Assembly: GCF_009017415.1 (NCBI RefSeq)
Contig: NC_092405.1
Location: 992,001-1,056,000 of the forward strand
Length of the DNA stretch: 64,000 nt
Reading direction: 5' to 3'
From: Aspergillus flavus
Taxonomy: Eukaryota > Ascomycota > Eurotiomycetes > Eurotiales > Aspergillaceae
In this document: positions 1 to 64,000 of the stretch, piece by piece
Layout of the letters: every line of letters starts with the position of its first letter
How positions within the stretch are numbered: position 1 is the stretch's first letter
Made by a program: the position numbers and the translations under genes
Notes under the pieces: generated by a model
Told to the model about the DNA's origin: nothing
What the model saw: only the letters and a program-made list of their open reading frames with translations
Database searches by the model: none

Positions 1-2150
1 GACTCTACTCTTCAGTGGGTATCCGTGCATTCTAATTTGTCTATCTACTATTACCGCGTGCTTCCATCACCCACAATGCATAGTAATTGACTCGGCTCCT
101 CCAATCTAGTCTACATTCTACATCTATTGCTACCAGTCTAGCACACGACGCGTCCTGTAATCATAGGAATAATATACGACCTTATAATATACTTCTTATT
201 GCTTTGCAACCCCTGGAGACCTTTCTCCTTCTTCTACTCTAATCTTGCTGATTTCTGTATAGCACCCCCTCCCTATATCTTATGTCAACCAAAATGGCCA
301 CGGCCTCGGAATCTAACGAGAAATCGTATCCCTGGGTATCTGGCTAGAATTAGCAAAGAAAAATCTGAGCGGGATAGTGAAGGAGATATCCATCCCCACC
401 GAGAACCTGGGAAAGAGGTTATATAAACTTGCATTGTACGTATGTGGATCCGCTGCAGGTGCGCGGAAGAAAGTTTCAGTGGTGCATATATATGAACAAT
501 ACAAGAAGAGTCTTAGACTCATTCACACCGGTCACTGCAGACTGTTAATCAGACCGCAAAGTCGGCCGATGACGAGCTTTCGGGGCAGTAATAGCTGGCA
601 GCCGAGCCGAGCTGTGGATAGTTTTGTAAGATGCAAAGACATTGGAGATGACGGTGCGCGAGGAAGGTTCAACCACGGTCAAGCGCTGTGCCGTGGTTCT
701 AGAGTTCAGAATAGTTCACCAAAGCATGGTACCGGACACTGAGCTGAGCCGAATGAATCAAATTCTTTAAACCAATCAGTAGATCCAAGTTTCCTAGACA
801 TGGATAATGAGAGTAGTTCTAAAGTTTCTAAAGAATCCCCCGGGTAAGGGAGAGTAAATATGGATATATCTCATTCTTGACTAACTAGTAGTAAGTCTAC
901 ATCCTTGTAGATGCAATACTCGATCCCGGTGTTTCCGATATATGGTCAAGTGCTAGCATTTGATTGACTTACGCCGGTAGCCTAATTTCGGTACTGATAC
1001 AAACATTGAATATTGATAACTGAAAAGCTACATCTATAATGACCAAAATATCTACCACTTTACAAGATTGGTGCAGAATCAACTAGTATAAATTTTTATA
1101 ATCCATGACGAATCTATGATATCTTCCGAATGCCTATCATTATTCATAGACTTCGAGCACATTTTCTCTGCATTCGGAGGCAAACCAGCAAGAGAGTAAT
1201 ATACACTATCAAATCCACTGCCATTCCATTGATATAGACGTTTTGGTTCTGATTATAATCGTTTCTGTGGAACATGCGGAGCATCAAGTGCCACAATAAG
1301 TTGTCATCGAGCTTCACGGCGCTAGGCGATTCACACGATAGCCCATAAACCAACAGAAAGGTGTCTTCCGAAGGATACGACTTAACAGGGCCAAATTCAT
1401 ATCTACACTCTCCAATTTTGAGCTATGCTTAAACAGACACTAACGTATTGGAAGGGGAGAAAGCAGCAGAGGGACAGGAAAGAAGAGGTCGAAAGCAGAG
1501 ATAGATTTCTGCCTTGCAACCAGTTGTAATGTTGGAGCTACCGCTAACAGACGGATAGTGATGACGTATTGGACCTTATATTGCTTTGATTGTGGTGAAC
1601 CCGCTGAAGTGGATTGTCTAGATTATTTTAACAATGATAGGCGAGAGTTACAACCCTAGCTTGGAGTGGAGAATTGCCGAATGCAGCGGTATGTAACCCG
1701 AGCCCCACTTCCCCAAGAACTGTCAGAATTCTTAGCATTTGTTCGGCGTCAAGCGGCAGAATATTCCATGGCTCTGGAATATTATTCCGTTGGCAGCTGC
1801 CGGATGTAACTCCGAGCTACTACACCTAAGACAGCAGGACCCAACAATGTAGTCATACATTCAGGCAGGCCGACGTCAATATTTCGCGTACATCATGACT
1901 CAGCTCTCCTAATCTTGTTAACGAATACGCCACATATCATATAGCCTACCGGGGCGAGAAAGTGTCCGGGAAGAAAACCTTTCTTATTGGTATCGAAGTA
2001 ATACTTCAAAATAGGCAACAGCATGTTATTAGGTGATGTAACTACCGAATGTCCAGAGCCAAAGCGCGACGTAAAGAGTAGTAGGTGCTTTCAGATGATG
2101 AGTTGACTCCGGGAATGGCATTTCTATGACACTAGTGCTTACGCCCCGTG
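1..2150. other. Gene-poor AT-rich region
   Basis: I find no convincing coding region. The open frames are short, lack family features and show no plausible splicing. One perfect 8-bp inverted repeat (AACCACGG at 671-678, CCGTGGTT at 691-698) is visible. Low coding density fits an accessory or subtelomeric setting, but no telomere repeat is seen. Confidence 0.5.
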
Positions 2151-2157
2151 GAGGACA

Positions 2158-2164
2158 TATAAAG
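2158..2164 (+). promoter_or_regulatory. TATA box of the small secreted protein gene
   Basis: TATAAAG lies about 100 nt upstream of the ATG at 2264. It is followed by a C/T- and CA-rich stretch typical of a fungal 5' untranslated leader. A clear TATA box suggests an inducible gene. Confidence 0.45.
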
Positions 2165-2263
2165 AGGGTGTTCTACCTCAAGCAAAGACGTGAAAGCTCA
2201 TAGTTACAACTCATTCATTCGAACATTACCAATTGACTACTTCACACATTGGTTGACTACATT

Positions 2264-2553
2264 ATGAAGATTGCTTCAGTCCTTCTATTCACATCTGTGG
2301 CTCTGGGTGCGGCCCCTAGATACTTTGAAGGATCGTGGGGCTCTCCTTATGAGGATGCACCTGTAATTAGCTGTCAGGATAGACCTGGATTACGCTGCAA
2401 CCCGTCCATCGGACTCGACTGCTGTCCACTCCTTGATTGCACTGCTGAGTGCCCAGGGTGCTGGGGCTATGTAAGTGACTTATTCTGCGAAGCATATAAC
2501 ATACAAAGTTCTGAAATAATGACTTACATTGCGAATAGTGCCGGAAGAACTAA
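2264..2553 (+). CDS. Small secreted cysteine-rich protein (spliced)
   Basis: I prefer the ATG at 2264 because the reading frame then opens with a classical signal peptide (MKIASVLLFTSVALGA). A GTAAGT donor at 2471 and an acceptor ending at 2538 give two exons, 2264-2470 and 2539-2553, and a product of 73 residues. The mature part would hold eight cysteines (about residues 37, 45, 53, 54, 59, 63, 66, 70), including a central CC pair. An even cysteine count ending three residues before the stop supports the splice. Read unspliced, the frame runs to 2662 and acquires an odd ninth cysteine and a hydrophobic tail, which is less natural. Short cysteine-rich secreted proteins of fungi include effectors and antimicrobial peptides. 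I do not recognise a specific family, so the role is open. Confidence 0.6.
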
Positions 2554-2914
2554 GTGTCGGTATTTATGGAGGCATACAACATTGCTATTGTTTTTGTTCA
2601 AGCTAAATGTGCTGTTGGGTGGGCGACATATCAAATCGAATAATCAAAGTTGGAAACGTTGAAGCCTTGGGATAGGTTTTGTCCTTGTATCAATAACGTA
2701 CTAGGTTTCCCTATCTTATTATGCGAATGCAAAGGCTTTACGACTCTTAATATTACCTGAACGACAATATCTGGCCACTAGTTGACTATACTGCTGCAGC
2801 ATATCGATACAGATAAGTATTGAGACGTTGCTTTTGCAAGTAGAGCTGTTTTCATGGCGGGTTGAAGCAGGTTTGTCGGCTTTTTAAAACTCTCAATGAC
2901 TAATATGTAGAGAC

Positions 2915-4376
2915 GGAACTCTCCAAAGCGGATGCAAGCTTCAGAGCGCCAGAATACTGGGCTTCCAGACTTTCAAGCAGGACAATGTAGTGTTTGGCGT
3001 GCATGACTATTACTTTATCCAATACATGGGAGAGCCCTATTCTCCAGAGAGAGGATTTGTCCCCTCTTTCACCGGTGGTGCCATATTGGACGCCCTGTCC
3101 ATCTCATTCCTCGCGGATAGGTTTGGTCGACGGATAACTGGGTCCATCGTCTCTGACATTGGATGTGCGCTTTAAGGTGGTGTCGTTAATGTGGCCATGA
3201 TGATCGACGGAAGGCTAATCGCAGGATTCTCCATTGGCTCTTTCAGCCATTGCTCCAATGTACTGTTCCGAAATCGCGACAGCTGAGAACCGTGGAAAGC
3301 TGTCTGATCTTGGCAGTTTATGCTGTCAGGGGATTCTTCGTCGCCCAGTGGCTCGGCTATGGATGCTTTCCAAGTCGATAGTCACTTCCAATGGCGATTT
3401 CCACTTTCCTTTCAAGTGTTCCTGGTGTTGTTATGGGATCTGCAATCTGGCTTTCGGCCGAGTCACCACGATGGCTGGTTGAAAAGGAACCGTATGAAAA
3501 AACCAAAGTCGTTCTTGAACGCTTGCATGGCAACTGCTTGAACGGAGATTTTATTCAGCTCGAATTCAGAGAGACCATTGACACCATCAAGGCTGAGAAA
3601 CAAGTGGCTGTCAGCAGCTGGAAGGAAATGATACCTAGGGCATGTTGGCGTCGGAGGCTCACCTTAGGGATGTGTGCCCAGGCATTTGGCCAGCTATTTG
3701 GGATCACTGTCATGTATGACTTCTGAGGATCCTCTCTCTTATACTGAATAGCTCTGGCTAACTAGGATAGCAACTACTACGGACCCCAGATATACAGTAT
3801 TCTTGAAACCGACACTGGAACCTCACTCAAGATAATCGGGATATCGGGAAGTCTTTCCATCGTCTACTGTGTCGTGGGACTCTGGCTCCTCGGCCGCATC
3901 AAGCCTCTTGTTGTTTCTAGTAGCGGCATGGCAGATGCATTCTTGGTCAACTCGGTTCTATCCAAACTCTATGTCCTAGCAGACAACCCTTCCTCAAATA
4001 GCAATGCGCTCCGGGCCATGGTGGCGATGAACTTTATCTTCAGTCTCTTTTTTACCATGATCGGAATCATATCTTGGGTCTATCCAGCCGATGTATGAGG
4101 TTCAAGTGATTTATTCGCAACAAGTAACCCAAAATAACACCCCCACAGATCTTCCCTGTCGAGATCCGAGCACGCGGAAACTGCCTCTAAATGGTCATCA
4201 ACTGGAGTCTCAATTTGGTGTTTTCTCTGTCCGCGCCTATCGCTCTAGAATCTCTCAGGTTCGGGTTCTTCTTCTTCACATGGAACTTAATCGCTGCCGT
4301 ATGCTATATCCTTTTCTTTCCTGAGTCTAGGAATCGGACGCCGGAGCAAATGGATAAGTTGTTCGGTGACAAATGA
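2915..4376 (+). pseudogene. Broken MFS sugar transporter
   Basis: Fragments in all three frames match the MFS sugar-porter family in order: a loop with LADRFGRR near 3118, SEIATAENRGKL near 3270, a QWRFPLSFQ stretch near 3400, AESPRWLVE near 3460, NYYGPQIY near 3780, IISWVYPAD near 4080, PVEIRARG near 4160 and PESRNRTPEQMD near 4330. Two plausible introns remain (about 3713-3770, and after 4093). The frame is disabled by an in-frame TAA at 3173-3175, by shifts near 3235 and 3335, and by a TAA after the PVEIRARG segment. The N-terminal transmembrane segment is not evident. The gene was once a membrane transporter for a sugar or related solute and cannot now make a full protein. Confidence 0.8.
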
Positions 4377-4379
4377 TGT

Positions 4380-5320
4380 GCTTGAGGCTCGCAAGAATGC
4401 CCATATCGCCGTGACCGTGGCTGTCGATGAAAAGCATTAGTCATAGCCATGTCGGCGTGGAGTGGAGAAACTCATTCGTTTTATGCTGTTTGCATCTATT
4501 CCTTTCAATGTGGTTGAAATTAAACAGAGCATGCTTTTACTATCTGGCATTTCTCGATCAAATAAGATAGCTCATGCTCTTATTAGAGTATGTATAGGAG
4601 TTTCGATATAGAAGCTATCTGTTTAATATAAAAAGTGTATATATATATACTAGTTTCGTTATTCAGCTCGCTGGTGTGACATTTTCTGTTAGTCCCAATC
4701 ACTTCAGATGCAAAGCTCCGGAGTTTAACGATATCCGGGTTAACTACAGTACCTGCTGCTTAACCTGGTAACGGCGCTGATCTGAATAACTCCCCCTTTG
4801 TGAACTGTATCAACTCATTCTGAGACAAAGGTGCGGGCGCCGGGAAGATAGTCTAATTAATGTCTCCTTCAGGTCGATAGCCGCGTCGTGGAGACGAATA
4901 GATTATTACCATAGTGGTCGAAATGAGGTTGCCACCAGTATCGCGACACCAAATTTCTACTGTTCCTTTGATTCTGTTGTATGACAATGCGGACCACTTA
5001 AGCAGGATTACCAGAACAATGGGCGCATTGCCTTTCATCCATAGATCTTTGTCACTTCGCAGGTGTGGGAACGACGCACTCCAACCTGATTCAACAACAA
5101 TTCGAGGCTCAGGGTGTCCACGCGAAGGAACTGATCAGGGTGTTTGACCGAGCCTTGGTAAACACCTGAGAAATTGTCGAATGCTAAGTTATTATATAAT
5201 GTTAGTGCAGCAAGATAACTGATATAAAACATACGTACTTGTTCCGACTCTGCTCCACTAACGCCAGGACGACAAAGATATTTTAAATAGATCCTCAAAG
5301 TATTAGTTCGCTTTCGTCGC
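4380..5320. other. Intergenic, no gene seen
   Basis: AT-rich spacer after the transporter remnant. It has a short alternating TA run near 4638-4650. Open frames are short and unconvincing on both strands. Confidence 0.5.
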
Positions 5321-5324
5321 ATTC

Positions 5325-6289
5325 CACCCCTTGTGGTTTAATAGGAAGAAAAGCTAGGCCCCAGCTGGCAAGCTCCATCTTGGGCCAGGTAGAGCGTGTC
5401 TCGTCAAGGCGAAATTCTCCAAAGAAGTATCTATGTATACGCAGAAATAGTTAGTTTGCTGCCATGTAATAAAGGCTAAGGATACATGAGAAGAGAGAAG
5501 GGAACTCGCAGCTTTTGCATCCTTCTGTCCCAACTCAACTTATCTAGGTCGCCCCAGTGAAGATTTACACCGATGTTGCATAGGATACTTTCCATTGGGG
5601 CAGATGGATGCGTCAGCAGGTATTAACAATTACAGCTTAAGCATCGTATTGGAGAGGAAGGAAGTAACTTAGGTAAAATCTGATTGGAACTGTTGGCGTA
5701 TCGCGGCTCGCTCCTTTGCACTCAATGCCCAGAAAGTCCCATCCGGAATGTCGGTTTTTCGGCAGCGCTTTTGGTCCTCTTGAGAAAGATTCAGTACCGC
5801 GCGAGGACTACCGCTAGTTCCTATTCCCAGACCGTCGCCCGGGACAGAGGTGAAGACGATGTATGACAGAAACCCGCCCGGTACAAGTCCATCGTCATCT
5901 TGGCGTCCGTGAGAAGAACCGAGGAATCGTGGCACAAAATCACAGTCGTGAAGTGTTAGGCGACGATAGGCTTCGACCCACTGGTTGAAGCGACTTAGCT
6001 TTCTGTCAGTTGCTTCTCTGCGACGCATGGAAGGGGGTAGGCCCATTGATTCTTCCGCAGGAAGTTGGAGATAGATGGTAATCAGAGCTTCTTGGTAAGG
6101 ATAGCTTGTATTACAGCACTTGAACTCAGCGCGGGCGTAGGACATACTGCCCAATTGTTGTATGTCCTTCCGGCCACTGATCTCAGATTTCTCCTCAAGC
6201 TTTTCAGTGAGTTGCCAAACCGAGGGAGGTGAGGAGACCTCAAGGGTCTTGCTGAGCCAGTACTCTTCTGGAAAGAAAAGAAATGGCAT
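5325..6289 (-). pseudogene. Kinase-like fold protein, probably truncated
   Basis: The open frame 6289-5669 (206 codons, ATG at 6289) resembles the middle of fungal kinase-like proteins of the uncharacterised phosphotransferase type: a segment with EAYRRLTLHDCDFVPRFLG is followed by a VPGGFLSYIVFTSVPG hinge and an AKERAAIRQQF helix. The frame stops at 5669, where such proteins normally enter the C-lobe. Further downstream, frames hold pieces that look like that lobe (HWGDLDKLSWDRRMQKL near 5540, and a WPKMELASWGLAF tail near 5370). I could not connect them with a valid intron, so I infer a gene broken near 5670. No substrate can be named. A short intact protein ending at 5669 is the alternative. 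Confidence 0.45.
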
Positions 6290-6488
6290 GGTTGAAGACA
6301 GATGAGACGGTGTTGGCCGGGTCAGTCTTGACCTGGTAGAAGATGAGAATGAAAGTGAGAGAAGAAGTGTTGGATGAAGTGACGAAAGGGAAAAAGAAGA
6401 GAAGAAAGAGAATGAAAGGTGAGTGGGGTAAAGAGAGCTGGTCTGGTAATCACTACGTAACTTCTTTGGTTCTCGGACACATTCGCTA

Positions 6489-6908
6489 TTAGGCTTTGAG
6501 AACAACGAAATCGGGGACTTTTGTGTAGTCCTTTCCAGAACAAACAAAATCGGCAAAGGTCATTTGGAATTGTTGTTCGTGAAAGACTGTTGTCATTACT
6601 TCCGCGAGTTGAGATTGCCATCGGCCCTGGACTCCAGGTTCATTACCGACAAGAGATTGTTGCTTTAGAAGGCTGTGAGGGCCAGGTTCTCCTCTAGGTT
6701 CTAGGTAGAGGTGATGTTGGTTTCGGGCCCAGTCGTGGGTGCGGAACTCTATTCCTACATGTCCAAGGAAATTGGGCCATGGGGATAGGGGTCCGACGTA
6801 GTAGACGTCGTGGAGGGCGCTGCCTTTTGTCCGAGAGTCTGAGACGTTCAGGTCAGGGAGGCACTCCTGGACGGCGAGTTTGGAAGTCACGGCTCTAGAG
6901 TTAGGCAT
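6489..6908 (-). CDS. Unidentified protein, N-terminal part only
   Basis: A 139-codon frame opens with ATG at 6908. It ends with a segment reading KVPDFVVLKA just before a stop. Many fungal accessory proteins carry a similar PDFVVL step before a longer restriction-like or kinase-like domain, so a missing downstream exon or a truncation is likely. The start region (SKLAVQECLPDLNV) is nearly repeated at 7917-7850 by a degraded copy. The kinase-like frame at 6289 lies immediately downstream on the same strand and could be the second half of one original gene. I do not recognise the function. Confidence 0.35.
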   Translation of the reverse strand: MPNSRAVTSKLAVQECLPDLNVSDSRTKGSALHDVYYVGPLSPWPNFLGHVGIEFRTHDWARNQHHLYLEPRGEPGPHSLLKQQSLVGNEPGVQGRWQSQLAEVMTTVFHEQQFQMTFADFVCSGKDYTKVPDFVVLKA

Positions 6909-7364
6909 CCTGGATGAATCGAGAAAGTGATAGATCAATAAATCGAGACAATATGTTGGATGCACTTAGAGGCGTGATGAGAGGAAAGAGGGAGAACAAT
7001 TGAACCAGGAGAGGGGACATAAAACAGTAGTCCATAGTATATAGGTAAGTGCGAAGTGCAATTGGCCGTACTGTGCACAATAGGCAGGAATGGAATGTAG
7101 CTCCCAATACACCATTAGCGGTCAGCGATTGTAATGTCTCCAGTGGAAGAATCCCCACCGGACGAAATCTGTCGACTCCCCTGCCCCAGAAAGATTGACA
7201 ATTCTGGTTAACTTGAACGCTATACCTAGCAGTTCCTTCAAAAGTAGAGACATTGTTACAGGACCTGTCGTGGAAAAGATGAACTTGTCGCCGATCTTGA
7301 CAGATCGGGAAGAGTTCCCATACTTGAGAAAAAGCTTAGACAACAATCTATCCGGGGTCCTAAC

Positions 7365-7917
7365 TTAGTCCACGTTCCTAGATGATGATGGGGGAACTGC
7401 GTGCATAGCTACTCGATCATCCACTGTTCTCGCCGGTTGCCAGTGCCACTCTACCTCGACTGTGCCCTTGTCACTGCTGTAATCTAGATGTCGGAAGGTA
7501 CGAATGCCAGCCGACCATGCATGCATACAGAAGTCCAGGAGAATGAACTTTTCCAACCTCTCACCGTGGGCAAATACCTGCAGAGTCTTAAAGGCACAAG
7601 GCACGGGTCGCTGAATGACTTGCTGAAGCCGGTCGAGGAGCTGTTGACACTGAGAAGAGACTTCATTGAAGTATTCATCTTGAGCCATTGAACCTGCGAT
7701 GGTACTCGACCTTCCAACCCAAGCACGGGCCGCGGTAGGAGGGTCGATGTCCATTGTGTCCGGGTCACTTTAAAGGTCAGATACTGACAGAAGTACCTTC
7801 TATGATCAGACACTTGAAACAGCATCTTCGATGAACAGACACTTCAAGACGTTCAAGTCAGGGAGGCGCTCTTGGACAGCAAGTTTAGAAGTCACCGCTT
7901 TAGATTTAGCCATCTTG
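7365..7917 (-). pseudogene. Degraded paralogue of the gene at 6908
   Basis: The ATG at 7917 starts SKLAVQERLPDLNV, almost the same as the start at 6908. The 5' flanks also align (both contain a TTGGATGAAT/CTGGATGAAT step followed by an AGTGAT...TCAATAA stretch). The frame then stops after about 35 codons. A second open stretch, 7690-7365, opens with MAQDEYFNEVSSQC and may be the rest of the gene in another frame. This is consistent with a local tandem duplication in which the upstream copy decayed. Confidence 0.45.
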
Positions 7918-7919
7918 GA

Positions 7920-9820
7920 TGAATTGATAGAGTGATGTGTCAATAAGTCGAGACAGGATGTTGGATCGCACAGAGGGAAGAGAGAGAGTAGAGGAGGAGA
8001 GGGGAAATAGGCAGCGCAGTAGTAGTATACTTGATGACCTAGAGCTAAGTCAGTGGGTCATTGAAAATACCACAATAGGCATGATATCAATTAGCAAATC
8101 AAGTGGGTATCATTGTGGTCGTGGGCGATGGGAGAGGACGTCAATCATGATTTACTTACTTCCCGGTTGTTTAAAAGCTTGGCTAGCGGCGGTACTAGTG
8201 GCTGGGTAGATGACCACCAGCAAACCCATCCCTGTTGTATATTTTCTCTTTATGTATTTTGTTGTTGTGATGGTCTGGTCCCTTGGGGGATCCTGTATGG
8301 TAATGAGATTGGATCGATTCCGTTCGGCCGGCTGGAACGGACGCGATGGTGGTTGTGACCTCCTCTTTGCACCTCCGGTGGTTGCATTACCATATCCACA
8401 AATTGGATCGTGGTCGTATTGCTGAACTGGTTTCCTTTAATGACGTGGATCGTTCTTCACTTGAATGCAACAGTTGTGAAGTGGGTGTAGATATCTCGAC
8501 GGTTTGTTATATAAGTATGTTCGAGAGGAGAGAAGGGAGTCAGATTAATAGATGTGATATTTATCCAACCTGGCAGTTGCCAGCCCTGTCTGTTCATCGC
8601 CTGGGCTATCCATATTCCTCTGGTATCCCACATCGGTGCTTTCGCTGTGTTGCTGATGAGAATACTGATCTGGTTCCGACTCGACTATGTCACTATATCC
8701 TATATATGGACTAGATTGATTGATTGATTAATTAGCTGTAGGTCGAGGTTGATGGCAGCAAATGACTCACGCCCTCCGTCTGAAGTGAGATAACAACCAT
8801 GTTGATCGGTCACTATGTTGCATTTTCTGATGCTCGTAAGTAGGTGTAGTCAGTTCGATTGGGTGAGAAGGTGACTATGGATGCACCATATAATCCGTAG
8901 GGCTGATGATGGAGGAGATAGTGCTCTCTTAAGGTTCATTTCTCTCCTGAGCATAGCCTTACGATGCCCAGCTTCTGCAATGACCCGTTTAACCACTGTA
9001 CCGATCCTTCAGATACTAGTTGTTGAACTTAAGGGCTTCTCCTCAGTATTTTTAAACGGACACTCACTGACGATGACAAAGGCACCGAGGGATTAGAAAG
9101 AGACACAGAGAAAAGCGAAGAAGAAGATGTAGAATATGATGATAATGATTACCCTCTTTTCAATCCAGGAAAGCTGTCCTTTTCTATTCACAAAGGTTGT
9201 TCTTCACTGTCAAATTTGTTCTTTCACCAGAGAGGATTTCACCCCCGTTTCTATCCTCGCTTTCGTACTACTTTACGAGGTAGAGCCATCAATTTCCTAG
9301 CATGGTAGACACCGGGTTATCTCGACCGCTTCCTACATGTAGGACCAAAAAGCTTCGATTTGAATCGATAGATTTGCTTCCACAACTCCAAAGTCGCGTA
9401 CCCCAGACTCTACTCAGTAATCCAAAGGGACCAACTGCCCTTTGAAAAAGGCAAAAGTTAGGAGCACTTACTGAAGTCTCTTTTGAACATTTCCAACCAT
9501 GACCGTCTTTCAACGCTTCTTCTGTCTAGAGGGCTCACCCTCAACAGTGGTAGGCAACTTTGTAGTAAAGATGTACACTGCATCCTCTTCATTTACCGGC
9601 TGCGCAGCTACCATTGATCCAATCCAATAGCCAGATGACCCAGTGGCTCCTTTAGCCTATCGACATCAGCTTCAATACCACCTCGAGTAAAATCATCGCG
9701 GCATACTGGAGTTCTTCCAGAGCCTTGCTCTATTCTTCCTCTACCATAAAATATCTGGTCAGCACAATGTTTGTTTGACTCCGGGCTTGCCAATCTCACC
9801 TCATTGGCAATGAATTCCGT
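7920..9820. other. Gene-poor region
   Basis: No supported gene. A short tandem GATT repeat lies at 8713-8730. Open frames on both strands are short and have no recognisable motifs. Confidence 0.45.
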
Positions 9821-9829
9821 CTCTTACTT

Positions 9830-11218
9830 TCTAGACTTGACGTCCCTACCTCTGTGAAACCTAACCTCCAAAATTCGCATCATCCTTTTCCTTAATAGCG
9901 CGGTATTGCCGTATAGCGCCGAACAGATTAGCCTCTCTGAAGAGATTTGATCGGTGCTTGACCGTATTGAGAGCGCGAACTCCCTGACCGAAATGTTTTC
10001 GGAGTACTTGATATTGGCAGCTAATGTGCCCCAGGAAGCAAAGGCTTCCAGACCCTCGTCCTTTAGGGCTAGAATGTTAGCTTATAATTTATTTAGATAG
10101 AAGCAAAATATCACCAATGTCCTTTAATCATTGAACTTTATCATCGGCCCAGCCAAGCACGACCAGGCATATTAGAGAAGCAGCTTGGCCAGTACAGCCC
10201 AGTTGCGCCGGGAATAGCGCTTTAGATATACAATGACATGGGGATCATTGGCCCCATAGCCCTCGCTTGGGAGTGAGCCAGTGTCCATACCGTTGCATCC
10301 CCAGGAAAGAATCGTCAGTGACCACCCCAGTATAGCGCTATAACAATATCCTCTCTTTCATCGACGAGTACCTGAGCGTTGACGCATCGAAGCTGATGGT
10401 CCCAATCGCCGATCTGTCTGGTATATTTTTGCAAAGTCTCTTGCATGTTTATTTGGTGAGCCCGGAGGTCTCCTCACTTAAGTTAGAATCCAGGAATACT
10501 TGTCTTTTGACAGAAGCACCTTTCCAGGACCGGTCGGTTTAAATCTGACTCCATACATCTTGCATTAAGTCCCAAGCACGATCTTCAAAGACCTAAATGC
10601 TCAGCTAGACAAGGCTGCATACCATTATCTATGAGCTAGCTCTCTTTGAATATCTACTTGGCTATGGCGACGACCCGGTTCACTTGCCTCAGGGCAGTGG
10701 ATGAGGATTAAAAATAAACGGAGGACCTATTCATACACCAGGCCGTGTGCTGTAACACCTTCTTTGTCGGTTGTGCAACATTCTTGCACAGCTGTAACAA
10801 GTCCTTCCTGGGATTTACATAGGCAATGTAGGTGAAAGAAGGGATAAAAGCATACCAAGTTAGACCAAGTTGGGCATTTCAGGCTTGGGATTCCCGCAAG
10901 AGAATCAAAACAAGCATGGAATCCAATATCAGAGAGTTGTGCGAGAGACCCTGGTCTTCTTATCGAAAATGGCTTGGACCCGGGGACGCGCGGGCTCTCT
11001 AAATGAGGGAGTGCCTGTATGCTGAACCATTTCGAATCCAACCTGAGATATTTCCTGACCAGATTCCCATTCTTGTTATCCCCTGTAGTTGGGTAAAAGA
11101 TGAGGCGTAGTGTATTCATATCACTTGATTTGCTGTCAAAGGCCATAATCACTTCCCAGTCATGAGATCCAACCCTCGGGCCACACTCGGCAAAAATTGT
11201 TCTTTGGAATTGCATCAT
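9830..11218 (-). pseudogene. Decayed unidentified coding region
   Basis: Several minus-strand stretches read like protein but in different frames: 11218-10727 (163 codons, unfamiliar); a segment near 10450-10330 with DWDHQLRCVNAQVLVDERED; one near 10240-10180 with YLKRYSRRNWAVLAKLLL; and one near 10060-9860 with ALKDEGLEAFASWGTLAANI and FREANLFGAIRQYRAIKEKD. No valid splicing joins them. I do not recognise the family. A decayed accessory gene or mobile element is the simplest reading. Confidence 0.3.
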
Positions 11219-11219
11219 A

Positions 11220-11655
11220 TGTTCGAGCTAATGCTTCCAAGACGAACTCCGTTAGACTTGTTGTAGTATTAGCTTTGGTGTTAACATACCTTATCCAATT
11301 TTGGTGTTAATTATGTCTTCCGCGGTCGTAAAGTTGAAAGCACCCTGACCGTACGCCGTTTCAATGTATCCACCCTATATATCCATCTAAATTGAAGAGC
11401 CATCTACCAAAAGGATTCTACAGGCTTGCGCTTTTTGGATCCCATAGCTGTCCTGTATTTATTGTTTAAACTTTGTAGGCTTGAGCCCCGTATTTAATTT
11501 ATTGTCCTGCATTTCATGACGCGCCTGAATAATTCCCAGGAGGTTATATCTATCTGCATCTTTTTTGTTTATATTATCGCGAATTGTCAGGGTAGTTAAT
11601 TCAATTGATCTTTACTCGAATAAATTGATTATCCAAAGGTATGCTTCGTAGCCTT
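11220..11655. other. AT-rich spacer
   Basis: No gene is seen. Base composition is more AT-rich than the flanks. Confidence 0.4.
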
Positions 11656-11660
11656 GCTGT

Positions 11661-12216
11661 TCAACTTGTCTTCCGCCTGAGCCTTTCTACCTTCGGTGGC
11701 CGCCCTACTTTGTTCAGCTCGACCGTTCTCAAGGCCTTAGGTCTGTACCGTCCCTGGATTAACGCACCTGGTGGACAATCTGCAGGCCTCGTTTTCACGT
11801 AATGGACGTCAGACAGTGTTATGCCTTCAGCTCGGGTGGCCACCGACCGCACGGTATTCTGCGGGAGTGTGGACGAGTTGGGTAATTCCGCCCGATGTTT
11901 GCTCAGGACGTTCTTGTAGTCATTTTGTATGAAGGAGGCTTTTTAGTCTTGTCTCTCGGTGGAATCCTCTAGCCCGTACGGTAAAGGTTTGCACCAGCCG
12001 TGCGTTGTGGTCCTCATCGCGCTCTCGGTTTCTGTATGTATCCGTTTCCAGGTGGTCGACATGAATGGCGATATCACCAAGGTAAGTTCTTCCTGCAGTG
12101 GTATGTCCTTCATCGTCCGCTAACGATTGCGTTAACGCGACTTCCTCTTGGGTCACCGTCTCGGGTTTTCTCTTCGGCGGCATGTTGAGGGACCTAGTCT
12201 CGCTTGAGTTAGACAT
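11661..12216 (-). pseudogene. Frameshifted basic protein of unknown function
   Basis: The ATG at 12216 opens MSNSSETRSLNMPPKRKPE and continues to about 11940. There the frame must shift by one base to continue through DYKNVLSKHRAELPNSS to the stop at 11661. No GT-AG intron fits the junction, so I infer a one-base indel. The product would be about 185 residues, rich in Lys, Arg, Glu and Thr and without a signal peptide or membrane segment. The end holds GRPPKVERLRRK, resembling a basic AT-hook or nuclear tail. Unrecognised. Confidence 0.35.
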
Positions 12217-12219
12217 CTC

Positions 12220-12975
12220 TGCGCTCAAACGATGGTAGCCATACCCTATTGTCATGATAGCGGAGGACGATTGCCAGAGCTGATATGAGGCCACAATACG
12301 AAGATAATCGAATACAAGAATGAGAGCGAAACGTGTTAGTGTGTTTGGGTGAGGAAACACAAACTTGGTGTCCACGTGGACGTTCAGAAATTTCTTTTCT
12401 TTATATTTTTTAATGTTTATGTTTCATTAGTTCTTTATTTTCTTTCTAAAATAAGAATGGAAGCTTTTCTATAAAGGATATGTCATCCTTGCCGGCTCCC
12501 ATACCATTTGAGGTAAAATACACCGAACGTCTACACCAGTCGAAAAGATATACATTCACCTGCATACTACAAAGACATTCCTTGGCTGGAACTACCGGTA
12601 TAATTTTCCATAAAAGGCAAGCAAGAACCACCCCTCAAGGCCAGAGTTTGATGTCAGGAGACTATTTTTGGTTGGAGATAAGAGGATTCCAAGCAACGCA
12701 TGGGGCACGCAGAGGGTTATTGCGGTTAACTTTCCCTATCAGGTAACTCTCACGGGGCAGAACTCTACCACTTAGACCATTGCAATCAATTTCACAGTGT
12801 AAGCAAATCTTATTGCGGGAGGTCAGGTAGATTTGATGCAGATGAGCGTGACAATCAATGGCTTATAGCCCGTCATCAGTCTCTCATTTAGCTGTTGTGC
12901 CATCTTTCGCTGTCTAAGATCTGTTAACCGTTGCTGAGTTCCACATCATCTGCAACCATTTCAGACTGCCCCATA
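12220..12975. other. Spacer upstream of the P450 gene
   Basis: No gene is recognised. It must carry the P450 promoter; CA-rich leader-like sequence precedes the ATG at 12978. Confidence 0.4.
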
Positions 12976-12977
12976 CA

Positions 12978-14583
12978 ATGGCACTAGAAAAGTTATTCAT
13001 TGTGGTTTTTCTTTGCTTTGCCTTGAGACCTTTACTCCTTTACTTCTACGACAGCAAGAAACTGCGAAAGTATCCGAATCAAAACTTCCTATCCGGCGTC
13101 ACAAATCTGGCTTCCATACGGGAGAGACAACGCAAATTCCGGACAAGAGAATTGTATCTTCAGCATCAAAAGCACCCTATCATCCGTGTTGCACCTAATA
13201 TGCTCTCGTTCCGGGATGTTAAGGCGATCAAGGATATCTACGGTTTCGGATCTCCCTGCCAAAAGCATGAAATGTACAAACTCCAGAACGGCGAGGGACA
13301 CATGAACATTCTTAACGTCATTGACCGGGAGGATCACAATCGGAAGCGCCGAATGTTATCGCACGCCTTTTCCACCAAGAACCTGGAATCTTGGGAGTTC
13401 AAAATCACTGATAAAGTCGAAAAGCTAGTGGCCCAGTTTGATAGGAGAGCACATCCTCCGGCATGGAAGAATGAACCAAGTCAACCGAACAATATTACGG
13501 TCGACGTCAGATACTGGTTCAATCTTTTTACAGTCGATGCAATTGCTGATATTGCTTTGAGTGAACGGCTTGGTATGCTCGAATCCGGGTCGGACGTCGT
13601 CAAGGTTGGTGGTCCGGGAGAAGAGGACAGCGCACATCGATTCATTGAGGACGTGCACGAAGCAGCCCGGGTGAAGTCGAAGATCATTGGTACTTTAGAT
13701 TGGTACTACGTCTTGAAACAGGTTTCTAGCTTTCTCTCCTCGCGCTGCCGTTCGCAGTGGGACTGTGGAGGCAACGTCGGCCAGATTGTGGAGCACTTGG
13801 CAGGCAAGCGATTGCGACGGCATGAAGATGGTGAAAACATCGATGATTTTCTAAGCTGTCTTATCAATGATAAGGCGGGCAAGCCTCGAAATCTAGCTAT
13901 TGGTGAGCTCAAGGCAGAAACGAGCATTCTGCGTAAGGCATTCCCTTCGCAAGCGCCGTAAACACAGGCTAATCCGAGCTTCTGTAGTTGATGCCGGGTC
14001 TGAGACAACGGCGATTGCCTTGACTCACCTACTTTACTACCTGATCAAAAACCCAGATTGCTTTGTCAAGCTAAGAAAGGAAGTGTCAGGGGCTATCGCT
14101 GGAGACAAAGTTGCCCGCTACGCCAAAGTCAAGAGTTTACCCTATCTGAAGGCTTGCATTGAGGAGTCCTTACGTCTATCACCCCCACTTCCGCGGGGCC
14201 TCGAGCGTGTAACACCTGCAGCTGGGGCCTATATCATGGGCGAGTTTATTCCTGGGAATGTGGGTGTCTCGGTTCCTGCATATGTCGCCCATCGGGACCC
14301 GGATCTGTTCCCAGAACCAGAAGCTTTCTTGCCGGAGAGATGGTTTAATAATGAAAACATCGGTAAGATGCGAGATGCATTTATACCATTTAGTGCGGGT
14401 GGTCGTGCTTGTATTGGGAGGAATATTACTATGATTGAGCAGCAGATCCTGGTCGCCACCCTCGTGCACCGATATGACTTTTCTCTCGCATCACCTGATT
14501 GGACACTGCAGAATGAAGAGGCTTTCAATCTATGGCCCGTTGAACTGCCGGTAAAGATTTGGGAGAGGGATCTCGAAGCATAG
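12978..14583 (+). CDS. Cytochrome P450 monooxygenase
   Basis: Exons 12978-13932 and 13988-14583 are joined across a 55-nt intron (GTAAGG donor, CTGTAG acceptor) that restores the oxygen-binding helix I motif DAGSETTA. The product is 516 residues, normal for a microsomal fungal P450. Residues 5-24 form a hydrophobic membrane anchor. The helix K ExxR motif is EESLRLSPP. The PERF-like step is LPERWF. The haem loop is FSAGGRACIG, with the thiolate cysteine in place. It resembles fungal benzoate-4-hydroxylase/pisatin-demethylase-type P450s, but the substrate cannot be told. The enzyme would act on the ER face with NADPH-P450 reductase. A broken Zn2Cys6 regulator and a HotDog thioesterase follow on the other strand, so this may be the remains of a small metabolic cluster. 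A 36-nt stretch at about 13722-13757 begins GT and ends AG but stays in frame; I leave it as exon. Confidence 0.9.
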
Positions 14584-14589
14584 CAGGAA

Positions 14590-15270
14590 TTGCTGTTTTG
14601 GTGGACCTTTTTAGCATTTTGTGACGTGGTAGTTGTTGTTATCGATGTTCATGGAACTACCTATATCCCCAAGTTATGTGTAGTATTGTCTTCGAACCCA
14701 CATCTACTGTATGGAAATTGAACTTTTGCTCATGCTAGGAAAGACTGTACTGTATGTGGGCCACCAGAATCACGGCTATCTCTGGCGATTATATTAGTGG
14801 TATCAACCAAACTAGACATAATCTACGCCACGAAAAGAAACGACGTTAGTGACACCAAGACGTGGGGATCACTCTGTAGAACCTGAGCTATGGAACAGAA
14901 CAATCGACTGCAGGCATAGAGACAGGTATGCGCAATTGTCGGTTTCATGATCGTGCGGGGATGCAACCCAACCGAACGCCAACTAGACGGTTATATGAAG
15001 CCGTGGTGAGGATGTTTTCCTCAGAGATATCATCAACGGCAGAGTTGTCTTTCAAGCTTGCTTTTCGTGTGGAAGCCAGTTCGCGCCTCAATATCGTGGA
15101 GCAAAAATATGGCATTCTCTTTAAGTGTGTTGTCTTTGATGTGTTTGACCGCTGAGAAAGTGAGATAAGTGAGCATATGGAAACTAAACACCACCGACGC
15201 GATTTCTTACCGTAGCAAAGGGGCTGAACAACCACAACGATGGCGGAGTCTGGAAGGCTTGACAGAGCAA
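14590..15270. other. Spacer between convergent genes
   Basis: No supported gene. It holds the 3' flanks of the P450 and of the broken regulator, which converge here. Confidence 0.4.
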
Positions 15271-15276
15271 TTAAGA

Positions 15277-16860
15277 TTATCTGCCTTGAATGTGCGTCGA
15301 CTTGATCCTGCAGCCGAAGTCGGAATCGAGGTCAGGGAAAAGAGGAGCATGGCTTGACCGACGGAGGTATTGTCGTAGGAGACTTACGAACATCTCATTC
15401 ACATCTCCCGGCCCCTCCGAAATCTTCTCAAGCTCATGCCACAGAAGCAGCATGGATAGATGGTAGATCACTATCGCAGCGCCTTTCAAGTCCTCTGCTG
15501 TCAGGTTGTGGTTTGGAGATGTGTAGGGCTAGAACTGTACCGAATTTTGGGCGTGGAAACCAGTATCGAACGTTTCCATCTTCTGTGTATTCAGTTCCTT
15601 TCCACTGTTCTGGGCATATATGCAGCCAATTACGCAGTTCGCCTTGGAGAGTTGACAGGTCTCGCTTTCTCCGTTTTGTCCTGCTTCTCGACGTTTTCCC
15701 AAAAACAATGCAGACAGTTTCAGCGGTCAGGCGCACAACATCATTACAGAATGAATCCTCTGCTGGCTCAGCTCTTGAAAGGTCAAACTTTGGCCACGAG
15801 CCCGGGTCATGCAAGGTAGGCGAGTTACGATTCAGCGCCTCAGCCACCTCGTGCCGTGCATATATCCAGAACGAAGCGCGAGTTAAGCAGCTTGCTGAGT
15901 TGTGGGCATGTAATGAAGCTACGATTGTGTGTGCGCCCCTGAGATGTCTTTGATAGTCGAGACCCGGGAATGCGAGAAGCTCATAACTGCTCAATAGGAT
16001 TGTCCCAACAATCGCGAGGTCCATCTCACTGGGGTAAGCATCGAGAAGGCGAGCCATCAAAATGAACAGCCTGGCCGTAGTAGTGTTCAGACACCGGTTT
16101 CCAGGTGAGTGAAGATCCAACGAGGCTCAGTTGCCGTGCTGCAAGAGCACATGTTGCATTTAATATAAGGGGCGACGATGGAGCCATACATAGTAGCCGC
16201 CGTTGATAGGTGAGCTCTGAGTCAAACACGTCCATCCAAGTCGCGATACTTTTCTAGTATACCCGGAGAAGATGGACGGTTTCTGGCGTTATCATAGACT
16301 CTGCGGGAGGAGACACTACCTCGCGATCTGCACCAGCGCTGGAAATGCTCTGTGGCTCTTGTACTTGATGCTCCCCATACCTCTGAGGCTCAGGTTCACG
16401 GACAGAGTTTCCTGTAGTGCATTGACCGTCTAAGTTGGGCTCCGGAGAGATTTCAGTGCCTACGTCAGCTTCACTTTAGCCAACATCAAGAGACTTTAGA
16501 ACCTTTAAAATCAACTTGAGCTATCTTACGTCTCCCTGTTCCGGCGACAGCTGGATTGCAAATGTTCCATTTCGATGGAACAAATTCCGGTTGTTGACAT
16601 TGTAGTCGTGACTTCCTACAATTACCACAAATAGGCCGGGCTTCATCGCAGCGAGTATGTCTTCCTCGACAAGTAAGACTGCGTCGGCTGTCAGAATTGA
16701 GGTAAATGGCGTATTGTGCATTTGAAATCTTACCAGCCTATACTTTGTTAGCTAATGATGCTCCATCATGCGTGCGCCTCGAGCAACGCAACGTACCCTT
16801 CCTGCTGCGAGGTCCGGATCGGCGGCGCGGCCTACGCCCTCCTGGCAAGGAATGATCCAT
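15277..16860 (-). pseudogene. Broken Zn2Cys6 transcription factor
   Basis: A DNA-binding cluster is visible at about 16690-16590 in one frame (LTCRGRHTRCDEARPICGNC, followed by RKSRLQC). Five of six cysteines are present; the expected first one, in the GC-x2-C step, is missing. The body is a Fungal_trans_2-type regulator: ATWMDVFDSELTYQRRLL, ILNATCALAARQLSL, a VGTILLSSYELLAF helix, and SFWIYARHEVAEAL. The frame is broken by a TAG at 16254-16256, by a shift near 16070 inside the HYYGQA step, and by another near 15480. The likely start is ATG at 16860, with an intron after the first basic stretch. In its active state it would have been a nuclear regulator, perhaps of the adjacent P450 and thioesterase genes. 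It cannot now make a full product. Confidence 0.75.
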
Positions 16861-16861
16861 G

Positions 16862-17215
16862 GGGACGAAAATTTTAGCAGTTAATATAGCTGGCAATGAA
16901 TCTTGCAGCCTGCGAAAACAAAGAAATCTGCTCAGCGTAGAATTTCCAGCCTCGATGCGGGGAAATTCAGCTTATGTCATCGTCTACGGGGTCTTCTGAC
17001 GATGTAAATGTAAACTAGTTCACTGAGAGAGAATCTATCATAGGTCTCACGAAAACGTTGACCATGATAGAATGCTGGAGGCCATCTCAGAGAATCTTCT
17101 TCCGGTTGAGGCATTTCGGAAGATGTAGTCAGGGAAGGATACCTATAGTAGAGTAAACAATCTCTCACAATGCACACGGGGGCACCTTGCTCAGAAAGTA
17201 AAAGCGGGCGGTATA
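16862..17215. other. Spacer
   Basis: Region between the regulator remnant and the thioesterase 3' end. A 66-codon minus-strand frame (17177-16977) is present, but I see no family feature in it. Confidence 0.35.
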
Positions 17216-17216
17216 T

Positions 17217-17729
17217 TTAAGAAAGGGAAGATCTATTCATAATGAAAAGAGCTTCGCTTGTGGTACAGATATTCCCAGCAGCGTCCCTTATTTCTGCTTT
17301 CACGAACACCTTCCGGCGTTCGACCTTGACAATCTCCGCCCGCGCCATGATAAAACCTTGCGCAAGAAGTAGCTTATGATACGTCGTGTTCAAGCTAGCA
17401 GTGCGTATCCCAAGCCCACGATCAAGGCCCAATGCTGCTACCAGGCCGCCGGTAAGTTCGTCCATAAGCGTTGCAAGAAACCCTCCATGCGCGACCCCAT
17501 CTTTCCCCGAAACCCCGGCTCCAATCTGCATCACGATATATCCTTCGGATTTAATTCCCTGTGGGTCTTGAGAGGCTCTATATAAGAAAATGCGTTTCTT
17601 CCACGCATCGTCGTGTTTGGTGGTCTCTCGAAAAGGGTTGGAGGCGCTGGTGTCGATCCTGAGATCGGGATGGTTCAACCAGGCAGCACACCAAGAGGCT
17701 GATTGGAAGTAGGAAAGAGGGGTTGACAT
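17217..17729 (-). CDS. HotDog-fold thioesterase (4HBT/PaaI-like)
   Basis: A single-exon frame of 170 codons starts at ATG 17729. The centre carries GVAHGGFLATLMDELTGG, the HotDog helix with the HGG step and the acidic residue that activates water in 4HBT thioesterases. The strand that follows (LNTTYHKLLLAQG, then ARAEIVKVERRKVFVKAEI) is typical of this fold. Length is normal for the family. It would hydrolyse an acyl-CoA or related acyl thioester as a multimer. No targeting signal is evident. Its position next to a P450 and a regulator remnant hints at a metabolic cluster, but that is inference. Confidence 0.85.
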   Translation of the reverse strand: MSTPLSYFQSASWCAAWLNHPDLRIDTSASNPFRETTKHDDAWKKRIFLYRASQDPQGIKSEGYIVMQIGAGVSGKDGVAHGGFLATLMDELTGGLVAALGLDRGLGIRTASLNTTYHKLLLAQGFIMARAEIVKVERRKVFVKAEIRDAAGNICTTSEALFIMNRSSLS

Positions 17730-18565
17730 GGGTATTGATTATGATAGGCGGACTTGATATATTGATTTCATGAATAAGGAAGTGTGGTGGTGTTTAGGCT
17801 GGATAAGTACACTCGAACGGGTTATGTAAATGTACATATAGGGACCGGCACGAAGCCGTCGGCATCGGGACTCGCTCATGTAGGTTGTGAATCGGCACCT
17901 CGGGTCTTCCTCGGCTATTAAAATCCGACACCTCTAGATATATACACTTATGTTATACAGGCATACCTAGTCATTATGTACATTTCTAGCACTGTGGAAA
18001 GGCGGCTAACTCGGCATAACCCGCAAACAGTAAGTTCGAATCGACTATCGTAGTGCGGCATACCACTCATATGCCTAGCACAATCTATGATATTCAGCCA
18101 GCCTTGGAGTTCGGCTGAAAATCGATCACTATTTTTCTGAAGATCGTGCTTGGGGCTTAATATAAGATACAGAGATTTGGGTTAAGCTGATCTACACTAA
18201 AGAAAAATTATTTCTGTCAAAAAACAGGTATCCCTGCATTCTAACCCAACGGAATGTACTAATAACCGGAAATCCAGCTGAATCCCCTTCTAATAGTCTG
18301 TTGCTAGTGAAAGCTATGAGCCAATTATCCCCATGCCATGCTGTTGACAGTGAATCTTTTTTGACTGCCCCCTACGACGCCGTGATAATATCACCTGGAC
18401 TCGGGTAGCGCAGCCGGGGAGACATGTAGACTCTACAGATGGGATCCAACAAGTCAATATAACCTTGATTGATTGAGTATTCTTATAGACTATTGGATAC
18501 TCCGAATAGGACTACAGCCACTCGAATTTGGCATCTGAATTGAAACACATTAATCAAACGCCATC
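17730..18565. other. AT-rich intergenic region
   Basis: No gene is seen between the thioesterase start and the beta-galactosidase 3' end. The thioesterase promoter must lie in the first few hundred bases. Confidence 0.45.
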
Positions 18566-18568
18566 CCC

Positions 18569-21500
18569 CTAGGCCAAGCTCATCACAAATGTAAAATCGA
18601 ATGGCTCCGTCCTACACTTGTACTTCTCGAATGGCTTAGGACCGACAGTCGCGGATCCCAAGCCATGGTTGTCATAGTCGAGATTGAGCACAGTGACGTT
18701 GAGAGGATTGAGATCATGAGGGTGCTTTGCATCATTCAGGTCGAATGGCATATATCGTCCAGCCGTGAAGCTGAATGAGGCGCCCTCATCTGCACGACGC
18801 ACATCCAATGTCACCTCTCCGTTAGAAACCTGCAGCCATCGCAGGTCCTCACGGTTTCCGTTCTCCTGTGGGTAGTCGTAGTACGTAAATAAGTCCTCCA
18901 CAGTCGACTCATATCGACCCATGCGGCATGCCTGCTTCGAGTCCTTATAGTTCTCTCCTGGGCCTCGTCCAAACCAGCTCACATCACTGAACTCTTTGGA
19001 CATGACAGCCATAAGTCCGATACGGGGAACGACAGACGGCGTGTTCTTACCCACAAACTCACCCCTGGCTTGAACACGAATTGCCGGGTCCCCAGTAGAC
19101 ACGGTGTAAATAAGATCGGCTTCCACGCCCCATTCGAGTACCTTTGGGGCCACGCGGATCTGGAAGTGAACCGTCACTCCGTTCTCTGACTGTGACCATG
19201 TCACGTCCCGAACCTGCGTATGCATCATACCGACCTTGGCCGCATCCCATTCCACGCCGTCACCTGCACTTGCCTCGTCATTTTGAGTCATTGCTCGGTA
19301 GAAGTAGAGCTCCGGTCCCTGCTGGAACATGCTGACGCCATCCACTTCCCAGGTGACATTGCCCTGCAGGAGGTCAAATCCAAAGGCCGTCCCACCGGTG
19401 GTGATGTTGAGTTTTGCTCGGTCCTGGGTTACTTGCAGCCCTGCCTGGCGTGCAGAGGGTGACACAGCACGCCCAACAGCTGCCATTGAGCGCTGGACAG
19501 AAGTCCCAGGCAGGTAGAGCTGGTCCCAAGCCACAATGTGGCCCTGGTCTGCCCAGATTCGATTCTCCTTCAGTTCAAACTCAATCGTTAACCACGCTTC
19601 TTGGGAGACATCATCGATATTTAGTGGCAGGTCCACAGTGCGATTCTCCCCGGCTGGTACACGGGGCAGCGTTAGTTCAGTCCGGTTGGTCGTCCGGCCG
19701 TCATAGACCATATGCCAGAACACATTCAGTCCGCTGAGGTCAACAAAGTCGTAATGGTTGGTCACAATCATCTGGCTAGAGTCCTCGGTCAAGCGTACGG
19801 TGACCGGCTGGATGATCTTGGCGTACTCCAGCAGACTGGGCATAGGTGTATGATCAGAGAGGGTCAGACCGTCCATGATGAAGTCGGCATCATTAGGCTC
19901 GTCCCCAAAGTCACCACCATAGGCGAAATACTCCAGGTCCCCTTCTTTCTTTAACAAGCCGTGGTTGTTCCATTCCCAGACGAGTCCCCCCTGGGAGAGA
20001 GGCTCCGATCTAAACAGGGCAACGTACTCCTCTAGTCCACCAGGGCCGTTACCCATTGCACTTTGACCATTGTCAGCAGCCAATCCCATCCTATCCTGGA
20101 AGTAATACTTACTGCGCATATTCGCAAAGAATCAGAGGCTTATCCGTGTGATTTGCCATGTGCTCAAGCATAGTATCCGGACTGGAATACATATGGCTAT
20201 AGATATCTGCTGATTCGGCCTTCCGGTCCTGTTCATAGTGGATGATTCGTGAAGGGTCCCTCTCCTTAATCCACTGGTACATGGCTGCCTGGTTCTGACC
20301 ATAAAAGCATTCATTGCCAAGGGACCAGATAATCACGGATACATGATTCTTGAACCGCTCTACCACCTGCTGGGCCCGATCCAAGTATGCATGTGTCCAT
20401 TCGGGGTTATCAGACAACCATGTCGCCGCCTGCTCCTCGGTATCTTCAATATGACCAAACCCGTGACATTCAAGATCTGCCTCAGAGATCACGTAGAAGC
20501 CCAGTTCATCAGCCACATCGAAAAATGCCGGGTGTGGTGGCTGATGAGCAGTGCGAATAGTGTTAATATTAGAGCGCTTCATCTGAATCAAGTCTGCGCG
20601 CATTGCCTCGTAAGGAACAGTTCGACCGGACAAATAGTGATGTTCGTGGCGATTAACCCCATAGATAATAATGGGCTTTCCATTAACTAGAAAGTTTGAG
20701 CCACTCATTTCAACCCGGCGGAACCCAACTTTCTGGCTAATAGTACGGCCATTGAATTCGATTAGGATCGTATATAAGTTGGGAGTTTCAGCAGACCAGA
20801 GGTGTAAATCATCTCCCTCTACTCTCTTGGAGTAGCGATCTGATGATGATCCTGACCAGCTGTCGAATACCTCCCCATTCGGCAGGAGGACCTTAATACT
20901 CATGTCACCATCTTCTCCCTGGGTACTCACATTGACGTTTAAGGTGCCAATCTCAAGACTATCATCCAACTCTGGCATGACACTGAAGTCTGTAATAGCA
21001 GACTGAGGGAACGGTATGAGGTAGACATCTCGGAAGATCCCTGAAAGCCACCATTGATCCTGATCCTCGAGGTAGGAGCCATCAGACCATTGGTAGACCC
21101 GAGTCGCAAGTGTGTTGGTATCATTAGGTGAGAGGTATTCGGTGATGTCAAACTCGCTAGGGTTTCGGCTACCTTGACTATAGCCAACTTCCTCGCCATT
21201 GACATAGACATGGAATGCACTGTCCACCCCTTCATAACGAAGACGAATCTGCTGCCCGTCCCAGTCCGAGGGGACTTCAAATTCACGCCAGTATGACCCT
21301 GTTGGGTTCATATATGAGACGTTCGGTGGGGTAGCAGGGAAAGGGTAGTCAATATTGGTATAATGTGGGCGGCCGTACCCTTGCGTCTGCCACATACCAG
21401 GCACCACGATATCATCCCAATCATTCACATTACTGTCCCAGGAGGGGGCCACGAATGGGGAGGCATCATAGTGAAATTTCCAAGTCCCATTCAGGCTGTG

Positions 21501-21656
21501 GAATAGACTCTCCTCACGATCGAATGTCAGGGCCGCTTCCTCGTTCGGGTAGAGGTAAAAGTGCGCCCTGGGGGCCAATGTATTGCGATGCAGCACATTC
21601 AAATTAGACCAGTCAGGCAGGGCTCCTGGCCACCCGGTGGTCGCAAGAGACGCCAT
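18569..21656 (-). CDS. GH2 beta-galactosidase (LacZ-like)
   Basis: Exons 21656-20113 and 20060-18569 are joined by a 52-nt GTAAGT...AAAG intron. Splicing restores CEYAHAMGNGPGG, the conserved nucleophile region. From M21656 the product is 1011 residues, close to bacterial LacZ. The acid/base glutamate is in WSLGNECF (about residue 449) and the nucleophile in LILCEYAH (about 512). The N-terminal jelly-roll carries YGRPHYTNIDYPFP. The C-terminal Bgal_small_N region has SWFGRGPGENYKDSKQA. It hydrolyses terminal beta-galactosides such as lactose. A further in-frame ATG at 21836 adds 60 residues with a hydrophobic start (WLLTLGFLATTGPSLFL), which could be a signal peptide. I prefer 21656 because homologues usually begin just before the PDWSNLNVLHRNTL step, but the upstream start is possible. 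Confidence 0.92.
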
Positions 21657-21839
21657 AGGGGGGATGGTGGACTCGTCACAGTGCGTCTGCCCTGCACCTT
21701 TTGGGTGATCCAGTTCCAATAAATAAACCCCCTCTACCAAACCCCGCCATGGAGGCAAGGCATCTATGCCAAGCCCTGGGGCCAAGAATAATGATGGCCC
21801 TGTTGTTGCCAAGAATCCTAGGGTCAAGAGCCACATTTC

Positions 21840-23055
21840 CCGCGAGATACTCCTCCACTACTCCACCCGGTAGATACTGTAGTGGTGAAGGCCCCGACTC
21901 CCCTCACGCATGGATAGGGTGCCTTGGCACATCTTTTAAACATGCCCAGACGCAAGGAGTTACTCCGAAGGAATTTGCTTTCCCCGCAATGGGGTGACAT
22001 CGTTTTGAAGCACACTTAGTCGATCGCGTAGCCTCTGCCAGCGAAGATTTAACCGATTGTCTCGAGTATCCAATTGAACTGGATGTAGCTTTGCTGTTCG
22101 GAAGGATGGAAGCCATGTTCGCCCTGGGCCGGCCAGTCTCTGGATTATACTCCGAATGTGAATGGCCGTCTAGCGGAATATATGATCTCGAGCGTGAATA
22201 CTTTCGGAAGTCACCACACTGGGCTGTATACCTCGACATTCACCGGGATCTCCGAAGTACTGTTTCTGTGCTACCGAGAGGGGAGAGGTCTATCTGGCTC
22301 CTCCGTACTTTCAACCACTATACTAGGACCGGACATATCGCCGAGAGCTCCGCAATGTTGAGTAAGGAAAGGGAAATATAACGCTTGTGGGGGTGACTGA
22401 GCCCAATACAGACTCCGTCCCTGCATGTCCATGACTCGAGGTATGGGGGCCTAAGATAGATGTCATCAACTCTGACATCAGAGTGCATAGTACCCAGATT
22501 AAATCTACTCGAAGTCACAGTCGTTGAGCGCAAACTATCGGTTATTTCCCCGCACTAGGACGATGTTCATCATTTTAGGATATGATCGTCAACCGGTCCT
22601 CCGACATTTAGCCGAAGTTGACTTCAGTCCTTTGTCCGTACACATTCACAGAGTAAATGGGTATTAGGCACCATGGTGCGGAGGGGGGGTCTTCGTCTCC
22701 AGGGTTAGATAGTAGATACACATAGTCCTGGCGGTACTTGAGATGTCTCTAATTTCTTGACTTATAACAGCCGACAGGTTCAATGTGACTAGCTATCTGT
22801 CTGCAGTATGTACTGTCAGCAGCTTGCTTATAGTACGCTATAGATCGAATAGTAATTGCTACCAGGGAAGCGTTGTAACTACGACTCGTGCGCCATACAG
22901 CATAGCTGTAAAGGATTCGTTATCAAATTTAATATTATCCATAAAGTATTTCCACATTTTTCCCAGTTCTAGATGAACAATCATTGCGTCTCGTTTACAG
23001 GAGCAAGATAATTAACAAAATACTGGTGGAAGATACCGAAAGAAAAGCAAAAAAA
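21840..23055. other. Intergenic region
   Basis: Upstream flank of the beta-galactosidase gene. Frames at 22091-22381 (+) and 22239-21904 (-) are short and have no family features. I see no gene. Confidence 0.4.
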
Positions 23056-23060
23056 GATGT

Positions 23061-23197
23061 TGACGAGAGTGGGATTTGAACCCACGCCCCTTTCGAGACT
23101 GGAACCTTACTCCAGCTGAGAAATTATTAGTTATTTGTTTGACAAGAAAGTGATTATAAGTAGTACTAACCGCCTTAGACCGCTCGGCCATCTCGCC
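23061..23197 (-). tRNA. tRNA-Leu(AAG) with non-canonical intron, copy A
   Basis: The 82-nt mature sequence forms a class II tRNA: acceptor GGCGAGA pairing with TCTCGTC (one G-U pair), discriminator A as expected for leucine, box A TGGCCGAGCGG, anticodon arm CTGGA-GTAAGGT-TCCAG with anticodon AAG after U33, an extra arm, and T arm GTGGG-TTCAAAT-CCCAC. A 55-nt insertion (23170-23116) lies between base 26 and the anticodon stem, not at 37/38. It starts GTTAGT and ends CTCAG. Oligo-T follows the 3' end as a Pol III terminator. It lies 160 bp beyond the 3' end of the TPR-CHAT gene. Confidence 0.88.
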
Positions 23198-23356
23198 TTG
23201 GTTGAATTTTTGCCCTCTTATTTAATTATATTAATCAAAGCGAACGTGAAGATTCAATGCTTCTAGCCGATGCTTTCTTCAAACCAAGAATAGGCAAGGC
23301 CTGTGAACCGAAAGGCTTTGATATATGATTGACTGAACTATCATGTAGTCCTGTAC

Positions 23357-26300
23357 TCAGGCGCCAAAATGAACATACTGTGCCCAATGCAAAGGCCGCT
23401 TGCGGTACTGGGAACTCCTTGAAATCTGCAAGACGGCCTTGTGAAGTGCCAATGAGACCGTGCCGTCATTATACTCCATCTTTCCACCACGACACAGTTC
23501 AGAATAAAACGGCTTTGCAATCTCTGCACAAACAGTATCGTCAGCAGGCCACAGACACCCAATCACGTTCCGGAATCCGGCAACCTGAAACCCGCTCACG
23601 ACATGCAGCACCTCATCGACAAGCCATTTGGATCGGTTCTCGGCGGTTGAGCATGCGGATAGATAGGCGATCTGGCCTTGTGAACAGTCAATCTCGTACA
23701 GACTGCCGACTGTAAGCCTGTCCTGTTCTGGCGAGTCGCCAATGGTCTGGAGTAATAGTCCGCTTTGAGATGGGTCCCTGGGCTCTGATACCCCGTGGCA
23801 GGCGAAGTGGGCAATATGGCAGTCTGCGAGTCGTCTCTTGACTGTGTCAGCATCAGGTTGGCTGAGGCATTCCGCATGAACATAGTTCCCGATTGTGTCT
23901 GTCACGGCGACTATCTCTGCCAAGACACCGTCCAGATCATCAGCACCGGGCGTGGTGGCCATGGACACTGTGAGGAGCTTTGGGCACTGAGTTGCCTGGT
24001 CGGATAGAGGCTCTCGATTCCTTGTATATAAGAGGGCTCTCAAGGACGGAGTGTAAGAAGAAAGCACTCGAGAATTGGCGCTCTCGTTTCGTTCCGTAAG
24101 GTGATTGCCTGCCGCATGAAAGGGAAATGAGCTGGCCAGCCCTGTTCCAACCCACCACACCCTTGGCATGTCTTCCGGAGAATCATGCACTTTATATTGG
24201 AGCCCATCAAAAACAGGCTTGACGCACACCCTCCACAGCCAGGAGAGAAAGCGCAAGTAGGCTTTGTTATTCGCACCGCGGTTGACTAAGGTAGCTGTCA
24301 TGTCCTTCTTGATCCAGTCTCTGGCTTCGTCGGGGTCGAGGCCTTGAAGATGGATTACTTTGAGACCAGTTGAGGAAATAACTAAAGCGTCACTCCCCAC
24401 GCTAGTGATGTTGACGATAATAACCCTACCCCTCGCTGCGCCTTCCTTAACTTCTTCTTCCGTGACTCTCTTCTCGGAAGAGTCTACTGTTGGACTAAAA
24501 TGGATGTCCTCTGTGGGTGCTTCAGATCCTCCTTGAGCTCTCTGACTATCGAAGTGGTAGTTGGCTGCATTGCCTGAGCAAAGGCTCACAGTAGGGGTGT
24601 GCATCTCATAGAGCGGAATTTCAACTTCTGCAGACAAACCCAGCTGTGTATTCCGGCGTTTAAACAGGTCACTCCGGTCATTCATCAGAAGCCTCAGGAT
24701 AACACCGCGTCCGCGTTCTAACAAGTCGAGTGCTTCAATAGGAGAGCGTTTAGTTCTCAACGCCAGGGAAAATGCATATGTGGCCAGACCGGAGAAGACC
24801 TGCACAACCTCTTGCTGATCTTGAAGGGTGAGTGACTGATTGTGAACAAGTGGGAGAACATCAATTGCCGCTGTGGCAAGTGCATAGGCTTTCTCAAGGT
24901 TAGATTGTTCGATGTAGATTGTAACTGCCCGATTTGCCGCTCTAATGCGTCCGAAGGGAGAGGCTCTGAGAGAGTTCCACACTTGTAAGCTCAAACCCAG
25001 TGCCTCTTCTTGATCATCAGAATTCTGGCAATGAAGAAGAAGTGCAAGCTCGTCTTGGCAATCAGCAAGAATGTCAGTTTCAGTCGGAAGAGCAGCGATG
25101 GACTTGCGGCAAATTTCAATAGCAGCTTCAAGGTGCTCGTCGTTGTGTGTAATCATATACATAATGCGCCTACAGCCCGCCATGATGCCGAGGCACAATT
25201 GAGCATGCAAAGGACTTCGTACTCGATCGAGGGCACATGTGAACGTCTGCATTGATTCTTCAAGATAGTTGGGCTCCCTTGTTGCTTGAAAAAGCTCCAT
25301 GAGGTAACGGCCCAAGTTGGACAAGATTGCTGGCAGCCCGGCATGGCTGGCGGGTGCGATTTCGACTGCCTGCCGTGACGCGTGTTCTGCCCCTTGGAGG
25401 TCTCTTTGATCTCCGCTACGGCGATACCGGGTACCTAGACAACTTGCGAGAATATCCAGGTTAGTTGCAGTGACAACCTTGGGCATTTGGGACTCGTTTT
25501 CCAATGATTTGCGCAGTGCTTTAATAGCGTCGTCAAGGTCCCGTAACCTCAACGTAGCACTATATCGGCGCAAAAGAATGCCTCCTAGAGTGGACAAGAA
25601 CTTCGACATTTCATGGCCATAAATAGATGCCAGGCTGAGCGATCGATGGGCTATCTTGATTGCTTCTTCCAGATACTTTATCTCTCCGGACAATTGGTAC
25701 TGCTCCTGGGAGGAAAATGCCAGCCTCTGCAGGATCCCTGGAAGTGCATGGTGGTCCTCAGGCATGATCTCGGCTGCTTGTTTGCAATCCGTGATAGCCC
25801 TTTCAAGTTCAGATATATCCCCAGTGTGCTCAAACAATTCCCGAAGGCATTGTCCACAGAGTGCTAGGATTTTGGCACAGATAACATGATCTTCGCCCGG
25901 TCGATCTAGTGCCTGGCTACATACTTGAATTGCTTCGTGAAGGCAGTCCACATCGCCAGTATTGACGTATTTGAAGTCCAATTGACTGCCTAGATGGTAT
26001 AAAGCCCACGCGTCATGGTCATTCTCGCCAGCCCCAGCAGCCGCAGCCTCACGACTCGCCGAGAGAACTGAATCGATGTCTTGGAGATTCCCTTGAGCCT
26101 GAAAGCGCACAAGAAGGGCATTGCGTAGCAGAGCACTAGAGTTTGACTGAGTCGGATGATTATTAGGCACTAATTGTGCTGCCCTGCGAAATGCATCTAT
26201 CCCATTGTCAAGATCTTCCATTCGGTCTGTGTGCTTGAACATAGCAAACGCGCAGGCCCCCAGGCTACGGAGTCTATTTGCGAGACCATCGTCACCTTCC

Positions 26301-27220
26301 GGCGTGCACTCCACTGATTGCCTTGTTACAATAATGGCTTTCTCCAGTGCGTCCCTATCCTCCGTCTGCGCCCAATGTAAAAGATAGGCTTTTCCGGAGT
26401 TGTACAATAGCAGTGCCATGTTGGAATCGACTTTCGGCGTGAATCGCATTGCTTGCAAACCCAACTGTTGTATCTCCTGTAGAGTTTCGATATCCTCCGT
26501 GCGCTCATATCGTTCACGGAGGCGGCATCCCAGACGTTCAAGTCGAGGGATTAATTCTGAATCATCTTCATCCGTCGCTTGGACAGCCTGGCGAGAAACC
26601 TCAATTGAGAGATCTAAATATTTTGTTTGGTTGTCATGAGAATATCTTTCCTTTAGCGCTCTAGCGAGGTGGTCCAAGAAGTACGCAAATATCGGTATGT
26701 TCTTAGGAATCTCATCCAAGATCCGCCAATATATCGCGGTTGCCCGATCGTGATCTTCTATTTCTTTCCTTTGCCTATAGCTTGCATGAAAGGCTTCGGC
26801 AATGATAGCCAGAGTGATCCACTGTTCGGTTCGAGAACAGAAATGGTTTGCCTTATTGTCTCCCCGTTCACTGTCTTGCGAATCACTAACTTCCACTTCA
26901 CTCACTTGTGATACAATGGGTTTGACTTCCCCAATTAGTTCTAATACTGTGCGGCAAATAGAATACGTCTCCCCAAGATCACCTTGAGCAGGGACTAAAT
27001 CGCGTAAATATCTGGCATTGCGCAACCAAGACTCTAAATAGTGCGGCAACCGAGAGTCGTCCTGAGGTGTGATAGTAAGTAGCTTTTGGGATACGCCTAT
27101 AGCCGCACAAAGAGTTCGAGCATCTCCGGTGCAATGATACTGCTCTTCCAGTAAAAGCCCTTGGTTGGCTAACTGGGCTGAATCCGTGTCGGCTTGGGTG
27201 GTAATCACTTCGGTATCCAT
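23357..27220 (-). CDS. TPR-CHAT (caspase-like) protease
   Basis: I start at ATG 27220 (MDTEVITTQADTDSAQLANQ); the frame is open upstream but without similar composition. The product is 1287 residues in one exon. About 900 residues consist of tetratricopeptide-like helical repeats recurring every 40-50 residues. The C-terminal CHAT domain has the catalytic pair: histidine in HFACHG (about 1142) and cysteine in YLSACST (about 1190), followed by GFRNVIGCLWPADD and the closing PLHWAQYVHFG. CHAT proteases belong to the caspase-separase clan. Known family: TPR-CHAT proteases in bacteria and fungi are linked to gasdermin activation or other death responses. A gasdermin-like gene lies directly upstream on the same strand, 328 bp away, which supports that role. 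The trigger sensed by the repeats is unknown. Confidence 0.85.
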   Translation of the reverse strand: MDTEVITTQADTDSAQLANQGLLLEEQYHCTGDARTLCAAIGVSQKLLTITPQDDSRLPHYLESWLRNARYLRDLVPAQGDLGETYSICRTVLELIGEVKPIVSQVSEVEVSDSQDSERGDNKANHFCSRTEQWITLAIIAEAFHASYRQRKEIEDHDRATAIYWRILDEIPKNIPIFAYFLDHLARALKERYSHDNQTKYLDLSIEVSRQAVQATDEDDSELIPRLERLGCRLRERYERTEDIETLQEIQQLGLQAMRFTPKVDSNMALLLYNSGKAYLLHWAQTEDRDALEKAIIVTRQSVECTPEGDDGLANRLRSLGACAFAMFKHTDRMEDLDNGIDAFRRAAQLVPNNHPTQSNSSALLRNALLVRFQAQGNLQDIDSVLSASREAAAAGAGENDHDAWALYHLGSQLDFKYVNTGDVDCLHEAIQVCSQALDRPGEDHVICAKILALCGQCLRELFEHTGDISELERAITDCKQAAEIMPEDHHALPGILQRLAFSSQEQYQLSGEIKYLEEAIKIAHRSLSLASIYGHEMSKFLSTLGGILLRRYSATLRLRDLDDAIKALRKSLENESQMPKVVTATNLDILASCLGTRYRRSGDQRDLQGAEHASRQAVEIAPASHAGLPAILSNLGRYLMELFQATREPNYLEESMQTFTCALDRVRSPLHAQLCLGIMAGCRRIMYMITHNDEHLEAAIEICRKSIAALPTETDILADCQDELALLLHCQNSDDQEEALGLSLQVWNSLRASPFGRIRAANRAVTIYIEQSNLEKAYALATAAIDVLPLVHNQSLTLQDQQEVVQVFSGLATYAFSLALRTKRSPIEALDLLERGRGVILRLLMNDRSDLFKRRNTQLGLSAEVEIPLYEMHTPTVSLCSGNAANYHFDSQRAQGGSEAPTEDIHFSPTVDSSEKRVTEEEVKEGAARGRVIIVNITSVGSDALVISSTGLKVIHLQGLDPDEARDWIKKDMTATLVNRGANNKAYLRFLSWLWRVCVKPVFDGLQYKVHDSPEDMPRVWWVGTGLASSFPFHAAGNHLTERNESANSRVLSSYTPSLRALLYTRNREPLSDQATQCPKLLTVSMATTPGADDLDGVLAEIVAVTDTIGNYVHAECLSQPDADTVKRRLADCHIAHFACHGVSEPRDPSQSGLLLQTIGDSPEQDRLTVGSLYEIDCSQGQIAYLSACSTAENRSKWLVDEVLHVVSGFQVAGFRNVIGCLWPADDTVCAEIAKPFYSELCRGGKMEYNDGTVSLALHKAVLQISRSSQYRKRPLHWAQYVHFGA

Positions 27221-27548
27221 GTTAACTTGGTCGGTATCAATACGCAAAACAAAAGCATTGAAAGAGAGACAAGGATGAAAGGAAAAGATAATTGTAATTG
27301 TTGTTTGTATTCCGGTGATCTTAGGCACCCTTGGCTAAAAAATATGGTGAGCTCAGCCTCGCCCCCAGCCACGTCACTAACTTGAAGGACCCCTGCGCCT
27401 AGGCGAGGCTGAGTATGATGTCTACTTGTATCGATGCAAAAATGTCAATCTATACCCACAATGGATCATGAGAGTGAGGGGTTTCTGAGCACTTCTAGAT
27501 CATGCCAGTCCCTCTATGGCAGTTTCTATAAAAATTACAGATCCTCAT

Positions 27549-28373
27549 TTAGGCTGCAAATAAAATAGTCTCCGAGCCAATACGATGCTCCTCAAATTCC
27601 CCATCCAAATCCAACAGATCCTCCAACTCAACCTCCACCATATCATCCGCCTCGCTCTGTAGATATCGGGGACGATCATAACGCTTCCACCTAGCTACTT
27701 TATTAAGAGCCGCCGTATCCACATTCCTCGACGAAAGAAACCCAAACTTGACCTTGCGATACTGCACCGCAACAATCTGTTCACCGGGAGCCTCAAACTG
27801 CATCTCGAGACTCTCACTATGATCTCTAGACCCGCCGACCGAAGGATCGACCAATCCCCCAAGCGGCACGACTACGCCCGACGCATTTAAACCTGCAGAT
27901 ATAGGAGCCGTCAGCTGGCCACCTATCTCCTTCCCCTCCGACTTCTGCACCCCGATCCGTGCATCCAGAACTGTATGATACCCAACGACGAGATAGATGG
28001 ACTCGCCCTCGTCGATAACCCGCTCCATCCATTTCCGAACTTCTTCTTGCTGGACTGCGTCCCTAAACCACTGCTCACTGTTATCCAGGTAGTACGTCTT
28101 CACTTGGCTTGTAGAGGTGTGAATCGCGGCTGCCGTGCGGGTTGATATCCATGTTGAGAGCAGGGCATTGAGGTCGGAGGCGAACGTATTGGTGCTGGAC
28201 AAGGCCTCGCTGCCGGAATACTGGGTTTGCACTTTCTCTATAACCGGGGGCGCGGATTGCAGAGCTGGGTCGTGGTAATCTTGGTGTGGGCAATCGATGT
28301 TGCAAAGGAAACGGCCGATTTTGACGGAGGTGGGAGGGAGGAAGAACTGGCGTAGAAAAGCACTTTGACGCAT
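27549..28373 (-). CDS. Probable fungal gasdermin-like (RCD-1/HET-Q1 type) protein
   Basis: A single exon of 274 codons starts at ATG 28373. Length matches fungal gasdermins (about 250-280 residues). The start resembles that family: an FFLPPTSVKIGRFLCN strand followed by CPHQDYHDP, and later an SIYLVVGYHTVLDARIG strand. The last 40 residues are acidic (MVEVELEDLLDLDGEFEEH) and could be the short inhibitory tail removed by proteolysis. The strongest argument is context: fungal gasdermin genes are commonly paired with a protease gene of subtilisin or CHAT type, and a TPR-CHAT gene follows here on the same strand. Family assignment is from recognition, not a search. If right, cleavage would free the N-terminal part to permeabilise membranes and kill the cell. 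I see no signal peptide. A different accessory protein remains possible. Confidence 0.62.
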   Translation of the reverse strand: MRQSAFLRQFFLPPTSVKIGRFLCNIDCPHQDYHDPALQSAPPVIEKVQTQYSGSEALSSTNTFASDLNALLSTWISTRTAAAIHTSTSQVKTYYLDNSEQWFRDAVQQEEVRKWMERVIDEGESIYLVVGYHTVLDARIGVQKSEGKEIGGQLTAPISAGLNASGVVVPLGGLVDPSVGGSRDHSESLEMQFEAPGEQIVAVQYRKVKFGFLSSRNVDTAALNKVARWKRYDRPRYLQSEADDMVEVELEDLLDLDGEFEEHRIGSETILFAA

Positions 28374-28379
28374 TTTTGG

Positions 28380-29680
28380 GCTGGTTTGGGTTGCCTTGTG
28401 TAGGTTGTGCTGTCGAGGTTTATGATACTACGCTTCTTGACGCGTCTAGGTGCGGGGATGCAAGCAACGGGCTTTAAAAGAGGAGAGGGGGTAAAGGAGA
28501 CAAGGCTCTTTAAAGCAGGCAAAAGCCTCCCGGACTTGGCAGCCTTGTGTTAGTGTTGATGTGAAATTTGAATAATCACGCCAGCCTCCCCAACCCGGGG
28601 TGTTTTGCTTTTATTCTTCAGCTGAATGCTGTCCCTTTTGATCCAGGTATGGTGATAGAGGTAAACTAACGAAATCTTATACTATTTTTGGTAGCTACGA
28701 TTAATTCACTAAACTAACCCAGCTATGTATATTGTATTATGGTTAGGGCAGGTGGTTAATTAAGCCGCTAACTTTCTAAATTGGCAAGGCTGCGGTGTGA
28801 GGAGGTGTTATAAATACTTAAGGAAATGTTTATTAGAGCACGAGAAGCTTTGATACTCGTAGGGATATGGCCACAGACATTGAATACTTGTATCTATATG
28901 ACTATATGTATTGTCAATTAGATTGACCGATCGGATCATGTTATGTATATAGAATTTAGTCTTGAAAAGCTATTAGCTCCGTAGGCTTCTGCAGAAACCC
29001 TAAGGTATACTGATTTCTTGATATGCAGGACAGGGACTGCAATGTACTTAGACCAGAAGACACAAGGACTACGCACAGGCTATCTGGACTGAAGCATGCA
29101 ATAAGTTGGTTGAGGAAAAGTCTACACCTAAATACGGAAAATGGTACTTTGTAGTCATTCCATCCTTTACTTGAGTTTATCAGACCCTCCCTGTCTGAAA
29201 GGCTGCAGTTGTCCGGGATATCAAGAGCTTCTAGTCAATCAACTCCATCAAATATTTATTATTCATACGAGCTTGACTGGAGAGATATTGTTAAAAGCAG
29301 CATTCTAGTGATAAAGTCCGTGATTTGTTACAGCTGATAGATCGGTGGCGTTCTCGTAATGCCATATTCGGTGGCCAAGGTAAACTAAGAGGTTGTGAAT
29401 GGATGATAGTAGGGAATAGAGGAGTGGGATGTTCACTCCCAAGTGGCCATTTTCGTTATAGGGAAGTCTTTTGCCATACAACAGTTTCAATGTACAGTCC
29501 TCGGTGATATGCGGCGGTTGTGCTTAGGTTTTCGCATTCGACATATTACATCGGCTGCGAGGCCATACAAATAAAAGTTTGTTTGTTATCGCAAGACTGT
29601 CAAAAAGAATATGCCTTCTCTCAGTGCACAGCTTGGTTGTCCCTAGGTCAAGAGTAGAGAAGAAAAAGGCAAAAAAAAAT
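28380..29680. other. AT-rich intergenic region
   Basis: No gene is seen. It contains the promoter of the gasdermin-like gene in its first few hundred bases and the 3' flank of tRNA-Leu copy B at its end. Confidence 0.45.
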
Positions 29681-29682
29681 GT

Positions 29683-29818
29683 TGACGAGAGTGGGATTTG
29701 AACCCACGCCCCTTTCGAGACTGGAACCTTACTCCAGCTGAGAGATTATTAGTTATTTGTTTAACAAGAAAGTGATTATAGTAGTACTAACCGCCTTGGA
29801 CCGCTCGGCCATCTCGCC
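29683..29818 (-). tRNA. tRNA-Leu(AAG) with non-canonical intron, copy B
   Basis: Mature sequence of 82 nt, the same as copy A except for one T-to-C change in the D loop. The insertion (29791-29738) is 54 nt, lies at the same place between the D arm and anticodon arm, starts GTTAGT, holds AACTAATAAT and ends CTCAG. A run of nine T residues follows. It has the same orientation as copy A, so the two bracket the gasdermin-like/CHAT pair as direct repeats. Confidence 0.88.
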
Positions 29819-30072
29819 TATTGGTTGAATTGCTTTTTTTGTTTTGCATATATTCAGCAGTAACTTTACTATACACATTGTCTCCTAAAGGACTAAATAT
29901 GTAAAATGTTTACGGTGCAGGCAATTCGTACATATGCTAGATCTTTTCTTTTTTTTTATCCCATGAGCCCAATTAGTTAGATATCCATTTCAAATTGAAT
30001 TAATCCTTCGAGAATCTCCTTTCTAACCTAGTAGGGACATAACCCGAGTGATTTCATTATATGTATAGGCAG

Positions 30073-32235
30073 CTATACAATCTCAGTCATGGCTTTAACA
30101 ATGTCTGCGACTGCTTGTGTATCATACTCGGCCGTGTGGTATAGATCAATGTCCACATATCTTGACTGATTCTCCAGCAACCTTATATGAGTCGCCTCGA
30201 GAGTCATACATACCACCCTGCTGGCAAAAGCTTCCGACATAGCACTGCAATATTAATCGTGTTGAAATTTTTGCATGGCAAGTAGCTCCGACGCTTCACT
30301 ATTAATTCGTCCATACCAGTGAGTATCCTTTGGAAACACTGCATATCCTGAGCGCTATACCAGCTGAATATATTGACTTTACCGGGGCTGTAGCCTAACT
30401 TGAGGATGTGTCCTCGGATCTGCGACGGTTTCATTCCATTCGTTCGGTAACTCTTGTACAGCCGAACAAGGAATGGACCAATATTAGCTCCAGTGTATGG
30501 AGTTACAGCTTCAATGATTTCACTGATCGATATACCGTAATCAACGTTTGTGCTCAGAAGTGTTTCGCCGTCCATTTGTCGGATAGACACCTGCAAAGGT
30601 ATGGGCGATTTTGCTCTGATTGACAAGAACTCAAAATCAATAACCCAATTAGCCTGGGGGCTTTCCAGGAGATACTCTTTAAGGAGCTTGAGTACCCGCT
30701 CGCAGTGGCTTCGGGAGGTAAGATTCCATTCGAGCTGTGAATTCTCCTTGTCATCCATTCTTCGTTCCGTGCTGCGGCTCGATGCGATTTGTAAGATTTC
30801 CGCCGAGTGTATACCACAATAGCGTGAGTTTGCAACTTTCGGCAGAGGACAGGTATAAAATTCACACCTAGGTTTGCTGTCCACCAAACGCTCCCCTGAC
30901 CGCAAAAGAAGAAAGAGCGAGTTTCGTTTCATCAGATTACGTCTTTTCAATTTGCAGTCGTATTCGCCCTTCTACCATTATCAGCAAGATATTCTTCGGC
31001 AGTATCATCGTCTTGGCTTTGTCTAGTGTGCTCTAGGAGCAAAACTTGTCTGATTAGGTCAGATGGGATATCTGATTCAGAGATTGTATGTTTTAGCCTA
31101 AAATCTTCTCGACGAAGGTATTCAAATGGCTGCTTCCTTAATGGGGTGCTCATGAATGTTACTCTTGAGCCGCGTAAGCGAATTTGGTTAACCAAGACTG
31201 AGAGGTCGCTATGCACCCCAACAACTGGTGTAACCGGTGCTGTGCGCCTATAGGTAGCATGAAGAATGGTATCATAGAGCGTCCAGGTTGTAGAGAAACG
31301 GCGTGGTCTCCATTTGGGACTTTCGGGGTCACAGAGAAGCAACATATCAACGTCTGTAATATGTAAAACTGGTGAAGCATGAAAATTGGAGAGATTGGTC
31401 GTCAGGAGCCCATAATACTGCCTCTTTGTGATCTCGGCCGTTGGCAGCGACGTGGTCAATTGTCCACCCTTGAAGGAAGTATTGATCAGGCGCAGAAAAA
31501 CGTAAAGTATTGGAACCCCGCATCGATAAAGCCAAGGGAAGCAGAATTTCGACATTATCAAGAAATGAGAGAATGGCACCCCATTGTGTCGGTGTGCTCG
31601 CATACGGCGCATCGTAGTCGAATCCAACTCTCACCGGTATAACATATTCAATATTATCGCTCGCTTTCAACAATTCTCGGCATACTATTGCAACACAGTT
31701 CTTCAAGTCTTGATAGTAGACACGTGTATTTCCATGATGCAAAGTAGGGGATATATCTTCCTGAGTCAGGGGTGCCTAAAGATCATTTCTTTCGTCGCTC
31801 ATGCTCGGGGACAGGGAATAGAGCGTCTTACTGATTTCAACTAGGGCGCGCGTCTTATATGAATAGTTCAACACATCCTTCGTGTATGACTGTGTATCTT
31901 GTATCTCGAATAATACGTCGCTGAGAACGCTGGGTGATTCTGGCTCGGTTGGGTGACCTGAATGGGGAGGTTCTTGTTCCATGCCAAAAAACTTGTAAGC
32001 GTCATCGAGTGTATGTAGACGACCTTTCTTTCCTGATTCTATCCCGACAAATGGCACGGGATGGTTCTCTGGGTGAACCTGCGATGGTAAGCATGAGGGG
32101 GGTACGTTTATTGCACGAGGAACTTACTTTAATCCAGTCGCTTTTGGCTATTATGCCAAGCTCGACTATTTTCCGACGTGTGAGACGAAGGTTTCCAGGT
32201 TGCTCGTGACTAGACGGCGGGGCTAGAACATTCAT
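30073..32235 (-). pseudogene. Broken DEDDh 3'-5' exonuclease-like gene
   Basis: The ATG at 32235 or just upstream opens MNVLAPPSSHEQPGNLRLTR. A 49-nt intron (32127-32079) is well formed. The C-terminal half is an RNase H-like exonuclease: ExoI motif WVIDFEFLS, an ExoII-like aspartate in WYSAQDMQCF, and ExoIII YHTAEYDTQA with the H-x4-D spacing of the DEDDh class. A further intron near 30980-30900 joins ADNG to ERLVDSKPRC. The frame is damaged by TAG at 31776-31778, a shift near 31400, and a shift near 30210 just before the ExoIII motif. The middle region (PTQWGAILSFLDNVEILLPL) is unfamiliar. An intact protein would have degraded RNA or DNA ends. Confidence 0.6.
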
Positions 32236-32239
32236 CCGA

Positions 32240-33430
32240 CTGTCTGGTAGGGCCTTTAAGGATCTCTCGCTGTCTAGCCATCATCTGAGTGACCGTGGCT
32301 GGATTTTGAACCTAGCCGATGCAGTTTTGACAGATATTGGCTTCAGCTCGTTGGTAGCAATGTCAAGTTCTTTTGTCTCTCGGTAGTAGGAGATAACTCA
32401 GAGTTTCTCTGCTACCGTTTGCCTTTTCCTTGTACGCCTAGTTATACCAATTGCCGGCGGGGTATCCGTTCGCTGGGAATTCGTGGAGAGACGTCGGACG
32501 GGACTTCTCTTTTTGTTATAAGTTCAGGGTTGTCGGCCATGAGTTCAACGGACAGAAACCCTTCCTGGTTATGTGGTGCTTGATCGAATCCTTATTCACA
32601 ATCAGTAGAAAAGAAGAATATATCAACTGCTTGTAGAGGTCTGGTAAGCCTAGTGGTTATATGACTCCCAACAGTTTGTGCATAAGTGCCCCACTGCTGA
32701 ACATTCACCTTTCTGGTGGCTGAAAGGTCACGATAAAAAGTAACCTTGCCACTTTTGTACTTAGCCACAGGTGGGAATAATCTTAGCCTTCCAGTATACA
32801 AAGTAACTCGGGTGTGTACATTGGAATATTTTATATCGTGATATTTTATCATGCAATCGGCCTTTTTTTCTTGTTGGTATTAACAACTCTGTCGAGGGAA
32901 AAATGTACTAATAATAACGCATTAGCTCTTTGGTATATGCTACATTAAGAGGGCTTGGATGTATATCTTGCCTAATTAGTGTAAAGATAGGTTTGGGAGA
33001 ACAAGTCTGTATTTTGGGTATATACCGTACATCACAGAAAGCTCAAAGTCTTTCACAGCTTCCTTGTATGTAGGCTATTGACTTCTGTTTTGCCCTATGG
33101 CTCTTTGGCTTGAAAATACTTAAACCAGACCTTAATAGGCATATTGTTGCGTGGACTATCGATCAACATCACTTGTGATTATATATAGATGTTGAAGACA
33201 CGAGGTGTGCAAGAGGAGCATCGGAAATTTGGATGATGCTATTAATATATGTAAGTATCAACTATAGCAGAAGTAAAAACTAAGCTTGAAGAATTAGAAA
33301 TATTGAGAAATTTATGATTTAATATAACCGGACACAAAACATTCCAATCCCCAGGTAAAGATATTTGCGATATGTGCTGACACTGCTTTTATTTTTGGAT
33401 TATAAAACATACTTTTTGCTAGAAATCAAC
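32240..33430. other. AT-rich intergenic region
   Basis: I see no gene on either strand. The open frames are short and compositionally random. Confidence 0.45.
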
Positions 33431-33434
33431 CAAA

Positions 33435-33567
33435 GGCGAGATGGCCGAGCGGTCCAAGGCGGTTAGTACTATGATCACTTTCTTGTCAAACAAATAACTA
33501 ATAATTTCTCAGCTGGAGTAAGGTTCCAGTCTCGAAAGGGGCGTGGGTTCAAATCCCACTCTCGTCA
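33435..33567 (+). tRNA. tRNA-Leu(AAG) with non-canonical intron, copy C
   Basis: The mature part is 82 nt and matches copy B. The insertion (33462-33512) is 51 nt, a few bases shorter than in the other copies because of a small difference after GTTAGTACTA. It again starts GTTAGT, contains AACTAATAAT and ends CTCAG. A run of nine T residues follows after CAACATC. The 5' flank (CAACCAA) is shared with copies A and B. Orientation is opposite to them. Confidence 0.88.
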
Positions 33568-33569
33568 AC

Positions 33570-34465
33570 ATCTTTTTTTTTGGCGTTTCATTATTCCTCC
33601 TCTTACTTACTGTCATGCAACTTAGTCCTACCTTTTGATCTCCCTTTATACCCCAATACATAGATAGATATGTCAACATTGCGTAGTACAGTTCCCGGCA
33701 TTCTTGCCCTCTTACTATTGATAGGGAATTTAAGCACATCGAGTTACCAGGTCTCGACTCTCTCTTGCTTCACGCACCCATAATTACGAGCCTTCAAACC
33801 ACTAAATTAATGCTCAGACTCCACCTCGGTCATAAGCCTGGCGTTGTTAATATCATTCCGGATTCGGTATAGACTGGTATTCGACAGCCTAGTAAGGCGG
33901 GCTTTGAGTCAGTTGATCTACAGGGTACCTTAATAGCACGCTTAGCACGAACCATGCAGCCGTGTGCCCCGTGTGGGCTCTAGGATGCTCCTATCATTGC
34001 TGGGGGTTTGCAGGAGTGTAGTCTCTGTATGGATATCTCCAGTGCCGAGACGGCATTGAACGGCCGCAGATACGAAGTGATGAGGACTTTAACTAAGAGA
34101 GTAATGTAAGTCGTTTAACACAATGTTATCTATGATTAATTGAATACAATTCAAATTACCTAAGTAGAAGACATTGTACCCCGAGTATGGGATAGACTGA
34201 TCATTTGTAGGGCGTAACTATAGCAAACATGCTGAGTCAGCCATAGTCAATGGAGGGGTTTCTTCGATAAATTCCATGAGTCATCTGCCTTTGCGGGGCA
34301 AAAGAACTTTGGATGTTTGAAAGTGCTTATCTTTCTTTCCCGCACACTACTTTGGCTTTCTCCTCCCACTAAACCGGAATTTCTGCCAACCCCAGTCTTC
34401 CCCTGACTACCTTGAGGACACCAGAGCCCACTCACCATTGAGAGCATTACGTCCTTCGATCGGCT
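33570..34465. other. Intergenic region upstream of methionyl-tRNA synthetase
   Basis: No gene is seen. The last 300 bases should contain the methionyl-tRNA synthetase promoter. Confidence 0.4.
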
Positions 34466-34471
34466 GGAAAC

Positions 34472-36428
34472 ATGACGGAACAAAATAAACCCATTCTCCC
34501 CGAATCCGGGAAGCGCAATTTCCTCGTCACTAGCGCTCTGCCATACGTGAACAATGTTCCTCATCTGGGCAATTTGATAGGTTCGACTCTGTCGGCTGAT
34601 GTCTTTGCCAGATATGGTCGTGGCCGTGGTGCCAACACCCTCTATGTCTGCGGTAAGTCCTCTATACTATCCCGCGAACACTATCAAACCTTTCCTCTGC
34701 CACTGCCATGCTAACTGTCCCGGTCCCCCAGGTACCGATGAGTACGGCACGACGTCCGAAGCGAGAGCCATCCAAGAAAACATGACCACCAAGGAACTTT
34801 GCGACAAATATTATGCCCTCCATGCTGAAGTTTACAAATGGTTCAACATCAGCTTTGATATCTTCGGCCGCACAACCACCGAGCTTCAGACCAAGATCAC
34901 CCAGGATATTTTCCTTAAGCTTCACGATAATGGCTTCTTGTCGGAGCACGTAACAACACAATTATACTGTGAGGAGCACAAGTCGTTCTTGGCAGACCGC
35001 TTTATCCAGGGTGAATGCCCACACTGCAAGTATATCGATGCCTATGGTGATCAATGCGACCTGTGCGGTCAGCTTCTGGACCCATTGGATCTTATCAAGC
35101 CTCGCTGCAAGCTCGACGGTGCCACCCCCGTGAAGAGGGATACGAAACATATCTTCCTGAAGTTGGACAAGTTACAACCCGAGATCCAGGCATTTTTCGA
35201 CGAGTCTTCGGCGAAGGGAGGATGGTCACAGAACGGAAAGGACATCACCTCATCCTGGTTGACGAAGGGATTGCAAGAGCGCAGCATTACTAGAGATATT
35301 AAGTGGGGTACTCAGGTGCCTCTGCCCGGCTACGAGGAGAAGGTCATCTACTCTTGGTTCGATGCTTGCATTGGTTATGTTTCTATCACCGCAAACTACA
35401 CCGACCAGTGGGAGAAGTGGTGGCGCAACCCGGAGGATGTCGAGCTTTATCAATTCATTGGAAAGGATAACGTTGCCTACCACTCCGTCATGTTCCCCGG
35501 TACTGAAATCGGTACTCGGGAGAAGTGGCTCAAGGTCCACCACCTCTCTACCACTGAATACTTGACTTATGAGGGTGGCAAGTTCTCCAAGTCTCGCGGC
35601 ATCGGTGTGTTCGGAGACTCGGCCAAGAAGACTGGCATCCCCGCCGACGTATGGCGTTACTACCTGCTCTCTCACCGTCCCGAAACTGGCGACAGCGAGT
35701 TCAACTGGGATCTCTTTATCAGCTCAAACAACAACATTCTCCTCAAGAACTTGGGTAACTTCGTCAGCCGTGTTGTGAAGTTCGTTAACTCCAAGAACTA
35801 CGACAACATCGTTCCCGACTACACCGCCTACACTGAGCCTGCCTTCGACGCCTGGAAGGAGGAAGTCAACGAACTTCTCACCCAGTACATCCAGCAACTC
35901 GATGCCGTCAAGATCCGTGCCGCCATTGACACCGTCCTCACCATCTCCCAGAAGGGTAACCTGTTCCTCCAGTCCAACAGCCTCGATAACAAGCTCGCCG
36001 AGAATGAACCGGCCAAGTGCGCCGCTGTGATCGGCCTCGCCCTCAACCTCATCCACCTCCTGTCCGCCCTCCTCGCCCCCTACATGCCCGAAACCGCCGC
36101 CAGCATCAACGAGATCCTCCGTACCGAGGCTATCCAGATCCCTGATCGCTGGAACGCCGACACCGTCAAGCCCAACCACGAGATTGGCAAGGCCAAGTAC
36201 CTGTTCAGCAACATTAAGCCTGAGAAGGCCAACGAGTGGCGTGACATGTTCGGTGACGAGGAGGCCAAGAAGGTCAAGGAGGAAGAAGCCAAGAAGAAGG
36301 CCGCTAAGAAGGCTGAGAAATTGGCCAAGAAGGAGAAGAAGAAGGAGCAGAAGGAGAAGGAGGCTGCTTCCGCCGACGGAGTGTCGGAGATCTCTCAGTC
36401 CGCTGAGAAACTGAACATTCAACAGTAG
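34472..36428 (+). CDS. Methionyl-tRNA synthetase, cytosolic
   Basis: Exons 34472-34652 and 34732-36428 are joined by a 79-nt GTAAGT...CAG intron with a CTAAC branch site. Product 625 residues. The class I signature HLGN (31-34) follows [10 protein letters not shown]. The KMSKS loop reads KFSKSRG. Two CxxC knuckles (CPHC and CDLC) bind zinc in the CP domain. The anticodon-binding helix bundle follows, ending with [13 protein letters not shown]. There is no N-terminal GST-like domain and no mitochondrial presequence. The C-terminal 50 residues are strongly lysine- and glutamate-rich ([20 protein letters not shown]), probably a coiled coil or a tRNA-binding tail. The enzyme charges initiator and elongator tRNA-Met with methionine. 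Confidence 0.96.
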
Positions 36429-36429
36429 A

Positions 36430-36842
36430 CCAATAATCTTACGGTCACGCGCGACATCTTATACCAGACGATGTCGTGTTGTACGTCTAGAATTATGCCG
36501 CCAGCGATGTGGTAGACATGATTGATATGATCACCTAGAGCCTATTTCTTCGAGGGATTTGATGTGATTTTTTATTATTTTATACAATTTTGCCAGATGT
36601 CGGAAACTTCAACGTCCTGAAAAGTGTAGTTAAAGATGATACCACAGGGCATACTATCAATCGACTGACACTATCTTGGAGGAGTATTTAATCCCCAAGA
36701 CACTTGTCACCATGATACAAAGTACAGACTGTAGATGTACACAACAAGCTATATTGTAGTTTCAATCAGGTATACAACATGCACAAAAAAACGATTAGAA
36801 AAGAAGCTAAAAAGACCTCCACGGACAAAAAGGAAAAAAGGA
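36430..36842. other. 3' flank of methionyl-tRNA synthetase
   Basis: Short AT-rich spacer with no gene. Confidence 0.4.
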
Positions 36843-36843
36843 C

Positions 36844-36945
36844 TGCGGTGAGCCGGGATCGAACCGGCGACCTTTAGATACCCATAAGGGCTATCTGATC
36901 GAAGTAAACTTCAGTCTAACGCTCTCCCAACTGAGCTATCCCCGC
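36844..36945 (-). tRNA. tRNA-Phe(GAA) with canonical intron
   Basis: The cloverleaf is clear: acceptor GCGGGGA opposite TCACCGC, box A TAGCTCAGTTGG, anticodon arm TTAGA-CTGAAGA-TCTAA with GAA, and T arm GCCGG-TTCGATC-CCGGC. A 29-nt intron sits at the canonical position after base 37 (TTTACTTCG... contains TTC that can pair with the anticodon). Mature length is 73 with discriminator A. One odd feature is a G5-A68 mismatch in the acceptor stem. Confidence 0.93.
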
Positions 36946-36949
36946 AATT

Positions 36950-37500
36950 GATGGTTTTTGATTGTAATCAAGCATTATAGAGAAATGCCTTGCTAATAGC
37001 ATCCTACTAGCCCTAATATCATCTCCAGAGAAACCTCACTTCTGCTGCAAGTTTCATAATTTATCCTTGAAACAAATAGGAGACTCAGAATAACCTAGAT
37101 ATTACACCTTTCGTCCTTCATGGCATGTTTCTAAGATCCAACAGGGCATGAAACAGGCCTAGCACACATCGCGAACCCAGTGGTTTATTCCCTCAATCGT
37201 ATGTGCTTAGCTTCCTCTAATTGACTCAAAGTATTAACTAACTAGATATATCGTACAGCAAAGTCACAGCAAAAATAAATTTCAGGATCCCAGAATTCCC
37301 AAACCTAATCATAACACACTCCCCGTAGCGTAACGCCAAGTCTCCGAAACTCTCCGCTGACAGGCGCAACCCTATTTATATAGATCCGACAACCACAAGA
37401 ACCAGAATCATTCATAACACCAAACAACAACCAACACAGGACCAGCAGTAAATCCCCCAAAGCCCCAAGGAATAAGAAAGTCAAGGAAAAGAGAAGAAAA
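36950..37500. other. Spacer upstream of the hydrolase gene
   Basis: No gene. A CA-rich leader with AACAACCAACACAGG-like sequence precedes the ATG at 37505. Confidence 0.4.
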
Positions 37501-37504
37501 AGAA

Positions 37505-38685
37505 ATGTCCACTAAAACCCACACTCCCCCAAAAACCCAACACAAATACACCTACACCCACTACCCCCCATCCCCCCAAGAAAACAGAAACAACCCCAAA
37601 CCAACAATCCTCCTCCTGCATGGCTTCCCCTCAACATCCTACGACTGGCGTCACCAAATACCCTACCTCTCATCGCTCGGCTACGGGGTCATCGCCCCGG
37701 ACCTCCTCGGCTATGGCGGCACAAGCAAACCCACTAACCTCGCCGCATATAAAAGCAAATCCATGGCCGCGGAGATAATCTCCATCCTGGACGCTGAGGG
37801 GATCGATAAAGTCCACGCCGTGGGACATGATACAGGATGCACGCTTTTGTCTCGATTGGCGGATTACTTTCCGGAGAGGTTGCTGTCGTGTGTGTTTTTG
37901 GATGTTCCGTATATGAGGCCTGGGGAGAGATTTGATTTGGATATGGTTAATAGGGTTACGAGGGATATATTGGGGTTTGAGAGGTTTGGGTATGTGGGGT
38001 TTTTTGCTGGGAAGGGGAGTGGAGGATTACTTGATCGGTTTGTAGGTTTTTCTTCCTTTCTTTTCTTTGCTTTCTTTTTTCTCTTGGTTTTGGTACTGGT
38101 ACTGGTTTTACATAGTATCAGGGCTGATGACCTGTATGAGAGGAAGGACTGTAAGCTAATAAATGATGATAGGCTGATTCATTCTTCACCCTCTTCTACC
38201 CCCACTCACCCTCACTATGGATCTCGCACCTCTGCCCAACAGGAGCAATAGAGCAATGGCTTCTATCCGATAACCGAGCCCCATTAGCTCCCTACATCAC
38301 TGAAGAAGTAAGTACCCCTCCCCACAAGCATCTAATGTCCCAAGAAACAGAATTAACAAAACTCCAGGAATTGAAAACCCACCAAAAACTCCTAGTCGGT
38401 AACCACGATTCAGCACTGAATTGGTACCGGGCTCTGGTCTCAAATATTAACCTGGAAGATGAGAAAGAATCACAAATTACCCCTGCGCTATCTATGCCGG
38501 TTCTCTTAACTTGTCCGAAGAAGTCGGAGTTGGAGATTCCCGGTCTAGAAGAGGGGATGAGGGCTGTATGTGCTGGCGATTTGGTGGTGAGGAGGGTTTC
38601 GACGGAGGGGCATTGGGTTCAGTTGGAGGCGAGGGAGGAGGTGAATCGGTTCCTTGAGGAGTTTTTTGAGGGGGTCGGTGTTTAG
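37505..38685 (+). CDS. Epoxide-hydrolase-like alpha/beta hydrolase
   Basis: Three exons, 37505-38041, 38173-38307 and 38368-38685, give 329 residues. Intron 1 is 131 nt. Intron 2 (60 nt, GTAAGT...CCAG) is a multiple of three and could be retained without breaking the frame. The oxyanion segment is LLLHGFPSTSYDWR. The nucleophile elbow VGHDTGC has aspartate (about 109), as in epoxide hydrolases and haloalkane dehalogenases. The catalytic histidine is in TEGHWVQLE near the C-terminus, and a lid step LNWYRA is present. It would hydrolyse an epoxide to a diol or act on a related substrate, in the cytosol. Codon third positions change from C/A-rich at the 5' end to G/T-rich at the 3' end. Confidence 0.87.
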
Positions 38686-38689
38686 AGAT

Positions 38690-40675
38690 ATTGGGTTGGT
38701 TTAGTAGGTGTCGTTGTGTAGTTTTGTTCCTCATTTTTAGATTCTGGGAATATATGAGATAAGGAACTTCGTATTACACTTTATGGCTTTCACGCTAAAC
38801 CGATAAGATCTGACAGGGCACTAAACAAGAGCCTTCCAATTCTAGAATACAATTCAGATGTAGTGGAGCGTGGTCTTTTATAGTGGGCTCTGTATGTACA
38901 TACTTTAGCTGTCTTCTAGAATTCTAGAATTCTGATCCGATCATACTATTCCACATACTTTTATATCTATTATAAAGTGGTTCCTCCCAGTCAAGTGTAT
39001 ATACTACTTACCAGCAAAAGTACAACGCTAAGAAATCTGTGAGCATTGTCTACTCAACTAAAGACCCCAATTGGCTTTTGGTCGTGCTTTGAATCAGCCC
39101 ACAAAATCGAAAGCCAATAACCAGGTCCCTACCTATATCAAGCATATTAACACTATATTATCGGTCAGTCACATGCATTACGTGCCCTAGTCGATTATGT
39201 TCAGAAACCCTTGCTGCATTAGGGATCGAGATCACTGGAAGCTCAAAGAATCAGTTGAGGGATTTATGAGGTAGCCCTGCCGGTCTAGGTGAAGTTGCTC
39301 ATTTAATAGAGAATATAATAGAGATACTACTCATAGGATATATTGGTACCTGGATTGTAGGAACAGGTAGCCAGCACTAACGATCTTCCATATATACCTG
39401 AGAAAGTAATTGTACACCATCGGATTGAAGTGGAAGGGACACACCGCCATAATCAGTCGTGATCCAGAAGACACACTGTCAAATTATGAACCAATAGAAG
39501 AGGTTAGAAGCCGGGGTATACGGAGTAAGAACGCGGAAATGGATTGGTAGGGGAATACGCTGTAGCTGAGTCTAGACTCCACCTGCGGATTCATTGTGAT
39601 CGTCTCCATATTGAACTGGGTCCGGCACGCATGTCTGGGATGGGTTCAAATGCCAAATTTCATAAAAAATGATGACGTTCTGCTAGTTTTCTTTTCTTTT
39701 TTTATTCAGACTTGGTCTTGGGAGGAGTTTCTACACTGGTAGGTAACTGGGGCGGCTTATTTCTAATCTGTTTACTTGGTTATAGAGGATCCCAAAGGTA
39801 GGCAAAAGTCATAAAAATTGAAGTTAAAAGTGAGCTCTTTCGTTCAGCTAGGTTGGCTCTACTCAAAATTCTATTTTGAAATCCAAGAAACGCATTCAAA
39901 AAGTCGGTGTGGGTTGAAAACCCTCGTTGTGTTGAAAGGAGAAGAGCCAACCATGCGCCTCCTAACTAATCGGGTTGCAACGAACCGGGGTTCTCTGTAT
40001 TCAAAATGGCTAGAAAATTCCTATCCCTGAGTAGTACGTATGCGGGGTCCAGATTAGTTCCATATCCTGTAAATTTTTCACCTTGGTAGCTTCGCGCTAG
40101 GGGACTTGCATCCGAGCTGAAGTGGAGCCCAACCCCAATTGGTGATGACTCTGGCAAGTCAACAGATCGACGGTGGATCTACTACCGCGGAAAGATCCCT
40201 GTGGAGTAGTCCTCGCCTAAAGTTCGTGAGGAGAGCTGAAAATGCATCAGTAGTCTGTGGATGTGGCGCGGCTGAGCGTGACGATCGGACTCAGCCGAGA
40301 TCGAGTAGCACGCGAGAACATTCCATTTTCAGTGGCCCATCATGAGCTGTAGACTCTACCTGTAGCTTCTCTCAACTTTGAATACGGCCCTGCCACAGAT
40401 GGTGATCTGCTGGGCCCATAGGTGCGTTGGGGCAAATGCGTAAGGAGGAATTCCTACACACGCTATACCCTTCAGGATGCCTCTGTTAGGACTGGTCAGA
40501 CATCCTACCATCGCGTGCACAGATTGAAAAAGTTCAATCCGGTCGATTTTTAGCGGAAATAGAGTTACATGGCTTCGTACCTATTGGCCAAGGATTAGCA
40601 ATCTTCATGAAGATCCCTGTTGAAAAGCTGACAGACAGGCTCAGCTGCCAATTAATGGCCGACTCAATCCGCTGT
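38690..40675. other. AT-rich intergenic region
   Basis: About 2 kb without a supported gene. A short tandem of TTCTAGAA units is present near 38915-38935. The frames at 39818-40345 show no family features. Confidence 0.45.
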
Positions 40676-40680
40676 TAAAA

Positions 40681-41338
40681 GTGCCTCTGAACATCTTCGA
40701 CAGCCACACAGTATACACTATGATTGAACAAGAAGAACTGCGTCCTCTCTACAACCCTTGGGGGCCCACTACAACGACCATCAAGTCCAACCGTCTTGTT
40801 TCTCACACATATGACTCTATCATCTTCTACCGATGGACTTCGCCGGATGGGGTGTTCGAGCGTGGCCGCATTATGGCGCGCCTTGTTGCAGAGATGATGG
40901 AGAAAAACAGGCGACGAGTTTGGTTGGATCAGTGGGAGATGAGACGGGACACGACCTCCGATCAAGTAGTACGGCAAATTTCCGACATCTTCCTATGTAT
41001 ACCAAAAGTCATCATTCTGGCAGCCCCGGGGGATTGGGATCGCTTCACCAATGCCGATGATATCCATCGATGGGAGTGGGAATTAAGCTTACAAAGTGGT
41101 AAGACCAGAGCCTGCGATGATGAAGAAGTCTGAAACTCACTGATAATTGCCAGACAAGAAGATCTGGATCCTGCGGTATGGGGTTCCTGAGACGACGCAG
41201 GCACCTTCCAAGGAGCAGTTGGCGGCGGACCTACGACATCACAGCACCCGTCTAGCAGACCTGGCGATGAAAGGAAATATTCAGGTGCGGGTCTTAACGA
41301 TGGATAACCTAAACAGTGTTCTGAGTGAATTAGCATGA
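40681..41338 (+). CDS. Small TIR-like domain protein
   Basis: Exons 40681-41098 and 41154-41338 are joined by a 55-nt intron and give 200 residues. The start codon read here is the upstream alternative; ATG at 40720 (MIEQEELRPLYNPWGP) is the better start, giving 187 residues. The body resembles a TIR domain: a first strand YDSIIFYRWTSPDG, helix ARLVAEMMEKNRRRVWLDQW with the VWLD strand, a VVRQISDIFLCIPKVIILAA strand, and GDWDRF followed by HRWEWELSL, where plant and bacterial TIRs have the SxWC..E helix. The glutamate there could be the NADase residue. Nothing else is attached. The next gene, an OYE-2OG fusion, lies 333 bp downstream on the same strand. Stand-alone TIR proteins often cleave NAD(P) in immunity. 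The assignment is by pattern only. Confidence 0.5.
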
Positions 41339-41671
41339 TTGAGCCATATTTTTATTGTCTGTCTGTCTTTCACCATCCTGGTTGTTTTTCTAGAAATTCA
41401 TGTACATACAAATACCGATTCTATTTTCCCACCACAAAGTCTAAACTCGGCTCAAGTAGTACGAGTAAAAAGGCGATCAGGCTCCACAGAGACATATTTT
41501 TATTTATCTGTCAGATTAGCGTAAATTCAAGAAATGTGGCGCAACATGATGTTGCAGCTGAAGGTTGACAGCTGAGGACTAGGGCATCAGGGCAGGCTAT
41601 AAGAAGGCTCCTTTGCTCCTCTTTCCGCCGCAGCTGCTTAGCTTTCTTCTTCCACCATCACCTACACAACC

Positions 41672-43543
41672 ATGACCTTATTCAACGCAACCGCTTTAGG
41701 AGCCTTTCAGCTCAAACACCGTGTGGTCTTTGATCCAATTCTCTCAGAATGGTCACATGTCGAGCTTGAAAATTACTGTAGGCTCCAGAATTCGTCTGCT
41801 CCGACCTTGCATTGCTTGATACGCTAACGCCTTGAAATAGTCGAAAAGCTGAACCCCGACGGCGGTTTAGTCCTCGTACCTCCTGCATGCTCTACACTTC
41901 CTAATAAAGCACAGAAGCGTGTCATCGATCGACTGCACGCTTTGAACGACAGTATCGTCTTTGCACAAGGTATATAGTCATTCGATGTTGGCGCACATTA
42001 GCACCAATATTAACTACGGCTTGTATAGTTTGCGATGACGGATCACCCATCGATAGCTTGTCGCAGAACCTTGCCTATTCCGCAAGTAAAAAGATCGATC
42101 TAGGCTATGACGGAGTGGAAATAAATATTGGTGAGTTTTCTTTACTTTTCCCCTCCGACTCACCATCAGCACAGCTAAAACGAACATATATCAGGGGGGC
42201 CCATGCTACAAAAGATTCTCGATGAAACTAGCGATCCAAGCACTGCTGTCGCTACGATCCTCAAAGTCATTTCCGCGGTAGCAACCCTTGTCCCCACGGA
42301 CCAGGTGGGAATTCGGCTTGTTCCATTTTCCAATGTGGAAAGCCAGCAACAACCCTTGGAGTTCTTCTGCACATTGATTGAGTCGATCGCGTCTCAGTTG
42401 CCTACTCTTTGCTTTGTTCACGTGGTTGCGCATGCCCGGTTCGACGACTTTGAATATCCCAGAAATGCATCATTGGACGAATTTCGAGGAGCATTGGCCT
42501 CTGCCTCCCACTCGATTGCATTTATTTCAGCCGATGCTTATGAGTCTGAAACCGCCAGCACCATTGCAGCTCGTACCCAGGATCTAGTGGCGATTAGTCT
42601 GCCCGCAGAGATTGACCTAAATCTGATCACTACTCTACGCCAGGGTGCCCCTTATGAAATCGCTGAGGTAACAGCGGATCGTCTCAACGCCATCCGATCG
42701 ACCTTCCAGACCGGTAAAGAATATGTGCTTGAGTGGCCGAGCGAGCAGAAAAGAAAAGTCTTTGGCGCCATGGATGACCTGGACCGATACCTAGGAGAGC
42801 TCGATCCCGCTCTCTCCTACGAGGGCACAGATAAGAAAGTAGTCTGGCGCAAGTCATGCTGGTTTGCGAGTGAGGGGATTTCCCACCCCTTTCTGGACAC
42901 GGAGAAAGCCATTGCTGCCTTCGATGGCGACCTTCACGACGGTCTGGCGGGTCTCCAAGCGTTGCAGGATCCGTCCGTTCGCCAGTCCATGGTATATCTC
43001 AAGAATGTGCTCGACAGTGCGTTAGTGACAACAAGCGCTGCAGTCGGTATCGACAAAGACATGATTCAGCGTTGCACGGTGCGGTACCGCATCATCAAAT
43101 ACACAGCCCATGCCGGGAACCCCGGTGGCATTGGACTTCATCCGGATGGCAATCTCCTGTCAGCCCTGATTACCAACGGTGACGGGTTGCGCGTATACGA
43201 TCTTGATGGCACCGTTCGATATCCCGGATACAATGGTACTATCATGATGGGAGGCTCTACCCTCTATCGCTGGTCGCAGGGACACTACCCGCCTACCTTC
43301 CATGATGTGACGACAAATAAAGACCAGGTCAAAGTATCGATTGTGGCCTTTTTCAACTTCCCGGATCTTGTTACCATCCCACGGGCCTTGAATTCTGGCT
43401 CAGCCAGCGATGGAGGCTTCTTCCATGATATTAGAGTGATTAAAGAGGATGATAAATTGCCCCATGGGCAATTGTCTCCGTTGTGGGATGTCATTATCGA
43501 CAAACATCAACTTGTCCTGCCGCCAGCCGTTACTGCCAAATGA
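41672..43543 (+). CDS. OYE-like / 2-oxoglutarate oxygenase fusion
   Basis: Four exons (41672-41777, 41841-41969, 42029-42130, 42195-43543) encode 561 residues; all three introns (59-64 nt) are well formed. Residues 1-270 resemble an Old Yellow Enzyme barrel: an opening LGAFQLKHRVVFDP, then GYDGVEIN, VGIRLVPF and LRQGAPYE. The catalytic HxxN/H pair after DGVEI is absent (INIGGP), so the flavin domain may be inactive. Residues 400-510 resemble a 2OG-Fe(II) oxygenase: the HxD step is LHPDGN (about 428-430), a distal histidine lies in PPTFHDV (about 482), and the RxS step that binds 2-oxoglutarate is KxS. I know of no common fungal protein with this domain order. It could modify a small molecule using the second domain. 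Its partner may be the TIR-like gene upstream. Confidence 0.6.
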
Positions 43544-43549
43544 TATGCC

Positions 43550-44055
43550 ATTTGTCTGCCTGTCTGGGATTAATGTAAGAGATATTTTATAGCAATATAT
43601 GCGACGGAATGCATTGTTACAAGCTGGGGTTTCCATCTTTCTTTGTTATATCTCGTAGAATCTCTATATGTCTACTTTAGAAGGAGTAGTTAGAGTAGTT
43701 GCAGTAGCAGTTTTCTTTCCGAGAATAAATGAGATACGAATCTTCGTATTCAACCACCTAAAACAGTTAATTAATAGAAGTACTTATAGGAACTAAAACT
43801 CTTAATCCAATCAAGCTTTCCCCAAGACAGATCCACCTTACTTGTGAATCTAACCATCTATGATCTGACACTACAAAACCAAGCCCTAATTCATCCAAAT
43901 CCAGCTATCTACCCATGACGTCACATCCACATCAAGCATCAATATAACCACTTCAACCCTCATCCAATTTTCCCCAGTATCCATTCAACACTAACAAGTA
44001 AACCTCAAATCTACACACATATCTTTACTCTAGCTATCATAGAAAAACCTCCCCA
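43550..44055. other. Spacer
   Basis: AT-rich 3' flank of the fusion gene, then a CA-rich leader of the next gene. No gene is seen. Confidence 0.4.
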
Positions 44056-44058
44056 AAA

Positions 44059-44658
44059 ATGTCCACCCAACCCCAACCCCCAAAAGCCACCACCTACACT
44101 CAACCCCAAAACCTCATATCACAAACCCCTCTAGAACAAGACCAACAGCAAGAACAACGCACCCGCCACCACGGCGACAACGTACCAACCATAACCCGCG
44201 GTCCGCAATCCAGACCTTCCAACAGTGACGCTCTCTCGGAGCATACCCAACGCAAACAGCAACCACGCGACCTCCACTCCGCGGCCAACGTGGACACGGA
44301 ATACGGGGTAGAGCAGCAACCAGCTGAGGGGGATATCGCGGCAAGGGTTGAGGGGAAGAGTACCCGTGCTCGTGAACAGGCGGGGGCTCATGCGGGGCCT
44401 GTGGGGAGTGCGTTGGGGCCGGGATGTCCTGCTTCTGCTTCTGCTGGGGATGGTGGGGAATTGAGGGAGTTGGGGAGGAAAAGGGAGGAGCATGATCGGA
44501 TGCTTGGGGAGAGGGTGGGACAATCACCTGCGGAGCCGGAGGGGGTGGAGGGTGGTTCTGAGAGGGATAGGGCTTGGAGGAGGAAGTTGGAGAGGGAGGG
44601 GGAGGTTGATGTTGGGAGGGCTGTTGGGGAGGGGACGGGGAGTGCGGTTGTTAGGTGA
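44059..44658 (+). CDS. Disordered hydrophilic protein
   Basis: One exon of 199 codons opens MSTQPQPPKATTYTQPQNL. The product is rich in Gln, Pro, Glu, Gly, Arg and Ala, without a signal peptide, membrane segment or recognisable domain, and is likely disordered. The end is rich in charged repeats (ELGRKREEHDRMLGERVGQ). The composition recalls hydrophilic stress-related proteins of fungi, but I cannot name a family. The C-rich first half and G-rich second half of the coding strand match the neighbouring genes and suggest it is a real gene. Confidence 0.5.
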   Translation: MSTQPQPPKATTYTQPQNLISQTPLEQDQQQEQRTRHHGDNVPTITRGPQSRPSNSDALSEHTQRKQQPRDLHSAANVDTEYGVEQQPAEGDIAARVEGKSTRAREQAGAHAGPVGSALGPGCPASASAGDGGELRELGRKREEHDRMLGERVGQSPAEPEGVEGGSERDRAWRRKLEREGEVDVGRAVGEGTGSAVVR

Positions 44659-44852
44659 TTGATTGTGTTTATGTCATGTTATGGCTCTTGGAGGGGCTTG
44701 TTGAACGGGGTGTACTGTAGATTTGATACACTCTGCCTGTGTATACCGGAACTATTGGTGTTTGTGGACTGCGGCTGGACAGCGTCTGTAGACATTCTAG
44801 ATAGTAGTTGGCTTTCTATTCCTCTGGAAGAATTCAATTTCCAACCATACAG

Positions 44853-46228
44853 TCAGAAACTCTCTTTAACGGGCTTCTGATTCCCCTCCCAAACCAACTT
44901 CCTCGGCTGCATATACTCCTCCAGAACCTCATCAGTAACCAGCCCCCTTCTCTCCTGAAACAGACGCACATACTCCTGCAAAGCCTCAATGGCCATCTTC
45001 TTCAACTCACCCGTCAAAAGAGAACCACTCTTGTAGCTCTTATAAACCTCCTCGAGCTTCGCATCGTCCTCCTCGAAATACGTCAGATAGATATACGAAA
45101 CATCCACATCCGGATTTCCGCCCAGACGACGATGATCATCGACGCTAACCTGCCCGCCACTGAACGCATACTTGTTAATCTTCGTTTTGATCTGCTTCGG
45201 AGTGTCAGACATAAAGATAGCGGAGTTAGGGTTCGACGAGGACATCTTTCCCCCGGGACCCTGCAGCGCAGTGAGGAATTTGGAATGGATGAGCGCCGGC
45301 TTCGGCGACGGGAAGCGCATCTTATGCGCGTTATCCCGTAGTAAGCGGAAGTAGGGATCCTGGTCGATGCCCATGGGAATCAGGCAGGGGATGTTGGCGA
45401 TGGACTGGGTACGGGTTGGTTGTGGATCATCCGTCCAAATTTCTGGGTAGGACGTCGCGAAGGCGGCTACGCATTGAACCGAGGGGAAGAAGATACGGCC
45501 GATGTTGGTGCTGTTTTATTTCACTATTAGCTTAATTCAAACCAAAAATAGATAGGTAAAGTCTAGCTTGCAGTAATACCTTTCGTTGAAGCCGAATGCG
45601 CCACGGACTTGGTTGAAAGTCACGAGCTTCGAGAACTCCCACGCGTTCATCAGAAAGTGGTTGCTGAGGTACTTGAGATCGCTGTAAATAAAGGTCTTCT
45701 TCTTGTCAAACCCGATAGCAATGATGTCTCGGGCATTCTCTTTGGCGTATTCCATTGTTTCTTCGAACGTGAGATTGTCTTTGAACAGGGCCTTCTCGTC
45801 GTCCGTGAGCATGAATACTAGAGGTACGTCGAAGACGTCTTGAAGCCACTTTGTGAATTGCAGAGGAATCGTATGTCCCAGGTGTAGACTGCCAGTGCTT
45901 GGGCCACGACCGGTGTAGAGGAAGAAGGGCTCGCCGCGTTCGTAAAGGTTCAGGATTCGGTCGAAGTCACGGTGGCTGAAGAACAGGCCGCGTCGGAGCC
46001 AACGGTGCGGCTTGTGCCCAGTCACCTGTTCGAAGCGCTCGAGGAGTTTCTGGTCTATAATGGATGTGTTCCATTTTCTGCGGCGGTTAGTATATTGCAA
46101 ACGATGCGCTGGGGGCAAACATACTGGGAGATAGCTTCGTAGTCAATCGAGGCGACATCGCCGTTCTCATCCCGGGCGCCTTCGACGGACCAAGGATTGA
46201 TGTCTTGTTCTTGATTAGATGCTGCCAT
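44853..46228 (-). CDS. Tryptophanyl-tRNA synthetase, cytosolic
   Basis: Three exons on the minus strand (46228-46125, 46077-45580, 45510-44853) give 419 residues, the size of the eukaryotic cytosolic enzyme. The ATG at 46228 (MAASNQEQDINPWSVEG) is chosen because nothing conserved lies upstream and the NPWSVEG step is typical. The HIGH-like motif is GRGPSTGSLHLGH. The substrate pocket reads FMLTDDEK. The KMSKS loop is GGKMSSSNPNS. Introns are 47 and 69 nt with good splice sites. It activates tryptophan and charges tRNA-Trp. No mitochondrial presequence is present. Confidence 0.95.
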
Positions 46229-46548
46229 GTTCTCAGCCACTGTTAAGGTTGCAAGTGATACAGGTAGAAAGCGAAAGTTGGTCTATTTATGTGGGATGAC
46301 AAGTGACTCACCATATTTTATCTAGGGCTAAGCACTAGTCACGGGACATAGATTTGCAATTAATTAAGTAGAGATGTATAGGGTAACCATTTCAGCCCCC
46401 ACCCAAATGCAATAACAGATGAGATGGGTAGAATATGAGAAAGAAATAGACAGTCGTAAACGAACTCATTCAATTTTGCAACACTAATATATCCGGGGTA
46501 TCAAGTTTCAACAATCCAAGAGAAGCGTATGAGTCAAACGTAACAAGA

Positions 46549-47997
46549 TCAAGCGTCCTCGTCGCCTTCTCCGATAGACACTTTCTTCAGAGATAGATCC
46601 TTCTTCAATTCCTGAATGCGTCTGGCAAGCTTATTCTTCAAAATTTGGTTTTGCATCTTCTCCCATTTGGCGGTCTCCGTTCGGATAAGCGCTTCTAATT
46701 CCGCAATTTCTTCGCGTTGCTGTTGCATTTGTTGCCGCTGCTCCAGCTGCTCCTCATCCAGACCATCTTCAGCCGCGCCGCGTTCGTCTCCATCAGACTC
46801 GTCACTCTCGTCGCCCGACGATTCCGCGGCAGGTGTGGACGGCTTCGTTGCCATAGGCGTGCCGGCTTGGTAAACCCCACTGTCCACGGGAGTCGCAGCC
46901 GGAGCGGGAGGAGCTGCATTATCATCGGCAGCCAGAGCAGCCTCCATTTCCGCAGCAAGTGCGTCCTCGAAGTCTTCGAAGATACCAGGCGCCTCTTCCA
47001 TCCCCATGTCCCATTCACCTTCTGCGTCCTGCTCGTCATCGTATTCGTCGTATTCTCCACTTTGCACCAGACCCTCAGCCCGGTTCAGCGACGCGCTATC
47101 GACCAACTCGTAACGAGGGATGCCCACAGCGGCTTCATCCTGTGCTATTAAATCCTCCACAGCTTTTTCTACCTGTTCAATCGTCCGAGTACTAACTCGC
47201 TCACGGAACCGCCGCCTGCGCACCCACTGCAAAGGCGGTGTCAGACCATGAGCATACTGCAGAGTCTTATCATCGCCGCGTTCGACCTCGGGAGGGAGCG
47301 GGTACTCCAGAGCTTCTTTCTCGTTCGCAACCGGGCCCAGCACCAACAGCATCTGACAGATATCCCCCGACTTGTACCATCCACGACGATCCCAACTCTT
47401 CATACCTTCAATGATACATGGCAAATCCACCAAAGCCGCAGCAAATTGCTTGTCTCGAACTCTAAAAACTGCACGTCGTCCTTCGCGGGTAAGCGGTTTG
47501 AACGAGAACTCTGAGCGATCAAATCGCCTCTCGGCGATGGCACGTCGTAGATATTCGCATTCTTCCCCAGGAAGCATACGTAGGATAAACCCTTCCTCTA
47601 TAGAGGGATCGATTTCCGTATCCGACGCTTCAGAGTCGTATCCAACACCAACTGGTCGATTGGGAACCAGACCCTTATTCTTAATTCGAATCGACTGCAC
47701 ACCGGGTTTCTTGGAAGGGTTTAACTTCAAACGTTTGGGTCCTGCTGGTTGTTCTGGCGGGGGCCGGGATGCAGAAGGCTCGCTGACGGCGGGCTCATCG
47801 GCTGGTCGCTTTTTTGATGGCTTTTTCTTCTTTGCTTTCTCTGGTTCTCCTTCCGTGGTTGGCTTGCGTGCGATTTTCAGTGTGAGCTTGCGTTGAGGGG
47901 TTTCTGATGGTGGAGGGGGAGCTGGTTTCTTGGGTGGTTCCTCTGGCGCCTTTTTCTTGCCGAAGGTGAGCTTCAGCGACGGGCGACCCTCAGACAT
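46549..47997 (-). CDS. TFIID subunit TAF7 (TAFII55)
   Basis: A single exon of 482 codons begins MSEGRPSLKLTFGKKK. Residues 1-110 are low-complexity and basic. The TAFII55 domain follows from about residue 130 (EEGFILRMLPGEECEYLRRA) through VDLPCIIEGMKSWDRRGWYK and SGDICQMLLVLGPV, with the conserved LVDLPCIIE-K-D-DICQML pattern. The C-terminal third is acidic with a coiled coil (EEQLEQRQQMQQQREEIAEL). TAF7 binds TAF1 inside TFIID and restrains its activity. The gene is divergent from a histone-fold TFIID-like protein 405 bp away. Confidence 0.93.
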   Translation of the reverse strand: MSEGRPSLKLTFGKKKAPEEPPKKPAPPPPSETPQRKLTLKIARKPTTEGEPEKAKKKKPSKKRPADEPAVSEPSASRPPPEQPAGPKRLKLNPSKKPGVQSIRIKNKGLVPNRPVGVGYDSEASDTEIDPSIEEGFILRMLPGEECEYLRRAIAERRFDRSEFSFKPLTREGRRAVFRVRDKQFAAALVDLPCIIEGMKSWDRRGWYKSGDICQMLLVLGPVANEKEALEYPLPPEVERGDDKTLQYAHGLTPPLQWVRRRRFRERVSTRTIEQVEKAVEDLIAQDEAAVGIPRYELVDSASLNRAEGLVQSGEYDEYDDEQDAEGEWDMGMEEAPGIFEDFEDALAAEMEAALAADDNAAPPAPAATPVDSGVYQAGTPMATKPSTPAAESSGDESDESDGDERGAAEDGLDEEQLEQRQQMQQQREEIAELEALIRTETAKWEKMQNQILKNKLARRIQELKKDLSLKKVSIGEGDEDA

Positions 47998-48402
47998 GAC
48001 GGGCGGTTCGTAGATTCAACGATTGACACGGAGTGCTTGACCCCAAGCTAAAGCCGGGGAAAGTGGAATGAACGTATGCGTGTACGTGGTGTGAGGGATG
48101 AGTATGAGGACGTCTGGCTGATATTGTGGTTGCGGAGGAAGAGAGAAACAGGCCCGAAAAGCGGAAAGGAAAGGACGCGACGCCGCTGACCTGAACTCTT
48201 TCGTTCCGCCTTGCTTTCACTTTCATTCCATCAACTCCACCAATTTAGAAACACAATTCTTCCCTCGTTTTCAGCCAGCGTCACTAATCGTCTTTCTCTT
48301 ATTTGACAACATAAACCCGTGTTCCAACGAAATCCAGACCCTCAGCATTAACCTAGTACACCACGACACAACTCTCAAGTTCCTTTCAATAAATCAATCA
48401 CC
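47998..48402. promoter_or_regulatory. Shared divergent promoter of two TFIID-type genes
   Basis: The 405 bp between the TAF7 ATG (47997, minus) and the histone-fold gene ATG (48403, plus) must carry both promoters. No TATA box is evident. Both transcription directions have pyrimidine-rich leaders, typical of housekeeping fungal promoters. Confidence 0.55.
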
Positions 48403-49050
48403 ATGTCAGGTCCAAATCTACACAACGCTCTGCTCCGCCCACCCATTATCCAGATTCTTCGTGCAGCCGGCTTCCACGCAACCCGTCCCTCAGTCTTAGA
48501 CACCATGGCTGACCTCACAGCCCGCTACGTGATGATTCTCGCCTCATCCGCAAGCACGCACGCCGCGAACGCCCACCCAAACAACCCCGTTCCGACCCTA
48601 GAAGACATCTACCAAGCTCTACAAGACGCAGGCGCGTTGCGACCACAACTCCGCGAGTGGGAAGAAGACTGGCACGGCGACGAAGACATGCGAGGACTAG
48701 AAGGGTTTCTCAGCTGGTTCACGGGCCCGGCGAATCGGGAAATTCGACGCATTGCTGGATTCCTACCGAGCGAGGGTGACGTTGTGGATACGGATTTCCT
48801 GGAGAAGGAGGACTATCTTACGGTGTTGAAGAAGAAGCATAGCAAGACGGGAGAGGAGTCGCGATATGCGGGAACTGTCCTGGGAAAGAATGCGGAGGAG
48901 CATCCGATTGTGATCGAGGGCGGTGCGCCGAGTATCCAGGAATGGGGATCGCAGGTGCGATCGCGGGCGCCATATTTTGCGGAGAGTGATTCGTCTGGGG
49001 TTAGTAGTGCGCCGAGCAATTTGTCGGATGGGGAGGGAATGGATGTGTGA
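48403..49050 (+). CDS. TAF3/TAF8-like histone-fold (BTP domain) protein
   Basis: A single exon of 215 codons. Residues 1-85 form a bromodomain-associated histone fold: LHNALLRPPIIQILRAAGF, then RPSVLDTMADLTARYVMILA and PTLEDIYQALQDAGAL. The rest is charged, with an acidic end (ESDSSGVSSAPSNLSDGEG). TAF3, TAF8 and SPT7 share this fold and pair with TAF10-like partners. A short protein without a PHD finger fits a fungal TAF3-type TFIID subunit. Its head-to-head placement with TAF7 supports a TFIID role. TAF8 or a SAGA subunit remain alternatives. Confidence 0.75.
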   Translation: MSGPNLHNALLRPPIIQILRAAGFHATRPSVLDTMADLTARYVMILASSASTHAANAHPNNPVPTLEDIYQALQDAGALRPQLREWEEDWHGDEDMRGLEGFLSWFTGPANREIRRIAGFLPSEGDVVDTDFLEKEDYLTVLKKKHSKTGEESRYAGTVLGKNAEEHPIVIEGGAPSIQEWGSQVRSRAPYFAESDSSGVSSAPSNLSDGEGMDV

Positions 49051-49054
49051 AGAA

Positions 49055-49730
49055 GTCGCGCTTAGGGAGGATGTTTTTCTCGCTTTTGAGGATTGACATC
49101 TGCTAACAACGGAAGCTCCATGGTGGAAGGACCAGCTTATTGGAGATGTTGGAGTCTCCTTTGCTCCTATACATACGCTCGCGCTTCTTTCTGGGTAACG
49201 GACGATAAAGACAGAAGCTCTGTTAGGCAACACGCTGTCCTTGGCCAAGGGAGCAATTGGTCGCGGGCTTGCTCGACTCGGCATTATTCCAGCCCGTACG
49301 GATGGCCAACATGTTTATGCATCCGGCCGATCTTCTCGACATGAGGATGGACGCGTCCAGACCTCAAAAATATGGCGGTCCGGCGTGTCGACATATATAT
49401 CCTGCACTGGATGCAATTCAAATAAGGGTATGAGATTGAGGCTACTAGCAGAGTGATAAGCGGGCCATATGAAGGATATACCACTCAATTCGCCATGAAT
49501 CTATAGCTATAGTATCAATGAGTGAGTACAAGCGAGAGACGAGCTACTCAAAACCAATAATAATACAAGAATCACCAATTATTCAAGCTCCATTGTAGCA
49601 AACCTTGCAATTGCCCTAGTCAACACCAAGTCTTGGCCGCCATGACATCAACGCCCAAACCGCCCGAACCTCAGTTTAACTTCATCTCCAACTCCACCAA
49701 CAAACAACCACCACGAAAAACACCGCCCAC
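49055..49730. other. Spacer between the histone-fold gene and palC
   Basis: About 680 bp without a supported gene. It holds the 3' flank of the histone-fold gene and, after about 49560, a CA-rich leader for palC. Confidence 0.4.
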
Positions 49731-49733
49731 ACA

Positions 49734-51281
49734 ATGGTCTACGCCTTCACCCTCCCCACAACTTCCCATCTCTCCTTCCAAACCCACCTAACCTCGACCA
49801 CACACCCATCCCTCCCCCAAGCTGCCTCAACAGCCCGCCACGCCCTCCGCACAGCACTAAAGACACACAAACGCCTACCCCGCGGACCGCAACAAGACGC
49901 CCACCTCTCGACCCTCCTCACCACCCTAACCGACTACCTCCCATACCTAACCGCCATAACAAACAGTCTAACCAGCACGCGCCTCCCGGAAACGCCCTCC
50001 GAGGAAATCGAAATCGCCCTCCACAGCGAACCCGAACCCTCATGGCGCCCCACCCTCACCTCCGCCTCCCTCACCCTGAAACAGCCCCGGCCAAAAGGCC
50101 TAGGCCTTGAATACGAGCTCGCCTTCGTCCTCACAACATACGCCTACGTGCTCAGCAAATTAGCCCACACCACCGTAACCCGCATCCTCTACGCCCCCAC
50201 AACCCCAACCCCAGAGGCCCGCACCGCGGCCATAACAACAGCCACAAAACACCTCCTCCAAGCAAGCGCAATCCACTCTCTCCTCGCTACATCCCCGGCC
50301 TTCGCTCATGTCTCTCGCTCTGTGTCTAGCGCCCCGGGAATCGTCCCCGACCTGGACCCCGCCGCGCAAGCTGCTCTAGCGTCCCTCGCCCTGGCGGAGG
50401 CGACCCTCCTCGCTGTGCTCAAGGACGACTCCTACGTGTCTGCGTGTATCCAGGCCCGCAACCCCAATGACAAGGAGTGGATGGTCCGCGCGCCGGAGAT
50501 CCCGAAAGTGCGCGCGCACTTGTTCGCCAGATTGTGTATTCGCGCCGCGGAGTATGCCGAGCAAGCGGCTGCCGGATTGGGTGCCGTTGGGGCGCAGGGA
50601 CGGGCCGGCATCGAGGAGGATTTGATCAAGTATGTGCGTGTGCTGGGGAGGGTTGCGCGTGCGCGCGCGTGTCGGTTTTTTGGGGTTGATGCGGAGCTGG
50701 CGGGGAAGATTGGGGAGGGGATTGCGTGGTTGCGGGCTGCGAAGGCGGCGCTTGGGGTTAGGGGGGAGAAGCAGGAGAATGAAGTGAAGAGTAGGGGGTT
50801 TTCGAGGTTGAAGCAGGGGTGGATGGAGCGGAGGGAGGAGCGGAAGATGGAGAAGGACGCGGGGAGGATGGAGAAGGGGGAGTTGGGGCCTGGGGATAAT
50901 GCTGGGCGGGAGGAGGAGGGAAGGGTTATTGAGATGTTGGAGACGAAGTGGGTGAGGATGAATGATACGGTGGGTTTATTTTTGCTTGTGGTATCGTGTT
51001 GAGGGTTCTTTGCTGACGGGAGTGTTTAGATCAATACGCAGCTGATTCCGCCGTCGGCGGATCTTGTAGCGAACTTGCCGTCTGGCCGAGATATTCATTC
51101 TGCGCCGGGAGCCTATAGGCTCCAGGCTTTGGACGATGAGGAATTGGTACGCATGCGTGCTCCGCCGGTGGAGGACGATTTCGGACCGGGCAGTGATGTG
51201 GATGATAGTGAGGAGGAATCTGGTCTGGCGAGAGATACGCCGAGCACGGTCCCTGAACGGACTGATAGTGCTTATTATTGA
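49734..51281 (+). CDS. palC: pH-response regulator PalC
   Basis: Exons 49734-50969 and 51030-51281 (60-nt intron) give 495 residues, close to the size of known fungal PalC. The N-terminal BRO1-like domain starts VYAFTLPTTSHLSFQ and includes GLGLEYELAFVLTTYAYVL and the EWMVRAPEIPKVRAH step. After the intron, NTQLIPPSADLVANLPSGRD and an acidic tail follow. PalC binds ESCRT-III (Snf7/Vps32) on cortical structures and helps assemble the complex in which PalB cleaves PacC at alkaline pH. The coding strand is C-rich at the 5' end and G-rich at the 3' end. Confidence 0.9.
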
Positions 51282-51284
51282 TAC

Positions 51285-51665
51285 CCTGGGACTGTTCCAT
51301 GAGCAGAGAACATAGTGTATAGATGTGTACATGGTGCATAGTACATGAGTACATAGCCGAAGCTCGTACAGTCAAAAGCAGTGATATGAAGGACTTTAAT
51401 CAAAGCAACCATTCTATGATCACATAAACCCATACCCTAACATAACCACCAACATCTACCTCCCTCAACCCTGAAAACCACCATAACCCCCAAACTCAAC
51501 CCAACCCAACCAATCCATTTTGAACCAATCCAATCAAAGAAGAAAGAGACAAGGAAGAAAGGGAAAAAATGATACAATTGATCTAGAAAAACAGCCTAAC
51601 AAAGAAAATAAAACCCGTCCTATACTCAATCCAATTCAATTCATTCCATTCCAGCGCACAAAATC
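51285..51665. other. Convergent 3' spacer
   Basis: Region between the palC 3' end and the complex I subunit 3' end. It is A- and C-rich; no gene is seen. Confidence 0.4.
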
Positions 51666-51668
51666 CAC

Positions 51669-52189
51669 CTAAGCACTCTTCTCGAAATAGTTCTTCTCCT
51701 GGAACAGGTAACCCTTGATCTTGCGCTCCTTCAACAGCTCAAAGTACTTCTCTAGAGGTCCAATATTAGCATATATCCAGTTTTAAGCAATCTTAATCCA
51801 TTTCAACTCTCCAAGCAAGTCCCATTGGACCAATTCCCAGTCTCAATCCCCAGTTCTGAAGTAGACACCCACACCATATCAACAACCCATACCACAAACC
51901 CAACCTCAACCCCAAAGACAAAGCAAGCAAGCAATCAAGAAAGAAAAGGAAAAGAAAACCAACCTCTCAAAGCCCCACACTTCTCCAAATGATTCACGCC
52001 CTCGCGCGCATAGCACTTCCCCAATTCCTCACCGACGAGACGAGACATCATGCTGCGGACCCATTGCTCACGGATAATGGCGTCACGGGCGTTGTGGACG
52101 GCGACGTTGTCTTCGAAGTCGACGCCCTCGTAGGTTGGGGGCACGGTGGGCTTCTTGGCGAGGAAGGCGGCGGACTCGGGGGTGGGCAT
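51669..52189 (-). CDS. NADH:ubiquinone oxidoreductase 12 kDa subunit (complex I)
   Basis: Exons 52189-51964 and 51751-51669 join across a 212-nt intron, the longest among the genes here, to give 102 residues. The protein starts MPTPESAAFLAKKPTVPPTY and continues with AIIREQWVRSMMSRLVGEEL, KCYAREGVNHLEKCGALR and a closing KGYLFQEKNYFEKSA. This is the fungal 12 kDa (PDSW/NDUFB10-like) accessory subunit of the membrane arm of mitochondrial complex I, with the paired cysteines of the intermembrane-space CHCH-like region. There is no cleaved presequence, as usual for this subunit. Confidence 0.88.
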
Positions 52190-52194
52190 TTTGG

Positions 52195-52800
52195 CGGGCT
52201 TTTTTTTGGGATTTTGGTTCTTCGTAGGTGGGAAGGTTTGGCCGGGGTGCTGGACGCGGGGAGGGCGTTGGGAAGTTGGTGATCTCGGATTCGAGAGTTG
52301 GATGTGCCTTTTCTGATGTCGTCGGGGTTCCGGAGTTATGTGCAATTGGTGGGTGGTGATTGGTGGGCGGTCTGGGCGGTCTGGGGGCTTGAGTGTACTG
52401 CTACGGGGGCGTTTAGGGACCTTTTGTGCAGAGTGGTTTTGATGTCACGTGAGGATGTGTATACATCGCATTTGGGAGATTATTTTCAATTAGTTCCGCT
52501 ATTGATGAAGGAAAACATGCTCAAATTGATTAAAATTCATCTGTCTATAGCCATAATTATCTCGTAAGAAAAGAAACGCTTGCCGATCAATGATAGCCCT
52601 TCTTCGGGCAGTGTACAGTACATCCAAATGCAAGCCATGTGTAACAAAAGTATGTCGTCCAAATACGCCGGAATATCGTCAGAATTGTCCCACAGCAAGT
52701 ACAATACGGTCATCAAATCACCCATCGGGCGACATATACAGCGAGCCAAAGATCATCCGCGGCCGATCATGCACGAGCCATTTACGTGGTGTAACGGGGT
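52195..52800. other. Spacer upstream of the complex I gene
   Basis: Contains the promoter region of the complex I subunit gene and the 3' flank of the mannosyltransferase gene. No gene is seen. Confidence 0.4.
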
Positions 52801-52805
52801 GACTT

Positions 52806-54308
52806 TTATGATTGCGGCGAATTATCTTGCCGCCCAAAGAACTTCTCGTAGAGTTCTGTCGCCTTGTCTTCTACGCGCTCCCGCCATGGCCGGTTGATCG
52901 CCTGGCTGATGCGGCGATACTCCCACAGCTCTGACCAGCAGTCGCGGCCATAGCCACAGCCGGCAAGATTCACCATAAAGTCACCTGCGCCTTCAACAAA
53001 GTGAATATCTGGATCACCCCCGTCTCCACAGGCGCCAGGCGGATACGAATTCATATACCGCTGAGGTAGGAATCCAACGTGGCTGCGGATCCACGGCTCA
53101 TTGGTATACAAGTATTCCAGGGCATCCTGTTCCTTGTGCTCCCACTCCATATGTTTCTGTTCATACATGACGGGATCCCACCAGATGTCTAGTAGACGCT
53201 CCGACCACACTGATCGTCGCATGAAGAAGGAACCCAAGCTGAAACCACTGCAGTCTTGCGACAGCACCATCTGGATCGATGATGGGTCTCCATCGCCCAC
53301 CGGTGAGCGTGAAACGTCATCAAGATACGCCCCCGTCGGCGGGTGGCTGATGTTCAATGGATTGTAGACATTGATATCCCGGTACGAGATGTCGCCCAGA
53401 CGGTTGAAAATGTGGTCTTGCAGGGAATAGGATGACTCTACGATCCACGTATTTAGGTCCACCCACCAGAACCTAGGAGCAATAGTCAGCCAGCATCTAG
53501 GGTACCCAACAGCAGTAGAACGTACCATTCCGCGTGGGGATACTTGCGCATGGTCTCGCGGATAATGTCGACCTTCTCCCAGCTTTCGCGCCATTCATGC
53601 GAATACCGCTTCTTCGCCAACATGTTCACTACTTCCAGCTCGTATCCCCACTGTTTCGCATATTCTTGCTTATTTCGAATGCTGTTGCGCTCCACCGCCC
53701 ACTCACGGGCGCCCTTCAATTCCATCACGCCACCCTCCACATTGGATTCAAGAATGATTACAAACTTGCTTCCGCCGCCAAACGATGATCGTCGATAGCG
53801 CTCGAGGAAAGCTACCGATACGAGTCAGTCCGCGCAATATCCTCATAATGCTCGCCATGACCAACTTACATGTCCAAAAGTAGAAATACCCAACCAGAAC
53901 CAGAATCAAGGCAATCAACAGCCGTAGTCGTCTGCGGCGCAACATGGTTCTGCCGAACCCACAGGAACGCCAACCTCTCCCTGGTGATAATGGACGGTCG
54001 CGTCCAAAGTCGTCTTTATCAATATAACCATTCGGTGACCTGGAGCTTACCCGGAAACTCGGCAGAGTGGCGGAGATGCGACGTTTCGACCGGGAAAAGA
54101 AGCCGTTATTCCTCGTAGAAAAAGACGGGTACCCTCGAACCTCGTCGCTCTTCGCTTTGGCGGCTGCCCACGAGATCCCGCTCGGACCTAACGGGTTCGG
54201 CGACAAAAAGCCACTGTGTGGTGTCGAACTGCCACTGCCTGTCGTGAGGCCTGGACTGGACCACCCCCCGCCGGCTGGGTGGGGTGAGGGTGATCGAGAA
54301 AGGGACAT
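52806..54308 (-). CDS. GT34 alpha-1,6-mannosyltransferase (Mnn10/Mnn11-like)
   Basis: Three exons (54308-53870, 53811-53526, 53472-52806) give 463 residues; introns of 58 and 53 nt fit phase. The ATG at 54308 (MSLSRSPSPHPAGGG) starts a basic, Ser/Pro-rich cytoplasmic tail, followed by one membrane anchor (LRLLIALILVLVGYFYFWT), the layout of a Golgi type II protein. The GT34 core has SKFVIILESNVEGG, SHEWRESWEKVDIIRETM and AEWFWWVDLNTWIVE. Where the family often has DxD, this protein has DLN. The enzyme belongs to the complex that extends the alpha-1,6-mannan backbone of N-glycans and cell-wall mannan. The DLN change may mark the Mnn11-type partner. Confidence 0.88.
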
Positions 54309-54309
54309 G

Positions 54310-57300
54310 GGCGGGGATTTGAGTTCACGGGGATTTCGGGAAGAAGAGACAAAGGCGCACGGGCACAATTGCCCGTGAAGCGACCAGATCAATAAGCAAT
54401 TGTGGTGGTAAGGTTCACGTTCGACGACGTTGAGTGATATCGCGGAAGGGATTTTGAGGAAGCGTCACCAGGACGCGACTCTTCGAGAGGCCGGAAACTC
54501 GAAGATAGAAAGGAAAAGCGAATGAGGTGTGGCAATGAGATCAAATAGAAAACCGTCCAGATGAGAGGGAAAACAGCAAGTCGAAAAAGTGAGACCTCAA
54601 AGTTGAGTTTGGATCAAAAAAGACGGAATAGGAATAGTTGATAATGGGGGCGTTCGTATCGCCAAGTGGTACCCTATCTCACCAGTCCAAAATTACACCG
54701 GGAAAGAAGAGATAAAGAATAAAAATAAAAGAAAGGAAGGAAAAAGGATCCGTGAACAGAAGAACCGTTTCCGTCCAATGGAGAAATGAAGATTCAACCC
54801 AGTGGAACTGAACGTAAGGGAACCAACAAAAGGACCGCCTGAACGGGCAGTTCCTGGGTAAATGGACTAAGGCCAAGGTGAACAACTCGAGTCAGTCAGG
54901 GCATCATCCGCCGGATGAAGTAGGAGAAAAAGAAGAGGTCGAGCGCTACCTCCCCATCCATGGGAAATGACGTTGGAGATAGGTTTCACCTCTCCTCTTT
55001 GACAAGTGCAACATAGTTAGTTCTCAGCAGAGGACAAGCAAATTAAATTAAAATTGACGCCGTCTGAACGGGCCAATGTGGTTTGGTGGTGGAGAGAAAG
55101 AGAAATTATCTTCATTTCGCTTTGGTCACTGGATCCGCATGTCACCCCACCAGTTGGTCCTCTTGGCAGGGACTGGAGTATTAATACTGTACCGACTGTA
55201 TTTCCCATACTTACAGTACGATCATTGATTGCAACCGGCAACCGCCAAGGCCCAGAACCCCAGTCTCTCAACTACATTCCTCAAAATCAAGGTCGTCGGG
55301 GTCTGGAAGCACCTCATCCTGATCACGACAACGATAACACGCGTTCTCTCTTCAATATCTTTTGATCCAGATACCGATTACTGTACATCAAGGCTCCACT
55401 AGTGAGCACGAGTCGTAGTATCTCAAATCCATCCACTACGATATTAAGTAACGCTCAGAGAAGTTATGGATAATCAATGATCAATAACTGCATAGATTAT
55501 ATAGATAGCATTGGTAATTGCTACATACTGAGTCAGTGACGTCTGTATGATCGACAACTTACTACTCATGTTTTATTTTTATACCAAAGGCTTAGCTTTC
55601 ATGTATACATTCTTCCAACAAACCCTAATGATGAGACGCTTCAGCTGCATATAGCTTCTAGATTCACAGCATACCCAAATAAATACTGACAGACGCATGT
55701 ACGCTCATTAATATAGATATGACCACATCGTCGCCTCACATTCCATTTCGAATCTTGTTCCTCCCCAAGATCCCTCAACTACATCCCCGGCGCCGGCATC
55801 CGTCAACCTTTCATCCCGACCGCCACCATTCTCCAGAACCATCTATCGGAACGTTCACCAGCCTCCCGACTCACAGGATCCGGCCGAGACATGGAAAACC
55901 GCCAGAATCTGGGTCCTTGGGTCACAAACAGTCAGCACGCATCCATGCCAAGCCCGGATGAAACCAAACATACAGCAGGTAGGAGTAATAATCGGCCGTT
56001 GGGCCCCACATATAATCTGATGTCGTGACATGTCCATTGCCCCGGTCGAGGCCGCTCTCTGGGCGGCGCAGGGTCGTCTTTCCTGGAGCAGGGAGTTGTA
56101 CACGTCGCCGAGGGATGTGGCGGGCTGAGAATCGGCCTCATGTACCCAAATGTCGGACTTGCTGAATGCGACCTGTCTCAAGGTGAGAATGCCTTGGTTG
56201 ACCTGCTTGGCGATGAGGTTTTTGAATCAGGGTATCGAGTATTTGTTTTGGTGGTGGGCTTGGGTCCAGTGTTTATCGTCCTCAGCTGAGACGTAGATGT
56301 AGCGACAGCTGACTTTGGGGGGCATTCTGGAACCCAGCACCAGTACTCGGAGAGCTGACTAGGTGCTTTCATGAATCATGTCATGCATTGGAACCTGTCT
56401 CGCCGCCTGTCATCTTCATCTTCGTTGGGCTCAAGAAATCTGCTATGAATTCCGTCTGCTAACGTTAATAGACGGTACGCCTTATCCACACTATTGGTTA
56501 GCTCGAAGATGCTTCGGGCTGACGGATGAGATTCAATGTTGGAGATAGAGGAAAGGTTGCCGAGTGCATTTTGAAGAAGCTATGGTACTGATTTCTCAAT
56601 GTCAAGAGCTAGTCTCTGTCTGAAAATCCACTAAAGCCTGGGATTGTTCGTAGGTCATGGGGGGAACTCGCAAATAATGTACTGTATACATGGTAACACC
56701 GCGACAGATCAGCAAAACTGGGGGAGGAAAGGGACCGGACTGACTGAAATTAGTGTCGTACACTAATTCTCTAGTAAGATCTCGGTCTGCCTACCATTAG
56801 AAGCTAAAAGTGGCTATCGTAGCCACTAATGCAATGCAACGTTCGAATTAATTGCCCTAAATCTAATATATCGCTTCGGGAGATGACGTGATGAACTACT
56901 TACTCCGTTTAAATTACTCCGTAGTGTATCTTTCAAAAAGAAAAATTGAACGGCGAACTAGTAGCAAGAACAAGTGATGATAATACATGTCGATTGAGGG
57001 TTGTCAAGCACGTATAGAGTCTCACTCTGTAGGTTGCTCAACGTAACGGTACTGAGATGCTATATTTGTATCTGTATAGAATTGTTTGTCAAATAGGACC
57101 AAATCTCCAATGTACACTAGCCATACTTATATTGTACTATGTCCCCATGCTAATCACATCCAATGTCCGTTCTACCTAGAGAAAGCTTTTGCGATAATGT
57201 ATATGTACTTTTCTCATATTCTTCTTTTTTTGAACTTTGTTCAATTGCCTTGTTCCTTTTCCAAGCCTGCTGACGTGATGTCGTGGATATACCCAATCTT

Positions 57301-57465
57301 CCAATCCATGCCTCCATAACGATGTATCCCAACAGCGGGAGCAGAGATGCCAACAACCAACTCCAAAAAATAAACAACAATCATGTGCAAATAAATACCC
57401 ATCAAGCCCTAAATACTATCCCACATTACCGCCATACATGTCGTCTATATGAAAATTAATCAAAT
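54310..57465. other. Long intergenic region with possible relic
   Basis: About 3.1 kb without a supported gene. A minus-strand stretch at 56372-55720 has several open pieces (for example SKSDIWVHEADSQPATSLGD near 56150) that read like protein in shifting frames. It may be a decayed gene, but I recognise no family. The first 600 bases hold the promoter and probable long leader of the mannosyltransferase. Confidence 0.35.
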
Positions 57466-57471
57466 CCTCCA

Positions 57472-60400
57472 TTACTTCTTTTCATTCCGATCTTTCCGCC
57501 CCGGAAGCTGGTTTGCAACCGCGTCCTTGGGCACCAGGACCTTGCGCACGGTGAACCCCTTCTCATTCTCCGGTCGGGTACAAGCACTGTCCCCATGATA
57601 GAACTCACATCGAAACTTCAAAAATTTGTGGCGATGTTGATAGATCGTGATAACATCCCCCGTGTATAGTTTGCCAAAATGAAACCCTTCCCGACTGGTA
57701 TCCCCTTCCGGCCCTCGGCGCAACTCCGTATCGTTCACCCAAATGCACTTGCGAGTCTTCGTTGAGAGTATTGCCATCACACCAGGTACAGACATCCAAT
57801 CCAAACCGGCCCTTATCTTGGACTCAATGGCGGGGGCCCAAAATGTCACCTCCAGCGCATATGCTGGGATTCTCGTGTCCATGGGGTCCGGGTAGCAGAC
57901 GGTCGCTTGAGGACCCCGGCCCCAAGATGTCATTCGATCTTCGAGGGGGATGGTCAATTCGAAAATCGACCCAGGAAGTGTCGTCAACTTTCCTAGGAGA
58001 ATTGGAGGCTTCCTTGGCTGGAGCACAATTTTCGGATTCGTGGTCGGCGCTGGATCGGCTGGAGCATCGCCAGCTGTTCTCTCGGGATAGTCTAAGATTG
58101 GCTGGCCGGTTTTGGCATCAATGGTATTTGCCAGCTCGATGTCGAAAATCTCCCCTGGAATCGATTTGGTTTGATGGCGTTCGTCCTTGGCACGTTGCGC
58201 AATACTCTCGGGGCTCGAGCGTTCACTGGCGGTATCAGGCATGGGCAGTTCAATCCGTCGGCTGAAGATGGCCGGTTTAGGGGTTTCGTTACCAGGGCTG
58301 GTTCGCTGCTTTGTCTTCGCCTCCCTTTTCTCTGCAGAATCCCCCACCTTCACTCCAGTTGGCTGTGCCGGTGTCTCGACGACTGGCGGACGATTGTTTG
58401 ATGTGCCAGGGTGCCACGAATTCATGTTCAGCTGCCCAACAAGGTTCTCAGCTCCCATCAAGCTTGGTGCGGATCCACAAATAGGATCCTCCGGAAGGGA
58501 AAGGATGGAGTTAAGGCTGTTGCCGTCGCTGACCATCGACTCACCGGCTGAAGAAATGAAGTCATTAATGCTGAAGTTGTCTCCTTCAAACGCATGCATT
58601 TTAGAACCCAGCGCATCCGAGCTTCCTAACACAGATGGGGTGATTTCGCCGAAGAGGCGTTTTGGTGTTGTATCAGCAGCAACTTGGACTTCTTTTAAAC
58701 TTTCAATATGGGGCAGAGATGGGTAACGAACGTCCGTGGGGGGATAATCTATCCTCGGCCGCTTGGATTGTGCCAAGTCGCTATCCTCTTGCTCAGCGGG
58801 GTCTTCGGGTTCTGGTTCGTCGTGGATTGATAGCTGAGATGCATCCAATTCTTCTTCCGCATCCTCACCGATGTCTGAAAGTTCACCCCGGACATTGGCA
58901 TATACTTCGTCGTCATCATACTCATCCACATCCTCAACCTCAGCAATCCATGGATGCTGAAAGCATTCTCGTTCTGTCGGACGGGCTTGAGGGTCGCGGT
59001 TCAAAAGTCGGGTAACAAAATCGATACCCTCTTCTGACACGCCTTCGTTGCGCAAAATATCAACATCGGGGTCGGTCGTCATGATCGTTCGTAGCATCTG
59101 GGCCCCTCTGTCATCGCCCCGGCCCATATACGGAGGAACACCAGCAAGAATATGGTAGAGAACCGCGCCAAGCGACCACATGTCAACGGATTGACTGTAC
59201 GGAGAGGTTTTCGGTGGTCTGACCATTAGTGCACGTTCGATCATGAAATGTTGCTAGGACAACTTACGGATCACCTAATCTGCGCCGTTTTCTGACTTCA
59301 CCGCGACGATAGGAATCATACTCTGGGTAAACTTCAGGGGCGCAGTAAAGCAATGTGCCACAGAAGGTCTTGAGGAAGGTCTCCTCCTGTACTACTTTGG
59401 ACAACCCAAAGTCCGACAACTTAACTCTTAGTGGATCGAGCGAGGAGATGAGAATATTATCTGGCTTGATATCCCGATGTGTGATCTTCCGCGTATGGAG
59501 ATACTGTAGCGCGTGCAAGACCTGGCGGGCAATCGTCTTGACCATGTCCTCCGGAATCTTGCCAGTGGATTGCAGGTACGTCGACAACTCCCCACCGGGG
59601 ACATATTCCATGATGATGTAGATCCATCGCTCATGCTCGTGGTGGTCCATATATTGAACAATATTAGGCTGTCCAGAAAAGCATCAGCCAAACGATAGTC
59701 CTGTGCCTAGAGAAAGATTCTATCACTTACATGTTTGAGGTCCTTCATAATCTTCATCTCATTATCCACTTTCTGGTCCAAGACGCCATTTTTCATGAAA
59801 CGTCGCTTGTCAAGCTCCTTAGCTGCATACACGGCCCCATGCTGTTTTGTGGCAAGCTTATACACGGTGGCAAAGGCACCTTTCCCTATCTGACCGGTGA
59901 CATTGTACTTAGGCCCGCCTGTCCAGTGCATTCCGTAGGTGTTGGAAACCGTCCATTGCAGAACAGGCTGTGCCGAGGTTTGACGTGGCTTGACCTGCGT
60001 GGTTCCTGCTCGGTGCTTCTGTATCCGCTCAAAATACCGTAGCAAATTCTCCGTATACTGCATTGAAAACCCTTCTCGGCTTGGAATGCGGACGACGAAC
60101 CTAACTTCATCTGAGGTTTGGTCGCCGTTCATCACTTGTATGACAGAGCCGTTGGTCAGCATTCGACTATTTTCTCTCTGGTTCTTGCGAAGGCGGCAGT
60201 TGTCTACAATGGTGCCATTTGTAGATATGTCCTCGAGCATAATGATCCCGTCTTCAGTGAGGTAAATACGGAAATGCTGATTCGAGATACGTTTTGAATT
60301 CTGGTCACGGGCAAGGAGAAGATCGCAGCGAGTTCTGTTCCGTCCGAAACAAAAGCCAGTGTTCAAATCATGCACCTTCGATGACAACCTAAGCCCAATG

Positions 60401-60618
60401 TCCAGAGCTGCTGAACTCTCGAACGCTAGCTCATCCCGCTGAAGGATATGCTGGGGCGCAGAACTGGCCGAGGCGGCCACCGCATGGTGGGCAGCAGGGG
60501 AACTAGGATGCAAGATGCATATTATGTCTGACACGTCCTGCTCATGGAGACCAGAGTTGTTGTAGCCCATGCGGCGGGGGTCTGTGCATGGCTGGGTAGA
60601 TTCTTGGGTCGCTTCCAT
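57472..60618 (-). CDS. Checkpoint kinase of Rad53/Chk2 type with FHA domains
   Basis: Three exons (60618-59731, 59668-59268, 59218-57472) give 1011 residues; introns of 62 and 49 nt keep the phase. The N-terminal FHA domain has FGR (91-93), SNQHF (112-116) and STNGT (132-136), the phosphothreonine-binding residues. The kinase domain has the G-loop GKGAFATV (245-252), Lys267 in AAKELD, HRDIKPDN (360-367), DFG (382-384) and CAPEVYPEY. It ends near HPWIAEVE. A second, more divergent FHA-like region (about 780-960, around SWGRGPQATVCYPD) follows a long acidic, Ser/Pro-rich linker. Two FHA domains flanking a kinase is the Rad53 layout. It is a nuclear kinase activated by ATR/ATM-type kinases after DNA damage or replication stress. 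Confidence 0.9.
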
Positions 60619-60619
60619 T

Positions 60620-61860
60620 TGGCGTGGGAGGTGGTAAAGTCTGACGAGAAGTCGCCTGACACTGCAAAAGAAAGAGATAACTACTATCACGGAGTGGATA
60701 AATTAGGGTATATGTGTTGATGTGTGAATATGAAGAGAAGTTCGCAAAACCGATACAATCATTAACACGGCTCCATACCATGAACCTATTAGAGGGTCAG
60801 TTCATCAGGCCTCGGAATATGTTTCATGAGACTGTTTTGGCTGTTGGAAGAATCTGGAGGTTCCTTACCTTATGCAAAACCAACGAAAAATGAACACCAA
60901 TAACAGGTGCGCTTTAATGAACCCCCTAGCTTTCCACTGGGGGTGTGTTAAACTATGTGCACGGACTTGATACTAGGAACAAGAGTTGCCTGTACTGATC
61001 CAAAAGACACCAGAAATATCCGCCAAGCTTTTGAGGTAATATTATATTCCTACAACGCGTAGTGCCTCGATGACAACGGGTATTGGGAAGGTAAATTCGT
61101 AGGCAGGGAGACCCCGACCTAGCCGGCCAAATGGTCAATCACAAGCAAGCTCGCACACGATGTTGTGGGCCGGATTTATTGAACAAAGGAACGACAAGTG
61201 GAAGTTCGAGCTATGATTTAAAAGGAGGGCAAGGGCTATGTCTGTGAAACAGTTGATGGCATTAGTCGGGAGCTCTTGAATAACGAGCGACAGGACTCGA
61301 AAACTTACACAGTTGACGAAGTCCCCCATCCACCATCCACTGCACAATCCAGAACGTGACTGTGACAATGGCTTGAGTTTACTGGGGCGATCCGGCAACA
61401 GGGACGCGACAGGATGCTGTCTTGGTAGGGTCGTCGTCCACAAAACAAGCAGTGAGGCTGAAGTGAATATCCCGCAATTTATTTGAAGGGCGGAAGAGGC
61501 CCCAGGCATCAACAAGGCGCTACCCAGGCACCAAGGCCTTGACTGCCTGAGGCGGACAGAGTACTTCCAGCCAATAGAGATGCACGGTGGGGATATTGGG
61601 CGGGAACCAACCGTGGATGCCGAAGTGGGGATTTTGGATATATCAACCCGAGATATGATTCACTATCACATATCGATTACATCTGTGGAAACTTTAGGTC
61701 TTACTCTTTCTATTTGCATGCTACTTCGTTTACTAGTTAATGCAGAATTTGGAATCAGTATGTACTCAAGAATCATACCCTAGGGAAATGGATAACATTG
61801 AGAATTTATCTTTATACTATATTCTATATGATTACATCTATATCTATCCAGTAAACTAGA
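60620..61860. other. Intergenic region
   Basis: Promoter of the kinase gene, then spacer. A 126-codon minus-strand frame (61515-61135) has no family features and unnatural composition; I do not call it. Confidence 0.4.
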
Positions 61861-61865
61861 TATCT

Positions 61866-62836
61866 TTAACTATCGCTCGTCGCCAGTGCCGACATCCTTC
61901 CTTGGATCCCGTTCTGTTCCTCCTCGGTCAGCTCAATCCCAAATTGATCCTTCAAAGCCTCGACTCGTGCCCTCTCGGTCATGCACGTTTGAAGCAGCAC
62001 GTTCTTCCCACCGTCATTCTTCTTAATCTTGTCATCATCCAAGACAATCTTCCCATACACCTCGTCCCCTTCACGAAGATACTTAACCACAAGCAAATGT
62101 GACGTGAGAAAGCAGTCCGAGTGACAACTGGTGAAGAAGCTCATTACTTCGAAATCACGCTGGAAGAATTCCATTTCTGTAAAGGCGTAGTTATGTATCC
62201 ACAGCTGGTCTTCCGCATTGCGGGTGTAATAAATCCACTGACGTTGGCGTGACCCAGGCAGAGGTTCGTACGCCAACCGCATAGTCTGGGTTCCAATGTT
62301 TTCATGGACAGGACCCTCGACTAATGGCAAAGGAGATCTGGGACCATTCCCTCCATATCCCACGTCGACCAGGTATCTTTGCTGGCCGAGGGTGACAATG
62401 TTCACAGAATGCTCCCTTAATACGTATCAATATGTATCCAAATACAAGTAAATTGGAAAATCTCACCAGCCGGACCAGCCCGCTGATTTCCCATCGCCAA
62501 CTCGAAAGAGCCGTGCGCCGGCGAGGTAGACCTCAAATCCCAGAAACAGAAGGACATGGTGGAACAATATATTGTTTTCCATGCAGTAACCACCGCGACG
62601 TCTCTGGGCAAGCTTTTTGTGTAGCTCAGCCACATCTAACGAGACCTTCACACTTTTCGCATAATGAAGGGACAGGTTTTCGTAAGGTATTGCTGAAACG
62701 TGATACCCTTGAAGCCTGGACAGGAAAGAGAGGTCTAATGCGGGGTCCCGATCCGATGGTATGCTTTTGGTAGCTGGATGCGCTAGAAGTATGCGTCAAC
62801 CTGTTCGCCCATGAGGGCTGAAGAGATGGATGTCAT
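61866..62836 (-). pseudogene. Broken arylamine N-acetyltransferase
   Basis: The catalytic triad is visible: cysteine in RRRGGYCMENN, histidine in WEHSVNIV (formed across a clean 51-nt intron, 62466-62416) and aspartate in LVDVGYGGNGP. The helical N-terminus (FLSRLQGYHVSAIPYENLSL) and the C-terminal part to 61866 are also in place. However, the likely start at 62836 (MTSISSALMGEQVDAYF) meets a TAG at 62783-62785 just before RIQLPKAYH, and a one-base shift near 62745 separates this from the FLSRLQGYH frame. The family transfers acetyl or malonyl groups from CoA to arylamines and helps fungi detoxify benzoxazolinones and anilines. An internal start could still yield a short protein with all three catalytic residues, but it would lack the N-terminal helices. 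Confidence 0.8.
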
Positions 62837-62839
62837 ACT

Positions 62840-63255
62840 TATTCTGTATGAAATCAAATTTGGTCAGGTGAACATTTCTGTTTCGCAGAAAGAGGCAATT
62901 TATGTGTAGTTCAATAGTCTAATCTAGTTGATGCCGGTCTAGCCTTGATGGAGATTGTGGGGATCGAGACTCTGCCATAATTGGGTACTATCAGATCCGA
63001 GCGTTGATCTTGCAGAATTGAGATGAGGGGTGCTAATGGCCGAGATCAGTATCCCTCAATTTATTTATACTTTTATATTTTTCCTTTCCTTTCCTTTCTT
63101 TTATTTTATTTTCTTCTTCTTCTTCTTCTTCTTCTTCTTCTTCTTCTGTTCCCCAGATTTTGGACGGTACATGCTCTGTTTTGCGTTCCACCGAACAATA
63201 TCCTTTTCAAATCCCCGTTGGCCAACTCCGCCGAAACTGTCTACGCTGTGTTCAT
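62840..63255. other. Spacer with pyrimidine-rich tract
   Basis: Upstream flank of the TCTP-like gene. The second half is a long C/T tract that ends in the CTT repeat listed separately. Confidence 0.45.
63109..63147 (+). repeat. CTT/TTC microsatellite
   Basis: About twelve tandem TTC units follow a TTCCTTTCC-type tract. It lies about 110 bases upstream of the ATG at 63257, in the likely promoter or leader of the TCTP-like gene. Confidence 0.85.
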
Positions 63256-63256
63256 C

Positions 63257-63873
63257 ATGCGTACCTTTATTGTAAGTTCACCACATGTTCGAATCTTGAA
63301 GAACCGCTAACCAATAACGTGGAGGATGTCATCTCCGGTGACGAGGTTTTGTCGGACAAGTACACTATAAAAGAAGTGGATGATATTGCCTACGAAGTAG
63401 ACTGCAAATTGATAGAATTCCAAAAACCCTCAGATGATGGTGCATATCCACCATTCTATCCTTACAAACAAACTTTCAACGCAGTTCTTAGATATAGAAT
63501 ATGATAACTGCCGAGGGAGCGCCCAACAAGACCTCCTCTGAAATTGATGTTGTGCATGAGTTCGCCCTACACCAAACCAATTTCGACCAAAAAAGTTATT
63601 ATGAACACTTAAAGCGTATGCCCCCTTTATCAGTGCTGGCGCGAAAAAACTAACGGCGTCACAGGTTACGCGGCTGCTATCGAGAAGCATCTCTCTATAA
63701 CAAACCCCGGCAGAGTCCCAGCGTTTAAAAAAGCCTTCAAGGAGTATGTGACCAAAATGATGCACCATTGGGGATCCTTGCAGTGTTATGTTGGGCCGAG
63801 TTTGGACCCCAACGGTATGGTTGCTATTCTTAATTACCGCGAGGATGGCGTCACTCCATATTTTAACTTCTAG
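63257..63873 (+). pseudogene. TCTP-like gene, probably broken extra copy
   Basis: The parts are clear: a 5-codon first exon (MRTFI) at 63257-63271, an intron to 63324, then VISGDEVLSDKYTIKEVDDI and YEVDCKLIEF; later VVHEFALHQTNFDQKSYYEH; and after a 49-nt intron (63616-63664) NPGRVPAFKKAFKEYVTKMM, LDPNGMVAILNYREDG and TPYFNF. These align over the whole translationally controlled tumour protein family. Two faults are seen. First, I could not find an intron that joins the KPSDDG region (about 63440) to AEGAPNKTSS (about 63505) in frame. Second, the final conserved tryptophan of PYFxFWK is TAG (63871-63873), so the last residues are lost. TCTP is an abundant cytosolic protein with roles in translation and growth; a main copy is probably elsewhere. 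Confidence 0.7.
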
Positions 63874-63874
63874 A

Positions 63875-64000
63875 AGGATGGACTGCGCGCAGAAAATCGA
63901 TAAGAACAATTAACGAAAATGCACTATAAGAGACGACTTGAATTAGCTGCATGTATACTCTATCTAGGCTAACTAGTTACTGTTATCCGCTAACTATACG
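63875..64000. other. Window end, no gene seen
   Basis: AT-rich 3' flank of the TCTP-like gene. Confidence 0.4.

Follow-up and report, generated by a model that had tools for sequence, protein, structure and literature searches.

The nine tRNA-Leu(AAG) genes found in the genome of Aspergillus flavus are very probably functional RNA polymerase III (Pol III) genes, each carrying a minimal U2-type intron at position 26/27 that would be removed by the spliceosome. As a rule, introns in nuclear tRNAs fall to a dedicated endonuclease and those in mRNAs to the spliceosome. Here, every gene found for the isoacceptor reading CUU and CUC contains a putative U2-type intron; it is likely that an essential tRNA is made only when the spliceosome splices a Pol III transcript, and that a spliceosomal intron entered a nuclear tRNA family, perhaps replacing an endonuclease-type intron. 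tRNA-Leu(AAG) could thus probably be made solely if the mRNA splicing machinery excises the intron. This proposal is drawn from sequence features: the identity of the exons, the failure of searches to find any other copy, the conservation of the signals, the likeness to local mRNA introns, the lack of an endonuclease motif and the T-runs.

Three of the nine genes lie in the window, the 64-kb stretch of DNA analysed here (Table 1). An earlier note had described them as tRNA-Leu(AAG) genes in which base 26 is followed by an insert of 51-55 nt, and the Rfam matches and insert lengths bore this out. Its claim that an 82-nt class II tRNA appears once the insert is removed also held: the joined exons measured 82 nt including A73 in 3/3 copies and were called Leu(aag) by ARAGORN. 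The mRNA-type ends and branch block that it had noticed were present in all three window inserts, which open with GTTAGTAC, contain ACTAATAAT and close with TCTCAG.

Table 1 Features of the three window copies and of a protein-gene intron used as a control.
Feature	Position	Strand	Remarks
Copy 1, Rfam tRNA match	23061..23197	-	
Copy 1, exon 1	23171..23197	-	27 nt; acceptor 5' strand, D arm with A box, base 26
Copy 1, putative intron	23116..23170	-	55 nt
Copy 1, branch-site-like ACTAAT	23126..23131	-	10 nt from the intron's end
Copy 1, exon 2	23061..23115	-	55 nt; anticodon arm (AAG), variable arm, T arm with B box, acceptor 3' strand, A73
Copy 1, T7 run	23049..23055	-	likely Pol III terminator
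Copy 2, Rfam tRNA match	29683..29818	-	
Copy 2, exon 1	29792..29818	-	
Copy 2, putative intron	29738..29791	-	54 nt
Copy 2, branch-site-like ACTAAT	29748..29753	-	
Copy 2, exon 2	29683..29737	-	
Copy 2, T9 run	29671..29679	-	likely Pol III terminator
Copy 3, Rfam tRNA match	33435..33567	+	
Copy 3, exon 1	33435..33461	+	
Copy 3, putative intron	33462..33512	+	51 nt
Copy 3, branch-site-like ACTAAT	33497..33502	+	
Copy 3, exon 2	33513..33567	+	
Copy 3, T9 run	33573..33581	+	likely Pol III terminator
Protein kinase gene, intron 2	59219..59267	-	49 nt; control outside the system; homology-mapped; ACTAAT and CAG end

Genome searches showed that the tRNA-Leu(AAG) genes are spread over five contigs and that all nine contain an insert, which is 51-57 nt long and located at 26/27, not 37/38. 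Insert-free genes elsewhere had been singled out in the earlier note as something to look for; several searches of the genome found no tRNA-Leu(AAG) gene that was uninterrupted or interrupted at 37/38. In the general tRNA search, 63 of 1246 genome candidates received scores. The nine copies sit in nine different contexts with diverged flanks. Joining the exons (27 + 55 nt) yielded a clean 82-nt tRNA-Leu(AAG) in each case, read as tRNA-Leu(aag) by ARAGORN, with one D-loop C/T as the sole variation, and the class II cloverleaf with anticodon AAG was kept in 9/9 copies. A model built solely on the Leu(CAG) and Leu(UAA) genes of this genome aligned all nine at 62-64 bits and each time assigned the extra letters to the anticodon-arm region. 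The cloverleaf and its conservation point to functional tRNA-Leu(AAG) genes, the products of which would putatively be charged with leucine. Anticodon-arm scans gave 0 and 1 matches in viral contigs and 5 in prokaryotic genome contigs, and a surrounding tRNA was present at none of these six matches.

Alignment of the nine inserts revealed three invariant blocks, GTTAGTAC, ACTAATAAT and TCTCAG, whilst the stretch between them varies (32-93% pairwise identity). All nine inserts have GTTAGT at the 5' border and CAG at the 3' border, and the distance from the end of ACTAAT to the end of the intron is 10 nt in each, while total length ranges from 51 to 57 nt. Invariant columns accounted for 15/15 positions in the splice signals versus 14/43 elsewhere in the insert. 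A U2-type signal set, defined as a GTNNGT-type start, CTRAY near the end and a YAG end, was found in 9/9 genome inserts versus 0/200000 mononucleotide shuffles, the pattern having been drawn up after the inserts were known. At the level of sequence, conserved blocks combined with a variable middle are what one expects of a U2-type spliceosomal intron. Of the two active processing routes that the earlier note had left standing, this favours the first, an mRNA-type intron presumably removed by the spliceosome from a Pol III transcript. Six further invariant columns are scattered through the insert's middle. GTTAGT and ACTAAT are complementary to each other; the corresponding helix formed in 6/9 introns folded alone and in 0/9 whole precursors, and this pairing could mask both sites.

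The five homology-mapped protein-gene introns of the window measured 49-62 nt, and 6-14 nt separate their branch-like motifs from the end; in one of them the branch hexamer is ACTAAT. The tRNA inserts therefore resemble short U2-type introns of Aspergillus protein genes in their length of around 50-60 nt, in a CTRAY-type branch motif at this distance and in a YAG end. They differ from them by their host, which is a tRNA instead of a protein gene, by the GTTAGT 5' site, found in 0/5 mapped mRNA introns, and by a higher AT content (63-75% versus 47-57%). Across the genome, the GTTAGT..ACTAAT..CAG arrangement showed no excess outside the nine genes, with 21 matches versus 20 in a reversed control. 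A precedent for a spliceosomal intron inside an essential Pol III RNA is U6 of S. pombe, which has an mRNA-type intron for which an origin by reverse splicing was proposed in the part of PMC10484740 available; there, however, the host is a spliceosomal RNA and not a tRNA. Both U6 matches in the A. flavus genome are uninterrupted, so no second intron host was found in this gene.

Alternative explanations involving the tRNA splicing endonuclease were considered. This enzyme should be present, since the organism has canonical introns in tRNA-Phe(GAA) (in the window) and tRNA-Leu(CAG) (in the genome). The genes could have a 37/38 intron and an anticodon stem made of GTTAG and CTAAT, and hence not be Leu(AAG) genes at all. 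The general Rfam model does align the copies with this stem at around 40 bits, which corrects the earlier note: the stem halves that it described as unpaired do pair, with one G-U. Its conclusion that a 37/38 reading fails was nevertheless upheld, as such a reading lacks U33 and gives would-be anticodon letters that differ between copies. It also leaves the Leu anticodon arm stranded in a variable region of around 40 nt, and its score is to be set against the 62-64 bits of the Leu-specific model. ARAGORN made no call on the uncut genes at default settings; when introns were allowed it too proposed non-Leu tRNAs, but seven Glu and two Arg readings for copies sharing their exons are in conflict with each other. 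We give this explanation essentially no chance. Alternatively, Sen/TSEN might cut the insert at a noncanonical position and tRNA ligase join the halves, as in Archaea and red algae. Introns outside 37/38 are known in Archaea (including 25/26), nucleomorphs and Cyanidioschyzon merolae, according to the sections of PMC4090602 covered here, and the GTTAGT-ACTAAT helix of introns folded alone might be taken to support this route. The archaeal and C. merolae introns rely on bulge-helix-bulge type motifs (same sections); at the junctions of the A. flavus inserts no such motif was found in two registers, the core reaching 3/4 with wobbles or 1/4 and the outer helix 1/3. A structured insert was ruled out, the inserts showing no folding advantage over shuffles (z -0.73 to 0.59). 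The Guillardia nucleomorph introns, of which the same sections describe the removal route as unknown, are 3-24 nt long and the inserts 51-57 nt. Canonical nuclear tRNA introns likewise occur in multi-copy families, but combine position 37/38 with an anticodon-loop structure, whereas here 26/27 is combined with splice signals. Noncanonical cutting would leave the GT..ACTAAT..CAG arrangement unexplained, and we regard it as very unlikely.

Spliceosomal removal could also be correct with precursors that are Pol II products, processed like mRNA within longer transcripts. The transcripts would then be capped and coupled to the spliceosome in the usual way, and the tRNA introns do resemble mRNA introns. 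However, A and B boxes can be read from the invariant exons, the B box is intact in 9/9 genes and, in every one of the nine contexts, a run of five or more Ts begins no further than 7 nt past A73. TTTT is also missing from 9/9 inserts, which is weakly unusual under dinucleotide shuffling and suggestive at most. A Pol II origin therefore appears extremely unlikely, and we infer that the nine genes are transcribed by Pol III. Finally, the copies might be inert, as tRNA pseudogenes or as a repeat derived from a tRNA, with another tRNA reading CUU and CUC. Insertions outside 37/38 in eukaryotic tRNA genes are usually taken as pseudogenes in the available part of PMC4090602, and Leu(UAG) might substitute for Leu(AAG). 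Inert copies, an option raised in the earlier note, are disfavoured because the exons stay constant but for one C/T amid diverged flanks and the genome searches found no further Leu(AAG) gene. Moreover, the splice signals are held while the insert's middle drifts, and CTT and CTC together account for 177 of the 426 Leu codons counted across eight ORF pieces of the window. The probability of inert copies is close to negligible.

Under the preferred explanation, Pol III would transcribe the nine genes from the internal A and B boxes, giving precursors with a minimal U2-type intron at 26/27 (GTTAGT as 5' site, ACTAAT as branch site and CAG as 3' site). Spliceosomal splicing would release this intron as a lariat and join the two exons, of 27 and 55 nt, to give the 82-nt tRNA; we infer both this excision and its timing, before or alongside end processing. 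The intron may have originated by reverse splicing into a tRNA, as proposed for U6, and spread after entry by duplication or gene conversion.

No report of a spliceosomal intron in a tRNA was found in the mainly open-access literature, including the available parts of PMC6108506, PMC10484740, PMC4090602, PMC13130702, PMC4022394 and PMC5499181. For A. niger, Table 1 of PMC6108506 lists two tRNA-Leu(AAG) genes, 111 and 112 bp in length, each containing an intron of 27 nt at a position that it does not give; the implied mature lengths are 84 and 85 versus 82 here. Because the A. niger genes show these 27-nt introns, relatives may solve Leu(AAG) differently. Further genes of the A. flavus type may be overlooked, since these nine either escape ARAGORN, a standard tRNA finder, or receive a wrong label from it.

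If the proposal is true, one fungal lineage broke the division between endonuclease and spliceosome for a tRNA that it needs. The genes would provide a natural substrate for studying how a Pol III RNA that lacks a cap, and whose first exon measures 27 nt, enters the spliceosome, and a way to ask whether introns invade RNA genes through reverse splicing. As every CUU/CUC-reading isoacceptor gene found has the 26/27 intron, translation would depend on the spliceosome via a tRNA, besides mRNAs, and it could be asked whether spliceosome activity throttles translation by this route.

A DNA search of the genome (37.7 Mb, 8 contigs) with copy 1, one of the three interrupted tRNA-Leu(AAG) genes of the window (C4:992001-1056000), returned nine loci, every one full length, on five contigs: five on C4, four of them inside ~37 kb, and one each on C1, C2, C6 and C8. 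The checked coordinates of copies 1-3 placed the acceptor 5' strand, the D arm and base 26 in exon 1 (27 nt), and the whole anticodon arm, variable arm, T arm, acceptor 3' strand and A73 in exon 2 (55 nt), with a complete anticodon arm, CTGGA-GTAAGGT-TCCAG. ARAGORN called the insert-free sequence Leu(aag); genes with the insert gave no call by default and, with introns allowed, were read as Glu(ctc) (7/9) or Arg(tct) (2/9). All nine interrupted genes scored 62-64 bits against a covariance model for which the Leu(CAG) and Leu(UAA) genes of the same genome were the sole source. In the four alignments printed, the D arm, variable arm, T arm and acceptor were aligned, with extra letters within the anticodon-arm stretch. 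The Rfam general model reached ~40 bits by using GTTA/TAAT as a false anticodon stem. The earlier note was right to reject a canonical reading, but its remark that no canonical stem pairs does not hold.

The joined exons of the nine copies differed only by a C/T in the D loop; the flanks were unrelated apart from short motifs, and a run of at least five Ts began no more than 7 nt past A73 in 9/9. Alignment of the nine inserts identified the invariant blocks GTTAGTAC, ACTAATAAT and TCTCAG (23 columns), with six additional invariant columns scattered between them; pairwise identity in the insert middle was 32-93% (mean 62%). All 15 columns of GTTAGT, ACTAAT and CAG were invariant, against 14 of the 43 others (one-sided Fisher 2.6e-6, a guide only, since the signal columns were picked after the alignment was seen and the copies are related). 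Despite insert lengths of 51-57 nt, ACTAAT always ended 10 nt before the insert end.

Five mRNA introns, mapped by homology in three protein genes of the window, served as a reference. Protein matches place the window near A. flavus: the P450 ORF matched an A. flavus protein (98% identity, 93% query coverage) and the kinase ORF an A. caelatus protein (97%, 98% coverage). The 5' sites of the five introns were GTAAGT (three), GTAAGG and GTACGT, and their branch-like motifs (GCTGAT, ACTAAT, GCTAAT, ACTGAC and GCTGAC) ended 6-14 nt before the intron end. The tRNA inserts resembled these introns in size, branch motif and spacing, but their 5' site GTTAGT was used by 0/5 and their AT content was higher (63-75% versus 47-57%). 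Outside the nine genes, GTTAGT..ACTAAT..CAG matched the genome 21 times, versus 20 in a reversed control. Rfam detected four tRNAs in the window, the three interrupted genes and tRNA-Phe(GAA), whose endonuclease-type intron lies a few kb away from them.

Features of the window
Feature	Coordinates	Strand	Remarks
GH2 beta-galactosidase gene	18572-21857	-	two overlapping ORFs; probably one intron
tRNA-Leu(AAG) copy 1	23061-23197	-	
1325-aa ORF	23360-27334	-	CHAT domain, weak TPR-S match; between tRNA copies 1 and 2
tRNA-Leu(AAG) copy 2	29683-29818	-	
tRNA-Leu(AAG) copy 3	33435-33567	+	
Methionyl-tRNA synthetase ORF	34581-36425	+	directly adjoins tRNA genes
tRNA-Phe(GAA)	36844-36945	-	Rfam; ~29-nt intron at canonical 37/38, placed by eye
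Kinase gene introns			62 and 49 nt, homology-mapped
P450 gene intron			55 nt, homology-mapped
GT34 mannosyltransferase gene introns			58 and 53 nt, homology-mapped

Excision by the tRNA endonuclease needs structure. Folding of the inserts did not surpass that of their dinucleotide shuffles (z -0.73 to 0.59), nor did two registers of the insert junctions yield a bulge-helix-bulge. In all nine introns (e.g. 33462-33512) the 5' site GTTAGT and the branch hexamer ACTAAT are complementary; the two paired fully in 6/9 introns folded alone and in 0/9 whole precursors. Pol III read-through would favour inserts without TTTT. None of the nine contained it, which is weak evidence because TTTT occurs in just 29-53% of mononucleotide shuffles and 0-43% of dinucleotide shuffles.

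That all nine copies are inert fits badly with exons conserved across them and with the failure to find a second gene for the isoacceptor reading CTT/CTC, codons that account for 177 of the 426 Leu codons counted in eight ORF pieces of the window. Further Leu(AAG) genes were sought by four genome pattern searches; since these require exact letters, a gene with an unusual D arm or B box could have been missed. Of 23 matches to a Leu/Ser D-arm pattern, nine were the known genes, ten were read as Ser and four were Leu with canonical introns and, by reading, anticodon CAG. A short-range TAAGG-to-B-box pattern (29 matches, control 17) returned only the known nine as Leu(AAG)-like; TAAG-to-B-box at 38-68 nt, a spacing expected for a 37/38 intron roughly 15-45 nt long, returned no Leu(AAG)-like sequence (53 matches, control 74). 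Inspection of ten D-arm/anticodon/T-arm matches (control 8) identified no tRNA. Four tRNA-Leu(CAG) genes, each with a canonical-position intron, lie in ~6.5 kb (G000:C3:320321-326871, L045-L048).

These are likely functional, Pol III-transcribed tRNA-Leu(AAG) genes with a spliceosomal intron at 26/27 that is removed as a lariat; Pol III transcription, intron removal and intron origin are what we infer here. Pol III would transcribe the precursor, U1 and U2 would recognise GTTAGT and ACTAAT, the intron would leave as a lariat and the exons be joined, and the tRNA would then fold and have its ends processed. There is a precedent in S. pombe U6, which is made by Pol III yet carries an mRNA-type intron, with reverse splicing as the proposed origin (PMC10484740). 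Two U6 matches in this genome are uninterrupted. Noncanonical eukaryotic tRNA introns are described from nucleomorphs and C. merolae in a review (PMC4090602). In A. niger, two Leu(AAG) genes are listed with 27-nt introns (PMC6108506), so the trait may be of recent origin or patchily distributed. A full-text literature search found no paper describing a tRNA with a spliceosomal intron. For Pol III RNAs an intron of this type is already known; a tRNA host with 9/9 copies affected appears new. In A. flavus, an essential tRNA is probably made solely through spliceosomal splicing of a Pol III transcript.
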